The position numbers and the translations under genes were made by a program. The notes under the pieces were generated by a model, which made no database searches, had not been told where the DNA came from, and worked only from the letters and a program-made list of their open reading frames with translations. This document shows, piece after piece, positions 1 through 64,000 of a stretch of 64,000 nt of DNA (positions within the stretch are counted from its first letter, which is position 1; every line of letters begins with the position of its first letter). The DNA comes from Leptolyngbya sp. SIO1E4. GTDB taxonomy: Bacteria > Cyanobacteriota > Cyanobacteriia > Phormidesmidales > Phormidesmidaceae. The DNA is taken from positions 1,934,001 through 1,998,000 of the forward strand of contig JAAHFU020000002.1 of assembly GCA_010672825.2 (NCBI GenBank), written 5' to 3'.

Positions 1-960
1 CGATCGCCGCATTATCTTTCTCCCAACCAGGCTAGAAACGTCGGTCTGCGGCGGGTCAAAACCCCCTATGTTGTCTTTGTTGATAACGACGTCGTATTTT
101 CTTCTGGTTGGTTAGGGGCTCTGGTGAACTGCGCCCAAGAAACGGGGGCAACTGTTGTGGGGTCTTTGGTATGCCAGTACAAACCGCTGCATACCATCAT
201 CCACTGCATCGGGGGGGACTATATGGCCTCAGAGGAGTACGCACGCTTTGCGCAGGGTGAGCAAGGCCCCAGAGGGACCCTGACAGATGCCGGACAGTGG
301 ACTATCCAAGAGAAGACCTATTTTCAAAACCACCCCATTGCTGAGATGAGCGATCAAATTCAGCGCCAGACCACGGGGTTCATCGAATTTCATGCCATGT
401 TGGTGCGCACCAGCATCTTTAACCGCATTGGTCTGTTGGATGAAGCGTTCTCTTGCACGAAAGAATATTTAGACTTTTGTATGACGGTCACTCGCGCAGG
501 CGGTCTCATCTACCTTGAACCCACGTCTGTCGTGACGTTTTTGACCCATCCTCCAGCCCCTGCCCTGGAGCGCGCCGATCTGCCCTACTTTATGCTGCGC
601 TGGAGTGATGAATGGGAACTCAACAGCCTGCTGCATTTCCAGAAAAAGTGGAACCTGACAGAAAGTAGCTACTTTCAAAAGCGCTATAAGAAGCTGGGGC
701 AGCGGCGACGGAAGGAAATGATTAAACCGATTGCGGCCCGGTTTTCATTCTTAGGGAAGCCCGCCACTAAGTGGATTGAGAAACGACTGTTTCAGTTAGA
801 GAAAGTTTTCAACCGCTATGTTTCTGCACGGCACCGTCGTTTGGTGGAGACTGCTGCTGTGTCAACGTCGGGAGATGCCAACATTCGCTTTCCAGAGGTG
901 GCTGAACAGAATGCGCCTGCGCCCTCTATGTCGTTTTCAACGGCAGCTCAATCTCATTAG
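1..960 (+). CDS. Family 2 glycosyltransferase, 5' end missing
   Basis: The reading frame is open from base 1, so the gene starts outside the window; 319 residues remain. The visible part has the GT-A nucleotide-sugar signature: SPNQARNVGLR followed by VVFVDNDVVF, whose DND is the metal-binding DxD-like motif, then an acceptor region with EFHAMLVRT and GLLDEAF. It is a close paralogue of the glycosyltransferase at 4985-6109, sharing PNQARNVGLR, LPYFMLRWSD and a basic RRR tail. GT2 enzymes transfer sugars from nucleotide-sugars to polysaccharides, lipids or proteins at the cytoplasmic side; the substrate cannot be read here. The C-terminal ~40 residues are low complexity. The family call is firm, the substrate unknown. 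Confidence 0.85.
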   Translation, partial: RSPHYLSPNQARNVGLRRVKTPYVVFVDNDVVFSSGWLGALVNCAQETGATVVGSLVCQYKPLHTIIHCIGGDYMASEEYARFAQGEQGPRGTLTDAGQWTIQEKTYFQNHPIAEMSDQIQRQTTGFIEFHAMLVRTSIFNRIGLLDEAFSCTKEYLDFCMTVTRAGGLIYLEPTSVVTFLTHPPAPALERADLPYFMLRWSDEWELNSLLHFQKKWNLTESSYFQKRYKKLGQRRRKEMIKPIAARFSFLGKPATKWIEKRLFQLEKVFNRYVSARHRRLVETAAVSTSGDANIRFPEVAEQNAPAPSMSFSTAAQSH

Positions 961-1003
961 CGGTGGGCTCGTTTTCAACGCGCGATTTTCGTGAGTGGGG
1001 CTA

Positions 1004-1019
1004 CCCCGCCTAGGCGGGG
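1004..1019 (+). terminator. GC-rich palindrome after the glycosyltransferase
   Basis: CCCCGCCTAGGCGGGG is a perfect 16-base palindrome 44 bases after the glycosyltransferase stop. There is no following T-run, so it is at best a weak or factor-dependent terminator, or an mRNA 3'-end stabiliser. Confidence 0.35.
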
Positions 1020-1112
1020 CGTGCCCGATGCGCCCCGATGCCCCTCATGTGTTGGGGTCATTGTGCAAGTTGTTGATGTTGATGTATTCACCTGTTTTTA
1101 GGAAGTGACACG

Positions 1113-2078
1113 ATGCTTTATCGCAAGTTTGGCAAAACTGGCTTTCAGGTTTCCGCTATGGGCTTAGGAACCTGGAATATTGGCAATCAGTGGGGTCATA
1201 TTGATGAAACGACTGCCATTGATACGGTTCGCAGCGCCGTGGAGCACGGTATCAACCTGATTGATACGGCGGAGTCCTATGGCATCCCGGCGGGGCTCTC
1301 GGAAGAACGGTTGGGTAAAGCCCTGACTGGCTTGCGCGATCGTGTTTATGTCGTCACCAAAATTGGGCGTTGGGGTCGACGCTCGGGGCAGATGGTGCCA
1401 ATGACCACCGTAGATATGGTGCGCCTGTGTACCCATGCGTGTCTCTATCGCCTGCGCACAGACTATGTGGATGTCATGCTGTGTCACGAAGGAAAGCTGT
1501 CTGATCCCAAAATGGCCGAGACTTATCTAGAGGGTTTTGAAACCCTCAAAGCACAAGGGCATATTCGTGCCTATGGGATCTCAACCGACAAACTTGAGGT
1601 GCTGAAGCTCTTTAACGCCAATGGCACCTGTAGCGTTGTTGAGGTGGACTATTCTCTGTTGAACCGTGGCCCTGATGAGGAGTTTTTACCCTATTGTCAG
1701 GAGCATGGCATTGCGGTGCTGGCCAGAGGGCCTCTCCATAAAGGGCTGCTGTCGGGTAAATATTCATCGGAGACGGTGTTTACTGATACGGTGCGCTCTG
1801 AGTGGTACGACAGCGATCGCGCTAAAGAAAAGCTAGCCCGCAAACTGACCAAGGTAGAAACCCTCAAAACGGCTTTGACCCCCGGCGAAGAAATGGTGAC
1901 GGCGGCTCTCCGCTTTGTCATTTCTCACCCTGTACAGCCAGTGGCGATCGCGGGTGCTAAGTCTCCGGCACAGGTAGCGATGAATGCTCAAGCGGGTAAT
2001 CGATTGCTTTCCCTAGAAGAGCGACAGCAGCTAGTTCGGTGGACGAAGCAGAAGAAAGACGACAAGGTTCTGGCTTAG
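1113..2078 (+). CDS. Aldo/keto reductase
   Basis: A 321-residue (alpha/beta)8-barrel NAD(P)H-dependent oxidoreductase that should reduce aldehydes or ketones to alcohols in the cytoplasm. The catalytic tetrad is visible: Asp51 and Tyr56 in DTAESYG, Lys83 in VVTKIG and His125 in MLCHEG. The C-terminal cofactor site reads AIAGAKSPAQV. Length is normal for the family. An AGGAAG ribosome site lies 7 bases before the ATG. It sits between two glycosyltransferase paralogues and a sulfotransferase, so a role on a sugar substrate is possible but only inferred. A decayed copy of its C-terminal part lies just downstream at 2343-2490. Confidence 0.93.
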   Translation: MLYRKFGKTGFQVSAMGLGTWNIGNQWGHIDETTAIDTVRSAVEHGINLIDTAESYGIPAGLSEERLGKALTGLRDRVYVVTKIGRWGRRSGQMVPMTTVDMVRLCTHACLYRLRTDYVDVMLCHEGKLSDPKMAETYLEGFETLKAQGHIRAYGISTDKLEVLKLFNANGTCSVVEVDYSLLNRGPDEEFLPYCQEHGIAVLARGPLHKGLLSGKYSSETVFTDTVRSEWYDSDRAKEKLARKLTKVETLKTALTPGEEMVTAALRFVISHPVQPVAIAGAKSPAQVAMNAQAGNRLLSLEERQQLVRWTKQKKDDKVLA

Positions 2079-2342
2079 AACGTGGGCAACAGCCCTGGTC
2101 GTGATAAGGTTTCAAGCTTCCTGGGTTCTGCTGGGATATGCCGAACGCTGTAACTCATACCCAGAACTTAGGGAGCTGATTGCTTATCTCTTCTGTTGGA
2201 GTGTCGACAAGGTAGCATGAACGATTGCATTGAAAATAGTAGACAAGATCTCTGGTTTCTGCTGAGCCAATTCGAAACAATCGAGTCATTCCTCAGAAGT
2301 CGAGGATCTGGTCGCCTTCATTTATTAAAGGGCTGACCCCTC

Positions 2343-2490
2343 AGCATCGGTAATGGCTGTGTCATTTCTCACTTGGCAAAGCGGATGGCGATCGCGGGCA
2401 CCTAGTCTCCCTAGCAGGTCGCCATTCATGCAAACGCAGGTAACCAGATACTTATGCCTACAGATGCCTACAGAAAGACAGCATTTGCCT
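2343..2490 (+). pseudogene. Decayed remnant of an aldo/keto reductase C-terminus
   Basis: Translating from base 2361 gives VISHLAKRMAIAGT, a stop, SP, another stop, then QVAIHANAGN. The intact reductase upstream has VISHPVQPVAIAGAKSPAQVAMNAQAGN (split here only by spacing), so the two align nearly position by position, including the HIP1-containing cofactor-site codons. Two in-frame stops and no start show it is dead. It looks like what is left of a tandem duplicate of the neighbouring gene, or of a relative. The rest of 2079-2519 holds nothing else I can recognise. Confidence 0.75.
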
Positions 2491-2519
2491 TGCTCAGAAA
2501 ACCTTAGACAAAAGCCTTC

Positions 2520-3404
2520 ATGCTATCTGACCAACCCATTAAATTGATATACATTGTCGGTACTGGCAACAGCGGGAGTACGCTGCTCGATTTGCTGCTA
2601 GGCTCTCATAGCCGTATCGAAAGCGGGGGTGAAATTTTCAAGTTTCCAGACTTCTTCTCTCTGGCTTCGCAACGGGCAGCCGATAAACAAGTGTGTACTT
2701 GTGGTGTCCATGTTAAAGATTGTGGCTATTGGCAGCGGGTTTGGCAACAGCTTCATCTAGGTAACAGCTCCATCAATCTAGATATCAATACTCAACATCA
2801 AAAAGCATTTGAAGAGAGAAACCTGCAGCTAATCTCTGCCTTGTTAGCGCTCTCTGGAAAAGCTATATTTTGCGACAGTTCGAAAGGGTTAGGCAGGCTT
2901 AAGCGGTTTTTAAAGTCCAAATTTTTTGATGTCACGATAGTGCATCTGGTCAGAGACGGGCGCGCCGTCAGTTTTAGTAGACAAAAGAAAGCCGCGAGAA
3001 AAGCAAATAGATCCGATCGCTGGAGCGAATATCAAGATAGTTACTTTAAAAGTCTTGCAGCCTGGAAAAGAGAGAACGCTAAGATCTATAGAAGACTCAG
3101 TACTGATCCTCGCTACTACTGCCTAAAATACGAAGATCTGGTGGCTGATCCTCATGGTAAGCTCACTGAAATTTTAGCCCCAATAGACCTGAAATTTGAA
3201 GATCAGCAGCTGGCATTTTGGCAGGCTACACATCACAACCTCAGCGGAAACCGGATGCGTCTGGGGCTAACCCCGAGTACTCCCCGAGTCATTCAGCGAG
3301 ACACTAGCTATCTGGAAAACCTGCCTTATTCTCAATGGTGGATGAGTAATCTTTATGCTTTTAGAGAACTGAAAATGTTTGGATATCCCCTATTGAGACA
3401 ATAA
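2520..3404 (+). CDS. Sulfotransferase family protein
   Basis: A 294-residue soluble P-loop protein of the PAPS-dependent sulfotransferase superfamily, which moves sulfate from PAPS to hydroxyl or amino groups of sugars, lipids or proteins. The 5'-phosphosulfate-binding loop is at the N-terminus (VGTGNSGSTLLDLLLGSHS, residues ~12-30), and the 3'-phosphate-binding part is IVHLVRDGRAVSFSRQ near residue 140. KYEDLVADP (~201) and a C-terminal RDTSYLENLPYSQWW fit the family. The ATG at 2520 places the loop where the family expects it. Base composition is more AT-rich than its neighbours, so it may be a later arrival. With two glycosyltransferases nearby, sulfation of an extracellular polysaccharide or glycolipid is plausible but unproven. 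Confidence 0.85.
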   Translation: MLSDQPIKLIYIVGTGNSGSTLLDLLLGSHSRIESGGEIFKFPDFFSLASQRAADKQVCTCGVHVKDCGYWQRVWQQLHLGNSSINLDINTQHQKAFEERNLQLISALLALSGKAIFCDSSKGLGRLKRFLKSKFFDVTIVHLVRDGRAVSFSRQKKAARKANRSDRWSEYQDSYFKSLAAWKRENAKIYRRLSTDPRYYCLKYEDLVADPHGKLTEILAPIDLKFEDQQLAFWQATHHNLSGNRMRLGLTPSTPRVIQRDTSYLENLPYSQWWMSNLYAFRELKMFGYPLLRQ

Positions 3405-3679
3405 ATATCAGTGTCCGTGAAAAATAAAGATGTCGAGAAAGGCAGACGGCAGACGGCAGACTGGCACCAGCAGTATTAAACTTCTGTCCAGTAAAACAGT
3501 GCTGAGAAACTGGATTGTGCATCAGGCATAATGACATTCTGTAAATAATACTTTTTCATATTAAAGATGAAGATTTTCTCACATGTATTTCAGAAAGATT
3601 TTATAAATTTGCCAGTAAATATTAATAGATAGCAAAAAATGTGCCCAGCGCTCAAAGTAGCCAATGCCCTGCAAATATA

Positions 3680-3772
3680 GCGGTGCATTTGGAGCCAGTA
3701 CACCCTAGACCCCAAACCCTAGACCCTGCCTTCACCAAAATGTACTGGATTGAGCTGAATAGGGCTATTTAG
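3680..3772 (-). repeat. Family C repeat (TAGGGT-type), reverse copy
   Basis: A short dispersed repeat whose minus strand carries GGGTCTAGGGTTTGGGGT. It is bounded by TATAGC-like ends. With the forward copy at 3832-3925 it forms an inverted pair: bases 3703-3726 match the complement of 3877-3900 at 23 of 24 positions. Confidence 0.75.
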
Positions 3773-3831
3773 TAGTCGCTGACCTGATTTGGAAAAGACT
3801 GAAAGCCATTTTGATTCCGAGTTAGATACAG

Positions 3832-3925
3832 CCTTTTTTGGCTGAGTGAGGTACATCCTGGTCGCAATAGGGTCTAGGGTCTAGGGTTTGGGGTCTAAGG
3901 CTAGTACTTCATCAGAGTGAGAAAT
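3832..3925 (+). repeat. Family C repeat, forward copy
   Basis: Same element as the copy at 3680 in the opposite orientation: AGCC...GAGTGAGGTACATCCTGGTCG, then the G-rich core GGTCTAGGGTCTAGGGTTTG. The stretch 3405-4445 has no convincing gene; it is filled by these repeats and AT-rich spacer. Confidence 0.75.
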
Positions 3926-4030
3926 GCGATATTGCACCTGCAGTGCTGGTTAGGGCAATCAGATTTCCTGGAATCCTGATGCAGCAGGGGTGTGATTTCT
4001 GCTTTCTGCCCTCTGCCTTTTGCGATATCA
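3926..4030 (-). repeat. Family D repeat (GGCAGAA-type), reverse copy
   Basis: On the minus strand it reads TATCGCAAAAGGCAGAGGGC..AGAAATCACACCCCTGC and ends in GATTGCCCTAACCAGCACTGC. The same arrangement recurs at 7624-7720, 35515-35615 and in part at 48430-48500. An open frame across this stretch is repeat-derived and was not called. Confidence 0.7.
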
Positions 4031-4445
4031 GGACGGTACCCGGTGTCTGAATAAAAATGGCCAGCGCTATCTTTACAGGATTCCAGCATCAATCGTGCTG
4101 GTTTGACAGAGTTTTCTGAGTCCTTGAGGTTATTGCTATCGCGCATCAGCAATACAAGGTTGCAAACTACCTACAGCGTTTCTGAATCCAGTGAGGTACA
4201 CAGCTCTACCTAGAATCCTTGATCTCAGGAAATAAGCTGTACCTCACCTAGAAAGGAAATGCTGTCAGCAGATTCTTCAAATGTGTAAATAGGTTCAGCT
4301 TACCTATGAGAATTTACTGCTGATGGTGTTGGTCACATCGGGTAACTCCATCAAAGCAGAGTCGAGTCTTCAGATTTTTATTGCGGCAGAGAAGCATCAA
4401 TCTCTGCTGAAGACAACCAGTATTTTGTTGATTTTGGAAGATTTC

Positions 4446-4811
4446 GTGAGCCAGAAAATTCACATTTATCTCCTTGCTTGGCCTATGGCTATGGTGTTGA
4501 CGTTAATCGCCACAGCCTTTCCAGCAGCTGCCAGCACGCGTATTCGTGGCGAGTTTGAATATGATGTTGATGAAGGCGAGATTAGCGAATGGCAAATTGG
4601 CCCAACTTTCACACTAGATGAGTCAGAGCAAACGGAACTAGAAATACCCATTGGGCAAGATGGTGATACGTGGCAGATTGTGCCTGAATTAACCTATGAA
4701 GCCGATTTAAATGATTTCAGTTTTGAATTTAGTGTGGGGGCTGAAATTCCCTTTTCAGGAGGAGAAGAAATTCAGCCCTTCGGCAGTATTGAGGGAAGTG
4801 TAGATTTCTGA
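4446..4811 (+). CDS. Small exported protein, possibly beta-rich
   Basis: I do not recognise the family. From a GTG at 4446 the product is 121 residues: a signal peptide (MSQKIHIYLLAWPMAMVLTL..) ending near the AAAS cleavage-like site, then ~90 acidic residues. The mature part alternates polar and hydrophobic residues (RGEFEYDV, TELEIPIG, FSFEFSVGAEIPF) and ends in F, as outer-membrane or periplasmic beta proteins do. GGAAG sits 5 bases before the GTG; an in-frame ATG at 4323 would bury the signal peptide under 41 extra residues, so I prefer the GTG. It stands alone between repeats and the next glycosyltransferase. Confidence 0.6.
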   Translation: MSQKIHIYLLAWPMAMVLTLIATAFPAAASTRIRGEFEYDVDEGEISEWQIGPTFTLDESEQTELEIPIGQDGDTWQIVPELTYEADLNDFSFEFSVGAEIPFSGGEEIQPFGSIEGSVDF

Positions 4812-4984
4812 TTTGACCATCCAGAACAATTGTTTTGTTAACGTCAATATCAGACAAGCGTTGACGGGTAAAATCCTTTTGAAATCAGGTGTTTGAGCAA
4901 AGATGAAGGTTTTCTCATATCGGTTTCATGGTGACTTTACAAAGGCCGTGGACGATAGTCTTATGTAGTTGGAGAGACTTAACT

Positions 4985-6109
4985 ATGACACCAACGGAAT
5001 TGGCGATCGCGCATAAACCTAAGGTGACGCTAGTCGTAGGCCCACGGGAGCGCTTTAGCTACACTCGCGAATGCCTTGAGAGCATTTATCAAGATACCGA
5101 CTATCCTTTCGATTTGGTCTTTGTTGATGTGTGCTCACCAGGCCCGATTCAGCGCTACATTACCCAAAAATCGCAAGAAAAATCTTTTAAGGTAATTCGC
5201 ACCGATCGGTATATTTCGCCCAACCAGGCTAGAAATGTGGGTCTACGCTACGTACTTAGCGACACCGACAGCAAATATGTCGTGTTTATTGAAAATGACG
5301 TCATTGTCAAAAAAGGCTGGCTCACTCAACTGGTGCAGTGTGCTGAAGAAACTGAAGCAGCGGTTGTCGGCCCGCTCACCTGCATTGGCCAACCCACTCA
5401 TCAGGTGATCCACAATGCTGGGGGACGTTCGTATATCAAGGTTGATACCAAGCACGGTTTACCCCGGCGCCGAATTCGCCAATCAGCTTACTTAACCGGC
5501 AGGGCGATCGCGGATGTCCCCGAAGAGCTGCGTCGCACCCAATGCGACTATGTGGAGTTTCACTGCATGCTGGCCCGCACCGCCATTTTTGAGAAAATCG
5601 GCCTGCTCGATGAAGGCATGATGGCAACCCGAGAACACATTGACTTTTGCTTCATGGTGACGGAAGCCGGAGGTACTGTGTACAGCGAGCGGGAAGCTGT
5701 GGTGACCACAGACACGCTAGGCATCGATGCGAATAAAGCTGGGCTGGTGGCGTGGTTTGGCAAGCTCGAATTGCCTGACTTTAAATGGTACGACCTGCCC
5801 TACTTTATGCTCCGCTGGAGTGATGCCTGGGATCTCGCCAGCCTGCACCATCTCCGCGACAAGTGGGGATTAACCGACAATGATAAGTACTTCAGACGCC
5901 GTTATGCAGGCTTAGGCAGTCGCCGCCGTGAGCTGCTGATTCACCCTATTGTTGACCGGCTCACCTTTGGCAAGGGCAGTCCCCAGCTTGAGAAACTGCT
6001 CATTGCTCTGGAGAAACGCGTAAACCGCTATTTCTATCATCGCTACACCCGCCGCCATCCTGCCGTTGCCCATCCTCCTCAACCGACTGTGATGCAGCAG
6101 ACGACATAG
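4985..6109 (+). CDS. Family 2 glycosyltransferase
   Basis: A complete 374-residue GT-A glycosyltransferase and the intact paralogue of the truncated gene at 1-960. VTLVVGPRERFSYTRECLESI (split motif) opens the fold, PNQARNVGLR follows, and VVFIENDVIVKKGW holds the END triad where the paralogue has DND. YVEFHCMLART and GLLDEGMMATREHIDF form the acceptor half, and LPYFMLRWSDAWDL plus a basic tail end it. The ATG at 4985 has GGAGAG 8 bases upstream; an in-frame start at 4928 lacks support. No membrane segments are seen, so it acts on the cytoplasmic side. Donor and acceptor cannot be inferred. Confidence 0.88.
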   Translation: MTPTELAIAHKPKVTLVVGPRERFSYTRECLESIYQDTDYPFDLVFVDVCSPGPIQRYITQKSQEKSFKVIRTDRYISPNQARNVGLRYVLSDTDSKYVVFIENDVIVKKGWLTQLVQCAEETEAAVVGPLTCIGQPTHQVIHNAGGRSYIKVDTKHGLPRRRIRQSAYLTGRAIADVPEELRRTQCDYVEFHCMLARTAIFEKIGLLDEGMMATREHIDFCFMVTEAGGTVYSEREAVVTTDTLGIDANKAGLVAWFGKLELPDFKWYDLPYFMLRWSDAWDLASLHHLRDKWGLTDNDKYFRRRYAGLGSRRRELLIHPIVDRLTFGKGSPQLEKLLIALEKRVNRYFYHRYTRRHPAVAHPPQPTVMQQTT

Positions 6110-6243
6110 CTAACTTGTATCTTTGGGCCTGTATCTTCTGGTCATTGTTCTGATTCGGGGTCGGCCTCGGGTCGACCTTTACTTTTGCCCCCAACGCTCA
6201 ATGCTTCATTTCTCCACTTCTCTGTTTACCCCCCCAAATCACT

Positions 6244-7434
6244 ATGCAGTTAACCTCTCTACCCACCCGCGTGATTTTCGTCCGCCACGGTCGCAGCACC
6301 TATAACGAACAGGGACGCTATCAGGGCAGTTCAGACCAGGCAGTGCTCACTGCTAATGGTCACCGCACGGCCCAGTTAGTCGGGCAAGCCCTACAGTCTG
6401 AGAAGATTCACGCTATCTACTCAAGCCCGCTCAAACGGGTACAGCAGACCGTAGATGCCATCTGCGATCAATTGCCTAGCAAGGCAATTCCGATGGATGT
6501 AAGGGATGATCTTCGTGAGATTGATTTACCTGCTTGGGAAGGATTGCCCTATAAAACAGTTCGCACTCATCAGGTAGATACTTACCGCTGTTGGATTGAG
6601 CGCCCCCATGAGTTTCAGATGGCACGGTGTCCTCACTCCTCCTTCGATGCAGAGCGGGCTGCCCCCGAATCCTTCTACCCTGTGCGCGATCTCTATGGGC
6701 GTGCTCAGCGATTTTGGCACACGGTTCTTCCTCAACATGCAGGTCAAACGCTGTTGGTTGTTAGCCACGGCGGTACCATTCACGCTCTTATCAGTACTGC
6801 CCTTGGCTTAACGCCTGAGCAGCACCACTGTTTGCAACAGTCCAACTGTGGTGTCAGTGTTCTAGAATTTCCCCCTGCAGCAAACTTTGCCCAGCTTTGT
6901 CAGCTGAATGATACTGGTGCGATTGGGGAATTGCTGCCTAAGCTGAAAGCCGGTAGGCAGGGGCTACGATTGCTGCTGCTTCCTGTGGAGCCCGAGATGC
7001 CACTCAACGGCGTTCCCGATTTTCTAGAAGAAATTCATCTCGACTTTAGTTTGCAAACCCACGGTCTCATTAGTGACTTTCAAACTGCTCAGCTGCTCAG
7101 TAACCATCCAGAAACGGTACAGCTTCAGGTGCAGCGAGAAGATTTTATTCAGGCTTGGCAACAGACGCTTAACCTACGTGGACAGCAATCAAGCGAGACC
7201 CTTTTAACTGGGCTGGTGATTGCTTCACCTGACAAAATCCAGGCGCTTTTGATGCAAATTATTGGAATTGCACCCCACGAAGATGATTTGTTGAGCCTGA
7301 ACCCCGGCAGAATGAGCGTTGTCCACTTTGCGAACTCACAGTCTCGCCCGATTCTGCAGGGGCTCAATATCTACACGAACTGCGTGAAACGTCACAACAG
7401 CGTGAGTCCGCATAACTTACTGGTTGCGGTGTAG
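6244..7434 (+). CDS. Histidine phosphatase family protein with degenerate second domain
   Basis: A 396-residue protein. Residues 1-~215 are a phosphoglycerate mutase-like histidine phosphatase: FVRHGRSTYNEQGRYQG holds the RHG phospho-acceptor (His15), DLREIDLPAWEG the acidic proton donor, and VVSHGGTIHAL the second catalytic His near 175. Residues ~240-390 look like a second copy of the same fold without its active site: there is no RHG, and LNPGRMSVVHF resembles only the fold's last strands. Such two-domain enzymes occur in cyanobacteria; substrates include sugar phosphates and phosphoserine. Substrate assignment is not possible here. It follows the glycosyltransferase by 134 bases. Confidence 0.85.
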   Translation: MQLTSLPTRVIFVRHGRSTYNEQGRYQGSSDQAVLTANGHRTAQLVGQALQSEKIHAIYSSPLKRVQQTVDAICDQLPSKAIPMDVRDDLREIDLPAWEGLPYKTVRTHQVDTYRCWIERPHEFQMARCPHSSFDAERAAPESFYPVRDLYGRAQRFWHTVLPQHAGQTLLVVSHGGTIHALISTALGLTPEQHHCLQQSNCGVSVLEFPPAANFAQLCQLNDTGAIGELLPKLKAGRQGLRLLLLPVEPEMPLNGVPDFLEEIHLDFSLQTHGLISDFQTAQLLSNHPETVQLQVQREDFIQAWQQTLNLRGQQSSETLLTGLVIASPDKIQALLMQIIGIAPHEDDLLSLNPGRMSVVHFANSQSRPILQGLNIYTNCVKRHNSVSPHNLLVAV

Positions 7435-7445
7435 GCTGTGCGAAG

Positions 7446-7556
7446 GTGTGAATATATGGCCCTATTCAGTTCAAGCCAGTACATTTTGGTGAAAGCAGGG
7501 TTTAGGGTTTGGGGTCTGGGGTGAACTTGATCCAAATGTACACCGCCATAGCGCGA
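7446..7556 (+). repeat. Family C repeat
   Basis: ATATGGCCCTATTCAG opens it, GGGTTTAGGGTTTGGGGTCT is the G-rich core, and ACCGCCATAG closes it, so the ends are imperfect inverted TATGGC sequences. Confidence 0.75.
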
Positions 7557-7615
7557 GCCATTTTGAGTCAGATACCGAGTGTCGCTTTGATGTTCAGTAC
7601 AGAATCAAAATGGCT
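7556..7615. repeat. Inverted repeat between two repeat elements
   Basis: AGCCATTTTGA at 7556-7566 is exactly complementary to TCAAAATGGCT at 7605-7615, giving an 11-bp stem with a 38-base loop between a family C and a family D element. Confidence 0.6.
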
Positions 7616-7623
7616 CTTAGCTG

Positions 7624-7720
7624 CGCCATAGCAAAGGGCAGAAGGCAGAAATCAAACCCTTACTGCACAATGATCCCAGGAAATCTGGTTGTCCTGACTA
7701 GCACTTCAGGCACTCGCGTA
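7624..7720 (+). repeat. Family D repeat
   Basis: Starts GCCATAGCAAAGGGCAGAAG, continues AAATCAAACCCTTACTGCAC and ends in CTGACTAGCACTTCAGGCAC. It matches the copy at 35515-35615 closely. An open frame on the plus strand here is repeat-derived. Confidence 0.7.
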
Positions 7721-7723
7721 TTG

Positions 7724-7867
7724 TCAGGCAGACAGCCATCTGCGCCACCAGGTTTCGCTGCGAATATCGACAAACGTACCGCAGTGGCTGCACTTTTTAA
7801 TGCCTCGAACGCCGATATGTTTAAGGTGAGTGTGTCCACATTCAGGACAGGGAGTTTGCTTTGCCAT
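7724..7867 (-). CDS. Small zinc-ribbon protein
   Basis: A 47-residue product beginning MAKQTPCPECGHTHLKHIG and continuing GIKKCSHCGTFVDI. Two CxxC knuckles 15 residues apart are the classic four-cysteine zinc ribbon, and the spacing is compact and regular, which argues against chance. The tail WWRRWLSA is basic and aromatic. No clear ribosome site precedes the ATG at 7867, and the frame could be extended 22 residues upstream. Function unknown; small zinc ribbons bind nucleic acid or protein partners. Its 3' end abuts a family D repeat. Confidence 0.55.
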   Translation of the reverse strand: MAKQTPCPECGHTHLKHIGVRGIKKCSHCGTFVDIRSETWWRRWLSA

Positions 7868-8124
7868 GGTTTTGCTAAAGGATGTTAGAGACTTAAGGGT
7901 TATTTCTCTTCTATCTTGTCGATTTGCTGGCAAGCGTTACCCCTTGGACACTACCCAAGCTGGCATAGCTTTTTCGAAAAACTTCTGAGAATTCACGGAT
8001 GCTACCTACCCTGGCAACTTCTGCTCCTTAAGCCAGATGATGAATTGTCTCTGGAGTCATCTCTTGTAGGAGGTAGCAATTGTGATCCGTAGAGGCGGGG
8101 GTTATCTGGGTGTTCTTTTGGCGG

Positions 8125-8385
8125 TTAAGTTTTGGGGGGCTCTGGCGGGGTAGGGGGCTGGGGCAAGTCTGCTAAAAGCCCGGAGTCGGCCATGAGTTTT
8201 GGCCATACCAGCAGGAAGAACCCCATCCAGGCAAGTATGGGCAGCGCCACTAGACCAGTGACCCAATAGCGGTGCAGAAGCAGCCAACTCCCTATGATCA
8301 GGCTGGTGCCGGTTAATAATATGGACCATGGTTGGCACCACCAAGGCTTATAGCTCCAGACACTTGGCGTTGTGCGATCGCCCAT
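8125..8385 (-). CDS. DUF6737 small membrane protein
   Basis: An 86-residue protein of a family I associate with cyanobacteria: SVWSYKPWWCQPWSILLTGT near the N-terminus, then two membrane helices (IIGSWLLLHRYWVTGLVAL and PILAWMGFFLLVW) and a Pro-rich tail. GGGAG lies about 8 bases before the ATG. Function is not known. It stands alone on the minus strand; 7868-8124 upstream and downstream spacer shows nothing else recognisable. Confidence 0.75.
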   Translation of the reverse strand: MGDRTTPSVWSYKPWWCQPWSILLTGTSLIIGSWLLLHRYWVTGLVALPILAWMGFFLLVWPKLMADSGLLADLPQPPTPPEPPKT

Positions 8386-8459
8386 CGCTTTGCTCCCTTA
8401 ACCCCTCACAGTTTAGTGTACGGGGGCAATCGCAGCAGGTGTGGCGGCAAAGTCCTGAT

Positions 8460-8612
8460 AGATAGCCCTATGGCTGTGTTCAGTTGAGTCCAATACCTCT
8501 GGGTCAAGACAGGGTCTAGGGTTTGTTTGGGGGGCTAGGGTTTGGGGGCTAGGGTTTGGGGTCTAGGGTTTGGGGTCTAGGGTTTGGTTGATCAGCCTGC
8601 ATATTGCGATAC
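8460..8612 (+). repeat. Family C repeat with expanded G-rich core
   Basis: The element carries a tandem expansion of a 13-16-base unit: GGTCTAGGGTTTG, GGGGGCTAGGGTTTGG and GGTCTAGGGTTTGG recur about five times between 8513 and 8588. This gives many GGG/GGGG runs on one strand, a strong potential G-quadruplex tract. The other C copies have one or two units. It occupies the gap 8386-8638. Confidence 0.8.
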
Positions 8613-8638
8613 GACGAGATACCGCAGGCGAGCCAGGG

Positions 8639-8926
8639 TTAAAGGCTTTCATAATGCTCAACCACGGGAAAGGGATCGTAGAAGGGATGCAGCAGTGCCT
8701 TCCATGTTTGGTATTCATCGGACTGTCGAAAGCCTTCTGTGTGATCTGCTAAAGTGTCCCACTCAACCAACAGAAGGTATCTGTTCTGCTTCTCGATGCA
8801 TTTTTTTAGCGTATGCGATCGGTACCCTGGCATCGACGCAATAATGCTCGACGCGTTTGCAAAAGCATCCTCGTAGTCTTTTTCTCGACCTGGAATGATG
8901 TCTAGGATGGCGACTTCAAGGATCAT
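8639..8926 (-). CDS. Antibiotic biosynthesis monooxygenase (ABM) domain protein
   Basis: A 95-residue single ABM domain (dimeric alpha/beta ferredoxin-like barrel). MILEVAILDIIPGREKDYEDAF is the first strand and helix, MPGYRSHTLKKC and RYLLLVEWDTLADHTEGFRQS are the family's typical core, and PFPVVEHYESL its last strand. Members include quinone-forming monooxygenases, haem-degrading enzymes and many uncharacterised proteins, so the reaction is open. It starts 15 bases after the EamA gene ends on the same strand, so the two are probably cotranscribed. Confidence 0.85.
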   Translation of the reverse strand: MILEVAILDIIPGREKDYEDAFANASSIIASMPGYRSHTLKKCIEKQNRYLLLVEWDTLADHTEGFRQSDEYQTWKALLHPFYDPFPVVEHYESL

Positions 8927-8941
8927 GCTACGGTACTGCCC

Positions 8942-9382
8942 CTATGCTCCTGACACCAATACGCCTCCCAAGATAATAAACCCAGCCCCCAACAAAAGCT
9001 GCAGCGGGTTCATCTGTTGCCACTCGGCAAAAATCACCAGCGCGAGCCCAGTTGTGATCAACGTATTCATGTTGTAGAGCGGTACTAGTTGAGCCAAAGG
9101 GACCTGGTATTTCAGCAAACCGAGCACCACACAGCCCGTGCCTAATGCCCAGAAAACCCCCTGCATAGAAGAAAAGGCGACGGCTATGGGTGACGGCATG
9201 CTGCCCGGTAGCAGCTGATTGAACAGGAGGCCGGTGCCGCTAATGGCAATGCCGATGCAGAACAAGTGCCCCCCGACTGACATTCCCGCGTTTGTGCTGC
9301 TTTTGGCAAATACACTGGAAATCCCGTAAAACAGTGCTGGCAAGATACCGCCGACCAGCAGTCCCAGTAGTTTGGATGACAT
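8942..9382 (-). CDS. EamA/DMT-type small membrane transporter
   Basis: A 146-residue hydrophobic protein with about five membrane helices, half the size of a full ten-helix drug/metabolite transporter. Typical segments are LLVGGILPALFYGISSVFAKSS at the start and LLLGAGFIILGGVLVSGA at the end, and QVPLAQLVPLYNMNTLIT lies in the middle. Single-EamA proteins are thought to function as dimers. Substrate unknown. The downstream gene is an ABM protein 15 bases away; the upstream cytochrome b gene is separated by a terminator. Confidence 0.75.
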   Translation of the reverse strand: MSSKLLGLLVGGILPALFYGISSVFAKSSTNAGMSVGGHLFCIGIAISGTGLLFNQLLPGSMPSPIAVAFSSMQGVFWALGTGCVVLGLLKYQVPLAQLVPLYNMNTLITTGLALVIFAEWQQMNPLQLLLGAGFIILGGVLVSGA

Positions 9383-9400
9383 AACCCTCTGTCTTTACCC

Positions 9401-9426
9401 AATAAAAAATGAGCGCCAGGCGCTCA
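9401..9426 (-). terminator. Intrinsic terminator of the PadR-cytochrome b unit
   Basis: On the minus strand TGAGCGCCTGGCGCTCA forms a 7-bp stem followed at once by TTTTTTATT. It lies 75 bases after the cytochrome b-like gene and just before the EamA start. Confidence 0.75.
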
Positions 9427-9500
9427 CCTTAAATCTTGCCAGATAAAAATGGTCGCACTTGGACGTGACGGACAACGCCCCACAACTCGGGAGAAGTGAA

Positions 9501-10490
9501 CTATGCAGAGGGTGCATTGCGATTGGGTGCTGCCCTCTGACACCCCTTGGCAAAGCTAAACCGCTTCTCAGTTGGTTTCCAGGTTTGCTCTTGAAAGAGC
9601 AGTGCGGTGAGGTGAATGACAGACAGCAGAATGGCTGCGATCGCTAAGACATAGCTATGGAACGCATACATATGCTGCAGTGTGATGCTGCTGATACCGC
9701 TGCCACCGGAGAGAATCTCCTTCAATGTTGCTCCGACCAGGGGAATGGAGCCCACAATGCTGAGTTCGACCTTAAAGCGCCAGAAACTGGTCTGTTCCCA
9801 ACTTAAGACAATGGCAGTCCAGCTGAGGCCAATGGCGGTGAGGGTTAAAAGGATACCGCTGATCCAACCGGTAAGCCAGGAGAGCAAAAACTCGCGACCT
9901 AAGAACATCACGACGATTTGAACCAGGGCTAAGATAATTAGGCCATGACCGGCAACCTGATGCAGGCTCAGGATGAGGGTTCCGTTGGTAATGGTGTGCA
10001 TAATCCTGGTCAGTGATTCGTGTGCCCCCATGGCTGCCGGCTGATAATAAAACGCCAGCAAGACACCGGTCAGAGCAGCCACGCCACATAGGGTTAACTC
10101 CGCCACCGCCAGTAGGGTGGCTGTCCGTTGCAGGATGTAGCGGTACCGCTGCGATGAAGGAAATCGGCTAGTCAACTGCCCTGCCAGCGCTTGGGCGATC
10201 GCGGCTTTTGCAGATAAGAGTCGAGCTTTCACAACATTGCCTCCCACAAAAAATGCCCTAAGCCTTTTAAGGAACTGATCACAGAGAACAACCCCCGCGA
10301 CATAGACCGCAAAATAAAGCAGTCGCCATCGGAAAATCACACTGACCTGCCAGGCTGGATACCGGCTCAGCAGGTCTGTTCGAGAAGACACGATGTCCCT
10401 AAGCCAGTCCTGGTACTCCTGCCACACCTCTGGGAAATGGCTCATGATGCCACTGACTTTGCTGGCTAATTCCATTTCTTCCTCAGGCAT
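9501..10490 (-). CDS. Cytochrome b-like membrane protein
   Basis: A 329-residue protein whose C-terminal ~200 residues form a four-helix cytochrome b/b6-type domain. Histidines sit in helix positions suited to bis-His haem b: HQVAGHGLIILAL and LQHMYAFHSYVLAIAAILL, with GVLLAFYYQPAAMGAHESL matching the b6 helix A/loop. The N-terminal ~110 residues are not part of canonical b6 and hold a membrane segment plus a basic region. The ATG at 10490 has AAGGGGG 6 bases upstream inside the end of padR and lies one base after the PadR stop, so translation is probably coupled; an ATG at 10526 would overlap padR. Its role in electron transfer is inferred. Confidence 0.75.
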   Translation of the reverse strand: MPEEEMELASKVSGIMSHFPEVWQEYQDWLRDIVSSRTDLLSRYPAWQVSVIFRWRLLYFAVYVAGVVLCDQFLKRLRAFFVGGNVVKARLLSAKAAIAQALAGQLTSRFPSSQRYRYILQRTATLLAVAELTLCGVAALTGVLLAFYYQPAAMGAHESLTRIMHTITNGTLILSLHQVAGHGLIILALVQIVVMFLGREFLLSWLTGWISGILLTLTAIGLSWTAIVLSWEQTSFWRFKVELSIVGSIPLVGATLKEILSGGSGISSITLQHMYAFHSYVLAIAAILLSVIHLTALLFQEQTWKPTEKRFSFAKGCQRAAPNRNAPSA

Positions 10491-10491
10491 C

Positions 10492-10827
10492 TCATACCCC
10501 CTTGGGCTCTGGCGTCCAATGAGCAACGCTCTCTAGCAGTTGCTGTTTAGCATTCAGTGCCTGCACTCCTGTACCCGTGATTCGGTAGTATTTCCGCCGG
10601 GCACCGGTATGTTCTTCCGGGGCTTCATCTCCCCATTCAGATTTGACAAAGCCCTTTTTCTCCAGCTTCTTCAGGTTGGGGTAGAGCGAGTTAAATCCGA
10701 TCTGCTGCCCCCCACTTTTTTCGATCGCGGCCATGATCTCCAGGCCATAGCGTCTGCGGAAGCGCAGCGCTGCCAGAATCACTTCTTGGTTAGGGGTCAG
10801 ACGCAAATCTTGATCGCTCATATCCAT
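10492..10827 (-). CDS. PadR-family transcriptional regulator
   Basis: A 111-residue winged-helix protein. TPNQEVILAALRFRRRYGLEI opens the PadR domain, NSLYPNLKKLEKKGFVKSEW is recognition helix and start of wing, and GARRKYYRITGTGVQAL is the wing, a hallmark of the family. The long dimerisation tail is short here. PadR proteins usually repress their own operon until a ligand or stress acts; here the only gene clearly downstream is the cytochrome b-like one, with which it shares translation signals. A candidate operator lies at 10873-10893. Confidence 0.92.
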   Translation of the reverse strand: MDMSDQDLRLTPNQEVILAALRFRRRYGLEIMAAIEKSGGQQIGFNSLYPNLKKLEKKGFVKSEWGDEAPEEHTGARRKYYRITGTGVQALNAKQQLLESVAHWTPEPKGV

Positions 10828-10872
10828 TCTTAACGGCTATCCCTGACAGGCGAATTTATTCAAATATAATCT

Positions 10873-10893
10873 TATATCTAATAAATGGATATA
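10873..10893. promoter_or_regulatory. Candidate PadR operator
   Basis: TATATC (10873-10878) and GATATA (10888-10893) form an inverted repeat with a 9-base spacer, 46 bases upstream of the padR start. PadR sites are typically AT-rich dyads of about this size, so autoregulation is a reasonable inference. Confidence 0.45.
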
Positions 10894-10894
10894 T

Positions 10895-11944
10895 CTATTT
10901 TGTTAGAACGAATTTGGCCAGTACTGGAAAGTGATCCGAACTCCCGCCATCGTGACCGACCCATGCCCGCAGCGCCGTAAACTCGTCTGAGTGCCAAATG
11001 TAGTCTATGCGTTGACCGGCTGCGAGGGAGAAGTAGCCAACCTGAACTGAAAGTGTATGGCCTAAGCCCCAGCCTTGTTTGCGAAAACTGTCGTGGGCAA
11101 AGCTAGAGAGCCTGGCGTAGAACTCAGAGGTGTCTACCAAGTTGCAGTCACAGAGCAGCAAGAAAGGATCGCTTTCTTGTCGCAGTTGTTCTTCCAGGCG
11201 ACGGATTTCCTCAGTTTTTTGGGCGTAATGTTTCCTAGCAGTGGCAGGCCACTGATGAAAGGGCTCTCCTAGGGTAGGGTTGTGAACCCCGTCTACACTG
11301 ACCACTTGAATGCGCTGGTCACTTATCTGAATGGTTGCCCGGATTCCTAACCGCGATCCGGGCGGAGAAAACGCCTTACCCGTGTTCGGCCTGACGCCAG
11401 AGCGATGCCCCGGTAGAGAAAAGATCACACTCTTTTTAACCGGAAATTTACTCAAAATGCCCACAGCCCCTAATCCTGGTTGCTCCAGCACGAGGGCCTT
11501 GTGGGGATAATCGTCGGCAAGTGCTTGAGTTAATGCCCTTAGCAGCTGCGGGGTAAATTCTTGCAGTCCCACAATGTCTGGCTGCTCAGCACGAATCACC
11601 TGGACGAGGGGCAAAGCGTCTTGATTACCCAAGCGGACGTTAAACGTCATGACGGTGATGGCTTGCCCAGGGGAGGGTGGGTGGGGCAGAGAGGGTAAGA
11701 AAAACGCCCCGTACAGCAGGCAAAAGGCCAGGGTAGGAATGCCTAACCCCATCCCCAATCGCCACTGACGAAACCAGAGGGCTGCGATCAGTAAGACCGG
11801 CAGAGGAATGAACAGATAGATAGCAATATAGTTGAGGACACCGATTCCCCAGAGATGCCCCAACCCCTGCGATCGCAGGAGCAACCACAGGGTCATGAGC
11901 AGTACGTAACTCCAGCCAAGCCACGATATCGGTTTTTTCAGCAT
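10895..11944 (-). CDS. Membrane-anchored endonuclease/exonuclease/phosphatase-fold protein
   Basis: A 349-residue protein with three N-terminal membrane helices (WLGWSYVLLMTLWLLL, IAIYLFIPLPVLLIAALWF and LGIPTLAFCLLYGAFF) and a C-terminal EEP domain. Family motifs are VMTFNVRLGN, PDIVGLQEF with its metal-binding Glu, LLCDCNLVD in the GDFN position, and SSDHFPVLAKF. The GDFN motif reads CDCN, a variation to note. EEP proteins hydrolyse phosphodiesters in nucleic acids or phospholipids; in this topology the domain is probably exocytoplasmic. The ATG at 11944 is chosen because longer frames run into the small gene at 12048. Confidence 0.85.
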   Translation of the reverse strand: MLKKPISWLGWSYVLLMTLWLLLRSQGLGHLWGIGVLNYIAIYLFIPLPVLLIAALWFRQWRLGMGLGIPTLAFCLLYGAFFLPSLPHPPSPGQAITVMTFNVRLGNQDALPLVQVIRAEQPDIVGLQEFTPQLLRALTQALADDYPHKALVLEQPGLGAVGILSKFPVKKSVIFSLPGHRSGVRPNTGKAFSPPGSRLGIRATIQISDQRIQVVSVDGVHNPTLGEPFHQWPATARKHYAQKTEEIRRLEEQLRQESDPFLLLCDCNLVDTSEFYARLSSFAHDSFRKQGWGLGHTLSVQVGYFSLAAGQRIDYIWHSDEFTALRAWVGHDGGSSDHFPVLAKFVLTK

Positions 11945-12047
11945 GGTGAAGTCTAGAAGTATGGGGTAACAGGGTCTCCTTGCAACTTTAATCAACGAGC
12001 TATTAAGCTTGCACAATTTGGTAGCCGTAAGCACACTGCTTTTAATT

Positions 12048-12245
12048 TCAGGGGGTATTGGGGTTATTTTGATCGTCATCTAGCAATCCAAAAAGGGTGA
12101 TGGCTCCAGCAGAGGCGAGCGTGTTGGTCGTGGTACTGAGCTGCTTTTGGATGTCAGTAGGATCCTCGAGGGTAGCAAGGTGAAGGCTAATGACTGCGGC
12201 GATAGAGGTAATGACAATAGTCAGACAGAGAAGTTTTCTTTTCAT
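12048..12245 (-). CDS. Small membrane or exported protein
   Basis: A 65-residue product with a basic start MKRKLLCLTIVITSIAAVISL that reads as a signal anchor or signal peptide, a Thr-rich middle, a second weakly hydrophobic stretch and an acidic Asn-Pro tail. I do not recognise it. No ribosome site is obvious before the ATG. It ends about 100 bases upstream of the EEP-domain gene on the same strand, so it may be its small upstream partner. Confidence 0.45.
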   Translation of the reverse strand: MKRKLLCLTIVITSIAAVISLHLATLEDPTDIQKQLSTTTNTLASAGAITLFGLLDDDQNNPNTP

Positions 12246-12392
12246 GGTTGTTTACTTTTTTAACTTGCCTACAGTCTTCCAAAGCTAGATGTAGCAGGCT
12301 GTTCAGCGACTGTTCATCAAGTGTCCAATAGTGTTCAATCATGACCATTTTTGTTCACGCGAATAGAATGGTGCTTAAGCTGAAATGGCTAG

Positions 12393-14906
12393 ATGGCAAA
12401 GCGAATGGCGCGATCTCGAAAGTTAGTTCTGACTAGTTGGACACGAGCGAACGATGCTTTAATTCAGTACTTCGAGGGAAATAAATCGAAGCTGGCAGAG
12501 CATGTACGGATGTCGCGCACAACGGTAACGAATTTCTTTCATGAAAAGCCAGTCAGTGAGAGTCAGTTTCGAAAAATCTGTTTGACTTTACGTTTGAACT
12601 GGCAGGAAGTTTCTTCAACCAATATCCCCTCTGAACCTTTGAGTAATTTCTTCCCAAAATCCCCTCAGCCGGATGAAATTACTTCTTCTGTGACTTTGAA
12701 TGATTGCTCTACAACTTCACAAACACCTGACGAAGTTCTGATTCAGCAGGTTCGAGAACATTGCCGCAAGAAGATCCTTAATCAGCACAGTCGAATGCGA
12801 TTGCTAAGCGGTGAAGAGATTGGAGTTGATCAGCTTTATGTAGATGTTTGGTTATTAAATCGCTCTCCCCGCACCTTTCGCGTATCACCAAACAAGTTTC
12901 TAGAAACCTTTGATTTGCGAAATGATCGATTAGGTTTGGGAGACCGTATCCGGCGTAATCCAGGCTTTAAAATCGCAAACGAAGAACCAAGATTGGTGAT
13001 ACTTGGAAAGCCGGGCTCGGGTAAAACAACATTCCTTAAGCACTTAGCAGTAGATTGGTATAATGGAAAGTTCAAACCAGGATTAATTGCTGTCTTGATT
13101 GAACTCAGGCGAATTCGAGATAAAGGTTGGGATTTGCCATCAGCAATTAGCAAAGAGCTCGAATTAGAAGGATTGCAGGGAACTCAAAAACTCCTTAAAC
13201 GGGGTTGTTTTTTGATATTAATGGATGGCCTAGACGAAGTACCTACACATGAACTACGGCATAAAGTACAGGAGCAACTTCGTCAGGTTTCAGAGAAATA
13301 CTCTAAAAATCAATTTATATTGACCTGTCGAACTCAAGTTTTAGGAACTGTTCCAGTCGGGTTTACTTCAGTAGAAGTGGCAGACTTTAGCCCAAACCAA
13401 GTAGAACAATTTGTTAAAAATTGGTTTGAAGCGAGTGGTCAATCTGGAGTGAAGGCAAAACAACAGTGGGAAAAAATGAATGTTGCCGTAGCCAGCAAGC
13501 CAGATCTAAAAGAGCTAACGGTGACTCCGGTACTGTTGAGTCTCATGTGCCTGGTCTTGCAAGATGAAGGGGAAATTCCCTCTGATAGAGCTTGGCTGTA
13601 CAAAAGAGGCGTCAAGTTACTCTTGAGTCGATGGAATGATGAAAAACAGATTGATGCTTGGGAAGTAGGTACCAAAACCTATCGCGAATTAGACGTTGAA
13701 GACAAAGAAGCTTTGCTAATTGAGATAGCTGCCCGTAAATTTGGTGATCTAAAGAATGATAACTTCGTCCTGTTCAAACAAGAAGAGTTGGCAAGTCAAA
13801 TTACTCAACAGTTGCAACTGGCCAATCGCAGAGAAGCGGTCGCAGTAATGAAAGCTATTGAAGCTCAGCATGGCTTGCTTGTTGAGAGAGCTGATGAACT
13901 TTGGTCATTCTCCCATTTAACGTTCCAAGAACACTTTACAGTTCAATGGCTAACCCAAATCTCTTCTCAACAGCTTGCCGAAAAGATTGCGAATCGGCGG
14001 TGGCAAGAAGTTGTCAAGCAACTGGCGAAATCCCAGCAACCCGCTGATCGGCTGTTACGACTTATTAAACAGGCTATTGACCGCTCAATTGCACGTGAGT
14101 CAGCAATACAAACTTTCTTAAATTCCTTATTCCGGAAATCAGCGTCTATGAAGACAGACTATGGGTCTGCAGCAATTCGAGCCTTATACTACGCCATTGA
14201 TCGTGCCCTCGATCATGTCCTTAACTCTGTCGATGATCGCTCGCGCGTGCGTATCCGTGCTCATGACCTTACCCTTGCCCTCGATCATGTCCTCAGTCGT
14301 GCCCGCGCCCGTGCTCTCGATCTCCCCCAAGCCCGTCTTCTTTCTCAAGCGTTCAACCTTACTCGTGTTCTTGCCCAAGAACTCTCTGGCAATCTTGATC
14401 TTGCGCTTGCTCGAGCCCTTATCCTTATTCTTGCCCTCGACCTCGCTTTAGATCTTGATGTTGATCTCGCTCGTGCACTTGATCGCACTTACCCTCTCGA
14501 CCTGGATCTAGCGCGAGCTATGAATCTTGCCCATGCACGCGTCCTTGACCTTGACCTTGACTTCGACATCAATCCTCAGCTGACAGCACAACTAAAGCAG
14601 CTTAGAGCAGAGTTACCTGTATCGGATAACTGGAATCAATCGCAGCCTATTGATAAGACTCAATGGATTGAGCGACTCCGTCAAGTAATGATTGAGCATC
14701 GAAATATTGGTCATAATTGGCGATTTACTAATGAGCAAAAGCAGCAGCTAGAGCGCTACTACAATGCCAATAAATTCCTTGTTGACTTGATGAAGATTGA
14801 AGGTGCCATCAGTGACGATGTTCGTGTCGAAATTGAAGATACTCTTTTATTACCTTGGGCAGAACTCCAGCGCCTTCAAGCATATGTTTATGGTGACTTA
14901 TGCTAG
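12393..14906 (+). CDS. HTH-NACHT NTPase with LDLA-type repeat region
   Basis: An 837-residue NLR-like STAND protein. Residues ~12-75 form a helix-turn-helix (NKSKLAEHVRMSRTTVTNFF). The NACHT domain follows: Walker A GKPGSGKTT at 205-213, Walker B FLILMDGLDEV at 273-283, an arginine sensor in ILTCRTQVLG, then winged-helix-like segments ending WSFSHLTFQEHFTVQWL (~500-530). Residues ~590-727 are a low-complexity helical tract of repeating ALDLA/RALD motifs, and a polar C-terminus ends it. Bacterial NACHT proteins include antiphage sensors; others are uncharacterised regulators. Codon use in the repeat tract is monotonous (CTTGAT/CTCGAC). It stands alone, with no effector gene next to it. Confidence 0.88.
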   Translation: MAKRMARSRKLVLTSWTRANDALIQYFEGNKSKLAEHVRMSRTTVTNFFHEKPVSESQFRKICLTLRLNWQEVSSTNIPSEPLSNFFPKSPQPDEITSSVTLNDCSTTSQTPDEVLIQQVREHCRKKILNQHSRMRLLSGEEIGVDQLYVDVWLLNRSPRTFRVSPNKFLETFDLRNDRLGLGDRIRRNPGFKIANEEPRLVILGKPGSGKTTFLKHLAVDWYNGKFKPGLIAVLIELRRIRDKGWDLPSAISKELELEGLQGTQKLLKRGCFLILMDGLDEVPTHELRHKVQEQLRQVSEKYSKNQFILTCRTQVLGTVPVGFTSVEVADFSPNQVEQFVKNWFEASGQSGVKAKQQWEKMNVAVASKPDLKELTVTPVLLSLMCLVLQDEGEIPSDRAWLYKRGVKLLLSRWNDEKQIDAWEVGTKTYRELDVEDKEALLIEIAARKFGDLKNDNFVLFKQEELASQITQQLQLANRREAVAVMKAIEAQHGLLVERADELWSFSHLTFQEHFTVQWLTQISSQQLAEKIANRRWQEVVKQLAKSQQPADRLLRLIKQAIDRSIARESAIQTFLNSLFRKSASMKTDYGSAAIRALYYAIDRALDHVLNSVDDRSRVRIRAHDLTLALDHVLSRARARALDLPQARLLSQAFNLTRVLAQELSGNLDLALARALILILALDLALDLDVDLARALDRTYPLDLDLARAMNLAHARVLDLDLDFDINPQLTAQLKQLRAELPVSDNWNQSQPIDKTQWIERLRQVMIEHRNIGHNWRFTNEQKQQLERYYNANKFLVDLMKIEGAISDDVRVEIEDTLLLPWAELQRLQAYVYGDLC

Positions 14907-15350
14907 CTAAAGTTATTATCCAAAATTCTTGATTTTCTACTGCAGTGTTTCGGATAGATTTTGAGCTCCAGTGACGATTCCTAATCTCCATACTTTAAAT
15001 CATAATTCAACTAAATTCGCATTCATTTTAATTATGAGTCAATGTAGTCTAGAATCGTCAAGGCTCCTTAAGAGACAGATGATGTAGGAGAGTTCAAAAT
15101 CTGAATGCATACATTCGTATTTATTAGGTAGATAATTGAATTTCTTCCCTATCCTCAAAAGGAAATTGCTCTGGGTATCTTAAAGGTTCACCTTCCCAAC
15201 TGCCAATAACCTCTTATAGTGTTTCTTCTGCTTTCAGAGAGCTGTCTCTACAACTTTAAGTGGGATCGGCTCTGTCAGCAAAGCCGCTCTCTCAAATGTT
15301 TTTCGGTGGTTTAAGATCGGCTCAGTGCCAACATCGGGAGCTGCAGAGAG
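14907..15350. other. Intergenic spacer without recognisable features
   Basis: AT-rich spacer of 444 bases between the NACHT gene and the adenosine deaminase-like gene. I see no convincing frame, repeat or terminator with a T-run in it. Confidence 0.5.
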
Positions 15351-16397
15351 ATGTGTGATCTCGCCTCAATGCCTAAGGCAGAGCTGCATCTTCATTTAGA
15401 AGGCGCGCCTCGCTGGTCTACCTTGCGCACGGCACTGCAGCAGCATTACGGCATCGAGTTGCCCAGCCGCCCGCCCTGGTATGCCCCTGATTTTCGGTTT
15501 GCGCATTTTGGGGAATTTCAAAGGCTGTTTCAGCAATATGTTCATCCCTGGTTGCAGACGCCCTCGGGCTATCAAGCACTGATTCAGGATGTGGTGGATG
15601 GCTTACTGGTGCAAAACATTCGCTATGCCGAAATAGATTTTTACGCGCCCCTGGTGGAACAGGTGGGGGCATCGCTCGATCGCGTCTTGGAGTTGCTGGA
15701 AGCAGAGGTGGCGCGGGCGAGATCGCAGGGCTGTGTCCTCCGTATCTTTGTCGGTCTGAATCGTCATCATGGGGTTGACACTGCCGTTCACTGGGTGCAG
15801 AAAACTCGCTCAGCGTCCGTGATATCGGGGTTTGATTTGCACGGGGATGAGGTCGGCTGGCCTGCGGATCAGTTTAAACCTGCGTTTGATTTGGCGAGGG
15901 AAGCTGGCAAACGGGTTAAAGTTCACGCGGGGGAAATGACGGGGCCAGAGAACATTCGCCTTGCAGTGGAAAACCTCGGCATTGACCAGATTGGCCATGG
16001 CACGTCAGCAATTCAAGATCCAGGGGTTGTGGCGCTGTTGCGCGATCGCGCTGTCACGGTTGAAATGTGCCCCACTTCCAATGAGCGCCTGCGAAACGTC
16101 GCGTCTTATCAAGCGCATCCAATTTTTGACCTCGACGCGGCGGGTGTGGCGGTTACCGTCAATTCTGATGATCCCACCTTCTTTGGCCTTACCCTGACGG
16201 ATGAACTCTCGCGGTTGATGACAGCACGGCAGGCGACAATCGCTGATCTCAAACGCTGGACTCGGAATGCCTTGCGGCAGGCAATTTTGGATGAGGTTAC
16301 GCGGGCTCGGTTTATGGCTGAGCTGGAAGCCTGGTCACCTGGTTTTGGACAAAAATCTTCTGACCTCGACCCACGCTGTGGACTTGGGCTTAAATAG
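15351..16397 (+). CDS. Adenosine deaminase-like amidohydrolase
   Basis: A 348-residue TIM-barrel metal-dependent deaminase that should hydrolyse the amino group of adenosine or a related purine. Zinc and catalytic motifs are complete: HLHLEG (His13 and His15), HAGE at 192-195, the IGHGTSA motif, CPTSN, and NSDDP near 271-275. Length is typical. Relatives act on adenosine, adenine, 6-aminodeoxyfutalosine or other purines; MPKAELHLHLEGAPRW alone does not settle which. It is not in an obvious operon; the pentapeptide gene follows after 143 bases containing a strong inverted repeat. Confidence 0.88.
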   Translation: MCDLASMPKAELHLHLEGAPRWSTLRTALQQHYGIELPSRPPWYAPDFRFAHFGEFQRLFQQYVHPWLQTPSGYQALIQDVVDGLLVQNIRYAEIDFYAPLVEQVGASLDRVLELLEAEVARARSQGCVLRIFVGLNRHHGVDTAVHWVQKTRSASVISGFDLHGDEVGWPADQFKPAFDLAREAGKRVKVHAGEMTGPENIRLAVENLGIDQIGHGTSAIQDPGVVALLRDRAVTVEMCPTSNERLRNVASYQAHPIFDLDAAGVAVTVNSDDPTFFGLTLTDELSRLMTARQATIADLKRWTRNALRQAILDEVTRARFMAELEAWSPGFGQKSSDLDPRCGLGLK

Positions 16398-16462
16398 GGC
16401 AAGGTTTCAAGCAGTCAGGTTTTGAGCGGAGAGCCCTGGGTTCTGGAGCGATCGGAAGCTAG

Positions 16463-16525
16463 GGAACCGGGTTGCTGGAACTGTAACCAGTAGCTGTGAA
16501 GTTCTAAAACAAGCAACCCGGTTCC
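16463..16525. repeat. Perfect 14-bp inverted repeat before the pentapeptide gene
   Basis: GGAACCGGGTTGCT (16463-16476) and AGCAACCCGGTTCC (16512-16525) are exact complements with a 35-base loop that itself holds GAACT...AGTTC. The right arm ends one base before the GGAAGGG ribosome site of the next gene, so folding could affect its translation. Confidence 0.65.
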
Positions 16526-16540
16526 TGGAAGGGACATGAC

Positions 16541-20552
<4,012 letters not shown>

Positions 20553-20627
20553 GACTGCATCCCCAGGCAGAGTTGGCAACATCCACGCTGGCCTGGGGAG
20601 ACCTTTTATCCTGCATCCCGACGTTAT

Positions 20628-20722
20628 CGCCTTTTTCAGTTGAGGGGAGTACACCTTAGTCAAGACAGGGCCTAGGGTGTGGGGTCTAAGGTGCGCTTTA
20701 TCCAACCGAGAACCGCCATAAC
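20628..20722 (+). repeat. Family C repeat
   Basis: CGCCTTTTTCAGTTGAGGGG, then AGTCAAGACAGGGCCTAGGG and GCGCTTTATCCAACCGAGAA, closing at CCGCCATAAC; it lies between pgm and the phosphorylase. Confidence 0.75.
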
Positions 20723-20777
20723 CAACGTCCTTAGGTAGGTTCGAGAATCCTCATTAGATTCATCAAGGAGAACTTTG

Positions 20778-23315
20778 ATGACCGTATCCATCCCTGATAA
20801 CTGTCCTACCGTAGCAGTAGAAGACGATCGCACTGGTCTCAGTGTTGAAACTCTGCGGCGGGCCATGGCTGACAACCTGTACTATATCCAGGGCAAGTCA
20901 CCGGAAACGGCCACTCGCAACGATTTTTACCTGGCCTTGGCTTACACGGTGCGCGATCGCATGCTGCAGCGCTGGCTCAACACCACCCGCGTTTATCACC
21001 AGCCCGATGCGCGCATTGTCTGCTACCTCTCTGCTGAGTTCTTGCTGGGGCCTCATCTGGGGCGCAACCTCATCAACCTGGGTATTGAAGATCAAGTCCG
21101 TCAGGCAGTGGCGGACTCTGGGTTAGATCTGCAAGAACTGATGATGCAAGAAGAAGAACCCGGCCTGGGGAACGGGGGCTTGGGGCGTCTGGCCGCCTGC
21201 TACATGGAATCGCTTTCAACCTTAGAAATTCCTGCGATCGGCTATGGCATTCGCTACGAATTTGGCATCTTCGATCAAGAGATCCTTGATGGCTGGCAGG
21301 TAGAAATCACCGACAAATGGCTGCAGTACGGCAATCCGTGGGAAATTGCTCGCCCTGAAGACTCAGTCAACGTCGGCTTTGGTGGACGGACAGAATCTTA
21401 TACCGATGTCCAGGGGCGCTATCGGGTACGTTGGGTTCCTGGTCAGCTGGTGAAAGGCATTCCCTACGATACGCCGATCCCTGGCTATAAGGTCAACACT
21501 GTGAATTCCCTGCGGCTGTGGCGGGCTGAAGCAGTTGAATCGTTTAACTTCCAAGCCTTTAACGTGGGGGATTACTACGGTGCCGTCGGGGAAAAAGTCG
21601 TTTCTGAAAATATCTCCAAGGTGCTGTACCCCAATGACGAACCGATTCAGGGGAAAGAACTGCGCCTAGAGCAGCAATATTTCTTTGTCTCCTGTGCTCT
21701 GCAAGATATGCTGCGCCTGCATTTGAAGCGATCGGGCAACCACCTCAATACCTTTCACGAAAAGTTCACCGCCCAGCTCAACGACACACACCCGGCCATT
21801 GGGGTGGCAGAACTCATGCGCCTGCTGGTAGATGAACACGGCATCGGTTGGGAGGAAGCCTGGGAAACGACCCAAAAGACCTTTGCTTACACAAATCACA
21901 CCCTGCTTCCCGAAGCCTTGGAAAAATGGCCCCTGGATCTCTTCGGGCGCATTCTGCCCCGGCATCTGGAAATTATTTTTGAAATCAACCAGCGATTTTT
22001 GGAGCGGGTGCGGATTCAATTTATGGGTGACCCTGAGAAAATGGCTCGCCTCTCTTTGATTGATGAGACAGGCGATCGCTATGTGCGGATGGCCAACCTG
22101 GCCTGTGTTGGCAGCTATGCGATTAATGGTGTCGCCGCTCTGCATACGGAACTGCTGAAGCAAACGGTGCTCAAAGACTTCCATGAGCTGTGGCCCGACA
22201 AAATTCAAAACGTTACCAATGGCGTCACGCCCCGCCGCTGGCTGGCCCTCAGCAACCCCCGTCTCTCACAATTCATCACCGAAAAGATTGGTGAAAACTG
22301 GATTCACAACCTGGATGATCTGCGTCAGTTAGAAGGGTATGCTAACGACCCCGACTTTCGGGCGGCTTGGCGGCAAATTAAGTACGACATCAAACAAGAT
22401 TTAGCGGCCCGCATCAAAGCCAGCACTGGCGTGACGGTCAATCCGGGGTCGATGTTTGATATTCAAGTGAAGCGGATTCATGAATACAAACGCCAGCACC
22501 TAAATGTGCTGCACATCATTACGCTGTATGAGCGTATTCGCCAGAATCCTGAGCTAGATATTGCCCCCCGCACGTTCATTTTTGGGGGTAAGGCGGCACC
22601 CGGCTACATGATGGCGAAGCTGATCATCAAATTCATTAACTCCGTGGGCGAGGTGGTTAATAACGACCCGATCGTGGGCGATCGCCTCAAGGTCGTTTAC
22701 TTGCCTGACTACAATGTCAAGTTCAGTCAGGGCGTTTACCCTGCCGCTGACCTGTCTGAGCAAATTTCCACAGCGGGTAAAGAGGCCTCGGGCACCGGCA
22801 ACATGAAGTTCTCGATGAACGGTGCGTTGACTATCGGAACCCTAGACGGCGCCAATGTCGAGATTCGCGAACTGGTGGATGATGAGCACTTCTTTCTGTT
22901 TGGGCTGACCGCTGAAGAGGTGACTAATCTCAAAACCAGTGGCTATAACCCCTGGGATTACTACAGCAGCAATCCCCAGCTGAAGGAGGTGATTGATCTG
23001 ATCAATTCTGGCTTCTTCTCCCACGGCAATCGGGAATTATTCAAGCCCCTGGTTGATTCCCTGGTCTACAGCGATCCCTATCTGCTGCTGGCAGATTATC
23101 AAGCCTATATCGACTGTCAAGACCGGGTGGGTGAGGCCTACAAAGATTCAGAAAACTGGTCTCGCATGTCTATTTTGAATGCTGTGCGCATGGGCAAGTT
23201 TTCGTCCGATCGCTCCATCCGCGAATATTGCAACAACATCTGGAAGATCCAAGCTGTGCCCGTTGACCTGGAGGCCTATAAACAGGCCGACGCGATGTTG
23301 ACCGTTCAACGGTAA
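20778..23315 (+). CDS. glgP: Glycogen/alpha-glucan phosphorylase
   Basis: An 845-residue GT35 enzyme that phosphorolyses alpha-1,4-glucan to glucose 1-phosphate. PLP is bound through Lys677 in ASGTGNMKFSMNGALTIGTL (the family signature), with RIHEYKRQ at ~567 and EPGLGNGGLGRLAACYMESL near 130 also diagnostic. Length matches bacterial phosphorylases. AAGGAG lies 8 bases before the ATG at 20778. Placement right after phosphoglucomutase and before acetate kinase and AdhE points to glycogen breakdown feeding fermentation in the dark. A second cyanobacterial isoenzyme may exist elsewhere. Confidence 0.97.
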   Translation: MTVSIPDNCPTVAVEDDRTGLSVETLRRAMADNLYYIQGKSPETATRNDFYLALAYTVRDRMLQRWLNTTRVYHQPDARIVCYLSAEFLLGPHLGRNLINLGIEDQVRQAVADSGLDLQELMMQEEEPGLGNGGLGRLAACYMESLSTLEIPAIGYGIRYEFGIFDQEILDGWQVEITDKWLQYGNPWEIARPEDSVNVGFGGRTESYTDVQGRYRVRWVPGQLVKGIPYDTPIPGYKVNTVNSLRLWRAEAVESFNFQAFNVGDYYGAVGEKVVSENISKVLYPNDEPIQGKELRLEQQYFFVSCALQDMLRLHLKRSGNHLNTFHEKFTAQLNDTHPAIGVAELMRLLVDEHGIGWEEAWETTQKTFAYTNHTLLPEALEKWPLDLFGRILPRHLEIIFEINQRFLERVRIQFMGDPEKMARLSLIDETGDRYVRMANLACVGSYAINGVAALHTELLKQTVLKDFHELWPDKIQNVTNGVTPRRWLALSNPRLSQFITEKIGENWIHNLDDLRQLEGYANDPDFRAAWRQIKYDIKQDLAARIKASTGVTVNPGSMFDIQVKRIHEYKRQHLNVLHIITLYERIRQNPELDIAPRTFIFGGKAAPGYMMAKLIIKFINSVGEVVNNDPIVGDRLKVVYLPDYNVKFSQGVYPAADLSEQISTAGKEASGTGNMKFSMNGALTIGTLDGANVEIRELVDDEHFFLFGLTAEEVTNLKTSGYNPWDYYSSNPQLKEVIDLINSGFFSHGNRELFKPLVDSLVYSDPYLLLADYQAYIDCQDRVGEAYKDSENWSRMSILNAVRMGKFSSDRSIREYCNNIWKIQAVPVDLEAYKQADAMLTVQR

Positions 23316-23330
23316 CTCAAACGTCAGGGG

Positions 23331-23360
23331 TGAAGAGCCGCGACCCGTCGCGGCTCTTCA
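23331..23360. terminator. Strong hairpin after glycogen phosphorylase
   Basis: Two 14-base arms (TGAAGAGCCGCGAC and GTCGCGGCTCTTCA) are exact complements separated by CC. There is no T-run, so it may be an mRNA-stabilising or factor-assisted terminator hairpin rather than a classical intrinsic one. Confidence 0.6.
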
Positions 23361-23413
23361 CGATTGAACAAGGCTATAGGTAACGTTCTCACTGACCTTT
23401 ATGGAATGCTGTC

Positions 23414-24052
23414 ATGAGCCTTTGCGTTTATCTACTCCGCCATGGGGAAACAGAAGCGAGCCAGGCTGGGGGGTACTGTGGTGCCCTCGACCCAGAGCTG
23501 ACGACAGCAGGGCAGCAAATGGCCCAGGCCTTTGCCGAAAAATATCAAACCTTTGCTTGGCAGGCGGTTTACGTCAGCCCGATGCAGCGAACGATCGCCA
23601 CCGCTCAGCCCCTCTGCGACGCCCTGGGTATGGAGATGCAACTCCGCGATGGCCTGCGGGAGATCCACTATGGCAAATGGGAAGGGAAAACTGCAGAAGC
23701 GGTGCAAGCCCAATTCGAAGACGACTATATACGCTGGCTCACCGAACCCGCCTGGAATCCGCCTACGGGGGGTGAAACCTCTGTCCAAATTGCTAGCCGT
23801 GCCAACCTGGTGATGGCTGAAATTGAAGAGAAATACACCACCGGCAATGTCCTGGTCGTGTCCCATAAGGCCACCATTCGCATTATTTTATGTAGCCTGT
23901 TGGGTATCGATATCGGACGCTACCGCGATCGCATGTACCTACCTGTCGCCTCCGTCAGCATTATCAAGTTCGATGTCCACGGGCCTATGCTGATCAAACA
24001 CGGCGATCGCTCCCACCTCCCGTTAGCCTTAGACCAGCGCCCTGGAACTTGA
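23414..24052 (+). CDS. Histidine phosphatase / phosphoglycerate mutase-like protein
   Basis: A 212-residue histidine phosphatase. YLLRHGETEASQAGGYCG contains the RHG phospho-acceptor, YVSPMQRTIATAQPL and DGLREIHYGKWEG hold the phosphate-binding Arg and acidic donor, and VVSHKATIRIIL the second His. It lies 98 bases after the phosphorylase and before acetate kinase, so a role in glycolytic or sugar-phosphate metabolism is suggested by context. Members of this size act as mutases or as phosphatases, and sequence alone does not separate them. It belongs to the same superfamily as the 6244-7434 protein but is single-domain. Confidence 0.88.
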   Translation: MSLCVYLLRHGETEASQAGGYCGALDPELTTAGQQMAQAFAEKYQTFAWQAVYVSPMQRTIATAQPLCDALGMEMQLRDGLREIHYGKWEGKTAEAVQAQFEDDYIRWLTEPAWNPPTGGETSVQIASRANLVMAEIEEKYTTGNVLVVSHKATIRIILCSLLGIDIGRYRDRMYLPVASVSIIKFDVHGPMLIKHGDRSHLPLALDQRPGT

Positions 24053-24207
24053 AGTCTATGAAGATCCGTCAAATATCCGTCTTATTAGCGCTCGTCCAGC
24101 TACTCGAATTGAAGTAGTGCCAAAACCAGCGCATCCGAACGGATGATAGGTAACAGGTCATGGATGATGTCATCAACCCCCGACGGCCACCCCCCCCCTC
24201 ACCAACC

Positions 24208-25407
24208 ATGAAAATCCTCGTCCTCAATGCCGGATCGAGCAGTCACAAAGCCGCCCTGTTTGATTTCGACGTGGCTCAGGAGCCGCTTTGGAATGCACAG
24301 CTTGACTGGACTCACCAGGCAGGTGTGGTTGAATTAGCCGCCCACACTGCAGACGATCGCCATCACCAGGCCACCCTAGAAACCCAAGACAAAACCGCTG
24401 GCATTGAGTGGATGCTCAAGACCTTGGTCACAGGCCCCGTCAAGGTTTTAAACGATCTCAGCGAGATTCAGGCGGTGGGGCATCGAGTCGTGCATGGCGG
24501 GCGTGAGTATCAGCAGAGTACGCCGGTGACCCCCGCAGTGAAGGCTGCCATTCGACAGCTATTTCCCCTGGCTCCGGCCCACAACCCAGCTAACCTGGAA
24601 GGGATCGAAGCGATGGAAGCAATCTTGGGATCGGTGCCCCAGGTGGCGGTGTTTGACACTGCCTTCCACGCCCAAATTCCCCCTGCTGCAGCCACTTACC
24701 CGGGGCCGTACGAGTGGGTTGAGCAAGGTATCCAGCGCTATGGCTTTCACGGCATTAGTCACCGTTATGTTGCCCAGCGGGCAGCCGATCTGATGGGCAA
24801 AGAATTGTCAGCGGTGCGGCTGATCACCTGTCATCTGGGTAATGGCTGTTCCCTAGCGGCGGTGCGCAATGGGGTCAGTGTCGACACCACCATGGGGTTC
24901 ACGCCCCTGGATGGGTTGATGATGGGCAGCCGCTCTGGCTCGGTAGATCCTGGGATTCTGATTCATCTGCTGCGCCATGATGGCCTCACCGCAGATGATC
25001 TCGATCAGCTGTTGAACAGGGCTTCTGGGCTGCAGGGCATCTCTGGCGAGTCTAACGACATGCGTCAGGTCCTGGCAGCTGCGGAAACAGGCTGCGATCG
25101 CGCCCAACTGGCTGTCGATATGTTCATCCACAGTCTGCGACGCCACATCGGGGCAATGCTGGGTAGTTTGGGCGGTCTCGATGCCCTGGTCTTCACCGCC
25201 GGGATGGGTGAAAACAGCGTCCCCCTGTGGCAAGCTGCCTGCCAGGGGTGGGAGTTTCTGGGGCTCACCCTTAAGTCTGAGCCGCTGCAGCGCCATAAAG
25301 CTGACCAAGATATTGCTGCAGCCCAGTCATCGGTGCGTGTCTTCGTCATTCATACCCGAGAGGAGTGGGCGATCGCCCAAGATTGTTGTCAAGTCCTAGG
25401 ACTCTGA
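24208..25407 (+). CDS. ackA: Acetate kinase
   Basis: A 399-residue ASKHA-fold kinase that converts acetyl phosphate and ADP to acetate and ATP, the ATP-yielding step of acetate fermentation. VLNAGSSSHKAALFDF is the N-terminal phosphate motif, VFDTAFHAQIPPAA and YGFHGISHRYVAQRA carry catalytic residues, and LGNGCSLAAVRNG is the second signature. MKILVLNAGSSS is the usual family start, so 24208 is chosen; an in-frame ATG at 24160 adds a Pro-rich 16-residue leader. No phosphotransacetylase gene is in the window; a phosphoketolase or Pta elsewhere must supply acetyl phosphate. Confidence 0.95.
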   Translation: MKILVLNAGSSSHKAALFDFDVAQEPLWNAQLDWTHQAGVVELAAHTADDRHHQATLETQDKTAGIEWMLKTLVTGPVKVLNDLSEIQAVGHRVVHGGREYQQSTPVTPAVKAAIRQLFPLAPAHNPANLEGIEAMEAILGSVPQVAVFDTAFHAQIPPAAATYPGPYEWVEQGIQRYGFHGISHRYVAQRAADLMGKELSAVRLITCHLGNGCSLAAVRNGVSVDTTMGFTPLDGLMMGSRSGSVDPGILIHLLRHDGLTADDLDQLLNRASGLQGISGESNDMRQVLAAAETGCDRAQLAVDMFIHSLRRHIGAMLGSLGGLDALVFTAGMGENSVPLWQAACQGWEFLGLTLKSEPLQRHKADQDIAAAQSSVRVFVIHTREEWAIAQDCCQVLGL

Positions 25408-25574
25408 GGGCTGCCTAATATTGGGGGATCGCCTCATATGGCCATCACCGCACACTCAGCTTTCTCAGGAAGCGATTAAGGTCTGCTTATTTTCAGGTCA
25501 GACCCCTCTCAGAAGCCCATCGCACTATAGAACTCAAGATGATTTGATGACTGACACCTGAAGGAGTTCTAACG

Positions 25575-26069
25575 ATGAAACGCTTTGCTATTGCCTTAAC
25601 TGCTCTGACTGTTTCCGCTTCTGCGATCGCTATTGCTCCCGCCGCCTATGCTGCCACTGACTTTGATCAGCTGCGTCGCGAAAACCTTGACAAAGATGCG
25701 GTAAATTTCGATGAGCTGCGTCGTGAGAATCTGGATAAGGATGCGATCGCTGAGGTGCAGCTCAAAGCCATCAGCTTTGATGAGTTACGTCGTGAAAACC
25801 TCGACAAAGATGCCGTGAACTTCGATGAACTGCGTCGTGAAAATCTGGATAAGGATGCGATCGCTGAGGTGCAGCTCAAAGCCATCAGCTTTGATGAGTT
25901 ACGTCGCGAGAATCTCGACAAAGATGCGGTGAATTTCGATGAACTGCGCCGCGAGAATCTGGATAAGGATGCGATCGCTGAGGTGCAGCTCAAAGCCATC
26001 AGCTTCGATGAGTTACGTCGCGAGAATCTCGACAAAGATGCGGTAAATTTCGATGAGTTACACCGTTAA
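25575..26069 (+). CDS. Exported protein of 38-residue FDELRRENLDKDA repeats
   Basis: A 164-residue protein that I cannot place in a known family. A signal peptide (MKRFAIALTALTVSASAIAI, cleavage near AYA-AT) is followed only by repeats. The unit is FDELRRENLDKDAVN followed by FDELRRENLDKDAIAEVQL KAIS, 38 residues or 114 bases, about 3.5 times. The core FDELRRENLDKDA occurs about eight times with one or two substitutions. Predicted character is charged and helical, with no cysteines. AAGGAG precedes the ATG and a strong terminator follows at 26277. DNA copies are almost identical, each containing a HIP1 site, so the array expanded recently. Location between acetate kinase and AdhE is striking but may be incidental. 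Confidence 0.8.
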   Translation: MKRFAIALTALTVSASAIAIAPAAYAATDFDQLRRENLDKDAVNFDELRRENLDKDAIAEVQLKAISFDELRRENLDKDAVNFDELRRENLDKDAIAEVQLKAISFDELRRENLDKDAVNFDELRRENLDKDAIAEVQLKAISFDELRRENLDKDAVNFDELHR

Positions 26070-26276
26070 ACGCTTGACCAGAACTAAGGCTAAACAACGC
26101 TGACTCAAACCGTTATAAATTACTGAAAGTCTTGATATTCAGTAGAGCGGACACTGCCTTCCCCCCGTGGCCTCGATAGCATTCCCAGTGTTGTATCCCT
26201 GTTGATGATCCATGCGCTGAGTTGAGTTCGTGATTACACACGAGTGCTGATCACTTTCAGACAGCATGCTTTTATG

Positions 26277-26315
26277 AGCCCTCTGGGTGGAGTGTTCCAT
26301 TGAGAGGGCTTTTTG
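26277..26315 (+). terminator. Intrinsic terminator after the repeat-protein gene
   Basis: AGCCCTCT (26277-26284) pairs with AGAGGGCT (26303-26310) and runs into TTTTT. Confidence 0.7.
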
Positions 26316-26349
26316 TCACCAGTTCGATGAGGACAAAACTGCTGGATAG

Positions 26350-26612
26350 CCTTATTCAGTTGAGTCCAGGGTATCTGGGTCAGGGTCTAGGGTATGCTGC
26401 GGTTTATACACATCTCAAATGGATAAACTTCAATGCTGCATTACCTCCCTTAATCCCTCCTTCTCAAGGAGGGAAGTCCCGTTCTCCCTTTTAGTAAGGG
26501 GGAGCTAGAGGGGGTCTCCGGCACGCTTCTGGATCAGACCAGGACTGATGTATAAGTGGCAGTCCTGGGTCAGGGTCTAGGGTGCGCTTTATCCGAATGC
26601 AAACCGATATAG
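26350..26612 (+). repeat. Family C repeat split by a family B element
   Basis: CCTTATTCAGTTGAGTCCAG..GGGTCTAGGGTATG is the left half and GGGTCAGGGTCTAGGGTGCG..CAAACCGATATAGG the right half of a C element; 166 bases of family B (26397-26562) lie between them. Some core sequence appears on both sides, so the insertion was accompanied by, or followed by, duplication. Confidence 0.65.
26397..26562 (-). mobile_element. Family B MITE-like element
   Basis: Outer ends are imperfect inverted repeats, CTGCGGTTTATAC at the left and GTATAAGTGGCAG at the right (complement CTGCCACTTATAC). Inside are two AAGGAGGG/CCCTCCTT and CTCCC..GGGGGAG hairpins. It has no coding capacity. A second copy in inverse orientation is at 47333-47515 with about 85-90 percent identity by eye. 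Confidence 0.7.
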
Positions 26613-26657
26613 GCTTGATGCGGTGACTCCTGGGAGCATTAATCATCTACCGTATCA

Positions 26658-26691
26658 AATCTCCAGCCAAATCTTGGCTGGAGATTTTTTT
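26658..26691 (+). terminator. Orphan intrinsic terminator
   Basis: AATCTCCAGCCAA and TTGGCTGGAGATT are exact 13-base complements around ATC, followed by a run of seven T. No coding gene ends between the earlier terminator at 26277 and this one, so it may end an untranslated transcript. Confidence 0.75.
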
Positions 26692-26794
26692 GCTGATGGG
26701 CTGAGTTCAACTCAATGCAGCTATCGCAATATGCACTTGTTGTTACGACTTTGTGTTACGACAGTCCAGATAACGAAACTACCCTCTAGTCCAG

Positions 26795-26845
26795 CCTGGC
26801 ATTCTGCCGTCTGCTTTTGGCCCTCTGCCTTCCGCCATATCAGTC
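26795..26845 (-). repeat. Family D repeat fragment
   Basis: ATTCTGCCGTCTGCTTTTGG and CCCTCTGCCTTCCGCCATATC are the GGCAGAA-type end of family D in reverse. The remaining parts of 26316-27152 hold no convincing gene. Confidence 0.55.
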
Positions 26846-27152
26846 AGGGGTCTATAACCTCGCATGAGAGAATTCTGATCTTTTCCAAAAGGTCACTCAC
26901 TCATCGTAAAAACCCGCGCTAGGCTTAGCGTGAGATTCTGATGCCGGTGCTCCCTTGAGAATCTGCAGTTCAGCGGTGTGTACAGCACGCCAGGAGCACA
27001 CCGATGCCCATGACCGTTTAGTACGAAGCAAGGGTCGCTTTCGTGCCAGCACAGAAGGTGATTGCATTGAGGCCGATCAGCCCCTTGAGAGGAGGCCAAA
27101 TTCACATCGGTTGGGACACAGTTTTTGATCATCCGCAGCGTCTTGACCTATG

Positions 27153-27228
27153 GCCTGCAGTTAAATTCTGCAGGCTGCTGCCCGTGATGCCAACTTTTCC
27201 GCAGGTCATACCCGGAGGCCTGTTGGCA
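27153..27228 (+). promoter_or_regulatory. Structured leader upstream of adhE
   Basis: Two consecutive perfect hairpins lie 45-120 bases before adhE: GCCTGCAG/CTGCAGGC (27153-27160, 27168-27175) and TGCCAAC/GTTGGCA (27188-27194, 27222-27228). No T-run follows either. They could be a 5'-UTR control structure for a gene that in other bacteria is tightly controlled by redox state. Confidence 0.45.
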
Positions 27229-27272
27229 TTACTCATTCCCTTGTAACCAACACACACATGGAGGTCATGATG

Positions 27273-29921
27273 ATGACCGTTAATAATCTTGAAACCCTGG
27301 AAACTCTCATCCAACGAGTCAAGGCTGCTCAGACTCAGTACGCGACGTTTTCTCAAGAGCAGGTTGATCAGATCTTTCATCAAGCAGCGCTAGCTGCCAA
27401 TACCAAGCGTATTCCCCTGGCCAAACAGGCTGTCCAAGAGACCAGCATGGGCATTGTTGAGGACAAGGTGATCAAAAATCACTTTGCCTCAGAGATGGTT
27501 TACAACAAATACAAATCTGAGAAAACCTGCGGCGTGATTGAGGCAGACCCCGCCTTTGGTATCCAGAAAATCGCCGAGCCAGTTGGCATCTTAGCGGGGA
27601 TCGTTCCTACCACAAACCCGACTTCGACCGCCGTCTTTAAGGCGCTGCTAGCTCTGAAGACGCGCAATGGCATCATCTTTTCGCCTCACCCAAGGGCTCA
27701 AGGCTGCACCATTGAAGCCGCACGCATTGTCCGAGATGCTGCGGTTGCGGCAGGGGCACCTGAAGACATCATCGGCTGGATTGATCACCCCACTGTGGAA
27801 TTGTCTCAGGCGTTGATGAGCCACATAGACGTCAAGCTGATTTTGGCAACTGGCGGGCCCGGTATGGTGCGGGCAGCCTACTCGTCTGGGAATCCATCTT
27901 TAGGGGTGGGTGCGGGCAACACTCCCGCCGTGATCGACAGTTCTGCCCATATCAAGATGGCGGTGAACTCGATCTTGCTAAGCAAAACCTTTGACAACGG
28001 CATGATCTGCGCCAGCGAGCAGTCGGTGATTGTTTTAGATGACATCTACGACCAGGTGCGGGCCGAGTTTGAGGAGCGGGCGGCTTACTTCCTGAATGAT
28101 GAGGAGAAAGAGAAGGTTCGTGGCATCATTCTGAAAAATGGGCGGCTGAATGCTGAGATTGTCGGACAGTCGATCGCAACCCTGGCAGAATTAGCTGGGA
28201 TCACTGTGCCCGCCGAGACGCGCCTGCTGATTGGTGAGGTCGATACCATTGGCTCAGAAGAGCAGTTTGCTTATGAAAAACTGTCTCCCATTCTGGCCAT
28301 GTATCGAGCGCCTGACTTCGGTCATGCTGTTGCCATGGCGGAACAGTTAGTGCAGTTTGGGGGACGGGGGCACACGTCTGTGCTCTATACCAATCCTGCC
28401 CAGTACGACCACATTCAGTATTTCGAGGAGCGCCTGACCACGGCACGGGTGCTGATCAACACGCCGTCATCCCAGGGCGCCATTGGCGATCTCTATAACT
28501 TCAAGCTAGACCCCTCCCTAACGTTGGGTTGCGGCACCTGGGGGGGCAACTCGGTCTCTGAAAATGTTGGCCCCCGTCACCTGCTGAACATCAAAACGGT
28601 GACGGAGCGGCGGGAAAATATGCTGTGGTTCCGCGTTCCACCGAAGGTGTATTTCAAGTTTGGGTGTCTGTCAACGGCGCTGCAAGACTTGCAGGGGCGT
28701 CAACGGGCCTTCATCGTGACAGACAAGCCCCTGTTTGATCTTGGCATGTGCGATCGCGTCACCCAAGGGTTGGAAGATATGGGCATCCGTTATGAGGTGT
28801 TCTACGATGTGGAGCCCGATCCCTGCCTGGATACGGTCATGCGTGGGGTGAAGCAGATGAACCAGTTCAACCCCGATGTGATCATCCCGGTTGGGGGCGG
28901 TTCCCCAATGGATGCGGCCAAAGTCATGTGGCTGATGTACGAGCACCCAGAAACGGACTTTGACAGCCTGGCGATGCGGTTTATGGATATCCGCAAGCGG
29001 GTGTATGAACTGCCACCCCTGGGGCAAAAAGCCATTCTGGTGGCAATTCCAACGACCTCTGGTACGGGCTCTGAGGTGACTCCTTTCGCGGTCGTAACCG
29101 ATAACCGCACCGGCATGAAGTATCCCCTGGCAGACTATGCTCTGACACCGCAGATTGCGATCGTCGACCCCGAACTGGTGCTGAACATGCCCAAGGCGCT
29201 AACGGCCTACGGTGGGCTGGATGCGTTGACTCACGCGATCGAAGCTTATGTGTCGGTGCTGGCGTCAGAGTTCACGAATGGTCTAGCCCTGGAGGCTATT
29301 CGCCTGCTGTTCAAATACCTGCCCAGAGCCTACGAAAATGGCGCGAAGGATCCCAAGGCGCGGGAAAAAGTCCACTATGCGGCCACGATGGCGGGGATGG
29401 CCTTTGCCAATGCTTTCTTGGGGGTCTGCCATTCCCTGGCCCACAAGCTGGGCTCCACCTTCCATGTGCCCCACGGGTTGGCCAATGCCCTGCTGATCTC
29501 CCACGTCATCCGCTACAACGCAACGGATGCGCCCTTTAAGCAGGCAATCTTCCCGCAGTACAAGTACCCCAATGCCAAGTTCCGCTATGCTCGCATCGCA
29601 GATCACTTGGGCTTGGGCGGCACCACAGAAGAGGAGAAGGTTGAGAAGCTCGTGGAGGCGATCGAAACTCTGAAGCAGCGCCTCAAGATTCCAGCGGGTA
29701 TCCATGATGTGATTCCTGAAGCGGATAAGCGCTTCTACGCGGAGGTGGAAGAAATGGCGGAAAACGCCTTCGACGACCAATGCACCGGCGCTAACCCCCG
29801 CTATCCACTGATCCAGGAGCTAAAGGAACTTTATCTGCTAGCGCATCGCGGCTGCCGGATTGATGCAGCGCTCTACAACCAGGATGATACAGAGGCGATC
29901 GAGGAAGCGGTCAACGCTTAA
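27273..29921 (+). CDS. adhE: Bifunctional acetaldehyde-CoA/alcohol dehydrogenase
   Basis: An 882-residue fusion. The N-terminal aldehyde dehydrogenase domain reduces acetyl-CoA to acetaldehyde, with catalytic Cys246 in NGMICASEQSVI; the C-terminal iron-dependent alcohol dehydrogenase makes ethanol, with GGGSPMDAAKVMW for NAD and metal ligands in DALTHAIEAY and CHSLAHKLGSTFHVPHGLAN. ATG codons occur at 27258, 27267, 27270 and 27273; GGAGG at 27260-27264 overlaps the first and sits 8 bases before the last, so 27273 is preferred, which also puts the catalytic Cys at 246 as in the E. coli enzyme. AdhE forms helical assemblies (spirosomes) in other bacteria. It is typically an anaerobic, oxygen-sensitive enzyme used for dark fermentation. 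Confidence 0.97.
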   Translation: MTVNNLETLETLIQRVKAAQTQYATFSQEQVDQIFHQAALAANTKRIPLAKQAVQETSMGIVEDKVIKNHFASEMVYNKYKSEKTCGVIEADPAFGIQKIAEPVGILAGIVPTTNPTSTAVFKALLALKTRNGIIFSPHPRAQGCTIEAARIVRDAAVAAGAPEDIIGWIDHPTVELSQALMSHIDVKLILATGGPGMVRAAYSSGNPSLGVGAGNTPAVIDSSAHIKMAVNSILLSKTFDNGMICASEQSVIVLDDIYDQVRAEFEERAAYFLNDEEKEKVRGIILKNGRLNAEIVGQSIATLAELAGITVPAETRLLIGEVDTIGSEEQFAYEKLSPILAMYRAPDFGHAVAMAEQLVQFGGRGHTSVLYTNPAQYDHIQYFEERLTTARVLINTPSSQGAIGDLYNFKLDPSLTLGCGTWGGNSVSENVGPRHLLNIKTVTERRENMLWFRVPPKVYFKFGCLSTALQDLQGRQRAFIVTDKPLFDLGMCDRVTQGLEDMGIRYEVFYDVEPDPCLDTVMRGVKQMNQFNPDVIIPVGGGSPMDAAKVMWLMYEHPETDFDSLAMRFMDIRKRVYELPPLGQKAILVAIPTTSGTGSEVTPFAVVTDNRTGMKYPLADYALTPQIAIVDPELVLNMPKALTAYGGLDALTHAIEAYVSVLASEFTNGLALEAIRLLFKYLPRAYENGAKDPKAREKVHYAATMAGMAFANAFLGVCHSLAHKLGSTFHVPHGLANALLISHVIRYNATDAPFKQAIFPQYKYPNAKFRYARIADHLGLGGTTEEEKVEKLVEAIETLKQRLKIPAGIHDVIPEADKRFYAEVEEMAENAFDDQCTGANPRYPLIQELKELYLLAHRGCRIDAALYNQDDTEAIEEAVNA

Positions 29922-29948
29922 TCGCTAACCGGTTTGTTCTTTGAAGGG

Positions 29949-29982
29949 AGCGATCGTCTCAGTCATGGGGCGATCGCTTTTT
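29949..29982 (+). terminator. Intrinsic terminator after adhE
   Basis: AGCGATCG at 29949-29956 and CGATCGCT at 29971-29978 pair perfectly and are followed by TTTTT; HIP1-like octamers form the stem. Confidence 0.8.
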
Positions 29983-30145
29983 AGACGTAAAAGTCCAAGG
30001 AAATTTAACTATCAGAATACTAAGGAAGATATTTGATTTTCGACTTTGTCGTTGAAGATGCGAAGGAGATCGCGGTTAGGTGAAGGGCGATCGTGGTGGA
30101 GAGTGAGGGTGATCGAGATAGGTAATTGAGTGGGTAGGGTGATGG

Positions 30146-30634
30146 CTATTCGCCTGCCTGTTCCTTCAAAAGCTGTATCAACCTATCCGACAAGTAAAGT
30201 CCTGCATCCCTCAGTGCCTTTAGCCTTGGCGCAACATTGCTAATCAGTCCACGACGCTTTGCCAAAATTAACGTCGCTCCCGTCCCCAAAACCTTTAGCC
30301 CTAGCGCGTCCGCACACCGACGAGCCGCCAAGTCATCGACAATTGCCATGTAGTCAGGATGGCTAACAACCCAACTCAAAACTTCGGATTCACCTTTGCC
30401 CAGATCCCAAGTCAAGATAGTGGCAGGTACTCTAACAGTATCCACCCGTTGAATCCAAGAAACAGCCCGCAACTGCTGGGCCGCAATATCTTCTGGTTTA
30501 CGTGCCGTGATCTCTTCCCAAACTCCTTGAGGTACGACAATCTTTTCAAAAAGCTGAGGCAATAATTCAGCCTGCTGACCCTTAAACAGAGCAATTAGCG
30601 GCGATGCATTGATCACCACTTGATTAATCGGCAC
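30146..30634 (-). CDS. DUF3368 PIN-like toxin
   Basis: A 162-residue DUF3368 protein, a PIN-fold family usually acting as the toxin (predicted RNase) of type II modules. INQVVINASPLIALFKG is the first strand with the family's N-A-S-P-L-I form, GESEVLSW holds a central acidic residue, and AIVDDLAARRCADALGLKVLGTGATLILAK is the characteristic second half with Asp-Asp. Its start overlaps the end of the upstream UPF0175 gene by 11 bases, so the two are translated together. Confidence 0.85.
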   Translation of the reverse strand: MPINQVVINASPLIALFKGQQAELLPQLFEKIVVPQGVWEEITARKPEDIAAQQLRAVSWIQRVDTVRVPATILTWDLGKGESEVLSWVVSHPDYMAIVDDLAARRCADALGLKVLGTGATLILAKRRGLISNVAPRLKALRDAGLYLSDRLIQLLKEQAGE

Positions 30635-30878
30635 CCTCTAACTCCCTGTCAAGCGAAGCCGGTGTGTATTGCATAAAATCCACCCGGTAGCGGGCAAACG
30701 CCTCCAACAATTCACTGCGCGAAATTCCCGCAATTTCAGCTGCTTTACTTTGGGAAATTTCACCCATCTCGTACCACTTAATTGCCGCCGCCAGACGCAT
30801 CTCCTGAAGAAACTCATCCGGTGCCTTCCGAAGTGCGGAAAAAACCGAATCTGGCAAATCAAGCGAAAGAGTTGTCAT
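30624..30878 (-). CDS. UPF0175 antitoxin
   Basis: An 84-residue UPF0175 protein. Strand LSLDLPDSVFSAL is followed by helices including QEMRLAAAIKWYEMGEISQSKAAEIAGISRSEL, in which KAAEIAGISRSEL reads as an HTH. These proteins pair with DUF3368 toxins and are presumed to neutralise them and repress the operon. The ATG at 30878 has no clear ribosome site. Gene order, antitoxin then toxin with overlap, is typical of such modules. Confidence 0.85.
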   Translation of the reverse strand: MTTLSLDLPDSVFSALRKAPDEFLQEMRLAAAIKWYEMGEISQSKAAEIAGISRSELLEAFARYRVDFMQYTPASLDRELEGAD

Positions 30879-30938
30879 TGATATATCTGGAGCACCTGCC
30901 TGCCTATCTTGCTTAATCGTAGCAGGTTCAATCGTTGC

Positions 30939-31358
30939 CTATTTTGAAGCAGCCTCGGTGCGGACGGCTTCTACGCCAGCTTTAATATCATCTAACGTTT
31001 TAATCACGAGCCGCTTGGCTTCTAATTCCCAGCCCCACTTTTGTACTTGAAACGCGACGTAAAACCCGATCCCAGTCGCGATCAGGTCGAGGGGTTGCTT
31101 CAACGAGATGCCCAACAGCAACCCTAAGCCCCCGATGCCCCAAAAAGGGAGAGCGATCATTTGGCGATTGTCTTCAACCAGCTTGGCGACAAAGTTGTCA
31201 GGCATCTCAGCTTCAACTTGGGCACGCACAGCCTGTTGCTCAGGATAGGGGACGGCAAAGTTAAACTTGCGCCGCAGCTTCTCAATTTTTCGAGCATCGG
31301 TGCTATATTCCGTCAGCTCGTCCTCTGCCATGCGAATCAGTTGCGTCGCCTTATCCAT
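30939..31358 (-). CDS. Membrane protein of unknown function
   Basis: A 139-residue protein with a charged helical N-terminal half (MDKATQLIRMAEDELTEY.., KIEKLRRKF) and two membrane helices (IALPFWGIGGLGLLLGISL and PLDLIATGIGFYVAFQVQKW), then an amphipathic C-terminal helix. I do not recognise the family. It lies between the toxin-antitoxin pair and the CPBP gene on the same strand, but gaps of 60 and 86 bases make a shared transcript uncertain. Confidence 0.65.
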   Translation of the reverse strand: MDKATQLIRMAEDELTEYSTDARKIEKLRRKFNFAVPYPEQQAVRAQVEAEMPDNFVAKLVEDNRQMIALPFWGIGGLGLLLGISLKQPLDLIATGIGFYVAFQVQKWGWELEAKRLVIKTLDDIKAGVEAVRTEAASK

Positions 31359-31444
31359 TAATCAGTCGTTCCTAGCTGCTGCCTTTTTATCCTACGGCAG
31401 TCTTAGGGGTAGCGGGCAATAATCCTAAATAAATTCAATGGGCT

Positions 31445-32317
31445 TCATTGAGAAACATGGCTAGCTGTGTAGGTCGCACCAGCGATCGCACCCAGCAACA
31501 ACAGCCCCAAGACACCTGCCAGAGGGTTGCCGCCAATGCCGGTTATCCACTCCGGCACCTTGCCAGTGGCCAGCACTAAATCACCCACATCGACCTGATA
31601 ATAGGCCCAGACGAGGCCACCGTGTAAACCTGCGGCAAATCCGAGGGTGGTGCGAGGGGGGAAGGACCGATCTGGGCTAATGGGGATGCGCCGAGCCCAT
31701 CCCAACGTGAGGCCCAACAGCAAGAGCCCAAAAAACTGAGGCCAGGTTTCCACAATGGCTGAAAGCGGACGAATGTAATGGGCGATCGCAAAAAAGCCAG
31801 CATTTAGCCACAGCGCTATCGGAAACGCATAATCTTGCTCTAGCTCGAACAGCAACCAGCCTCGAAACACCAATTCCTCAGCGATGCCGACGCCAATTCC
31901 AACCAAAAGCCCTTCGGGAATATTCCGAACTAGTTCACGGCTGGTTGGAGGCATCCAGGTGCCCCACCCCAAGGCAACTTGCAGCAGGTAGAGCACAGCG
32001 ACCCCACCCGCACCGGCTAAAAATGCCGCGAGCCCGCTCCACCAACCCCGTGTGCCACTGGTCATGCCCATCGCTTGCCACGGTGCCTTCAGGTGATGCA
32101 CCCACCTTAACCACAGCGGTAGCCCCAGCACGAACACGCCCAACAGGCTAATTGGAGCCCAAATGATAGATTTACCCCCAGTTGCCGCGTCTTCAAATCG
32201 GTAAAGGGGGACTGCCAGAGGCGCCGCGACCAACACAACAGCGATCAAGAACGCCATGATTCTGACCGGGGCCGGACTGCGCCGCAGGCGATGCCAAAAC
32301 GTTCTCAATTCGGGCAA
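31445..32317 (-). CDS. CPBP family intramembrane metalloprotease
   Basis: A 290-residue protein with about eight membrane helices. The CPBP (Abi, CAAX-protease-like) motifs are EELVFRGWLLFEL, with the paired Glu and Arg, and FFAIAHYIRP with the His; a further conserved helix reads LLLLGLTLGWARR. Family members cleave membrane proteins or modify peptides and often relate to bacteriocin self-protection. The reading starts with TTG at 32317, directly after the stop of clpS, with GAGGAG three bases away; an ATG at 32254 is an alternative start. Translational coupling to clpS is likely. Confidence 0.82.
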   Translation of the reverse strand: MPELRTFWHRLRRSPAPVRIMAFLIAVVLVAAPLAVPLYRFEDAATGGKSIIWAPISLLGVFVLGLPLWLRWVHHLKAPWQAMGMTSGTRGWWSGLAAFLAGAGGVAVLYLLQVALGWGTWMPPTSRELVRNIPEGLLVGIGVGIAEELVFRGWLLFELEQDYAFPIALWLNAGFFAIAHYIRPLSAIVETWPQFFGLLLLGLTLGWARRIPISPDRSFPPRTTLGFAAGLHGGLVWAYYQVDVGDLVLATGKVPEWITGIGGNPLAGVLGLLLLGAIAGATYTASHVSQ

Positions 32318-32605
32318 TTACTCCTCAGGCTCAATGGAACTGGTTAAGCCCTTGCCGTTCAACCCCTCACAGTAAAATTCGGCATGTTCCAGCGCGCATG
32401 TAATCACCAAAGCCACCCCGGAGGTATGGGCCTGCATCATAATATCCACCGCCTGAGGCATCGTTAGGCTTGGCACAACCTTAACCAGAGACTCAACTAC
32501 ATATTCCATCGAGTTGAATTCATCGTTGTGCAACAGCACACGATAGCGCGGGGCAGGTTTCCGTACCGTGGATGTTGAAGGACGTTCAATCGTTTCGACA
32601 GCCAC
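32318..32605 (-). CDS. clpS: ATP-dependent Clp protease adaptor ClpS
   Basis: A 95-residue adaptor that delivers N-degron substrates to ClpAP/ClpC. After a flexible N-terminus comes YRVLLHNDEFNSMEYVVESL, the signature with the N-end-binding Asn-Asp and His-66-like site later in ALVITCALEHAEFYCEGL. It starts with GTG, with AAGGAG 6 bases before it. Its gene directly abuts the CPBP protease gene downstream. Cyanobacteria often have two ClpS copies; this could be either. Confidence 0.92.
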   Translation of the reverse strand: MAVETIERPSTSTVRKPAPRYRVLLHNDEFNSMEYVVESLVKVVPSLTMPQAVDIMMQAHTSGVALVITCALEHAEFYCEGLNGKGLTSSIEPEE

Positions 32606-32688
32606 AACTTGCTCCTTTAATAAGAAGGTTGCTATTAGATTTTAATGGAGTCCTGTGATGGTGACAAAGGCTATCGGTAAAGAGCAGG

Positions 32689-32746
32689 GAGAGGCCCCCG
32701 AGTCAGTCTGGCTAGGCTAGCGGTTCCGGGAGATCGGGGGCCTCTC
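32689..32746. promoter_or_regulatory. Long hairpin in the clpS upstream region
   Basis: GAGAGGCCCCCGA (32689-32701) and TCGGGGGCCTCTC (32734-32746) are exact 13-base complements with a 32-base loop. It lies 84-141 bases upstream of clpS and a similar distance before the plus-strand gene at 32903. No T-run follows in either direction, so a leader or non-coding structure is likelier than a terminator. Confidence 0.55.
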
Positions 32747-32902
32747 ATTCGTCATTCCTTCCAGACAAATATAAAGTGATGTGCTTTTAAGCCCGGTTCC
32801 CTTGATAAAGTCAGGGGGAATCAAGATATGCTGGATCTGCTTCTCTGAGATAGGTCTGGCGTTAAGTTTGCACTGCTGCAGTCACGTCTGCGTTCTTCTA
32901 AA

Positions 32903-33238
32903 ATGATGCATTTGGCAACTTATCAGGTCGTCTTCATCAGGCACAAAGAGGCTTGCCTGTATGGTGAGTTGATTCAAACGATGGCAGATCGTCACACGTG
33001 TTGGTTGCGTCCGCTGGCCCTATATCTTGACGTTGAAGAGACGGGTACCGCTCCGGTTTCGGTGGTGGATCTTCGCAATGGCCCAGATGTAATTTGTCCC
33101 AGTGAGTTGGTGCAACCCGCGCTTGACACAGAGTGGCTTTATCTTTTAGGGAAGATGGGGGATACCAAGGAACCCTGTAACTATGCCCAGGCTAATCAGC
33201 ATCTTCGGCAATTTCTGCAGATGCTATTTTCCAATTAG
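32903..33238 (+). CDS. Conserved-looking cyanobacterial protein of unknown function
   Basis: A 111-residue protein with no membrane segment: TYQVVFIRHKEACLYGELIQTMADRHTCWLRPLAL (here in parts) suggests a mixed alpha/beta fold, and the Cys-Trp-x-Arg-Pro-Leu-x-Leu stretch has the feel of a conserved cyanobacterial family. No function can be assigned. Two adjacent ATGs at 32903 and 32906 could start it; no ribosome site is evident. Confidence 0.6.
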   Translation: MMHLATYQVVFIRHKEACLYGELIQTMADRHTCWLRPLALYLDVEETGTAPVSVVDLRNGPDVICPSELVQPALDTEWLYLLGKMGDTKEPCNYAQANQHLRQFLQMLFSN

Positions 33239-33240
33239 CT

Positions 33241-33352
33241 AGGCTACAGCCTTTTTCAGTCGAGTGAGGTACAACCTGGTCGCGATAGGGACTAGGGTTT
33301 GGAGTTTAGGGGCTAAGATTTGCCCTTCATCAGCGTGAGAAACGCTATATCT
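33241..33352 (+). repeat. Family C repeat
   Basis: CTACAGCCTTTTTCAGTCGA opens it, GGGACTAGGGTTTGGAGTTT is the core, and GAGAAACGCTATA closes it. It resembles the copy at 3832 most closely. The rest of the gap up to 33536 carries GCGCTGACTCAAGTCTTTAT, a stretch also found near 26097. Confidence 0.7.
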
Positions 33353-33536
33353 GCGAATAGCGCTGACTCAAGTCTTTATAAATTAACGAAAACCTGGACA
33401 TTTGGGGAATGGGCATCGCTCACCGGCTTTACGGCAGTGCCACGGGACTATGCGCCTAAAACACATTCAGTTCTAAGCGCTGACCCCAGATTTAGATAAA
33501 TTATTTAAATTGCTTGAATAGTAACCGGGGCAATCC

Positions 33537-33746
33537 TCAATTGCGGGCTCCCATAAAACTAGGAACTAAGCGAACGCGACCTGCATCCATTTCTGCCATT
33601 AATAGCTCAAGTGCTTCAAAATCCGTGTCTGGCAGATGCCCTAAACGAGTCAGTTCGGAATTAATCGCGTTCTCGATATCTGGAGTTAGTTTACGCACGT
33701 ATAATGCTTTTTCTACCAATGCTCTGATACTGCTAGAAGGATTCAT
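33537..33746 (-). CDS. Small conserved protein of unknown function
   Basis: A 69-residue helical protein: ALVEKALYVRKLTPDIENAI, NSELTRLGHLPDTDFEALEL and LMAEMDAGRVRLVPS. The pattern (KALYxRxLTPxIExxIN.., ALExLMxxMDxGxVxLV) is one I recognise as recurring in cyanobacterial genomes, where it has no assigned role. It is divergent from the STAS-domain gene. Confidence 0.65.
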   Translation of the reverse strand: MNPSSSIRALVEKALYVRKLTPDIENAINSELTRLGHLPDTDFEALELLMAEMDAGRVRLVPSFMGARN

Positions 33747-33856
33747 AGGAGTAAACGGCGAATAGGCCGCACAAGCTTAGTCAACCCATACTCATACATT
33801 GGAAACGATAACTCCGTGATCCCGTAAAGTGCTGTTTGTGATATCTATCCCTAAAT

Positions 33857-33876
33857 AACGTGATATCGATCACGTT
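33857..33876. promoter_or_regulatory. CRP/FNR-type palindrome upstream of the STAS gene
   Basis: AACGTGATATCGATCACGTT is an almost perfect 20-base dyad: arms AACGTGAT and ATCACGTT with ATCG between them. The core GTGA-N6-TCAC is the CRP-family pattern. It lies 187 bases before the STAS start and 111 bases before the divergent gene. Confidence 0.5.
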
Positions 33877-34062
33877 CGGTTTTGTAGCCAGGAATACGCT
33901 GCGTAGAAACACTTAATTGAAACTTTATATAAGGGTTATACGACATCAAGATTAGGAGAACTCGGCGCTAAGGCATAGGCACAAATATGACACAAGCCTT
34001 AGCTTCGGAGAATCCGATTGGATTACAGCACAAAGCCAAGCAACTTTAGGAGTGTGAAAGTT

Positions 34063-34383
34063 ATGGAAAGCCTTCGCTTGAATTTGACAGTGGTTCAGCC
34101 TAACGGTGTCCTAAATGCAGCCAATGCCCCTGCGTTGCAAGCTCATCTCTCGGAACAGATTTCATCGGATACGTCAGCAGGCTTAATGATAGACATGAGC
34201 CGGGTCGAGTCTCTGGATAGTGCTGGGTTAGTTTCTTTGGTGTCTACCCTGCGCCTGGCCCGCAATCTGAGCAAGCGTTTTTGCTTGTGTTCGGTATCGC
34301 CCTCTATTCGGATAGTGTTTGAACTTGCTCAACTTGACCAAGTGTTTGAGTTTGTTGAAGAAATGTCCGTTCAAGCTGCATAG
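34063..34383 (+). CDS. STAS-domain anti-sigma factor antagonist-like protein
   Basis: A 106-residue single STAS domain. MIDMSRVESLDSAGLVSLVS is the signature with the phosphorylatable serine in the LDSAG motif, and LCSVSPSIRIVFELAQLDQVFEF completes the fold. Such proteins work in partner-switching with serine kinases and PP2C-type phosphatases. AGGAGTG lies 9 bases before the ATG at 34063. An in-frame ATG at 34018 lacks a ribosome site. A PP2C/SpoIIE-type phosphatase is encoded 8 kb downstream in the hydrogenase region, but a link is speculative. Confidence 0.88.
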   Translation: MESLRLNLTVVQPNGVLNAANAPALQAHLSEQISSDTSAGLMIDMSRVESLDSAGLVSLVSTLRLARNLSKRFCLCSVSPSIRIVFELAQLDQVFEFVEEMSVQAA

Positions 34384-34451
34384 CGATTGCCTGAGTCGGT
34401 AAATTGCCTAAGTGATACAAAAATTGAATAATCAGACACCTTTGAGGGTAC

Positions 34452-34490
34452 AGACGTTTCTGCTAGAGCGCTTCTAGTAGAAACGTCTTT
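34452..34490 (+). terminator. Intrinsic terminator after the STAS gene
   Basis: AGACGTTTCT and AGAAACGTCT pair exactly, with an inner CTAGA/TCTAG extension, followed by TT. It ends the STAS transcript before crcB. Confidence 0.75.
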
Positions 34491-34529
34491 GCTATGGGTG
34501 GAAATTGGGTCTTTGCGGGTGGGCACAGG

Positions 34530-34596
34530 CGGTGATCAGCCACGCAGCACCGTTGACCAGATGTGTTGGGTGTGACCTGGAATCGGGCTGATACCG
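34530..34596 (+). promoter_or_regulatory. Long-range stem in the crcB leader
   Basis: CGGTGATCAGCC (34530-34541) pairs with GGCTGATACCG (34586-34596) with one bulge, 37 bases before crcB. A conserved fluoride riboswitch often precedes crcB, but I could not fit its GATG...CTGATG pseudoknot signature confidently. The segment is structured; its identity is open. Confidence 0.4.
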
Positions 34597-34633
34597 TGAG
34601 GGCGACTATGGTGATGTGCTGGAGTGTATATAA

Positions 34634-35029
34634 ATGTTTCAAGATCCCCATCTGCGGGGGGCGATCGCGGTTGCCCTGGGGGCGATCGCTGGGGCATTGG
34701 GTCGTTACTATGTGACCTTGGGCTGTACCTACTGGTTCGGGAGTTCTGTCTATGGCACCCTGCTGGTGAATTTAGCGGGCGCCTGGGTGATGGGTTTTTT
34801 CACTACCCTGATGGCCCTGCGGGTCTTGCATTTGCCTCAAGAAGTCATTTTGTTGGTCAGTACAGGCTTCCTGGGGTCTCTCACCACCTTTTCGACGTAC
34901 ACCCTGGATACGATGAACCTGGCCGGGGTCTATACACTCCGCCTGTCCCTCCTCTATTGGCTGGGCACTGCTGTCTGTGGGGTTATCAGTTTGTATGGGG
35001 GCATATTCACCGCGCGCTTATTGCAGTAA
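34634..35029 (+). CDS. crcB: Fluoride efflux protein CrcB/Fluc
   Basis: A 131-residue, four-helix dual-topology fluoride channel that lowers cytoplasmic fluoride. Signatures are GTLLVNLAGAWVMGFFTTL and STGFLGSLTTFSTYTLD with the conserved Asn, Phe and Thr-Phe-Ser-Thr residues. Length is normal. The DUF190 gene begins 34 bases downstream, a pairing commonly seen for this gene family. It starts with ATG at 34634. Confidence 0.93.
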   Translation: MFQDPHLRGAIAVALGAIAGALGRYYVTLGCTYWFGSSVYGTLLVNLAGAWVMGFFTTLMALRVLHLPQEVILLVSTGFLGSLTTFSTYTLDTMNLAGVYTLRLSLLYWLGTAVCGVISLYGGIFTARLLQ

Positions 35030-35063
35030 AAAGACTGTAAGAAGCCCCATTGAGGTGAAAATT

Positions 35064-35396
35064 ATGCCCCCTTGGAAAAAACTCAGCATCTATACCAGTG
35101 AAGGGAGTCGATTTGGCACCCGTCCGCTCCATTCGGCCATCATTGCTACTGCCCTAGAGCAGGAACTCTACAGTGTGATGGCTCTGAAGGCAATGGAAGG
35201 GTTTGGGCCACAAATGGCAATTCTCACGGCCAATCAAATGGCTCTGGCCTCTGATTTGCCGATTGAGGTCAGAATTTTAGATGAAGCAGCCATCATCGAG
35301 GCGTTTCTCACCGATCAGGCGGAAATGCTCACGGGCTGTTTGATTACCTTAGAAGACATTGAGATTGTGCAGTTGCCCCCCTCAGTCCTATCCTGA
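35064..35396 (+). CDS. DUF190 domain protein
   Basis: A 110-residue DUF190 protein with PII-like ferredoxin fold: WKKLSIYTSEGSRFGTRPLHSAIIATALEQ (in parts) is the conserved opening. It follows crcB by 34 bases and is presumably cotranscribed with it; DUF190 genes neighbour crcB in many bacteria, suggesting a fluoride-related role that is not biochemically settled. The ATG at 35064 has GAGGTG 7 bases before it; a longer frame would overlap crcB. Confidence 0.85.
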   Translation: MPPWKKLSIYTSEGSRFGTRPLHSAIIATALEQELYSVMALKAMEGFGPQMAILTANQMALASDLPIEVRILDEAAIIEAFLTDQAEMLTGCLITLEDIEIVQLPPSVLS

Positions 35397-35514
35397 AGCG
35401 TTATGGAATTTGGCAACTAGGCAACGGCTCAATCGTCACTCAATCGGGGCTTAATCCTGTTTTCTTGCGTTAGCCACGGAGTATTAAAATTCGTCATCCC
35501 TCATATAGGGATAA

Positions 35515-35615
35515 CAAATATAGCAAAAGGCAGAAATCAAAACCTTGTTGCATAAGGATTCCAGGGAATCTGATTGTCCTAACTAGCATCTCAGGCACAA
35601 TATAGGACAACGAGG
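35515..35615 (+). repeat. Family D repeat
   Basis: AATATAGCAAAAGGCAGAAA, then TCAAAACCTTGTTGCATAAG, then TGTCCTAACTAGCATCTCAG and CACAATATAGG. Ends contain TATAGC and TATA, as in other D copies. Confidence 0.75.
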
Positions 35616-35985
35616 TTGCTATCCCTACCGGGTGTTTGGACACAGGGGTGCAGAAGACCTAATTGAAAGCCCAAAATTTTCCTGTTTTTCACTATCATTT
35701 TTCAACAAAAAAATTGGCTACAAAAATGCTTTCATCAAACTAATTTAGACAGTTCAGTAGGGGGGTGAATCTTTGTCGAAATGCAGCTTAATCGTTATCC
35801 AGAAGACCTTGAATAAGGGTGTACAAGATTAACTTTTTAGTGAGAGAAGATTAAGACTATCTGTGTCTTTGGTGCGGGATCAAGTGGGTCTTATAACACG
35901 GTAAGTAACGGGTCAGCGCTCTGAGTGCAACGAGTGTCGACGGGGTACTGAGCGAATGACCGACCATGCCTAGTGAGGTTCTTTT
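35616..35985 (+). promoter_or_regulatory. Upstream region of the hox operon
   Basis: A 370-base, AT-rich stretch with no gene precedes hoxE and must hold the operon promoter. I could not fix a -10/-35 pair. GTGAGG lies 6 bases before the hoxE ATG. Regulators known for hox promoters in other cyanobacteria are LexA and AbrB-like proteins; no site could be assigned by eye. Confidence 0.4.
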
Positions 35986-36525
35986 ATGCCCACTGCTGCT
36001 GTAACAAATGCCGAAAAAACCCCGAAATCTGCTGGCCCCAAGGCTCAGAAAAAAGATAAGGGTGGCGATCGCCGTCTGAAGCGCATCGACGTCACCATGA
36101 AGCGCAACCAGTACAAACCAGATGCGCTGATCGAGGTTTTACATGCTGCTCAAGAAGCCTTTGGATATCTAGACGAGGCGGTGCTGCTCCATGTGGCACG
36201 GGGGCTGAAGTTGCCCCTGAGTCGGGTTTATGGAGTGGCTACTTTTTATCACCTGTTTACCCTGAAGCCCAGTGGTGCCCATAACTGTGTCGTCTGTATG
36301 GGCACAGCCTGTTATGTGAAGGGGGGCGGCAAGGTGATGGAAGCCCTGCAGGCCGAGTTGGGGATTGAGGTGGGTGAAACCACGCCCGATGGCCAAGTCT
36401 CTCTGATGGCAGCCCGCTGCTTAGGGGCCTGTGGCATTGCCCCTGCAGTGGTCTATGACGGTGAGATCGCTGGTAAGCAACAACCCGATCAGGCGATCGC
36501 CAAAATCAAGGAGCTTCAAGGTTAG
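35986..36525 (+). CDS. hoxE: Bidirectional hydrogenase diaphorase subunit HoxE
   Basis: A 179-residue NuoE-like thioredoxin-fold subunit holding one [2Fe-2S] cluster; with HoxF and HoxU it forms the NAD(P)H/ferredoxin-linked diaphorase of the Hox hydrogenase in the cytoplasm. Ligands are Cys104 and Cys109 in CMGTAC, and Cys145 and Cys149 in CLGAC. FGYLDEAVLLHVARGL and YGVATFYHLF are typical. A lysine-rich N-terminal 35 residues are flexible. hoxF starts 82 bases downstream. Confidence 0.95.
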   Translation: MPTAAVTNAEKTPKSAGPKAQKKDKGGDRRLKRIDVTMKRNQYKPDALIEVLHAAQEAFGYLDEAVLLHVARGLKLPLSRVYGVATFYHLFTLKPSGAHNCVVCMGTACYVKGGGKVMEALQAELGIEVGETTPDGQVSLMAARCLGACGIAPAVVYDGEIAGKQQPDQAIAKIKELQG

Positions 36526-36607
36526 GCCACGTAAGTTGCGGTTGGTTTAACTGAGGATCGATTCTCGATCCCACCCTTAGGCTCAAACATTGGGAGGAGA
36601 AGGGCAC

Positions 36608-38245
36608 ATGGATTTGACTGAACTCAGAGAAGTCGCACAAGCGGAAAAGGAGAGACAGGGAAGTATCCGAGTTCACTGCTGTACGTCCACTGGCTGCCGG
36701 GCGGCGAGCTCAATGGAAGTCTTCCGCAATCTGGAAGCAGCCGTAGAAGAGCATCAATGTGGCGATCGCATCGAAGTGGTGAGCGTTGGCTGCATGGGGT
36801 TTTGTGGTCAGGGGCCACTGGTGCAGGTTGAGCCCGGTGAGCAGCTGTATGAAGAGGTCGAGCCTGATGATGCTGGCAGCATCATCAGCGCCACGGTGGG
36901 CAAAGGCACCGCCAGCACCACCCAGCTGGATCCCCACCATCCGTTTTTCGCTTACCAGACGCGCGTGGTACGGCAGAACAGCGGCAATATTGACCCTGAG
37001 AGCATTGAAGAATACATTGCCGTGGGGGGCTATGAGTCTCTGTATAAGGCGCTGTATGAGATGACCCCAGAAGCGGTGGTGGCTGAAATCTCTAACAGCG
37101 GCTTACGGGGGCGGGGCGGCGGCGGCTACCCCACTGGCCTGAAGTGGGCCACCGTGGCGAAAATGCCTGGCGATCAAAAATACGTGATCTGTAATGGGGA
37201 CGAAGGTGACCCTGGTGCTTTTATGGATCGCAGCGTCTTGGAGAGCGATCCGCACCTGGTGCTAGAAGGGATGGCGATCGCAGGCTATGCGGTGGGTGCT
37301 AACCACGGCTACATCTACGTGCGGGCAGAATATCCCCTCGCCATCAAGCGTCTGCAGAAGGCGATTCAGCAAGCCAAGAAATATGGTCTGATGGGGAGCC
37401 AGGTGTTCGATTCTCCCTTTGACTTCAGAGTCGATATCCGCATTGGTGCGGGGGCCTTTGTCTGTGGCGAAGAAACGGCCCTGATTCAATCTATCGAAGG
37501 CGGGCGCGGCAACCCGGTTCCTCGCCCTCCCTACCCAGCGGAAAAGGGGCTCTACAACAGCCCGACCCTGATTAACAACGTCGAAACCCTCGCCAACATT
37601 GCCCACATTATTCGCGAAGGGGCCGATTGGTACGCCAGCATTGGTACCGAGGATAGTAAAGGCACCAAGGTGTTTGCCCTGACGGGCAATATCCGCAATA
37701 ACGGCCTGATTGAAGTGCCGATGGGCATTACCCTGCGGCAAATCGTAGAAGACATGGGGGGTGGGGTTCCCGATGGGGAAGTTAAGGCCGTGCAAACGGG
37801 AGGCCCTTCTGGTGGCTGCATTCCCAAGCAGCTGCTAGATACCCCTGTAGACTACAAATCCCTTCGAGAGGTGGGCTCCATGATGGGCTCTGGCGGCATG
37901 GTGGTGATGGATCAAGACACCAGCATGGTCGAAATTGCCCACTTCTACATGGAATTTTGTCGCGGTGAAACCTGTGGCAAATGCGTGCCCTGTCGCACCG
38001 GTACCGTACAGCTCTATGGCCTGTTGACCAAACTCCTGAAAGGTCAGGCCACCGAGGCCGATTTAGAGCAGATGAAAGCCTTGTCCTACATGGTGAAAGA
38101 CACTAGCCTCTGCGGCTTGGGGCAAACGGCCCCGAACCCAGTACTCAGCACCCTACGCTACTTCCCCGAGGAGTACACCTCTTTGCTCGTAAAGCCTGCC
38201 TACTTGAATGGCAAGACTGCCGAGCCTAAGCCAGTGTCTGTGTAG
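36608..38245 (+). CDS. hoxF: Bidirectional hydrogenase diaphorase subunit HoxF
   Basis: A 545-residue NuoF-like subunit binding FMN, NAD(P)H and iron-sulfur clusters. An N-terminal thioredoxin-like [2Fe-2S] region has cysteines at 25, 30, 62 and 66 (CTSTGC and CMGFC). The NAD-binding loop [14 protein letters not shown] is near 167-179, GAYVCGEE-like [12 protein letters not shown] binds FMN, and a [4Fe-4S] cluster is held by CGKCVPC (456-462) with a fourth Cys at DTSLCGLG. The ATG at 36608 has GGGAGGAG 8 bases upstream; a TTG at 36590 would overlap that site. Confidence 0.96.
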
Positions 38246-38269
38246 GTGACCCCGATGGAGAGATGAACC

Positions 38270-38986
38270 ATGGCCGTTAGAACACTCAAAATTGATGATA
38301 AAGACGTTGCGGTAGAAGCCGGGGCCACCATTATGGAGGCTGCTCAGGAGGCTGGGGTACAAATTCCTCGGCTGTGTCACCTGGAAGGGCTGTCCCCGGT
38401 TGGGGCCTGTCGCCTATGCCTGGTTGAAATTGAGGGCCTGAACAAGCTCCTGCCCGCCTGTGTCACCGAAGTCTGGGAGGGCATGGTGATACAGACCCAA
38501 ACGTCAAAGCTGCAAGACTACCGACGCATGGCGGTAGAGCTGATTTTTGCGGAAGGCAACCACGTTTGCTCGATTTGCGTGGCCAATGGCAACTGCGAAC
38601 TGCAAGATGTGGCCATTGAAGTGGGAATGGATCACAGTCGCTTTCCCTATCGCTTCCCCGATCGCGGGGTTGACCTGTCCCATGAGCGCTTCGGCATTGA
38701 CCACAACCGCTGCATTCTCTGCACCCGCTGTGTCCGAGTGTGCGACGAGGTGGAAGGGGCTCACGTGTGGGATGTGGGTAGCCGGGGGGCCTCTTGCTTT
38801 ATTGTTTCGGGTTTGGCCCAGCCCTGGGGTGAGGTTGATGCCTGCACCTCCTGTGGCAAGTGTGTCGATGCCTGCCCCACGGGTGCCATTTTCCATAAAG
38901 GCGAAACCACCGGTGAGAAACAGCGCGATCGCGACAAATTTGCCTTCCTATCAACTGCACGGGAGGAGCAGCAATGGACAAGATAA
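38270..38986 (+). CDS. hoxU: Bidirectional hydrogenase diaphorase subunit HoxU
   Basis: A 238-residue iron-sulfur subunit related to the N-terminus of NuoG. A [2Fe-2S] ferredoxin part has cysteines at 36, 47, 50 and 64 (RLCHLEG, GACRLCLVEIEG, PACVTE), then a His/Cys-ligated region (NHVCSICVANGNCELQ), and two [4Fe-4S] clusters (CILCTRCVRVC and CTSCGKCVDACPTGA). It wires HoxF to the hydrogenase module. It overlaps hoxY by 13 bases, so they are co-translated. Confidence 0.96.
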   Translation: MAVRTLKIDDKDVAVEAGATIMEAAQEAGVQIPRLCHLEGLSPVGACRLCLVEIEGLNKLLPACVTEVWEGMVIQTQTSKLQDYRRMAVELIFAEGNHVCSICVANGNCELQDVAIEVGMDHSRFPYRFPDRGVDLSHERFGIDHNRCILCTRCVRVCDEVEGAHVWDVGSRGASCFIVSGLAQPWGEVDACTSCGKCVDACPTGAIFHKGETTGEKQRDRDKFAFLSTAREEQQWTR

Positions 38987-39525
38987 AATTTGCAACGGCC
39001 TGGCTCGCAGGCTGCTCTGGCTGCCACATGTCCTTTTTGGACCTGGATGAATTTTTAATCGATCTGGCAGGCTTCGTTGACGTGGTATTTAGCCCCGTGG
39101 GGAGCGACCTGAAAGACTATCCTGACGGGGTCGATGTCTGCTTGGTGGAAGGGGCGATCGCCAACGAAGATAATCTAGAGCTGGCCTTAGAAATTCGCCG
39201 CAAGACCAAGATTCTCATTTCCTTTGGAGACTGTGCCGTCACCGCTAACGTCCCTGCCATGCGCAACATGATGGGGGGCGGGGCCGAGCCGGTTCTGAAG
39301 CGAGGATACTTAGAATTGGCTGACAAAAATCCTCATTTCCCCCATGCTCCTGGTATTGTTCCAGAATTGTTAGACCGGGTACGCCCAATTCATGAAGTGA
39401 TCCCTGTGGATATCTTCATGCCGGGGTGCCCGCCCTCCGCCGATCGCATTCGCGCTACCTTGGAACCCCTGTTACACGGTCAGCAGCCGGATATGGTCGG
39501 TCGAGACATGATCAAATTCGGTTAA
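38974..39525 (+). CDS. hoxY: Bidirectional hydrogenase small subunit HoxY
   Basis: A 183-residue NiFe-hydrogenase small subunit carrying the proximal [4Fe-4S] cluster. Ligands are Cys14 and Cys17 in AGCSGCHMSFLDLDE, another Cys in SFGDCAVTAN, and the last in MPGCPPSADRI. No Tat signal is present, so the enzyme is cytoplasmic, as expected for Hox. It begins inside hoxU and is followed 21 bases later by a CP12-like gene rather than directly by hoxH. Confidence 0.95.
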   Translation: MDKIKFATAWLAGCSGCHMSFLDLDEFLIDLAGFVDVVFSPVGSDLKDYPDGVDVCLVEGAIANEDNLELALEIRRKTKILISFGDCAVTANVPAMRNMMGGGAEPVLKRGYLELADKNPHFPHAPGIVPELLDRVRPIHEVIPVDIFMPGCPPSADRIRATLEPLLHGQQPDMVGRDMIKFG

Positions 39526-39546
39526 TACCGTGAGGAGCTTATTGCC

Positions 39547-39780
39547 ATGAGTGTTGAAAATCAGAAGTTTCAGGACGAATTGGAAAAGGCCAGAGCCTAT
39601 GCCCGGTCTGTCTGTGCAGACAAAGGAGAAGATGCGCCTGAATGCGCTGCGGCTTGGGATGCCGTAGAAGAGATGCAGGCAGAGGTCTCTCACCAGCATC
39701 AGCAACCGGAAAAGAGCAACTTTGACAAATACGTCGAAGAAAATCCTGAAGCGCCTGAAGCTCGCATTTACGAAGACTAA
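39547..39780 (+). CDS. CP12-like protein lacking the C-terminal cysteine pair
   Basis: A 77-residue CP12-domain protein. CP12 is a small redox switch that in the dark forms disulfides and ties GAPDH and phosphoribulokinase into an inactive complex. The core AAAWDAVEEMQAEVSHQ (34-50) and the N-terminal cysteines 23 and 33 are conserved. The C-terminal pair that closes the GAPDH-binding loop is gone: YVEENPEAPEARIYED has Val63 and Ala72 where a canonical protein has Cys. GAGGAG lies 9 bases before the ATG. It sits between hoxY and hoxH, so cotranscription with hydrogenase is near certain, and a regulatory link is likely. Confidence 0.88.
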   Translation: MSVENQKFQDELEKARAYARSVCADKGEDAPECAAAWDAVEEMQAEVSHQHQQPEKSNFDKYVEENPEAPEARIYED

Positions 39781-39785
39781 TTGTG

Positions 39786-39815
39786 TTTAGAGCCGCAAAA
39801 TTTTGCGGCTCTAAA
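39786..39815. promoter_or_regulatory. Perfect 30-base palindrome between cp12-like and hoxH
   Basis: TTTAGAGCCGCAAAA is followed directly by its exact complement, TTTTGCGGCTCTAAA, with no loop. It falls 25 bases before the hoxH start. In RNA it gives a stem of about 13 bp around an AAAATTTT turn, suitable for an attenuator or RNase processing point; as DNA it could be a protein-binding dyad. Confidence 0.6.
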
Positions 39816-39840
39816 CCCGTTCGTTGAAGGGAGATCATCA

Positions 39841-41268
39841 ATGTCTAAGACCGTTGTTATCGATCCCATTACCCGCATTGAGGGGCACGCCAAAATTTCT
39901 GTTTACCTGGATGACGCGGGCGAAGTGTCAGATGCCCGTTTTCATGTGGTTGAATATCGGGGCTTTGAAAAGTTTTGCGAAGGTCGTCCCTTCACGGAAA
40001 TGGCCGGAATCACTGCCCGCATTTGCGGCATTTGCCCAGTGAGTCACCTCATTTGCGCCGCCAAGACCGGAGACAAAATTTTAGCGGTCAAAGTCCCAAA
40101 AGCGGCAGACAAGCTGCGGCGGCTTCTGAATCTGGCCCAGCTTACCCAGTCCCACGCGTTGTCCTTTTTCCACCTCAGCAGCCCTGACTTTTTGTTGGGA
40201 TGGGACAGTGACCCGGCTAAGCGCAACGTATTTGGGCTGATTGCCGCCGATCCAGAGTTAGCCCGAGCGGGCATTCGGCTACGGCAGTTTGGCCAACAAA
40301 TTATTGAAATCCTCGGCGGGCGCAAGATTCATGCTGCCTGGACGGTGCCCGGTGGGGTGCGATCGCCCCTCAGCGAAGACGGTCGGGCTTGGATTGTGGA
40401 TCGCCTCCCTGAATCCTTAGCGACGACGCGCAAAGCCCTCGACATTTTTAAGGGGCTGATTGATGGGCCGATGAAGGAAGAAGTTCAGGTGTTTGGAGAA
40501 TTTCCTTCCCTGTTTATGAGCCTGGTCGCCCCAGACGGGGCTTGGGAGCACTATGACGGCCACCTACGATTTACCGATAGCACCGGCAATATCGTCGCCG
40601 ATAACCTGCGCGAAGATGACTATGCCAACTTTATCGGCGAAGCCGTCGAAGACTGGTCGTACCTGAAGTTTCCTTACTATAAGCCCCTGGGCTACCCTGA
40701 GGGCATTTACCGGGTGGGGCCCCTGGCCCGTCTTAACACCTGCAGCCATATCAACACGCCGGGGGCCGATGCCGAACTCAGAGCCTTTCGGGACTATGCC
40801 GGGGGCGTGCCCACCTCTTCTTTCCTGTACCACTACGCCCGGCTGATTGAAATCCTCGGCTGCCTGGAGAAAATTCAGGAGTACATGGACGATCCAGATC
40901 TGATGTCTTCGCGCTGTCGAGCAGAAGCTGGGGTGAATGAACTCGAGGCGATCGGCGTCAGTGAGGCTCCGCGTGGTACGCTCTTTCACCATTACAAAGT
41001 GGATGAGTATGGCCTGATTGAGCAGGTGAATCTGATTATTGCCACCGGCCACAACAACCTGGCGATGAATAAGACGATCACCCAAATCGCTAAGCGCCAT
41101 GTCCATGGAGAAGACATTCAGGAAGGGTTCCTGAACCGGGTGGAGGCGGGGATTCGCTGCTTTGACCCCTGCCTTTCCTGTTCTACCCATGCGGTGGGGC
41201 AGATGCCCCTGCAGATTCAGGTAATGGATGCAGCCGGTGCGATCGTGCAGGAATTGGTGCGAGATTAG
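39841..41268 (+). CDS. hoxH: Bidirectional NiFe-hydrogenase large subunit HoxH
   Basis: A 475-residue catalytic subunit with the NiFe active site. Metal ligands are Cys62 and Cys65 in [10 protein letters not shown] and Cys444 and Cys447 in DPCLSCSTH; HoxW should cut the tail after His450, leaving 25 residues ([10 protein letters not shown]..) to remove. The enzyme evolves or takes up H2, linked to NAD(P)H or ferredoxin. [20 protein letters not shown] is the canonical start; GGGAG lies 9 bases before the ATG. It is preceded by the palindrome and the CP12-like gene. Confidence 0.97.
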
Positions 41269-41277
41269 CGATGTTTT

Positions 41278-41306
41278 GTCGGGGCACGGGCACTCTCTGC
41301 CCCGAC
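41278..41306. promoter_or_regulatory. Intercistronic hairpin after hoxH
   Basis: GTCGGGGCA (41278-41286) and TGCCCCGAC (41298-41306) pair perfectly with an 11-base loop. No T-run follows, so it may separate hoxH from the sensory genes at the mRNA level without full termination. Confidence 0.5.
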
Positions 41307-41381
41307 TGAGGGTGCTCAAGGCTGAGATAGAACCCAGCGTGATCTAACACAGGTGACCTAACCCTAAGGAATGTGCGATCG

Positions 41382-41660
41382 ATGGCCAAAGAAAATCTAT
41401 TTCTCTGTATGGGGTCCGCCTGCCACCAATTGGGAGTCTATGACGTGCTGCCCAAGCTGCAGGAACTGATTGTGGAGCATGATCTCGGAGATGAGATCGA
41501 ACTCAAGGGCTCCTTTTGCTTAGAAACCTGCAGTCGGGGCATTGCCATGAAGTTTCAAGACACCCACTTTTCTAACATTAGCCCTCAGAATGTGGAGATC
41601 AAATTTAAGGAAGAAATTTTACCGGTCATCCAAGCTGTGCTGGCCCATGCTGCCCCATAG
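41382..41660 (+). CDS. Thioredoxin-like [2Fe-2S] protein
   Basis: A 92-residue thioredoxin-like ferredoxin. The four ligands are Cys9 and Cys14 in FLCMGSACHQLG and Cys46 and Cys50 in GSFCLETCSRG, the same C-x4-C...C-x3-C spacing as NuoE/HoxE. In anaerobes a small protein of this type stands next to PAS and SpoIIE proteins in [FeFe]-hydrogenase loci. Here it follows hoxH by 113 bases and precedes a PAS gene. A role in redox sensing for the hydrogenase is inferred. A GTG at 41373 is an alternative start. Confidence 0.82.
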   Translation: MAKENLFLCMGSACHQLGVYDVLPKLQELIVEHDLGDEIELKGSFCLETCSRGIAMKFQDTHFSNISPQNVEIKFKEEILPVIQAVLAHAAP

Positions 41661-41759
41661 TGATGGAATTAATACCGTGTAGAAATGCAATATACCGTGT
41701 TTCTGTCTCCCGAGAATTACTAGGATGCTATACAAATACTGTTTCAAATTCTCGTATTC

Positions 41760-42317
41760 ATGGCTTCTGATGCTGTCGAAACTCAAACCCCCAACCATCT
41801 CTGGCAACTGTTATGGGAGTACGATCCCAACGGGTTGATTGTGGTAGATGCAGATCTCTACATTAAGCTGGTGAACCCAGCCTTTTGCCGGATGTTTAAA
41901 ACAGAGGCGGATGATGTTATTGGACAGCCTGCCGAAACGATTCTGGATGACGTTCAAGACTTTAAAAAGGTTTGGAAAACAGGGCAACTGATTAATGGCA
42001 AACTGAAGGAGTATTTGCATCATCAGCTATTCGTCAGTCAGGTTATTTTCCCCATTGAAGATGAAGGAATCATTGCGTGTATTATGGTGGATTTTAGCCA
42101 CGAACTTGCACAGCGCAAAGAACTGACACAGCTTAAGCAAGAGACGGTCAAAAAGGTCAATCAAGTGGTTGACAACCAGATGAAGGTAGTTCAAGAAATT
42201 GCCGGTTTGCTGGGGGAAACTACAGCGGAAACGAAGGTGAGTCTTCTTAAAATTATCGAAATGCTGCAGCACGAAGAAGCGAATTTATCCGTTTATCCAT
42301 CGAACCAACCTGATTAA
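41760..42317 (+). CDS. PAS-domain sensory protein
   Basis: A 185-residue protein: a PAS domain at about 15-115 (LLWEYDPNGLIVVDADLYIK LVNPAFCRMF, in two parts, and DVIGQPAETILDDVQDF) followed by an amphipathic helical tail (KQETVKKVNQVVDNQMKVVQ). No kinase or output domain is attached. It ends 13 bases before the SpoIIE-type phosphatase. PAS plus phosphatase in neighbouring genes is a sensor/effector arrangement; the ligand is unknown, but redox, oxygen or flavin are the usual choices. Confidence 0.85.
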   Translation: MASDAVETQTPNHLWQLLWEYDPNGLIVVDADLYIKLVNPAFCRMFKTEADDVIGQPAETILDDVQDFKKVWKTGQLINGKLKEYLHHQLFVSQVIFPIEDEGIIACIMVDFSHELAQRKELTQLKQETVKKVNQVVDNQMKVVQEIAGLLGETTAETKVSLLKIIEMLQHEEANLSVYPSNQPD

Positions 42318-42330
42318 GGTGAGATCGGAG

Positions 42331-43497
42331 ATGACCGTTGATAACTTTCTCGATGTTTATGAAACCAGCTTGAATAAGAAGGGCGAGGAGCTGTGTGGTG
42401 ATAAGGTCAAATTCCTGAAAGCCAATAAACGCTCCATCGTGGTGTTGTCTGACGGTTTAGGGAGCGGGGTCAAGGCCAATATTTTGGCGACTCTGACCAC
42501 GGAAATCTTAATTACCATGCTCAACGCGGATTTGCCGTTAGAGGAGGTTCTTAAAACCGTTATTGCCACACTGCCCATCTGCCAAACTCGTAAAATTGCC
42601 TACTCAACCTTTACGATTTTGCAGGTCGATCGCGCCACTAATCACTTTAAGCTCATCAACTTCGATAACCCCCCGCCCCTCTATGTCCATAACGGCAAAG
42701 TCATGACCCTGGATATGGAAGTTCAGGAGATTTTGGGGCGCAAGATTAAGGTGGCTGAGGGTTACCTCTCTCGGGGTGATTTTCTGGGGGCCTTGAGCGA
42801 TGGGGTCTTGTATGCTGGCATGGGCACCACCCTTAACTTTGGCTGGGGGTGGGATAACATTGCAGACCACATTGAAAATGTCCTGCGGCACAAGGCGCAG
42901 ACAGCTCGCACCATCGTGCGGGATGTGATTGCCAAAACCTACGACCTCTACCGGGGTGAAATTGGTGACGATGCCACGTTTGTGGGCATTTATGTGCGGC
43001 CCCGCAACCCCCTGATGATTTTCACGGGGCCGCCCCTCGATCAGGACCAAGACGAAAACTATGTCAATCGCTTTCTGCAATTTGAAGGGCGCAAAGCTAT
43101 CTGTGGGGGGACAACGGGCAACATCATTGCCAACTATCTGGGGGAAACCATTGAGATGGATCTCTCCACCATGCGCCGAGAACTGCCACCCATCGGGATG
43201 CTGAGCTGTGTGGATTTGGTGACAGAGGGGATTTTAACCCTGTCAAAGGCGACGGAATATATCAAAAACTGCCAGTGCGATCTGAGCCGCTTGCACTTTG
43301 ACAACAATGGAGCTTACCTCCTCGCCCGCGAAATTTTGCAGGCCGACTCCATTCATTTTTTGATTGGTCAAAGCATCAACGAGTTTTACCAAAATCCGCT
43401 GTTGCCTAAAAATATTTCTATTCGCCGCAGCTTGGTAGAAGATCTGGTGCATTTGCTGCAGCGGTACCAAAAGGAGGTTTCCTTTGAATATTGTTGA
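42331..43497 (+). CDS. SpoIIE/PP2C-type serine phosphatase of the hydrogenase-linked type
   Basis: A 388-residue phosphatase. Metal-binding motifs are ELCGDKV, VLSDGLGSGVKANILATLT, GALSDGVLYAG and GDDATFVGIYV. The C-terminal ~150 residues (AICGGTTGNIIANYL, ELPPIGMLSCVDLVTEG) are an extra domain. I recognise the whole layout from SpoIIE-like proteins in [FeFe]-hydrogenase gene clusters of Firmicutes and Thermotogae. The ATG at 42331 has AAGGTGAG 7 bases before it. It is likely the effector of the PAS/ferredoxin cassette, acting on an unseen phospho-protein such as a STAS protein. Confidence 0.88.
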   Translation: MTVDNFLDVYETSLNKKGEELCGDKVKFLKANKRSIVVLSDGLGSGVKANILATLTTEILITMLNADLPLEEVLKTVIATLPICQTRKIAYSTFTILQVDRATNHFKLINFDNPPPLYVHNGKVMTLDMEVQEILGRKIKVAEGYLSRGDFLGALSDGVLYAGMGTTLNFGWGWDNIADHIENVLRHKAQTARTIVRDVIAKTYDLYRGEIGDDATFVGIYVRPRNPLMIFTGPPLDQDQDENYVNRFLQFEGRKAICGGTTGNIIANYLGETIEMDLSTMRRELPPIGMLSCVDLVTEGILTLSKATEYIKNCQCDLSRLHFDNNGAYLLAREILQADSIHFLIGQSINEFYQNPLLPKNISIRRSLVEDLVHLLQRYQKEVSFEYC

Positions 43498-43612
43498 GAC
43501 CTGCCTGAGCGTATTGCTGGAGGGGCATCAACTCCCTGTAGAGCCGCGAGATTTTAGGTTGCTACATTCTGGTCAAACGGTGGGATGGTTTGCCAGCAGG
43601 ACACCCCGATGA
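43484..43612 (+). CDS. Candidate 42-residue microprotein between the phosphatase and hoxW
   Basis: A TTG at 43484 has AAGGAGG 6 bases upstream, the strongest ribosome site in the cluster, inside the end of the phosphatase gene. The frame reads MNIVETCLSVLLEGHQLPVE and then PRDFRLLHSGQTVGWFASRTPR, and its TGA forms an ATGA overlap with the hoxW start. Neighbouring genes overlap this way when translation is coupled. I do not recognise the protein. It may be a true microprotein or only a coupling frame that delivers ribosomes to hoxW. Confidence 0.5.
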   Translation: MNIVETCLSVLLEGHQLPVEPRDFRLLHSGQTVGWFASRTPR

Positions 43613-44037
43613 AGACCCTGGTGATTGGCTATGGCAACACCCTGCGGGGGGATGATGGCGTTGGCTACCGCATCGCTGAGCAGGTAGAGACGTGGGCGTT
43701 GCCCAATGTCAAGGCGATCGCCTGTCATCAACTTACTCCAGAGCTAGCGGCAGAGATTGCCGAGTGCGATCGCGTCTTTTTTGTCGATGCCACCTTACCC
43801 GGTACGTGCCAGACGGTTACCGTGCAGCCTGTGCCGTTATCCTCAACGGCTGCGCTCGACACCCACCACAGTGACCCAAAGGGGCTGCTCAGGTTAGCGG
43901 TGACCCTATATCAGGCTAGCCCACAGGCATATCAGGTTTTGATGCCGACAGTGGCGATGGACTTTGGTGAACAACTCTCAGATCAGGCCCAGGCAGGGCT
44001 GCAGGAAGCGCTGCAGCACCTTCGCAGCCAGCTGTAG
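43609..44037 (+). CDS. hoxW: Hydrogenase maturation protease HoxW
   Basis: A 142-residue HybD/HoxW-type endopeptidase that trims the HoxH tail once nickel is inserted. KTLVIGYGNTLRGDDGVGYR holds the conserved GN and DDG motif with the first nickel-sensing acid, FVDATLPG the second, and a later His-bearing stretch follows. The ATG at 43609 overlaps the 42-codon frame by four bases. Being in the same direction and at the end of the hox series, it completes the set with hoxEFUYH. Confidence 0.92.
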   Translation: MKTLVIGYGNTLRGDDGVGYRIAEQVETWALPNVKAIACHQLTPELAAEIAECDRVFFVDATLPGTCQTVTVQPVPLSSTAALDTHHSDPKGLLRLAVTLYQASPQAYQVLMPTVAMDFGEQLSDQAQAGLQEALQHLRSQL

Positions 44038-44160
44038 CGCTTAGGCATCGCGCTTTTGACATAGCCAAAGCTGGCCAAAGGGGTGTGGGCTAGTGGCGAC
44101 AATGGCGGCTAATTCGCGATTAAATGGGTAGGATTACTCGTCACTTTCAGTGAGCCACTT

Positions 44161-45768
44161 GTGTCAGACACAAAATCTACCCGTTCTCTAGCAGGCATCG
44201 CGGGCATTGTTGCGGCTGCCACCCTGATTAGCAAGGTTTTTGGCCTGGTGCGTCAGCAGGCGATCGCCGCTGCATTTGCGGTTGGCCCAGTGGCCGATGC
44301 CTACAACTTTTCTTATGTGATCCCCGGCTTTTTGCTGGTGTTGCTGGGGGGCATTAATGGCCCCTTTCACAGCGCCATCGTTAGCGTGGTGGCTAAGCGC
44401 AGGCGGGAAGAGATTGGCCCATTAGTGGAATCGATCAGCACCTTGGTGAGTCTGGTGCTGATTGTCGTGGCCCTGATACTGGCTCTGTTTGCGGCCCCTA
44501 TTATTGACCTGGCAGCCCAAGGCCTGGCTGACACGGATCCGGTGGCGCGGGCGATCGCTATTCAGCAGCTGCGGATCATGGCTCCGATGGCGGTTTTTGC
44601 TGGGCTGATTGGCATCGGCTTTGGCACCCTCAACGCGGATGACCAGTACTGGCTGCCTTCTGTGAGCCCCATGTTTTCTAGCGTGGCGGTGATTGTGGGT
44701 TTGGGGCTGCTGTATGTGGCGATCGGTCGTGACATCACAGCGCCCAACTACTTTATGCTCGGGGGCATGGTGCTGGCCGGGACGACGCTGCTGGGGGCCG
44801 TGATGCAGTGGCTGGTGCAGCTGCCTGCCCTGTGGCGATCGGGTCTGGGTCGGTTACGGCTGCGGTTTAACTGGCGCGATTCGGGCGTCCGTCAGGTGTT
44901 TAAGATTCTGGTGCCAGCCACCTTTTCGTCTGGCATGATGCAGATCAACGTCTTCACCGATTTGTTTTTTGCCTCTTTCATTCCGGGTACGGCGGCGGCG
45001 CTGGGCTATGCCAACCTGCTGGTGCAAACGCCCTTGGGTATTATCTCCAACGTGATTTTGGTGCCCTTTCTGCCCGTCTTTGCCCGGTTGGCCGCCCCCG
45101 AAAATTGGCCAGAACTGAAGGATCGCATCCGCCAGAGCCTGATGATGACGGCCCTCACCATGTTGCCCTTGGGCGCCCTCATCATGACCCTGGCCCTGCC
45201 CATTGTGCAGGTGATTTATAAGCGGGGGGCCTTTGACCTGGAGGCGGCAGAAGTTGTCACCTCTGTGCTGGTGGCCTATGGCCTGGGCATGTTTGTTTAC
45301 CTGGCGCGGGATGTGCTGGTGCGGGTTTACTATGCCCTGGGGGATGGGCAAACCCCGTTTCGCATCAGTCTGGTCAACATTGGCCTTAACGCCCTGTTGG
45401 ACTATTTTTTCATTCGCTGGTTTGGGGCGCCGGGGCTGGTATTCGCAACAGTTGGGGTCAACATTACTTCTACGCTGGCGATGGTGGTTTTGCTGAATCG
45501 CAAGCTCAACGGGCTGCCCTGGCTGCAGTGGGGGCGGTCCATTGCGCTGTTGTCAGGGCTGAGTGGCCTGGCTGGGCTGGCGGCCTGGGGCACGCGGCTC
45601 GGGCTAGAGCAGGTCTTGGGTATCGAAGGGTTTATTAACCGGCTGGTGCAGCTGGCGATCGCGGGCTCCCTGGGGCTCGCTATCTTTGCCCTGGGGACGC
45701 TCGCTCTGCGAATTCCTGAAACGACGCTGCTGGTCAACCGCATTAAGGGGCGTTTCATGCGCCGATAG
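44161..45768 (+). CDS. murJ: Lipid II flippase MurJ
   Basis: A 535-residue MviN/MurJ protein with about 14 membrane helices that flips lipid II for peptidoglycan synthesis. AATLISKVFGLVRQQAIAAAF at the N-terminus is the signature, with the conserved LxR, and MQINVFTDLFFASFIPGTAAALGYAN (in parts) is typical. It starts at a GTG at 44161 with no strong ribosome site. Position 124 bases after hoxW suggests a separate unit. It is essential in most bacteria; a second copy is possible. Confidence 0.93.
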   Translation: MSDTKSTRSLAGIAGIVAAATLISKVFGLVRQQAIAAAFAVGPVADAYNFSYVIPGFLLVLLGGINGPFHSAIVSVVAKRRREEIGPLVESISTLVSLVLIVVALILALFAAPIIDLAAQGLADTDPVARAIAIQQLRIMAPMAVFAGLIGIGFGTLNADDQYWLPSVSPMFSSVAVIVGLGLLYVAIGRDITAPNYFMLGGMVLAGTTLLGAVMQWLVQLPALWRSGLGRLRLRFNWRDSGVRQVFKILVPATFSSGMMQINVFTDLFFASFIPGTAAALGYANLLVQTPLGIISNVILVPFLPVFARLAAPENWPELKDRIRQSLMMTALTMLPLGALIMTLALPIVQVIYKRGAFDLEAAEVVTSVLVAYGLGMFVYLARDVLVRVYYALGDGQTPFRISLVNIGLNALLDYFFIRWFGAPGLVFATVGVNITSTLAMVVLLNRKLNGLPWLQWGRSIALLSGLSGLAGLAAWGTRLGLEQVLGIEGFINRLVQLAIAGSLGLAIFALGTLALRIPETTLLVNRIKGRFMRR

Positions 45769-45794
45769 GGCAAGGCAGAGGGCAGGATGGAGCC

Positions 45795-45868
45795 ATTTGT
45801 AGCTTTGTTCAGGTGAGTTCAGGACATCTTGGTCAAGACTGGGTCTAGGGTATGGGGTCTAGAGTGTA
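45795..45868 (+). repeat. Family C repeat fused to family D end
   Basis: TTTGTTCAGGTGAGTTCAGG, GGTCAAGACTGGGTCTAGGG and TATGGGGTCTAGAGTGTACT are a C copy; it runs directly into CTTTCTGCTTTCATCCTTTTGCC, the D-type end, which encodes the last residues of the next gene. Confidence 0.65.
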
Positions 45869-46935
45869 CTTTCTGCTTTCATCCTTTTGCCTTTTGCGAT
45901 AACCGTCACCATAGACCCAAAGCCTAAAAGCCCCCAGCCTAACCCTGGTTCTGGCACGGAGGCTGACTGGCGTAAGGCGGCAGTTAGTTCTGGCTGGTGC
46001 AGTTGGGCAAAGGCGGATGTGGCCACGACCTGGTGGGCTTGGGTGGTGGGATGAAAGTCATCCCAAAAGAGATAGCTGTCAGGGGTCTCGCAAACGGTGT
46101 AGTTTGAGTCGAACGGAAAGGTGTAGTCACTCAGACAGGCATCTGTGACATTGGTAAACCCAGCTGTCTCAGGGTGGGTGACGCTATCCAATAGCAGACC
46201 ATTAAAGTCAAATTCGATCACGTTAACCGCTGGGTTGCTGGTGGCTAATGCGTCGAGGGTTGCAGAGAGCCCCTGATTATAGGCCGTGACCTGATTGCTG
46301 ATGGCAGCGGTGGCCTCCTCTGGGAGTTGGTTGAATCGGGGGGTGACGCTGAAATCGGGTAAGTTGCTGACTAATATGTTTTGCGCGCCCGTCTCAATCA
46401 GGGTCTCTAAAGCGGTTTTCGTGTCCCCCAGGGGGATTGAAAGCTCTGTTTGGGGCGGGGTGACGTCGCTACCGGCCAAATCATTGCTGCCTGCGAAGTA
46501 AATGTAGAGGGCATCTTCTGCAGGCTGAAGTAGGGAAGTGTTGACAAACCCCTCAAAGGCTGAGACTTGAGACAACGCGCCGACCGGTAAATCGGGGGCC
46601 AGGATATTGCCAGTGCCAGTGCTAGCGCCGCCAAAGGCAAAGTTGATGCCGTCACTGCTATCGGTAGATGCTGGATTGACCAGAACGTCGATGAATGAGG
46701 CGGGCTCCAGCATCAAATCTTCTGCCAGGTAGTCTACCCAGAGGGGGCCATTAGTCAATTGCTCGGCATAGGGGGGCGATTGGGGAATGAGGTTAAAGGT
46801 TGACTGATATAAATTGCCAGAATCAGACAGGCTATCGCCAAATACATACAGCTGGCTAAAAGAGGCCGCAGATGCCTCTAGGGGGGCGATCGCAGCCAGC
46901 ACCGCAATACCGACAGAGGTAACGGATGGTTTCAT
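45859..46935 (-). CDS. GDSL/SGNH-family esterase with PEP-CTERM anchor
   Basis: A 358-residue exported hydrolase. A signal peptide (~1-24) precedes block I FGDSLSDSGN with the nucleophile Ser, block II GGAS, block III GSND, and the Asp-x-x-His pair in DDFHPTTQAHQV. The C-terminus carries VPEPGLGWGLLGFGSM plus hydrophobic residues and KGKR, a PEP-CTERM sorting signal, so an exosortase should anchor or release it. Substrates may be lipid or acyl esters. The last residues, KGKRMKAESTL, are encoded by a dispersed repeat that has replaced the original 3' end. Confidence 0.88.
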   Translation of the reverse strand: MKPSVTSVGIAVLAAIAPLEASAASFSQLYVFGDSLSDSGNLYQSTFNLIPQSPPYAEQLTNGPLWVDYLAEDLMLEPASFIDVLVNPASTDSSDGINFAFGGASTGTGNILAPDLPVGALSQVSAFEGFVNTSLLQPAEDALYIYFAGSNDLAGSDVTPPQTELSIPLGDTKTALETLIETGAQNILVSNLPDFSVTPRFNQLPEEATAAISNQVTAYNQGLSATLDALATSNPAVNVIEFDFNGLLLDSVTHPETAGFTNVTDACLSDYTFPFDSNYTVCETPDSYLFWDDFHPTTQAHQVVATSAFAQLHQPELTAALRQSASVPEPGLGWGLLGFGSMVTVIAKGKRMKAESTL

Positions 46936-47275
46936 AGGGTGATTTGAATGCTAGGGACTATCTGGAAGACTTATACCTAAGGGGATTCCTCGATGCAGCA
47001 GTGCAAAGGGCACTGCAACTGTAGGTACCATACCGAATGCTGGGCTAGACAGGCTGGATCTTTAAACGTCTTTCATCAATGGACGCAATCTTCGTAGCAT
47101 TGCCGCTTGCCAGAAGATTGACCGGTTTGAAAGTAGCGTTGATTCTGTCTCTCTTTGAGACTTGGAAGAGTTAATCTTAGTCTTGTTTATGGGCTGATGA
47201 GTCTAAGGTAAAGATCAAGAGGGTGAATTGATTCATCCTGCTGTGATGAGAACCCGGGTTCTTGGGCGCGTCATA
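46936..47275. other. Intergenic spacer upstream of the GDSL gene
   Basis: GCAGTGC (46998-47004) and GCACTGC (47010-47016) form a small hairpin in the probable leader of the GDSL gene. No gene is visible. GAACCCGGGTTC lies near 47250. Confidence 0.4.
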
Positions 47276-47571
47276 CCAATTCTCCAAAGCAGCGCTACCT
47301 ATCGCCACCCCACCGCCTGCGGCGCCTCCCTACTGCTTATATAGAAGTCCTGGTCTGATCCAGAAGCGTGCGGGAGACCCCCTCTAACTCCCCCTTACGA
47401 AGGGGGAGAACAGGATTTCCCTCCTTGAGAAGGAGGGATTAAGGGAGGTGATGCAGCATTGAGGTTCATCCATTCGAGATGTGTATAAGCGGCTTGAGAT
47501 GTGTATAAGCGGCAGCTTGCCAAGGTGAGGTTAGGAGGGGTCTGATCTGTCGCCTTAGAAACGAGAACTGG
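47276..47571 (+). mobile_element. Family A MITE-like element, interrupted
   Basis: CCAATTCTCC at the left and GAGAACTGG at the right are inverted ends, with TA directly outside both (TA-CC...GG-TA), as in TA-target elements. Its left part (47276-47330) and right part (47516-47571) match the two halves of the intact copy at 54278-54388; 183 bases of family B lie between. Confidence 0.75.
47333..47515 (+). mobile_element. Family B MITE-like element nested in family A
   Basis: CTGCTTATAT opens it, GTATAAGCGGCAG closes it; the inside shares the CTCCCCCTT/AAGGGGGAG and CCCTCCTT/AAGGAGGG hairpins with the copy at 26397-26562. Its right terminus is doubled (GAGATGTGTATAAGCGGC twice in tandem). No coding capacity. 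Confidence 0.75.
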
Positions 47572-47596
47572 TACTAATGAGCGCTTCGAGCTGGAT

Positions 47597-47628
47597 GAAA
47601 AAAAAGTCCCCAGCGGCAATCGCTGGGG
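47597..47628 (-). terminator. Intrinsic terminator of the small minus-strand gene
   Basis: On the minus strand CCCCAGCG, ATTGC and CGCTGGGG form an 8-bp stem followed by ACTTTTTTTT. It lies 40 bases after the gene ending at 47668, supporting that gene's reality. Confidence 0.8.
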
Positions 47629-47667
47629 GCTTATGTCCTTAACGGGAACTAGGGTATGTTGCTGTGC

Positions 47668-47889
47668 TTAGGCTGCCCGATGAGCGGCGCGATCGCGACA
47701 GTTTGCGAGATGTTCATTGAGGCAATCGATAGCGGTATCAAGGCCAGTAGCAGCCGCGCGGATGTTCGCATCCTGGAGGCCATCAGCCAGGCTGTGCTCT
47801 AGGTGACCCAACTCAATAACGAGTCGTTTCACAACTGCACGGAGGCGACGCTGGTGGTCGGGGCAGTGGGGGGTTGGAGGGGTTTTCAT
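47668..47889 (-). CDS. Small helical protein divergent from an RHH regulator
   Basis: A 73-residue protein from the ATG at 47889: MKTPPTPHCPDHQRRLRAVV, KRLVIELGHLEHSLADGLQD, then a Cys-bearing helical end. I do not recognise it. Reasons to believe it: its own terminator, and divergent arrangement with the RHH gene around a shared operator region. It could be a partner or a target of that regulator. A longer frame to 48042 would cross the operator palindromes and is unlikely. Confidence 0.6.
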   Translation of the reverse strand: MKTPPTPHCPDHQRRLRAVVKRLVIELGHLEHSLADGLQDANIRAAATGLDTAIDCLNEHLANCRDRAAHRAA

Positions 47890-47943
47890 GGACAAATTCC
47901 TCAGCTCACAGGGGTTACACTGCAGTGATACCACAACGTGCAT

Positions 47944-48020
47944 TGTTGCAACAACATGCAAAACTTGCAACAATAAAGTGTTGCAACCGCTTGCCATGGG
48001 CAACAGCCAGTGTTGCAACA
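47944..48020. promoter_or_regulatory. Array of TGTTGCAACA palindromes
   Basis: Full TGTTGCAACA sites at 47944-47953 and 48011-48020, with near copies at 47964-47973 and 47979-47988, centre-to-centre spacing 19, 16 and 32 bases. The 10-mer is its own complement. The array fills the space between two divergent starts, as autoregulatory operators or plasmid-type iterons do. Confidence 0.7.
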
Positions 48021-48049
48021 GTTCTGCATGCGTGGTTAGCAATGAAACG

Positions 48050-48202
48050 ATGGACGTAAAGACTGTGGCGATTCGTGTTCAGATGCCCGACACTCTGCGG
48101 GCGCAGTTCAAGGCTCGATGTGCTTTGCAGGGCAAAACAATGAATGAAGTCGTTGTTGCACTGATAGAAAAGTGGCTTTCAGAAAGCCCTCCTGCAGAGT
48201 AA
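48050..48202 (+). CDS. Ribbon-helix-helix DNA-binding protein
   Basis: A 50-residue protein: MDVKTVAIRVQMPDTLRAQF then KARCALQGKTMNEVVVALIE. The strand VAIRVQMP followed by two helices and the GKTMNEVV turn is the MetJ/Arc/ParG-type fold, which dimerises and inserts the strand pair into DNA. It probably binds the TGTTGCAACA array in front of it and controls both divergent genes. A longer frame to 47888 would include the operator DNA and Cys-rich nonsense, so 48050 is chosen. Such proteins occur in plasmid copy/partition and toxin-antitoxin control. Confidence 0.72.
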   Translation: MDVKTVAIRVQMPDTLRAQFKARCALQGKTMNEVVVALIEKWLSESPPAE

Positions 48203-48214
48203 CGCTCATAAAAA

Positions 48215-48239
48215 GCCCCTGATCGCAAGGATCAGGGGC
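48215..48239. terminator. Hairpin terminator after the RHH gene
   Basis: GCCCCTGATC and GATCAGGGGC are exact complements around GCAAG. An A-run lies just before it on the plus strand, so the T-run faces minus-strand transcription; it may act in both directions. Confidence 0.65.
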
Positions 48240-48429
48240 GGTGTCGCTCTGATTGTAGGAATCAGGAAATATACTGAACCCAGAATGCCCAAAGACGCAG
48301 CAGCGATCGCAGCATTCCGGCAATTTCTCAGAGCCTATAATTTGCTGGCGAATTACCGATAATATCGCTGCTCTAGCCAGACCCGGACTTCATGTTCAGA
48401 CTCAAAGAAGTGGCGGGTGCTTCTGACGG

Positions 48430-48500
48430 GGTCATATGGCAAAAGGCAAAAAGCAGAAGGCAGAAGGCAGAAATCAAACCCTGGCTGCACGCGATCTCCC
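48430..48500 (+). repeat. Family D repeat, partial
   Basis: CATATGGCAAAAGGCAAAAA, GCAGAAGGCAGAAGGCAGAA and ATCAAACCCTGGCTGCACGC match the left two thirds of other D copies. The gap 48240-48806 otherwise has no gene. Confidence 0.7.
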
Positions 48501-48506
48501 AACCTG

Positions 48507-48620
48507 GACAAATATAGCGGTATGCAGGCTAATCAAGCACACCCTAGACCCCAAACCCTAGACCCGGTCTTGACCCAGATGTACTGGACTCAACTGAACA
48601 AGACTATAGGTGCTGGGTTT
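48507..48620 (-). repeat. Family C repeat, reverse copy
   Basis: ACAAATATAGCGGTATGCAG opens it, CACCCTAGACCCCAAACCCT is the complement of the G-rich core and CTCAACTGAACAAGACTATAG closes it; ends TATAGC and CTATAG. Confidence 0.75.
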
Positions 48621-48806
48621 GTTGCCACAATTTTGGCGCTGCCGGTGGCTGAGGATAGTAGGCAGTGCGGTAATACTTGGATGTCATGGGGCTAAGCTCC
48701 GATGGGCGCTGTGCGGATATTTAGCAAAATAGTTGGAATGAGTCTCAGCAATTAGGCTTTGCTCTCAGCAAAGAATGGGTTTGTATACAGCATCTAGGGT
48801 GAAGGG

Positions 48807-50501
48807 ATGGGCAGATATCGCCTGGGAGGGTTACTCAAAACGGGGCTGGTCAGCTTGCTGGCCTGTTTATGGCTGTCGGTTAGCAGCCTGACTACCCCTG
48901 CTCAGCTGGGGGAGTCGATTCTGGATCTTTCACGGCCAACGCTGACGCAGTCTGTGGAGGAGGGGGAAGATGCTGTGGTGGCGAGTTGTGTGCGCCTTGA
49001 CGGGCATTGTGCCTTTCGAGTGGCGGCGCCCAAATCAGACTTGAATGGTCGGGTCCAAAACATCGAAAAAGTCTTGGCCCAGATCAGAAAAGCCTATGTC
49101 ACAACGCCGGATCCGGTGCTCACAATCGAGTTGCGTCAGGAGGGGGGGGAGGTTTCGCAGTTATCGTCTGCAACTGCTGCAACCTCGGATGCTGAATCGC
49201 CTGCAGACATAGCCCCCAAATCTCCCGGCATTTATCTTGCGGTGAGCCCCCAACCCCCCGTTAAGTTAATGAACTTAACCCGCTTCGATGCCAACCTGAA
49301 AGGGGTTGATGTAGAGACGGCGGCGGAAGAGTATGGCGAACAGGTGAGAAGCAGCTTAGAGCGAGCCCGCCAAGAACGCCAGTCTCGTTATTTACTCATC
49401 CAAACAGGGATTTGTGTGGCGGTCGTTGTGCTCTTGCTGGGCATCAACTGGGCCATTATGCAGCGAGAGCGGCAGCTGCGCACTACCCGATCGCAGCTCA
49501 AAGCGTCTTTGCGGGCGAGATCGCAGTCGCTGCAGTCGGTTTTGGATGAACGTCAGCACTGGAATGTGACTGAAGTGCAGCTGCGATTTGCTCAGTTAGT
49601 GCGGGCTGGATTGTGGATTGGCGGCATCCTGTTGATTTTGAGTCGCTTTCCGTATACCCGCATTATTGAAGTTCGGGTCATCGACAGCCTGTATATTCCG
49701 TTTCGGCTGCTGCTCATTGGCCTCACTATCTACCTGGCGATTCGGCTGAGTTTTGCCCTCATTAACCGCCTGACGGCTGTGCTTGCCAGTTCCTATGAAA
49801 TTACCCCAGAGCTAAACCGACGGATGCAGCTGCGGGTTAACACCATTTCTCGGGTGAGTCGGGGCATCGTGATTTTGACTTGGCTAGGGGTGGGGATTTT
49901 GTCGGCGCTGACGGCGATCGGCCTCAATATTGGCCCGCTGCTGGCTGGGGCAGGCATCATCGGGGTGGCGCTGTCTTTACCGGCTCAAAGCCTAATTAAG
50001 GATGCTATTAACGGCTTTTTTATCATTTTGGAAGATCAGTATGCCGTGGGGGATGTGATCACGGTTCATGGGATTCGCGGCCTGGTGGAAAATATTAATC
50101 TGCGGATTACTCAACTGCGGGATGAAGAGGGGCGGTTGGTGACTATCCCCAATAGTGAGATTGGGGTCATTGCGAATCATTCCAGCAATTGGTCTCAGGC
50201 GGATGTGTATATTCCCATCAGCTATCACACGGATGTGGATAAGGTGCTTGATTTGATTCAGAAAACTGGCCTTGAAATGAAGGCCAGCGATCGCTGGCAT
50301 GATGCCATGCTGGTTGAGCCGGAGGTGCTGGGGGTCGAGGACTTTGGGGAGCGGGGGCTGACGATTCGTGTTTGGATTAAAACCCAACCGCTGAAGCAGT
50401 GGGATGTGGCTCGGGAATATCGCCGTCGTCTTAAAGTGGTGCTGGATGCTGAGGGGATTGTGATTCCGGCCCATATTGATTTCAAGTCGCCTGCTTCTTA
50501 A
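48807..50501 (+). CDS. MscS-family mechanosensitive channel
   Basis: A 564-residue protein. A signal peptide and ~170-residue periplasmic domain (SCVRLDGHCAFRVAAPKSDL) lead to a membrane region with about five helices and the MscS core: pore helix GPLLAGAGIIGVALSLPAQ SLIKD (in parts), beta domain YAVGDVITVHGIRGLVENIN, TQLRDEEGRLVTIPNSEI and an alpha/beta C-terminal domain. It releases solutes upon hypo-osmotic shock; proteins of this size and with periplasmic domain are often ligand-modulated. ATG at 48807. Single gene; the CRISPR leader follows. Confidence 0.9.
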   Translation: MGRYRLGGLLKTGLVSLLACLWLSVSSLTTPAQLGESILDLSRPTLTQSVEEGEDAVVASCVRLDGHCAFRVAAPKSDLNGRVQNIEKVLAQIRKAYVTTPDPVLTIELRQEGGEVSQLSSATAATSDAESPADIAPKSPGIYLAVSPQPPVKLMNLTRFDANLKGVDVETAAEEYGEQVRSSLERARQERQSRYLLIQTGICVAVVVLLLGINWAIMQRERQLRTTRSQLKASLRARSQSLQSVLDERQHWNVTEVQLRFAQLVRAGLWIGGILLILSRFPYTRIIEVRVIDSLYIPFRLLLIGLTIYLAIRLSFALINRLTAVLASSYEITPELNRRMQLRVNTISRVSRGIVILTWLGVGILSALTAIGLNIGPLLAGAGIIGVALSLPAQSLIKDAINGFFIILEDQYAVGDVITVHGIRGLVENINLRITQLRDEEGRLVTIPNSEIGVIANHSSNWSQADVYIPISYHTDVDKVLDLIQKTGLEMKASDRWHDAMLVEPEVLGVEDFGERGLTIRVWIKTQPLKQWDVAREYRRRLKVVLDAEGIVIPAHIDFKSPAS

Positions 50502-50793
50502 AGAGTATGCACTGGGTGCAACGGCAAAATATTGAGAAATGATACGTCTCGGTTGGCGATCGCCGATAAAATCACTATTCTGCTGGATAAGACTTCCCTT
50601 TTCGTGGGGGTCTGTCGATCCTTGAAAACCGCATAACTTCGTTGACCCCCGCGGATCGCTTGGTATGCAAAGCTTTCAGCCGTTTTCCACAGGGGTTTGT
50701 TGAGAGCGATTCGCATTAATTTGGGCATCTGTTAGACCCCCGCGAAAACGGCTATCTCAAAGCCTTGCACAGCAAGGGTTCTTGAAGGTAGGG
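50502..50793 (+). promoter_or_regulatory. Probable CRISPR leader
   Basis: An AT-richer 290-base non-coding stretch before the first repeat. It contains the inverted pair GGGGGTC / GACCCCC (50606 and 50653 regions) and a second GACCCCCGCG at about 50734. The array decays at its other end, so the leader is placed here. Confidence 0.55.
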
Positions 50794-52109
50794 GTTCAGA
50801 CTCACATCACCCCGCAAGGGGATGGAAACGAGTAAAACTCCCGGCACGATGTAGAGGAGAACCCCCGTTCAGACTCACATCACCCCGCAAGGGGATGGAA
50901 ACTTGTCAGAATTGTTTTCCCAACCCAAATAAAAGTTCAGACTCACATCACCCCGCAAGGGGATGGAAACCACAGCAACAGCCAGTTGACCTCCACTTGC
51001 CTCACGTTCAGACTCACATCACCCCGCAAGGGGATGGAAACAATAAGCGGTCTTCGAATATGCTCTTTGAGAAGACAGGTTCAGACTCACATCACCCCGC
51101 AAGGGGATGGAAACCCTTTGATGGTTGGTCCCGGCAAGAAAACACCAGGGTTCAGACTCACATCACCCCGCAAGGGGATGGAAACTTGATTTGATAGTGA
51201 CTGATCGACCATAGTTGAGGTTCAGACTCACATCACCCCGCAAGGGGATGGAAACATGACAGCCTCCTGAGATTCGAGTGCTTGAGTCTCGTTCAGACCC
51301 ACATCACCCCGAAAGGGGATGGAAACAGGTGAAGAGAGGCATGTCCTCATCAAGCTGCTGGTTCAGACCCACATCACCCCGAAAGGGGATGGAAACGGGG
51401 TTTCAAGCAGCCGTGGTAGATCTTGGAGTAAATCGTTCAGACCCACATCACCCCGAAAGGGGATGGAAACCAAAGGTTTGCAGATAGGCTCTGCGTGTTT
51501 CATAAGCGGTTCAGACCCACATCACCCCGAAAGGGAATGGAAACGCCTCGATCGTCTCAATCCGGTAGTTATAATAGGGTTCAGACCCACATCACCCCGA
51601 AAGGGGATGGAAACGAGGGGTTCCCAGGTGCAGCCACGAGACCAAATGTTCAGACCCACATCACCCCGAAAGGGGATGGAAACAGGAGCAGGAGGAGCAT
51701 ACTCTGCAGGAGTGTATCGTTCAGACCCACATCACCCCGAAAGGGGATGGAAATGAGCGCACCTAATAGGTCATTGTGCTCACTGAAGGTTCAGACCCAC
51801 ATCACCCCGAAAGGGGATGGAAACGATGATTCTTAGGGCACTCTGTCAAAAAGCTAGGAGTTCAGACCCACATCACCCCGAAAGGGGATGGAAACCACAC
51901 CTTGCATGAGAGGATGGAACGCTAACGGGTTCAGACCCACATCACCCCGAAAGGGGACGGAAACTGCTCCTCAGAACACAGTAATTGCGCTCCGGAGGCA
52001 AGTTCAGACCCACATCACCCCGCAAGGGGACGGAAACTCGGGTGCCCGTCGGACGTTGTTTCCGTAGACACCTAACTTTCAAACCCTTTCCCCGCAAGGG
52101 GACGGAAAC
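50794..52109 (+). CRISPR. CRISPR array: 18 repeats of 36 bases plus one degenerate repeat
   Basis: Repeats begin GTTCAGAC and end GATGGAAAC, with CCCCG/CGGGG-like stem CCCC-GMAA-GGGG. Starts: 50794, 50867, 50935, 51006, 51079, 51150, 51220, 51291, 51361, 51435, 51509, 51579, 51648, 51719, 51789, 51860, 51929, 52002; a shorter divergent unit ends at 52109. Spacers are 32-39 bases, all different. Repeats 1-7 read GACTCAC/GCAAGG; repeats 8-17 read GACCCAC/GAAAGG; repeats 17, 18 and the degenerate unit read GGGACGG. No cas gene is in the window, so processing and effector proteins must come from elsewhere. The ends GGAAAC are typical of cyanobacterial type I or III arrays. Confidence 0.97.
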
Positions 52110-52214
52110 CTTAACCAAGTCAGAAGTCAAAAGGATGAAGGATGAAAGGGGAAATTGGTAAGGCTTCGATATGGCCAAACCTTTCAAACCCCGAAACGGC
52201 TAGTCCAATGATTT

Positions 52215-52405
52215 TTCTGCCTTCTGCCTTTTGCTTTCTGCTTTCCGCTTTCTCCTAAGAAACACAATCTAATCGATGCTCAAAACCTAAGATTGTCGCC
52301 AGATAAACGACGATTGTGTTTCTTCCATCTCTAACGGGCAGCGTCAGCGCTCGTTAGTAGCTGCCTTCTGCCTTCTGCTTTCTGCCTTCCGCTCTCTGCC
52401 TTCCA
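52215..52405 (+). repeat. Inverted repeat flanked by polypyrimidine repeats
   Basis: AAGAAACACAATC (52257-52269) and GATTGTGTTTCTT (52312-52324) are exact complements. On both sides lie direct CTGCCTTCTGCCTTTTGCTT-type tracts (52216-52255 and 52364-52405), related to the family D end. A remnant CCTTTCAAACCCCGAAAC at 52179 looks like part of a further CRISPR repeat. No gene between 52110 and 52593. Confidence 0.65.
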
Positions 52406-52593
52406 CAGACCTGAACAAAGCGATAGGTCTCTAGACCTATTCAGTAATAGTCCTGCCGCCTCATGTGTTGAGTGCTGCCAATCGGTAAGGTTAAACCGTC
52501 CTTAGCGCTGCTTGCCCCGACGGAGTCTGAGCCGGAGAGATCGCGGGTGATTTCCTTTAAAGACTGCGGTGGGAGAGCCCCCTGTATTGCCCT

Positions 52594-54249
52594 ATGGGTA
52601 TTCAAAACATTCACCTACGTCGCGTTTTTAGCACGATAGTCAGCAGTTTACCGATCGCGTTCATCGCGCTACCGTCTCTGGCAGCCGAACGGGTTATTTT
52701 TTCCTACGGTCTTTTAGAAATCTCGATTCCTGTTGACTCTTTAGAAACCTTTGCCCGAGAAGGCCGAATTGATGACAAACTGGCCCCCTACGCCCAGGAA
52801 GTCAGCCCTGAAGAGTTAGCAGAAGTTCAGGAAATTTTGTTGACGCCGATAGACGTGAGCCATGTGACGCTCTCTCAATTTCTCTACTCGTCTTTGGGAG
52901 AGGTCTTATTAGAGTATTTGGGAGAGCTGATTCAGACCGATGCTCGACTCAATGGCTTCTATGCCTTGCGTTCCGCTGTTGTGTTGGCTGCGGCTGACTC
53001 AGAGGGGTTAACGGTTTTGAATGTGCTGCGCCAATTCCCAACGCCCGCCCTGCGGGTCAATGGCGTGCGAGCAGTGCAAGTGGCGGGCGCGTTTACCAAA
53101 CTCCTGCAAGAAACCGAGCAGATGATTGCTCTGATTGAAGATCAGGCAGCGATCGAAGCGGCAGCGTCGCCCCCGATGGATTTTTCCCAACTGCCTGACC
53201 TGCGACAGCTGGGGGCCTTAAGCTGGCAAACAGAGACTTTAGAGCTGTACGACCAGAGTCGCGATCGTGCGTTTGAGACAACTCTGTATTCACCGTCTCC
53301 GCAACCGGCGACCCCGATGCCCGTCGTCGTGATTTCCCATGGGCTAGGGGCAGACAACACCAATTTCATCGACTTAGCGCAGCATTTAGCGAGTCATGGC
53401 TTTGCGGTGGCGCTGCTGCAGCACCCTGGCAGCGATACCCAGCAGTTGCAAAATCTGCTGGCAGGTGATGTCAGTGAAGTCATCGATCCTCAGGAGTTTA
53501 TCGATAGCCCTAAGGATGTGTCTTTTCTATTAGATGAGCTGCAGCGTCGTAATCAATCCCAGGCTTCGCAATCGGCCTCCTTTAATCTGCAGCAGGTGGG
53601 CGTCATCGGGCATTCCTTTGGCGGGTATACGGCCCTGGCCCTGGCCGGTGCTGAACTGGATTTTGAACAGCTCCGGGCAGACTGTACGTTTGAAGACAGG
53701 GGGCTGCGCGACCTCAACTTGGTGAATCTGTCATTGCTGCTGCAGTGCGTTGCCCTAGATGGGGACTATGAATTTCACCCATCCTTACGGGATGACCGAG
53801 TGCAGGCCGTTTTGGCCATGAACCCGATTAGCGGCAGCGTGTTTGGCCCCAGGGGGCTACAACCTGTTCAGGTTCCCGTCATGCTGGTGGCAGGCAGCAA
53901 TGACCCAGTGGCCCCGGCCCTGTTAGAGCAGATTCGACCCTTTACCTGGCTGGCGGGGGCGGATAAGTATCTGGTGTTGATTCAGGGGGGCACCCATGTG
54001 TACGTCGGTTCAGAGCCCTCTAATGACGGGGCTTGGGTCATCCCTGAAGAGGTGGTAAGCCCAGACCCGGCCTTGGCCCGAGACTACCTTAAGGTCAGCA
54101 GTCTGGCCTTTATGCAGACCCATGTGGCGGCTCAAGAGTCCTATCAGGTATACCTGACGGCTAGCTATCCCCAAGCCATTAGTCAGCCACCGATGAAGCT
54201 CATGCTGGTGCGCACCCTCCCAGCCACTGCCTCCTCTGCGCTGGAGTGA
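52594..54249 (+). CDS. DUF1400-type alpha/beta hydrolase
   Basis: A 551-residue exported protein. After a signal peptide (~1-30) comes the DUF1400 region typical of cyanobacteria (ERVIFSYGLLEISIPVDSLE, EILLTPIDVSHVTLSQFLYS), then an alpha/beta hydrolase with HGXG-like oxyanion loop VVISHGLGADNTNF, nucleophile GHSFGG in QVGVIGHSFGGYTALALAG, and the acid/His near AGSNDPVAP and GGTHVY. Substrates are probably esters (lipases or polyester hydrolases are relatives), not determinable here. The gene converges on the response regulator gene at its 3' end. Confidence 0.88.
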   Translation: MGIQNIHLRRVFSTIVSSLPIAFIALPSLAAERVIFSYGLLEISIPVDSLETFAREGRIDDKLAPYAQEVSPEELAEVQEILLTPIDVSHVTLSQFLYSSLGEVLLEYLGELIQTDARLNGFYALRSAVVLAAADSEGLTVLNVLRQFPTPALRVNGVRAVQVAGAFTKLLQETEQMIALIEDQAAIEAAASPPMDFSQLPDLRQLGALSWQTETLELYDQSRDRAFETTLYSPSPQPATPMPVVVISHGLGADNTNFIDLAQHLASHGFAVALLQHPGSDTQQLQNLLAGDVSEVIDPQEFIDSPKDVSFLLDELQRRNQSQASQSASFNLQQVGVIGHSFGGYTALALAGAELDFEQLRADCTFEDRGLRDLNLVNLSLLLQCVALDGDYEFHPSLRDDRVQAVLAMNPISGSVFGPRGLQPVQVPVMLVAGSNDPVAPALLEQIRPFTWLAGADKYLVLIQGGTHVYVGSEPSNDGAWVIPEEVVSPDPALARDYLKVSSLAFMQTHVAAQESYQVYLTASYPQAISQPPMKLMLVRTLPATASSALE

Positions 54250-54277
54250 GTCTGACGCATTGCACAGAGCCCTATTA

Positions 54278-54388
54278 CCAATTCTCCAAATCAGCACTAC
54301 ACATTGCCACCCTACCGCCTGCGGCACCTCCCCTTGCCAAGGGGAGGCTGGGCGGGGTCTGATCTGTCGCTTTAGAAACGAGAACTGG
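54278..54388 (+). mobile_element. Family A MITE-like element, intact copy
   Basis: A 111-base element with inverted ends CCAATTCTCC and GAGAACTGG and an internal hairpin CCTCCCCTT-GCC-AAGGGGAGG. It lies in the gap between two convergent genes and may serve as their terminator. Its sequence is continued on both sides of the family B insert at 47276-47571. Confidence 0.75.
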
Positions 54389-54397
54389 GATATGTCG

Positions 54398-55063
54398 CTA
54401 TTCCAGCTTGGGGAGAAATTTATTGGCGAGCAGGGCTACCTGGATGCGATCTCGCAGTTGCAAATGGCTCAAAATGCTGCTGACGTGGTTTTTCACAGTG
54501 CGTTCTGAAATATGCAAGGCTTTGGCAATCTCGCGATTGTTGGCACCAGTCGCAATCAGCTGCAAAACCTCTTGCTCCCGAGGGGAGAGCGTCAAAAACT
54601 CAGGGGGGACGGTCGCCGTCGTCGAGCGCTTGGGGGAGGCTGTTAGGGTTTTTTCAAACAGGCCTGGCCCCAAGTAGGTATAGCCTTTGTAGATAGAGCG
54701 AATTGCCTCGGCTAGTTCATCGGAGGGGGTGTCTTTCAGGAGATACCCTTTAGCGCCATGCCGCATGGCCTCAGCAACGTATTCGTCATCATCAAACGTG
54801 CTCAAGATGAGGACGCTGATACTATTCGCCCAACGGTGGCAAATTTCCTGGGTTGCAGCCACCCCATCCATAACCGGCATGCGAATATCCAGCAGCACCA
54901 GATCAGGCTGGTCAGGGGTATCCATGAGGGCGGTGATCAGGGCCAGTGCCGCTTGCCCATTCTCCGCTTCGCCAACCACCTCAATATCTGGTTTAGCCTG
55001 CAGCAGACTGCTCAACCCCTGGCGAATCAGTACCTGATCATCCACAATCACCAGTCGGATCAC
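54398..55063 (-). CDS. NarL/LuxR-type response regulator
   Basis: A 221-residue regulator: receiver domain with phospho-acceptor Asp in LVLLDIRMPVMDG, then a linker and a GerE/LuxR helix-turn-helix (LSPREQEVLQLIATGANNRE and HISERTVKNHVSSIL). It begins within the stop of the kinase gene (ATGA overlap), so the pair is cotranslated and forms a cognate two-component system. Its targets are unknown; the MacAB-like exporter upstream on the other strand is a reasonable candidate because it is divergent from the kinase gene. Confidence 0.94.
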   Translation of the reverse strand: MIRLVIVDDQVLIRQGLSSLLQAKPDIEVVGEAENGQAALALITALMDTPDQPDLVLLDIRMPVMDGVAATQEICHRWANSISVLILSTFDDDEYVAEAMRHGAKGYLLKDTPSDELAEAIRSIYKGYTYLGPGLFEKTLTASPKRSTTATVPPEFLTLSPREQEVLQLIATGANNREIAKALHISERTVKNHVSSILSHLQLRDRIQVALLANKFLPKLE

Positions 55064-56355
55064 ATCACTACCTCAACTAAAGGCAACTGAGCGCTCAGCC
55101 GACAGCCTTGGTAGGGGGCGGTGGCAATATGCAGCTGCCCGCCCATGGCAACTGCCCGTTCTCGCATGCTCTTGAGCCCAAACCCGGCTGTGGTTTGAGC
55201 CGGGTCAAAACCAATGCCGTTGTCTTCTATCATCAGCCAGAGGTAGTCTAAATCGGTCTTTATTTGTAGCTTAATCTGATCGGCCTGGCTATGCCGGACT
55301 ACGTTGGTCAAGGCTTCTTGCACAAGGCGATAGACGGTTGCACCGACTTCTCTTTTGATGGGGTTAACCAGGTCTAACTCATAGACAAAATCTCCCGGGA
55401 TTTGGCACTGCAATTCACCGCAAAGCTGCTCTAAAGCGGATACGAGTGGCTTTCCATTGAGCGGATCAGACCGTAGGGTTGAAACCGAGTGTCGAATTTC
55501 TGTCAGGGCCGTTGCGGCTAACTGTTGGGCCGATTGGAGGTAGGTTTCGGTTTTGTGAGCATCTGAGGGAGAAAACAGCAGCGCATTTTCTAGCTGAATC
55601 CGCAGGGCTGTCAGATTGTGGCCCACCGCGTCGTGAATTTCTCGGGCAATGCGATTGCGTTCTTGTAGGGTGGCCTGATCTTCGATTCGTAAGGCATAGC
55701 GGCGCAGTTGCTGGTGGGCAGCGGCGAGCTGCTGACGACTGTTGCGCTCTGAGAGCACAGCATTGACCAGCATTAACCCGAAGGCCAAAATCAAACCGCA
55801 GAGCAAAATACCGCTAATGCCGACAAACAGAATCAGGGTCCTGAGCTGAGGAATCGTCAAAGCGGGCAGTTTAGCCAGGTCTGCATGGATGCCTTGAATG
55901 TCTGATAACGGAATAATCAACGAGGTGGTGGCTAGCCCAAAGGCGACCCCGGTCACCCACCAGCGGCCTGAGCGGCGAAAGATCAAATACCCTCGAATGG
56001 CGACGACCAGATAAGGCATCAAAAATGGAGATAGCCATTGCCCCAGGGTGGTGGCGATTAAAATCAGCCCAAACTGTACGGCAATGTAAATCCATTTGTT
56101 GAGGGCTGACCCGACGGGCAGTCGCAGCCCGAGTAACCCTAAGACCAGCAGGCATATTAAAGTCCACAGCCAGGCAAACGGAACCAGTTCAGTTTCTGCC
56201 AGGGATTCGCCCAACAACGTGGATAGATAGGGCAGGTTTTCCCAGGGCAGTTCAGACAAGACCGCGATGCCCAGCAAAATCCACTCGGTAAGCTGTATCG
56301 GGCGAAAAGGGTGGGGTTGGGTTCGGAACCGATGTTTCACGAGCCGGGGGCGCAA
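55060..56355 (-). CDS. NarL-family sensor histidine kinase
   Basis: A 431-residue membrane kinase with about six N-terminal helices, no recognised sensor domain, and a HisKA_3 dimerisation domain (ERNRIAREIHDAVGHNLTAL) followed by the ATPase domain (EALTNVVRHSQADQI, ENDNGIGF-like EDNGIGFD, GFGLKSMRERAVAMGG). The His is in REIHDAVGH. It starts at TTG 56355 with GAAGGG 7 bases before; GTG at 56340 is an alternative. Such intramembrane-sensing kinases often answer to cell-envelope stress or antimicrobials. Confidence 0.9.
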   Translation of the reverse strand: MRPRLVKHRFRTQPHPFRPIQLTEWILLGIAVLSELPWENLPYLSTLLGESLAETELVPFAWLWTLICLLVLGLLGLRLPVGSALNKWIYIAVQFGLILIATTLGQWLSPFLMPYLVVAIRGYLIFRRSGRWWVTGVAFGLATTSLIIPLSDIQGIHADLAKLPALTIPQLRTLILFVGISGILLCGLILAFGLMLVNAVLSERNSRQQLAAAHQQLRRYALRIEDQATLQERNRIAREIHDAVGHNLTALRIQLENALLFSPSDAHKTETYLQSAQQLAATALTEIRHSVSTLRSDPLNGKPLVSALEQLCGELQCQIPGDFVYELDLVNPIKREVGATVYRLVQEALTNVVRHSQADQIKLQIKTDLDYLWLMIEDNGIGFDPAQTTAGFGLKSMRERAVAMGGQLHIATAPYQGCRLSAQLPLVEVVM

Positions 56356-56550
56356 TGGATTGCCCTTCTACCTTAAACAACGGGGTTGGGTCTCTACCAG
56401 GGGCTTTCGGTGTAAACGTGGCAAGGTTGTTAGTCCTAAAGACCTATCGATAAATCGATCTTCAGACTCAGGGGTTTCAGGTGCTTAGCCTCATGTCAAA
56501 GACCTGGGGTGGTTTTTACGATTAAGCTTCAAATCGTTGCACAAACGGCT

Positions 56551-57897
56551 ATGAAAGTTCAAGTCTGGCCTCGCTTTAAAATAGCCTCTCCCTGGGTTTG
56601 GGGGCTAATAATGGTTGTTGCGCTGGGGGGCGGTGCTCTGGTCTATCTTCAGCAGCGGCAGAGTGGCTTCTCGCCTTCCCTTGATCAGCAGACGGTGCTG
56701 GTTGAGCGCCAAGACCTCACCTCCCAAATTTTGGCTAGCGGGGTTGTACAAGCAGAACGCACCATTAACCTGAGTCCTGAAGACTCTGGCAAAATTGCAG
56801 AATTGCTGGTTCAAGAAGGTGATTTTGTGACCCAGGGGCAAATGATTGCTCGGATGGCCAGCCGTCGCAGTCAGGCAGAGGTGAATCAGTTTCAGGCGGC
56901 GTTAGATCAAGCCGAAGCCGATCTGACTCAAAGAAGAGCGGGGGCTCGCTCCGAAGAGATTGCCGAGGCCCAGGCCCGCGTTGAAGCCGCCCAAGCCTCC
57001 GTTGAGGCGACCCAGGCTCAACTCCAAAAAGCTCAGGCAGAACTCACGCGGTTTCAACAGCTGGCTGATCAGGGGGCCGTTTCTGCCAATGAGTTAGGCA
57101 CTTATCTCACCACTGAGCAGGAAACCAACGCCAATCTGGTGGCTGACCAGCAACGGCTAGAGGAAGCCCAAGCAGCCCTGGCGATGCTGCGTAACGGTAC
57201 CCGCCCTGAAGAGGTTGCCCAGGCAGAAGCAGCGGTTGCCCAGGCGGAAGCCCAGCTGACGGCCGTGCAAGTGCAGTTGGAAGAGACCGTTGTGCGGGCT
57301 CCTTTTGCCGGAATTATTACCCGCCGCTTTGCCGAAACTGGTGATTTCGTCACCCCTAACACGGCAGCCTCTTCTGGTGATGGTGCTTCTTCTACCTCCA
57401 TTGCTGAACTCTCTAGTGGCTTGGAAATTGAGGCGAAGGTGCCTGAGGCTAATATTGCCAAGCTGCGAGTTGGCCAGACTGCTGAAATCCGCAGTAATGC
57501 CTATCCTGACCAGGTTTTTGCAGGAAACATCAAGCTCATTGCCCCTCGCGCTATTCGAGACAACGAAGTCACGGTTTTTCGCGTCAAGGTAACCCTATCC
57601 ACGGGGCAAGACATCCTGAAATCAGGCATGAATGTGCGGCTGACTTTTATCGGCGATCCCATTACCGATGCCCTGGTGATTCCGCTGGCGGCGGTGGTGA
57701 CTCAACCCGATGGTGAAACGGGGGTTTATCTCAGCAATGAGGAGACGTCGGCTGCTCCTGCCTTTCATCCTATCCAGATTGGGATTACGACCGGTGCTCA
57801 GGTGGAGGTGATTGAAGGCCTCAGCCCAGGCGATCGCATCTTAATTGAGCCGCCTGCTGACAAAAAGATCGAAGGCGTTGACACGGTTGGATTTTGA
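56551..57897 (+). CDS. HlyD/MacA-like periplasmic adaptor
   Basis: A 448-residue membrane-fusion protein. One N-terminal membrane anchor (VWGLIMVVALGGGALVYL) is followed by a lipoyl half (TVLVERQDLTSQILASGVVQ), a long Ala-Glu-rich coiled-coil hairpin (~120-250), the second lipoyl half VRAPFAGIITRRFAETGDFV and beta-barrel and membrane-proximal domains. It docks a permease to an outer-membrane channel. Gene order adaptor, permease, ATPase is that of MacAB-like exporters. An in-frame GTG at 56509 would add 14 residues. It is divergent from the kinase gene. Confidence 0.9.
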   Translation: MKVQVWPRFKIASPWVWGLIMVVALGGGALVYLQQRQSGFSPSLDQQTVLVERQDLTSQILASGVVQAERTINLSPEDSGKIAELLVQEGDFVTQGQMIARMASRRSQAEVNQFQAALDQAEADLTQRRAGARSEEIAEAQARVEAAQASVEATQAQLQKAQAELTRFQQLADQGAVSANELGTYLTTEQETNANLVADQQRLEEAQAALAMLRNGTRPEEVAQAEAAVAQAEAQLTAVQVQLEETVVRAPFAGIITRRFAETGDFVTPNTAASSGDGASSTSIAELSSGLEIEAKVPEANIAKLRVGQTAEIRSNAYPDQVFAGNIKLIAPRAIRDNEVTVFRVKVTLSTGQDILKSGMNVRLTFIGDPITDALVIPLAAVVTQPDGETGVYLSNEETSAAPAFHPIQIGITTGAQVEVIEGLSPGDRILIEPPADKKIEGVDTVGF

Positions 57898-57899
57898 CC

Positions 57900-59105
57900 A
57901 TGAACCTCACCGAAAACTTCCAAATGGCGCTCAAAACTCTGAGTGCTAATCGACTCAGAAGCCTCTTGACCATGTTGGGCATCATCATCGGTAATGCGTC
58001 TGTAATTGCGATGGTGGCGATTGGAGAAGGGGCCAAGCAGTTTACCCAAGAACGCTTAGAGTCTTTTGGTCCGAATCAGCTCACCATTTTTGCCGGTCGC
58101 CCCGATGAGTTTGGCACTACGGATGATGCGGCTGAACTGACGTTGGCAGATGTGACGGCGATCGCCCAGCAGGCCCCCGCTGTCCAGGAGATTGCGCCGC
58201 AAATTGCCACCCAACTGCAACTGACCCATCGGGCGCGATCGCGCCAAGCGAGCCTGATTGGCTCTACCTCTGGCATTGTCTATGTGCGTAACCTGCAAGT
58301 AGAAGAAGGTCGATTTTTGAGTTCGACTGATCTGCAGCAGAACACCCAGGCCATCGTGCTGGGGGCTGTCCTGGCGCGGCGGCTGTTTGGTCAGCAGTCT
58401 CCCCTGGGGGAGGCCCTGCAAGTAGGCGATTTCAACTTTCAGGTGATTGGGGTGCTCGCCCCTAAAGGGAGCCTCTTTGGCGTTAACTATGACGAAACCG
58501 CCTACGTCCCGATTACCACGATGGCCTATCAGCTATCTGGGCGGCGATCGCCAAACGGTATCCCGATCGACTATCTAGAAGTTTCGGCCCGAGATGCAGA
58601 GAGTATTCGAGCAGCGGCCTTCCAAATTGGCAACATCTTGACCCGTCGTCACGGCAAGCAAAATTTTTCTATCTTTGCCAATAAGTCTTTTCAGGATTTG
58701 GTGGCACAAATCACCGGCAGCTTGAGTTTGGTGCTGGCTGCGATCGCCGGCATTTCTTTGCTGGTGGGCGGCATTGGTGTCATGAATATCATGCTGGTTT
58801 CTGTGACCGAGCGTACCCACGAAATTGGCCTCCGCAAGGCCATTGGTGCCACCCAACGGGTGATCCTGACCCAGTTTTTGATTGAGGCCATCATTCTCTC
58901 GGTTGCAGGGGGGGTGATTGGTATCGGACTGGGAACGGGCGGTGCCTTTCTGGTCACGGTCTTTAGTCCGCTGAGCCCTGGGGTAACCCTCGATGCCATT
59001 GTTCTGGCCACGGGGGTTTCTGGCGGCATCGGCCTGATTTTTGGGGTTGTTCCAGCGCGCCAGGCCGCTCGCTTAGATCCAATTGTTGCTCTCAGGGGTC
59101 AGTAA
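57900..59105 (+). CDS. MacB-like ABC transporter permease
   Basis: A 401-residue permease of the MacB/FtsX type: N-terminal helix (LLTMLGIIIGNASVIAMVAIGEG), a large periplasmic domain, and three C-terminal helices (LVLAAIAGISLLVGGIGVMNIM, FLIEAIILSVAGGVIGIGLGTG and ATGVSGGIGLIFGVVPARQAA in parts). VTERTHEIGLRKAIGA is the conserved loop before the second helix. It starts two bases after the adaptor stop, so coupling is tight. Mechanotransmission-type transporters export peptides, antibiotics or lipoproteins; the cargo is unknown. Confidence 0.92.
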   Translation: MNLTENFQMALKTLSANRLRSLLTMLGIIIGNASVIAMVAIGEGAKQFTQERLESFGPNQLTIFAGRPDEFGTTDDAAELTLADVTAIAQQAPAVQEIAPQIATQLQLTHRARSRQASLIGSTSGIVYVRNLQVEEGRFLSSTDLQQNTQAIVLGAVLARRLFGQQSPLGEALQVGDFNFQVIGVLAPKGSLFGVNYDETAYVPITTMAYQLSGRRSPNGIPIDYLEVSARDAESIRAAAFQIGNILTRRHGKQNFSIFANKSFQDLVAQITGSLSLVLAAIAGISLLVGGIGVMNIMLVSVTERTHEIGLRKAIGATQRVILTQFLIEAIILSVAGGVIGIGLGTGGAFLVTVFSPLSPGVTLDAIVLATGVSGGIGLIFGVVPARQAARLDPIVALRGQ

Positions 59106-59129
59106 GAGGATTGCAAAAACTAGCCCCGA

Positions 59130-59196
59130 CAAGATGGGGGATGGATAGCCCTGTGTCCTGTCTTGACCAAGATGTCCTGGCCTCATCTGAACAGTG
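59130..59196 (-). repeat. Family C repeat fragment within an operon
   Basis: CCCTGTGTCCTGTCTTGACC and AAGATGTCCTGGCCTCATCT, GAACAG are the complement of the left half of family C. The fragment separates the permease from the ATPase gene without stopping the operon order. Confidence 0.65.
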
Positions 59197-59216
59197 CCAC
59201 AAACAGGATGACTTTA

Positions 59217-59927
59217 ATGCCGCTTATTCAAGTTTTTGATGTCACCAAAACCTACGGGATTGGTGATGTCCGGGTTGATGCCCTGGCGGGTGTGAGCTTC
59301 ACCGTGGAAACCGGAGACTATTGCGCCATTATGGGGGCGTCTGGCTCTGGCAAATCAACCCTGATGAACATCATCGGCTGCCTTGATCGCCCGACGGCTG
59401 GCAGCTATCGTCTCGACAATGTTGAGGTCGATCAGCTCGGAGACGATGAGCTGGCCCATATCCGCAATCGCAAAATTGGGTTTGTTTTTCAGCAGTTTCA
59501 TCTGCTACCCCAGCTCACCGCCCTGGAAAATGTAATGCTACCGATGGTCTATGCGGGGGTGTCCCCGAAAGCACGCCAGCAACGGGCTGAAGCTGCCCTG
59601 ATACAGGTGGGGCTAGAGCAGCGACTGCATAATCGCCCGCAACAGCTTTCTGGGGGGCAGCAGCAACGGGTCGCGATCGCCCGCGCGATCGTGAACCAAC
59701 CAGTACTGCTATTAGCCGATGAACCCACGGGTGCCTTAGACTCACAAACCACTGAGGAAATTCTCGGAATCTTTGGTGACCTCAATGCTGGGGGGATGAC
59801 GGTGGTGATGGTGACCCATGAGGCTGAGGTGGCTCGCAACACGCGCCGCGTCATCTGGTTTAAGGACGGGTACATTGTGCACAGCGCGCTTGACCCTCAC
59901 AATTTAGGCAGTGTGGTTGTGGGCTAA
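59217..59927 (+). CDS. ABC transporter ATPase (MacB/LolD-type)
   Basis: A 236-residue ATPase: Walker A MGASGSGKSTLMNIIG, Q-loop FVFQQFHLLPQLTALENVML (in parts), signature LSGGQQQRVAIARAIV, Walker B LLLADEPTGALDS and switch His in VVMVTHEAEVARN. It drives the neighbouring permease. The ATG at 59217 (MPLIQVFDVTK) has AGGA 7 bases before; frames further upstream come from the repeat fragment and are not used. Confidence 0.95.
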   Translation: MPLIQVFDVTKTYGIGDVRVDALAGVSFTVETGDYCAIMGASGSGKSTLMNIIGCLDRPTAGSYRLDNVEVDQLGDDELAHIRNRKIGFVFQQFHLLPQLTALENVMLPMVYAGVSPKARQQRAEAALIQVGLEQRLHNRPQQLSGGQQQRVAIARAIVNQPVLLLADEPTGALDSQTTEEILGIFGDLNAGGMTVVMVTHEAEVARNTRRVIWFKDGYIVHSALDPHNLGSVVVG

Positions 59928-59931
59928 TGAA

Positions 59932-59985
59932 GGCAGGGTCTAGGGGTTGGGGTCTAGGCTTAGATCAAGCTTGCTGATATGGGGT
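59932..59985 (+). repeat. Family C repeat fragment
   Basis: GGCAGGGTCTAGGGGTTGGG, GTCTAGGCTTAGATC and TGCTGATATGG are the core and right end of family C. It overlaps the last codons of the convergent GGDEF gene. Confidence 0.6.
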
Positions 59986-60915
59986 GAGGACTGTCTGATT
60001 GCGGCCTTGAGACTTTGCGTTGTACAAAGCGCGATCGGCAACTTCTAACACGTCTTTAGGATCAGTCGTGAGGTTCGGCAATGTGCAGGTCGCTCCCATG
60101 CTCAAGGTGACGATGGAAGCAATTTGAGAGCCCTTGTGGGGAATCGCCGCGTTACTGAGTTTGGTATGAATGCGCTTGGCCACGTGCTCCGTACCCGTAC
60201 CATCTGTCTCGGGGAGTAAGATCACAAACTCTTCACCACCGTAGCGAGCGACCAGATCAGCCGGGCGCATAATGCTGAGCTGCAGTAGTTGACTAATGTC
60301 TTGCAGGCAAAAATCACCGGCTAAATGACCATACAGATCGTTGTATTGCTTGAAGAAATCAACGTCGCAGAAGATAACGCCCAGCGGTTGCTGTTGACGC
60401 GCTAACCGCCTCCATTCTTTAGACAATAGTTCTTCAAAATAGCGACGGTTTGCCAGCCGAGTCAGGCCATCAAGACGAGCAAGCTGCTGAAGTTCCTTAT
60501 TCGCCGTAGCTAACTGCTGATTAATGGCTCCGAGCTGATGCATCAGCTCCCGCTCTCGCAGCACCTGCCGCATGCGATGCCGCAGCACCGCCATATGGAT
60601 GGGTTTGGTGACGTAGTCGATGGCGCCCACTGAAAAAGCCCGATCAACCGATTCCTGATCGGACAACCCGGTAATCATCACCACAGGTGGACACTGATCT
60701 TGCAACAATGCTTTTAACTCGGCACAGCAGGTAAAGCCATCCATATTGGGCATTTTGGCATCCAAGAAAATCATGTCTTGGGTCTGTTTCTGGGCCAGTT
60801 CTAAACATTCCTGCCCGGTCTCAGCTTGGGTTACCTGATGCCCCTCTTGCTGCATCGCCAAGTTCAAGATAGTGCGTGCTAAAGCATCATCATCTGCAAT
60901 TAAAATGTTTGCCAC
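59965..60915 (-). CDS. Response regulator with GGDEF domain
   Basis: A 316-residue REC-GGDEF protein (WspR/PleD-like), a diguanylate cyclase that makes cyclic di-GMP when phosphorylated. The receiver's Asp is in DMIFLDAKMPNMDGF; the GGDEF domain has RYGGEEFVILLPETD with active-site GGEEF and an intact FCDVDFFKQYNDLYGH metal site. A possible allosteric RxxD lies upstream. It follows the big hybrid kinase on the same strand (gap 100 bases), a likely partner. The last residues overlap a repeat fragment. Confidence 0.93.
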   Translation of the reverse strand: MANILIADDDALARTILNLAMQQEGHQVTQAETGQECLELAQKQTQDMIFLDAKMPNMDGFTCCAELKALLQDQCPPVVMITGLSDQESVDRAFSVGAIDYVTKPIHMAVLRHRMRQVLRERELMHQLGAINQQLATANKELQQLARLDGLTRLANRRYFEELLSKEWRRLARQQQPLGVIFCDVDFFKQYNDLYGHLAGDFCLQDISQLLQLSIMRPADLVARYGGEEFVILLPETDGTGTEHVAKRIHTKLSNAAIPHKGSQIASIVTLSMGATCTLPNLTTDPKDVLEVADRALYNAKSQGRNQTVLTPYQQA

Positions 60916-61015
60916 AGTACCATCCGTCAGGCGAATCTTGCAAGGATTAAAGCGCTTCTAGAGTGCCCATTTTTTAAACATTTGACTCGATAAATCGAGA
61001 TTATAAAAGGGAATA

Positions 61016-63811
61016 TCATGCCGTTAGTTGTAGACAATAGGAGGAAAGCATTTTGATAAATTTGGCATATTCATTTTCGGCTTTAGAAAACGTCGCCGCC
61101 GCATCAGTCAGGGCATGGTTGCGACCCAGCATCTCTAGCTGGTGGCAGAGTTCAGCAAGCGTTGACGCACCTAAACTGGCGCTACTCGATTTGAGCGTGT
61201 GGGCAGCCAGATCTAAATTTTGGGCATCTGACTGGGCGATCGCTGTACGTATTTTATTTAAGAGTTTAGGCGCATCATCTTGATAGATTTCCATCAGCAT
61301 AGTCAAATACTGTTTGCGATCGCTACCTACGGCATCAAGGGTGGCATGTAAGGCCGTGTAGTCAATTACCGAATTTTTGGCGATATCTTCTATTGGGGTT
61401 TTATCGATATCTTTTGTCGTGGCTAGCTCAGCCTCATTTTCTAACGAGTTGGGCTGAATAATCGATACGCATTGCTCTAAGGCTTGGACGAGTTCATGGA
61501 CTCGAATGGGCTTGCTAATGTAGTCGTCCATGCCTGACTCTAAACACCGCTCGCGATCGCCCTGCATCGCGTTAGCCGTCATCGCCACAATCCGAGGTCG
61601 TTGGGTCTGCCATTGTTGGCAAATTTTACGTGTTGCAGCCAATCCATCCATTTCAGGCATATGAACGTCCATCAAAATGACGTCGTAAAATTGGCGATCT
61701 AGCGCGTCAATGGCCTCATACCCATTAGCTACAATATCAGCACGATACCCCATCCGCTCAAGCAGTAATAGCGCTAGCTTCTGATTAATAGGATTATCTT
61801 CAGCCACTAAAATCTTAAGCGGCAAACGCTCAGCAAGGTGATGATCGATTTCAGGGGACTGAGTATCCTGAAATCGAACTTTCTTAGGTTGATCGCTGAG
61901 CACCTCTGTCAAAGCGTTAAAAAGCAGAGATTGTTTGACAGGCTTATTCAGAAATGCTGCGAAATGAGTATTTATTTTTTGATGGTCAAGACCGTATTTA
62001 CCAATAGATGTCAGCATTAACAAAGGTAAGTCTTGCCAGTCCGGCATTTTATGAATCTCGTGGGCTAGGGTTAACCCATCCATTTCAGGCATTTGCATGT
62101 CTAAAATGGCAATATCAATATCTTGCCCTTTTCTGAGTAATGTCAAAGCTTCTGGGCCAGAGTCAGCAATCCAACTTTGCATGCCCCACGCTCTTACTTG
62201 CGATGCCAATATCTCTTGATTAATAGAGTTGTCATCGACAATTAATACCTGTTTATGGAGGAGTTCATTTTGCAGGATAGCAGGCTTGCTTGAGGCTGTA
62301 GCGTCTGCCTGTTCTACCTGAATGGTAAAAGAAAAGGTTGTCCCTTTACCGGTTTCACTCTCAACCCATATTCTCCCCCCCATGAGTTCAGCTAATTGCT
62401 TACAAATAATTAGCCCTAGACCAGTGCCACCATATTTTCGCGTAACAGATGAATCAACCTGAGAAAATGGTAAAAACAGGCGGCTCATCTTATCTGCAGG
62501 GATACCAATACCGGTATCACGCACTGAGAATTCAATTTCACACTGGGTTTTGTGTACGCCGTTTTGATACGTTGTCGTTTTTCCTTCGTTCAATACAACA
62601 GATGCAAACACTTCACCCTGTTGGGTAAATTTAATGGCATTACTGAGTAGATTTACTAGAATTTGTCGTAATCGGGTGATATCCCCAACGACAATTTCTG
62701 GGACATCACGATTAATTTGATAAGCAAGTTCTAAATTCTTTTCAGCCGCTTTAGACAGCAAGATATCAAAGGACTCTTCTACACATTGCCGAATAGAGAA
62801 GGGCTGTTCTTCTAGTTCGAGCATACTAGATTCAATTTTAGAGAAATCTAGAATGTCGTTAATGATTGTGAGCAGCGCATCACCACTGCTGCGAATGGTA
62901 TTGGCAAAGTCTCTTTGTTCAGATGTTAAATCAGTATCGAGCATTAGCCCGGTCATGCCAATCACCGCATTCATAGGCGTGCGGATTTCATGGCTCATTG
63001 TGGCCAAAAACTCGCTTTTGGCTCGGGTGGCATCTAAGGCTTTATCGCGCGCCTCTTGAAAACCATTCAAAGTTTGCTGTAGCTGCTCGGCCATGCTGTT
63101 GAAAGCTAGCTTCAGCTTGTCAAATTCATTCTTACCAGTTACAACCGCTCGCCGATCTAGCTCGCCTCTTGCTAAAGATTGGGCCAGTTCATCTAGTTCA
63201 TGTAAGGGTTTCGATATCTCGAAGCGGAACAGAAGTGCCACAGCCCCTGTCAGCAAACCGGTGATGAGGACTCCTGACAATAGATCAATGACTGTTGATT
63301 GGAAGATCTCTTGCTGGAGATATCGGCTGGTGTAGCCTAAACGAACTTCGCCCAGCTCAACACCGTTATTTTCAATGGGAAGGCGAACTTCATTGATGTT
63401 AGGATTTTGATTAATCGTTGCGACGAGATCTAAGAACTCAGACTCTGTCTCGGCTGTCTCTAGCGTGTTGGTGTAAGGGTTTTGGTAATCAATATGACGC
63501 GTTAGTGGAGATCCAGAATTGGAAATGATGACGCTGTAAATAACCGCTTCATTTTCATCAATTTCCTTAACCAAGCGCTCTAAAGAGAGGAAGTCCATTG
63601 ATAGGATAAATTCAGGCGCAACGCCTGCGAGCACTCTCGTTTCAGCCGAAATTTGCTCTTTCAAGCTGCCGATATCCTCGGCAATTTCCCTACGGATATT
63701 TAAAATCTGGAAAGCAGACTGGGCGACGATAAAGATAAGAGTTGTCAGCCCAAGATAGCGGAGCGTAATGCTGCTCCCTATTTTACCAAATTGGTGAAAT
63801 GGATTATGCAT
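61016..63811 (-). CDS. Hybrid sensor histidine kinase with two receivers and Hpt
   Basis: A 931-residue protein. Two membrane helices (~15-30 and ~175-195) enclose a ~140-residue periplasmic sensor; HAMP follows, then HisKA ([19 protein letters not shown]), HATPase ([28 protein letters not shown]), receiver 1 ([13 protein letters not shown]), receiver 2 ([13 protein letters not shown]), and a C-terminal Hpt domain ([14 protein letters not shown]). All phosphorelay residues are present. The preceding minus-strand gene encodes a probable PhnD-like binding protein, and such pairs are usual for this kinase type, which suggests the binding protein feeds the sensor. Confidence 0.95.
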
Positions 63812-63844
63812 CGATAGTTCCTAGACTTTAAAGGGGGAATCGGG

Positions 63845-64000
63845 TTATTGAGCATCCCAACTCTTGAGCTGTAAAGCTTCGATCATGCTGTGAATGGATT
63901 CGTAGCTTTCAGAAGGCACAAAACTACTTAAATTAGCGGTTTCTAACGCAGGATGATCTGAAGGAATGTTCAACAGTGCCTCTTTAACAGCTTTAACAAG
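63845..64000 (-). CDS. Probable PhnD/SsuA-type periplasmic binding protein, C-terminal part
   Basis: The frame is open to the window edge on the minus strand; 51 residues remain and end in a stop at 63845. The visible tail, KEALLNIPSDHPALETANLS followed by SFVPSESYESIHSMIEALQL, resembles the end of phosphate/phosphonate-type binding proteins of the PhnD family. The gene lies directly upstream of the hybrid kinase, 33 bases away, a recurring arrangement for this type of sensor. The truncated state makes the call tentative. Confidence 0.55.
   Translation of the reverse strand, partial: LVKAVKEALLNIPSDHPALETANLSSFVPSESYESIHSMIEALQLKSWDAQ

Follow-up and report, generated by a model that had tools for sequence, protein, structure and literature searches.

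A CP12-domain gene lacking the C-terminal cysteine pair between hoxY and hoxH of Leptolyngbya sp. SIO1E4, and the recurrence of CP12-domain genes at this position in cyanobacterial hox clusters

We found a stand-alone gene of the CP12 family between hoxY and hoxH in the hox operon of Leptolyngbya sp. SIO1E4, within a stretch of 64,000 nucleotides that we refer to as the window. Its product has lost the C-terminal cysteine pair of canonical CP12, its orthologues are under purifying selection in genomes with and without hox genes, and CP12-domain genes recur at the same position (hereafter, the slot) in other cyanobacterial hox clusters. We tentatively favour the reading that it is a non-canonical CP12 without the GAPDH clamp, acting on phosphoribulokinase (PRK) and made together with Hox where Hox exists; its job is probably the control of carbon fixation rather than that of a hydrogenase part.

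The CP12 gene of the hox operon

The genes are arranged as hoxEFUY-CP12-hoxH, all lying on one strand through hoxW (Table 1), with 21 nt between the hoxY stop and the CP12 gene and 60 nt between the CP12 gene and the hoxH start codon; cotranscription of the group is presumed. The Pfam CP12 profile (PF02672) matched the 77-aa protein with 87 bits (cut-off 22.7; E 1.5e-24) and was the sole Pfam domain found, the CBS domain pair being absent. The AWD_VEE core is present as AAAWDAVEEM and the N-terminal cysteine pair is retained, while the C-terminal pair of canonical CP12 (CxxxPxxxxC) is missing from the end of the protein, which reads SNFDKYVEENPEAPEARIYED. The valine and alanine codons found there are each two base changes away from a cysteine codon. 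The initial annotation, made from the sequence alone, had described a protein with the CP12 core, Cys23/Cys33 and Val63/Ala72 between hoxY and hoxH, and the open reading frame, the codons and the Pfam match confirm this description.

Table 1. Features of the hox region, in positions of the window.
Feature	Position	Strand	Basis or remark
hoxE	35986..36525	+	NCBIfam HoxE, 264.9 bits
hoxF	36608..38245	+	ORF and domain search; ORF listing begins at TTG 36590
hoxU	38270..38986	+	ORF; same gene order in relatives; name assigned by position
hoxY, hydrogenase small subunit, directly 5' of the CP12 gene	38974..39525	+	Orthologues of slot relatives 75-89% identical; name assigned by position
CP12-domain protein, 77 aa, Cys23/Cys33, Val63/Ala72	39547..39780	+	ORF with ATG start
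Val63 codon GTC, at the first C-terminal Cys of canonical CP12	39733..39735	+	
Ala72 codon GCT, at the second C-terminal Cys of canonical CP12	39760..39762	+	
Perfect palindrome of 32 nt between the CP12 stop and hoxH	39785..39816	.	No second copy of the 24-nt centre in the genome
hoxH, NiFe hydrogenase large subunit, directly 3' of the CP12 gene	39841..41268	+	ORF and profile search
hoxW, hydrogenase maturation protease	43585..44037	+	NCBIfam TIGR00072, 85.3 bits

The AlphaFold model of the protein (13 sequences; mean pLDDT 80, pTM 0.53), which shows it without a partner, comprised predicted helices at residues 3-26 and 31-50 followed by two short C-terminal helices. Its best structural matches in the PDB were CP12 and CBS-CP12: Foldseek recovered CP12 in the complex with GAPDH (6gfo, 6ghl) and the CP12 part of a CBS-CP12 (5npl_A, rmsd 0.7 over 43 columns). 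The best PDB match by sequence was likewise CBS-CP12 (5nmu, 5npl, 5nvd; 3.6e-20), the structures being from Microcystis aeruginosa (PMC9623430). Most CBS-CP12 proteins also lack the second C-terminal cysteine; unlike them, the window protein has no CBS domains, and its identity to the seven intact slot CBS-CP12s, aligned over their CP12 part, was 38-48%. With canonical cyanobacterial CP12 (e.g. 6gfo; sequence match E 9.1e-17) it shares the full-length CP12 domain, the core and the N-terminal pair, but it differs in the missing C-terminal pair, and the canonical proteins form a clade of their own.

The 60-nt gap before hoxH contains the palindrome listed in Table 1. When folded as RNA, the CP12-hoxH gap (63 nt) gave -27.2 kcal/mol (z -5.7), and 4 out of the 6 such gaps folded had a strong hairpin (z -3.2 to -5.7), which was absent in the other 2. 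In particular, the relatives L067, L079 and L080 carried different strong hairpins at this site, and L082 and L083 had none. The hairpin could separate hoxH expression from that of the upstream genes, and it speaks against the part of our favoured reading in which CP12 is produced together with Hox. A promoter and terminator scan of positions 35300-44200 gave no excess over shuffled sequences and no candidate in the gaps flanking the CP12 gene.

Other genes of the region may be noted. Downstream of hoxH (41373-43497) we found genes for a 95-aa protein that had no Pfam or NCBIfam match, a PAS protein and a SpoIIE-type phosphatase, and the same trio was found again 3' of hoxH in several cyanobacterial hox clusters. 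A STAS protein is encoded at 34018-34383, and together with the SpoIIE phosphatase it may form a partner-switching system that regulates the hox region. Finally, crcB and a DUF190 gene are situated 5' of hoxE (34634-35396).

Location, cysteines and constraint of the orthologues

We searched 63 genomes of the order and recovered the window-type CP12 in 34 of them, as a single copy in each (E <= 1.6e-24); the next-best match (E 1.3e-21) came from a longer protein. The gene occupied the slot in 11 of the 34 genomes, including one (G038) in which it follows hoxY directly at a contig end and hoxH opens another contig, and it was located elsewhere in the remaining 23. No hoxH was detected at E <= 1e-100 in 17 of the 34 carriers, and 16 of these 17 genomes were at least 90% complete. 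In six further carriers hoxH was found elsewhere in the genome, not adjoining the CP12 gene; it was similar to that of the window in three of them and only a more distant one in the other three.

Two types of hoxH were distinguished in the order, 77-100% and 65-69% identical to that of the window. The similar type was present in 16 genomes: 11 had the CP12 gene in the slot, four had a slot without it (G012, G042, G048, G049), and the last, G050, is an incomplete genome with a short gap in which no window-type CP12 was found. The HoxH proteins of the ten other slot genomes were 81-87% identical to that of the window. Across the order, the window-type CP12 was associated with the similar hoxH type (14/34 vs 2/29; Fisher p 0.003, uncorrected for kinship). 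Among the 10 genomes with the more distant type, five had a slot gene for a CBS protein that retains a CP12 remnant (L056-L060), two had a short gap and three were not assessable; in the two such CBS proteins that were scanned, the remnant scored 21.0 and 17.1 bits, under the Pfam cut-off of 22.7.

Outside hox, the gene was found at a recurrent site in the Nodosilinea group. At the five loci read (L018, L019, L021, L026, L028; the genomes of L019 and L026 have the distant hoxH), CP12 followed an RNase D-like gene in all five cases, with an RRM gene next in four. The RNase D site also harboured CP12 in G042, whose hox slot lacks it, and in the hox-less G022. In the nine slot genomes tested (the window genome, G003 and seven Nodosilinea-group genomes), the 1.5 kb or so around the RNase D gene contained no CP12. 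In G007, where no hoxH was detected, the CP12 orthologue directly adjoins a DUF190 gene, a family that in the window lies upstream of hoxE; this neighbourhood may be a scar of hox loss and is given as a lead only, since the other flank does not match.

These locations bear on the explanation that a relocatable CP12 paralogue came to lie in the operon by chance and has a function unrelated to H2. The single copy per genome at several sites, the alternation between the RNase D-like neighbour and the slot within the Nodosilinea group, and the hox-less genome with CP12 beside DUF190 are all in keeping with such passive linkage. The recurrence of the slot arrangement in seven families, reported below, is hard to obtain in this way, and on the whole we consider chance placement unlikely.

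The 34 genomes yielded 33 distinct orthologue sequences, the window protein included, and none of the 33 had a cysteine at either C-terminal position. The loss of the C-terminal pair is therefore real and common to every orthologue examined. A sequencing error at codons 63 and 72, which the initial annotation had named as a possible source of the pattern, was rejected, since it would take two base changes at each codon and the same absence is common to all 33 distinct sequences. Both N-terminal cysteines were present in nine of the sequences and neither in the other 24 (25 of the 34 genomes). The latter all come from the genus group of Nodosilinea (g8, with Nodosilinea sp. P-1105 among its members), 7 of them in the slot and 17 elsewhere; inside or outside the hox operon, these proteins contain no cysteines and keep the core. 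Thus, the earlier view of a protein with only the N-terminal switch did not hold for the orthologues as a group.

Two stretches were invariant over the 34 orthologues, the core A.AWD.VEEM.AE.SHQ and F..Y.E..P.A.E...Y, and the 77-aa frame was intact in all 34. For the 17 carriers without detected hoxH the median dN/dS was 0.033, taken over 106 usable pairs out of 136, of which 91 were within the Nodosilinea group (the three hox-less carriers outside that group gave no usable pair among themselves). For the 11 slot genes the median was 0.046, with 22 of 55 pairs usable and the rest saturated at silent sites. The loss of two to four cysteines might by itself suggest a decaying CP12 copy under relaxed selection, but the dN/dS values and the intact frames lead us to reject this as hardly credible. 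The protein is thus strongly constrained where no hydrogenase was detected and, in the Nodosilinea group, where every cysteine is missing, which counts against a disulfide switch, and equally against a role tied to Hox alone, as what selection has preserved. The suggestion of a new Hox partner, made at the outset, is accordingly not supported as an obligate role.

CP12-domain genes in the hoxY-hoxH slot across the phylum

We then sampled the cyanobacterial phylum evenly (386 genomes) and read about 10 kb around each hoxH, where the contig allowed. Of these, 87 had hoxH and 73 had an assessable gap, i.e. hoxY on the same strand and no more than 3 kb from hoxH. A CP12-domain ORF was present between hoxY and hoxH in 32 of the 73 clusters, 29 of them being CBS-CP12s (one, L346, a truncated match), the usual occupant of the slot, and three stand-alone. 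The cases were distributed over seven of the 21 assessable families (f7, 24/28; f14, 2/2; f1, 2/2; f6, 1/6; f19, f23 and f29, 1/1 each), so that 24 belonged to f7 and eight to six other families; none was seen in the other 14 assessable families, including f20 with 0/11. When only gaps of 300 nt to 3 kb were considered, 32 out of 43 held a CP12 domain, and some of the other 11 contained other genes. L282 and L286 encode, in the hoxY-hoxH gap, a protein that looks like a PIN-domain toxin.

Two further clusters had CP12 or CBS-CP12 3' of hoxH (L266, L297). The stand-alone CP12 of G089 is located some 0.6 kb 3' of hoxH. In a separate set, 12 of the best 80 hoxH loci listed had a CP12 domain in the slot, namely L086, L088, nine CBS-CP12s and one CBS-CP12 split in two ORFs (L123), some of the genomes being shared with our other samples. 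By a rough chance estimate, which assumes a handful of CP12 genes in every 5 Mb, fewer than one case is expected in 87 hoxH regions, far below the 32 observed, and some link between CP12 and H2 metabolism is thus likely. The proposal made from the single locus is partly supported, namely in its link between CP12 and H2 metabolism, whereas the N-terminal switch alone is not the conserved feature.

CP12 is known for turning carbon fixation off in the dark, and the bidirectional hydrogenase has been investigated as a valve for electrons. Should CP12-domain genes indeed have been placed inside hox operons repeatedly, both valves may be set jointly, and a small CP12 protein would then offer a means of directing electrons towards H2. 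The frequency of the arrangement makes this link testable in ordinary laboratory cyanobacteria that have the slot gene. We assume that Anabaena PCC 7120 is a member of f7, in which most gaps hold a CP12 domain, and that hoxH comes next after its gene alr0765. By its number, alr0765 follows hoxY (alr0764), and it is listed as a hypothetical protein in PMC4915528. PMC3610870 reports no additional ORFs in hoxEFUYHW of Nodularia spumigena CCY9414, in agreement with the 169-nt hoxY-hoxH gap without CP12 of G344, a member of f7 that we took to be this strain. The combination of cysteines seen in the window protein already has a place in an existing classification: Stanley, Raines and Kerfeld (2013), as described in PMC3906501, arranged CP12-like proteins in eight groups by cysteine pairs, core and CBS domains, and these groups cover an N-terminal pair and core without the C-terminal pair. 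The hox position and its recurrence are apparently new, though not with certainty, as we found no description of a CP12 gene in a hox cluster in the accessible portions of the literature on CP12, CBS-CP12 and the slot gene (including PMC3906501, PMC9623430, PMC3610870, PMC3858816, PMC7281370, PMC4915528, PMC9514657 and PMC9406205), the 2013 survey itself being outside the scope of the search.

The initial annotation would have been contradicted by homologues with C-terminal cysteines at the same locus. A cysteine at the second C-terminal position was found in none of the 40 distinct slot CBS-CP12 sequences and none of the 11 window-type slot sequences, but the first C-terminal cysteine was kept in 30 of the 40, and at least eight slot CBS-CP12s (L136, L137, L150, L156, L267, L303, L337, L342) had a cysteine slightly further on, in a WCSG tail. 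All four cysteines occurred in only 4 of the 36 CBS-CP12 sequences from outside the slot, and likewise in two CBS-type sequences classed as other. Loss of the second C-terminal cysteine is therefore common across CBS-CP12s and not specific to hox. All 32 canonical sequences had four cysteines, but this group was defined by that criterion and thus provides no test.

The same patterns bear on the possibility that the Cys23-Cys33 pair alone is a redox switch coupling Calvin-cycle control to H2 metabolism. Both N-terminal cysteines are present in all nine distinct orthologues outside the Nodosilinea group, the window included, and in 36 of the 40 slot CBS-CP12s. On the other hand, all 24 sequences of the Nodosilinea group lack both under strong constraint, seven of them in the hox slot, and the stand-alone CP12s of other hox clusters (L236, L238, L124) also miss the N-terminal pair. 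We regard a role confined to this switch as improbable.

In a first tree of 124 sequences, which used 16 of the 32 canonical sequences and excluded very gappy ones, the window-type clade was firm (100/100) and joined the CBS-CP12s of family f11 (99/94). In reduced trees of 80 sequences (5 long ones removed; 17 of 33 window-type, 10 of 16 canonical and alternate slot sequences kept), it joined canonical CP12 instead, with support of 94/81 with the cysteine columns and 98/83 without them (83 in a quick run), and its union with f11 was not rejected on the reduced sets (AU p 0.49 and 0.42). The sister of the window-type clade thus differs between trees, f11 CBS-CP12 or canonical CP12 being the candidates from these alignments. 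For the full-length proteins (63 sequences, with about half of the Nostocales-type slot sequences excluded beforehand), a single clade of slot CBS-CP12s was rejected (AU p 0.0025; 0.007 without the remnant type). With the short CP12 domain alone it was not rejected (p 0.40, and 0.27 with the window type added). The tree cannot separate two histories, repeated occupation of the slot and an ancient slot gene from which copies elsewhere also arose.

Another explanation is a CP12 scaffold recruited to a new partner, as a dedicated regulator or assembly factor contacting HoxYH or the HoxEFU diaphorase. The main argument for it is the occurrence of CP12-domain genes exactly in the slot of so many clusters and families, together with their high share of the longer gaps; the association looks repeated because a single slot CBS-CP12 clade was rejected on full-length proteins. 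However, that rejection fits repeated gain as well as one gain followed by moves out, and it was not reproduced with the domain alone. Moreover, CP12 is absent from the slot in 41 of the 73 assessable clusters, so that Hox needs none there, and half of the window-type carriers conserve the protein without a detected hoxH, with six more having hoxH elsewhere. A Hox-dedicated function seems to us rather unlikely.

Clusters with HoxH 66-70% identical to that of the window were also found on contigs labelled as Verrucomicrobia/Limisphaerales and Anaerolineae (L141, L155, L157-L159, L164), all of them MAGs in which mis-binning is possible; judged from these sequences, they suggest hox transfer between phyla.

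Candidate roles and other CP12 genes of the genome

In Synechocystis, CP12 with altered C-terminal cysteines does not bind GAPDH, and its strain resembles the deletion mutant in how it uses glucose and re-oxidises NAD(P)H, whereas the variant of the N-terminal cysteines is near wild type (PMC9623430). The mutant of the C-terminal cysteines fails also in PMC9514657, where all three CP12 features matter but the core mutant still grew photomixotrophically; the core is therefore no proof of action on PRK. The N-terminal pair is important for PRK affinity elsewhere (PMC9623430, PMC9406205), and CP12s of S. elongatus and Galdieria without it still form the ternary complex, perhaps at lower affinity (PMC9406205). 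Finally, CBS-CP12 inhibits PRK without a ternary complex and responds to AMP (PMC9623430, PMC9514657).

Under the reading that we tentatively favour, the window protein would be a CP12 variant that has lost the GAPDH-clamping disulfide and kept the helical AWD_VEE core. It would bind and restrain PRK, a target taken from what is described for the family, without locking up GAPDH, and in the window species it would be produced together with the Hox hydrogenase. During dark or anoxic fermentation, the Calvin cycle would then be held at PRK, and GAPDH would remain available to the flux supplying the hydrogenase with NAD(P)H. Cys23-Cys33 may tune the restraint of PRK according to redox state in the window species, and the Nodosilinea relatives would work cysteine-free. 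Conservation in the 17 carriers without hoxH is as expected for a target outside Hox. Three points weigh against this reading: the N-terminal pair is lost in most of the genomes, a role on PRK alone does not explain the frequent CP12 genes between hoxY and hoxH, and the window protein retains the terminal RIYED, so some contact with GAPDH is possible. A broader and more speculative idea, to which we give a low probability, is that CP12-type regulators have come to occupy the slot again and again: the CBS-CP12s and stand-alone CP12s located there, which lack a complete GAPDH clamp, would make up a hydrogenase-linked branch of CP12 regulation. Such a branch would respond to AMP or to redox state and, through both PRK and the Hox enzyme, control how electrons pass between the Calvin cycle and H2.

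The window genome (8.2 Mb) gave nine CP12 matches, some of them pieces of one gene. It also encodes a canonical four-cysteine CP12 (L001) and several CBS-CP12s, so the CP12 of the hox operon is an extra copy and not the sole one. At one locus (L005, contig C1, near 1202070-1203171) we observed CBS-CP12 genes in tandem; the CP12 C-terminus of one of them lies in a different frame, and the other consists of CBS fused straight to the C-terminal CP12 loop only. Comparable CBS-loop proteins adjoin a CBS-CP12 at L200 and L203.
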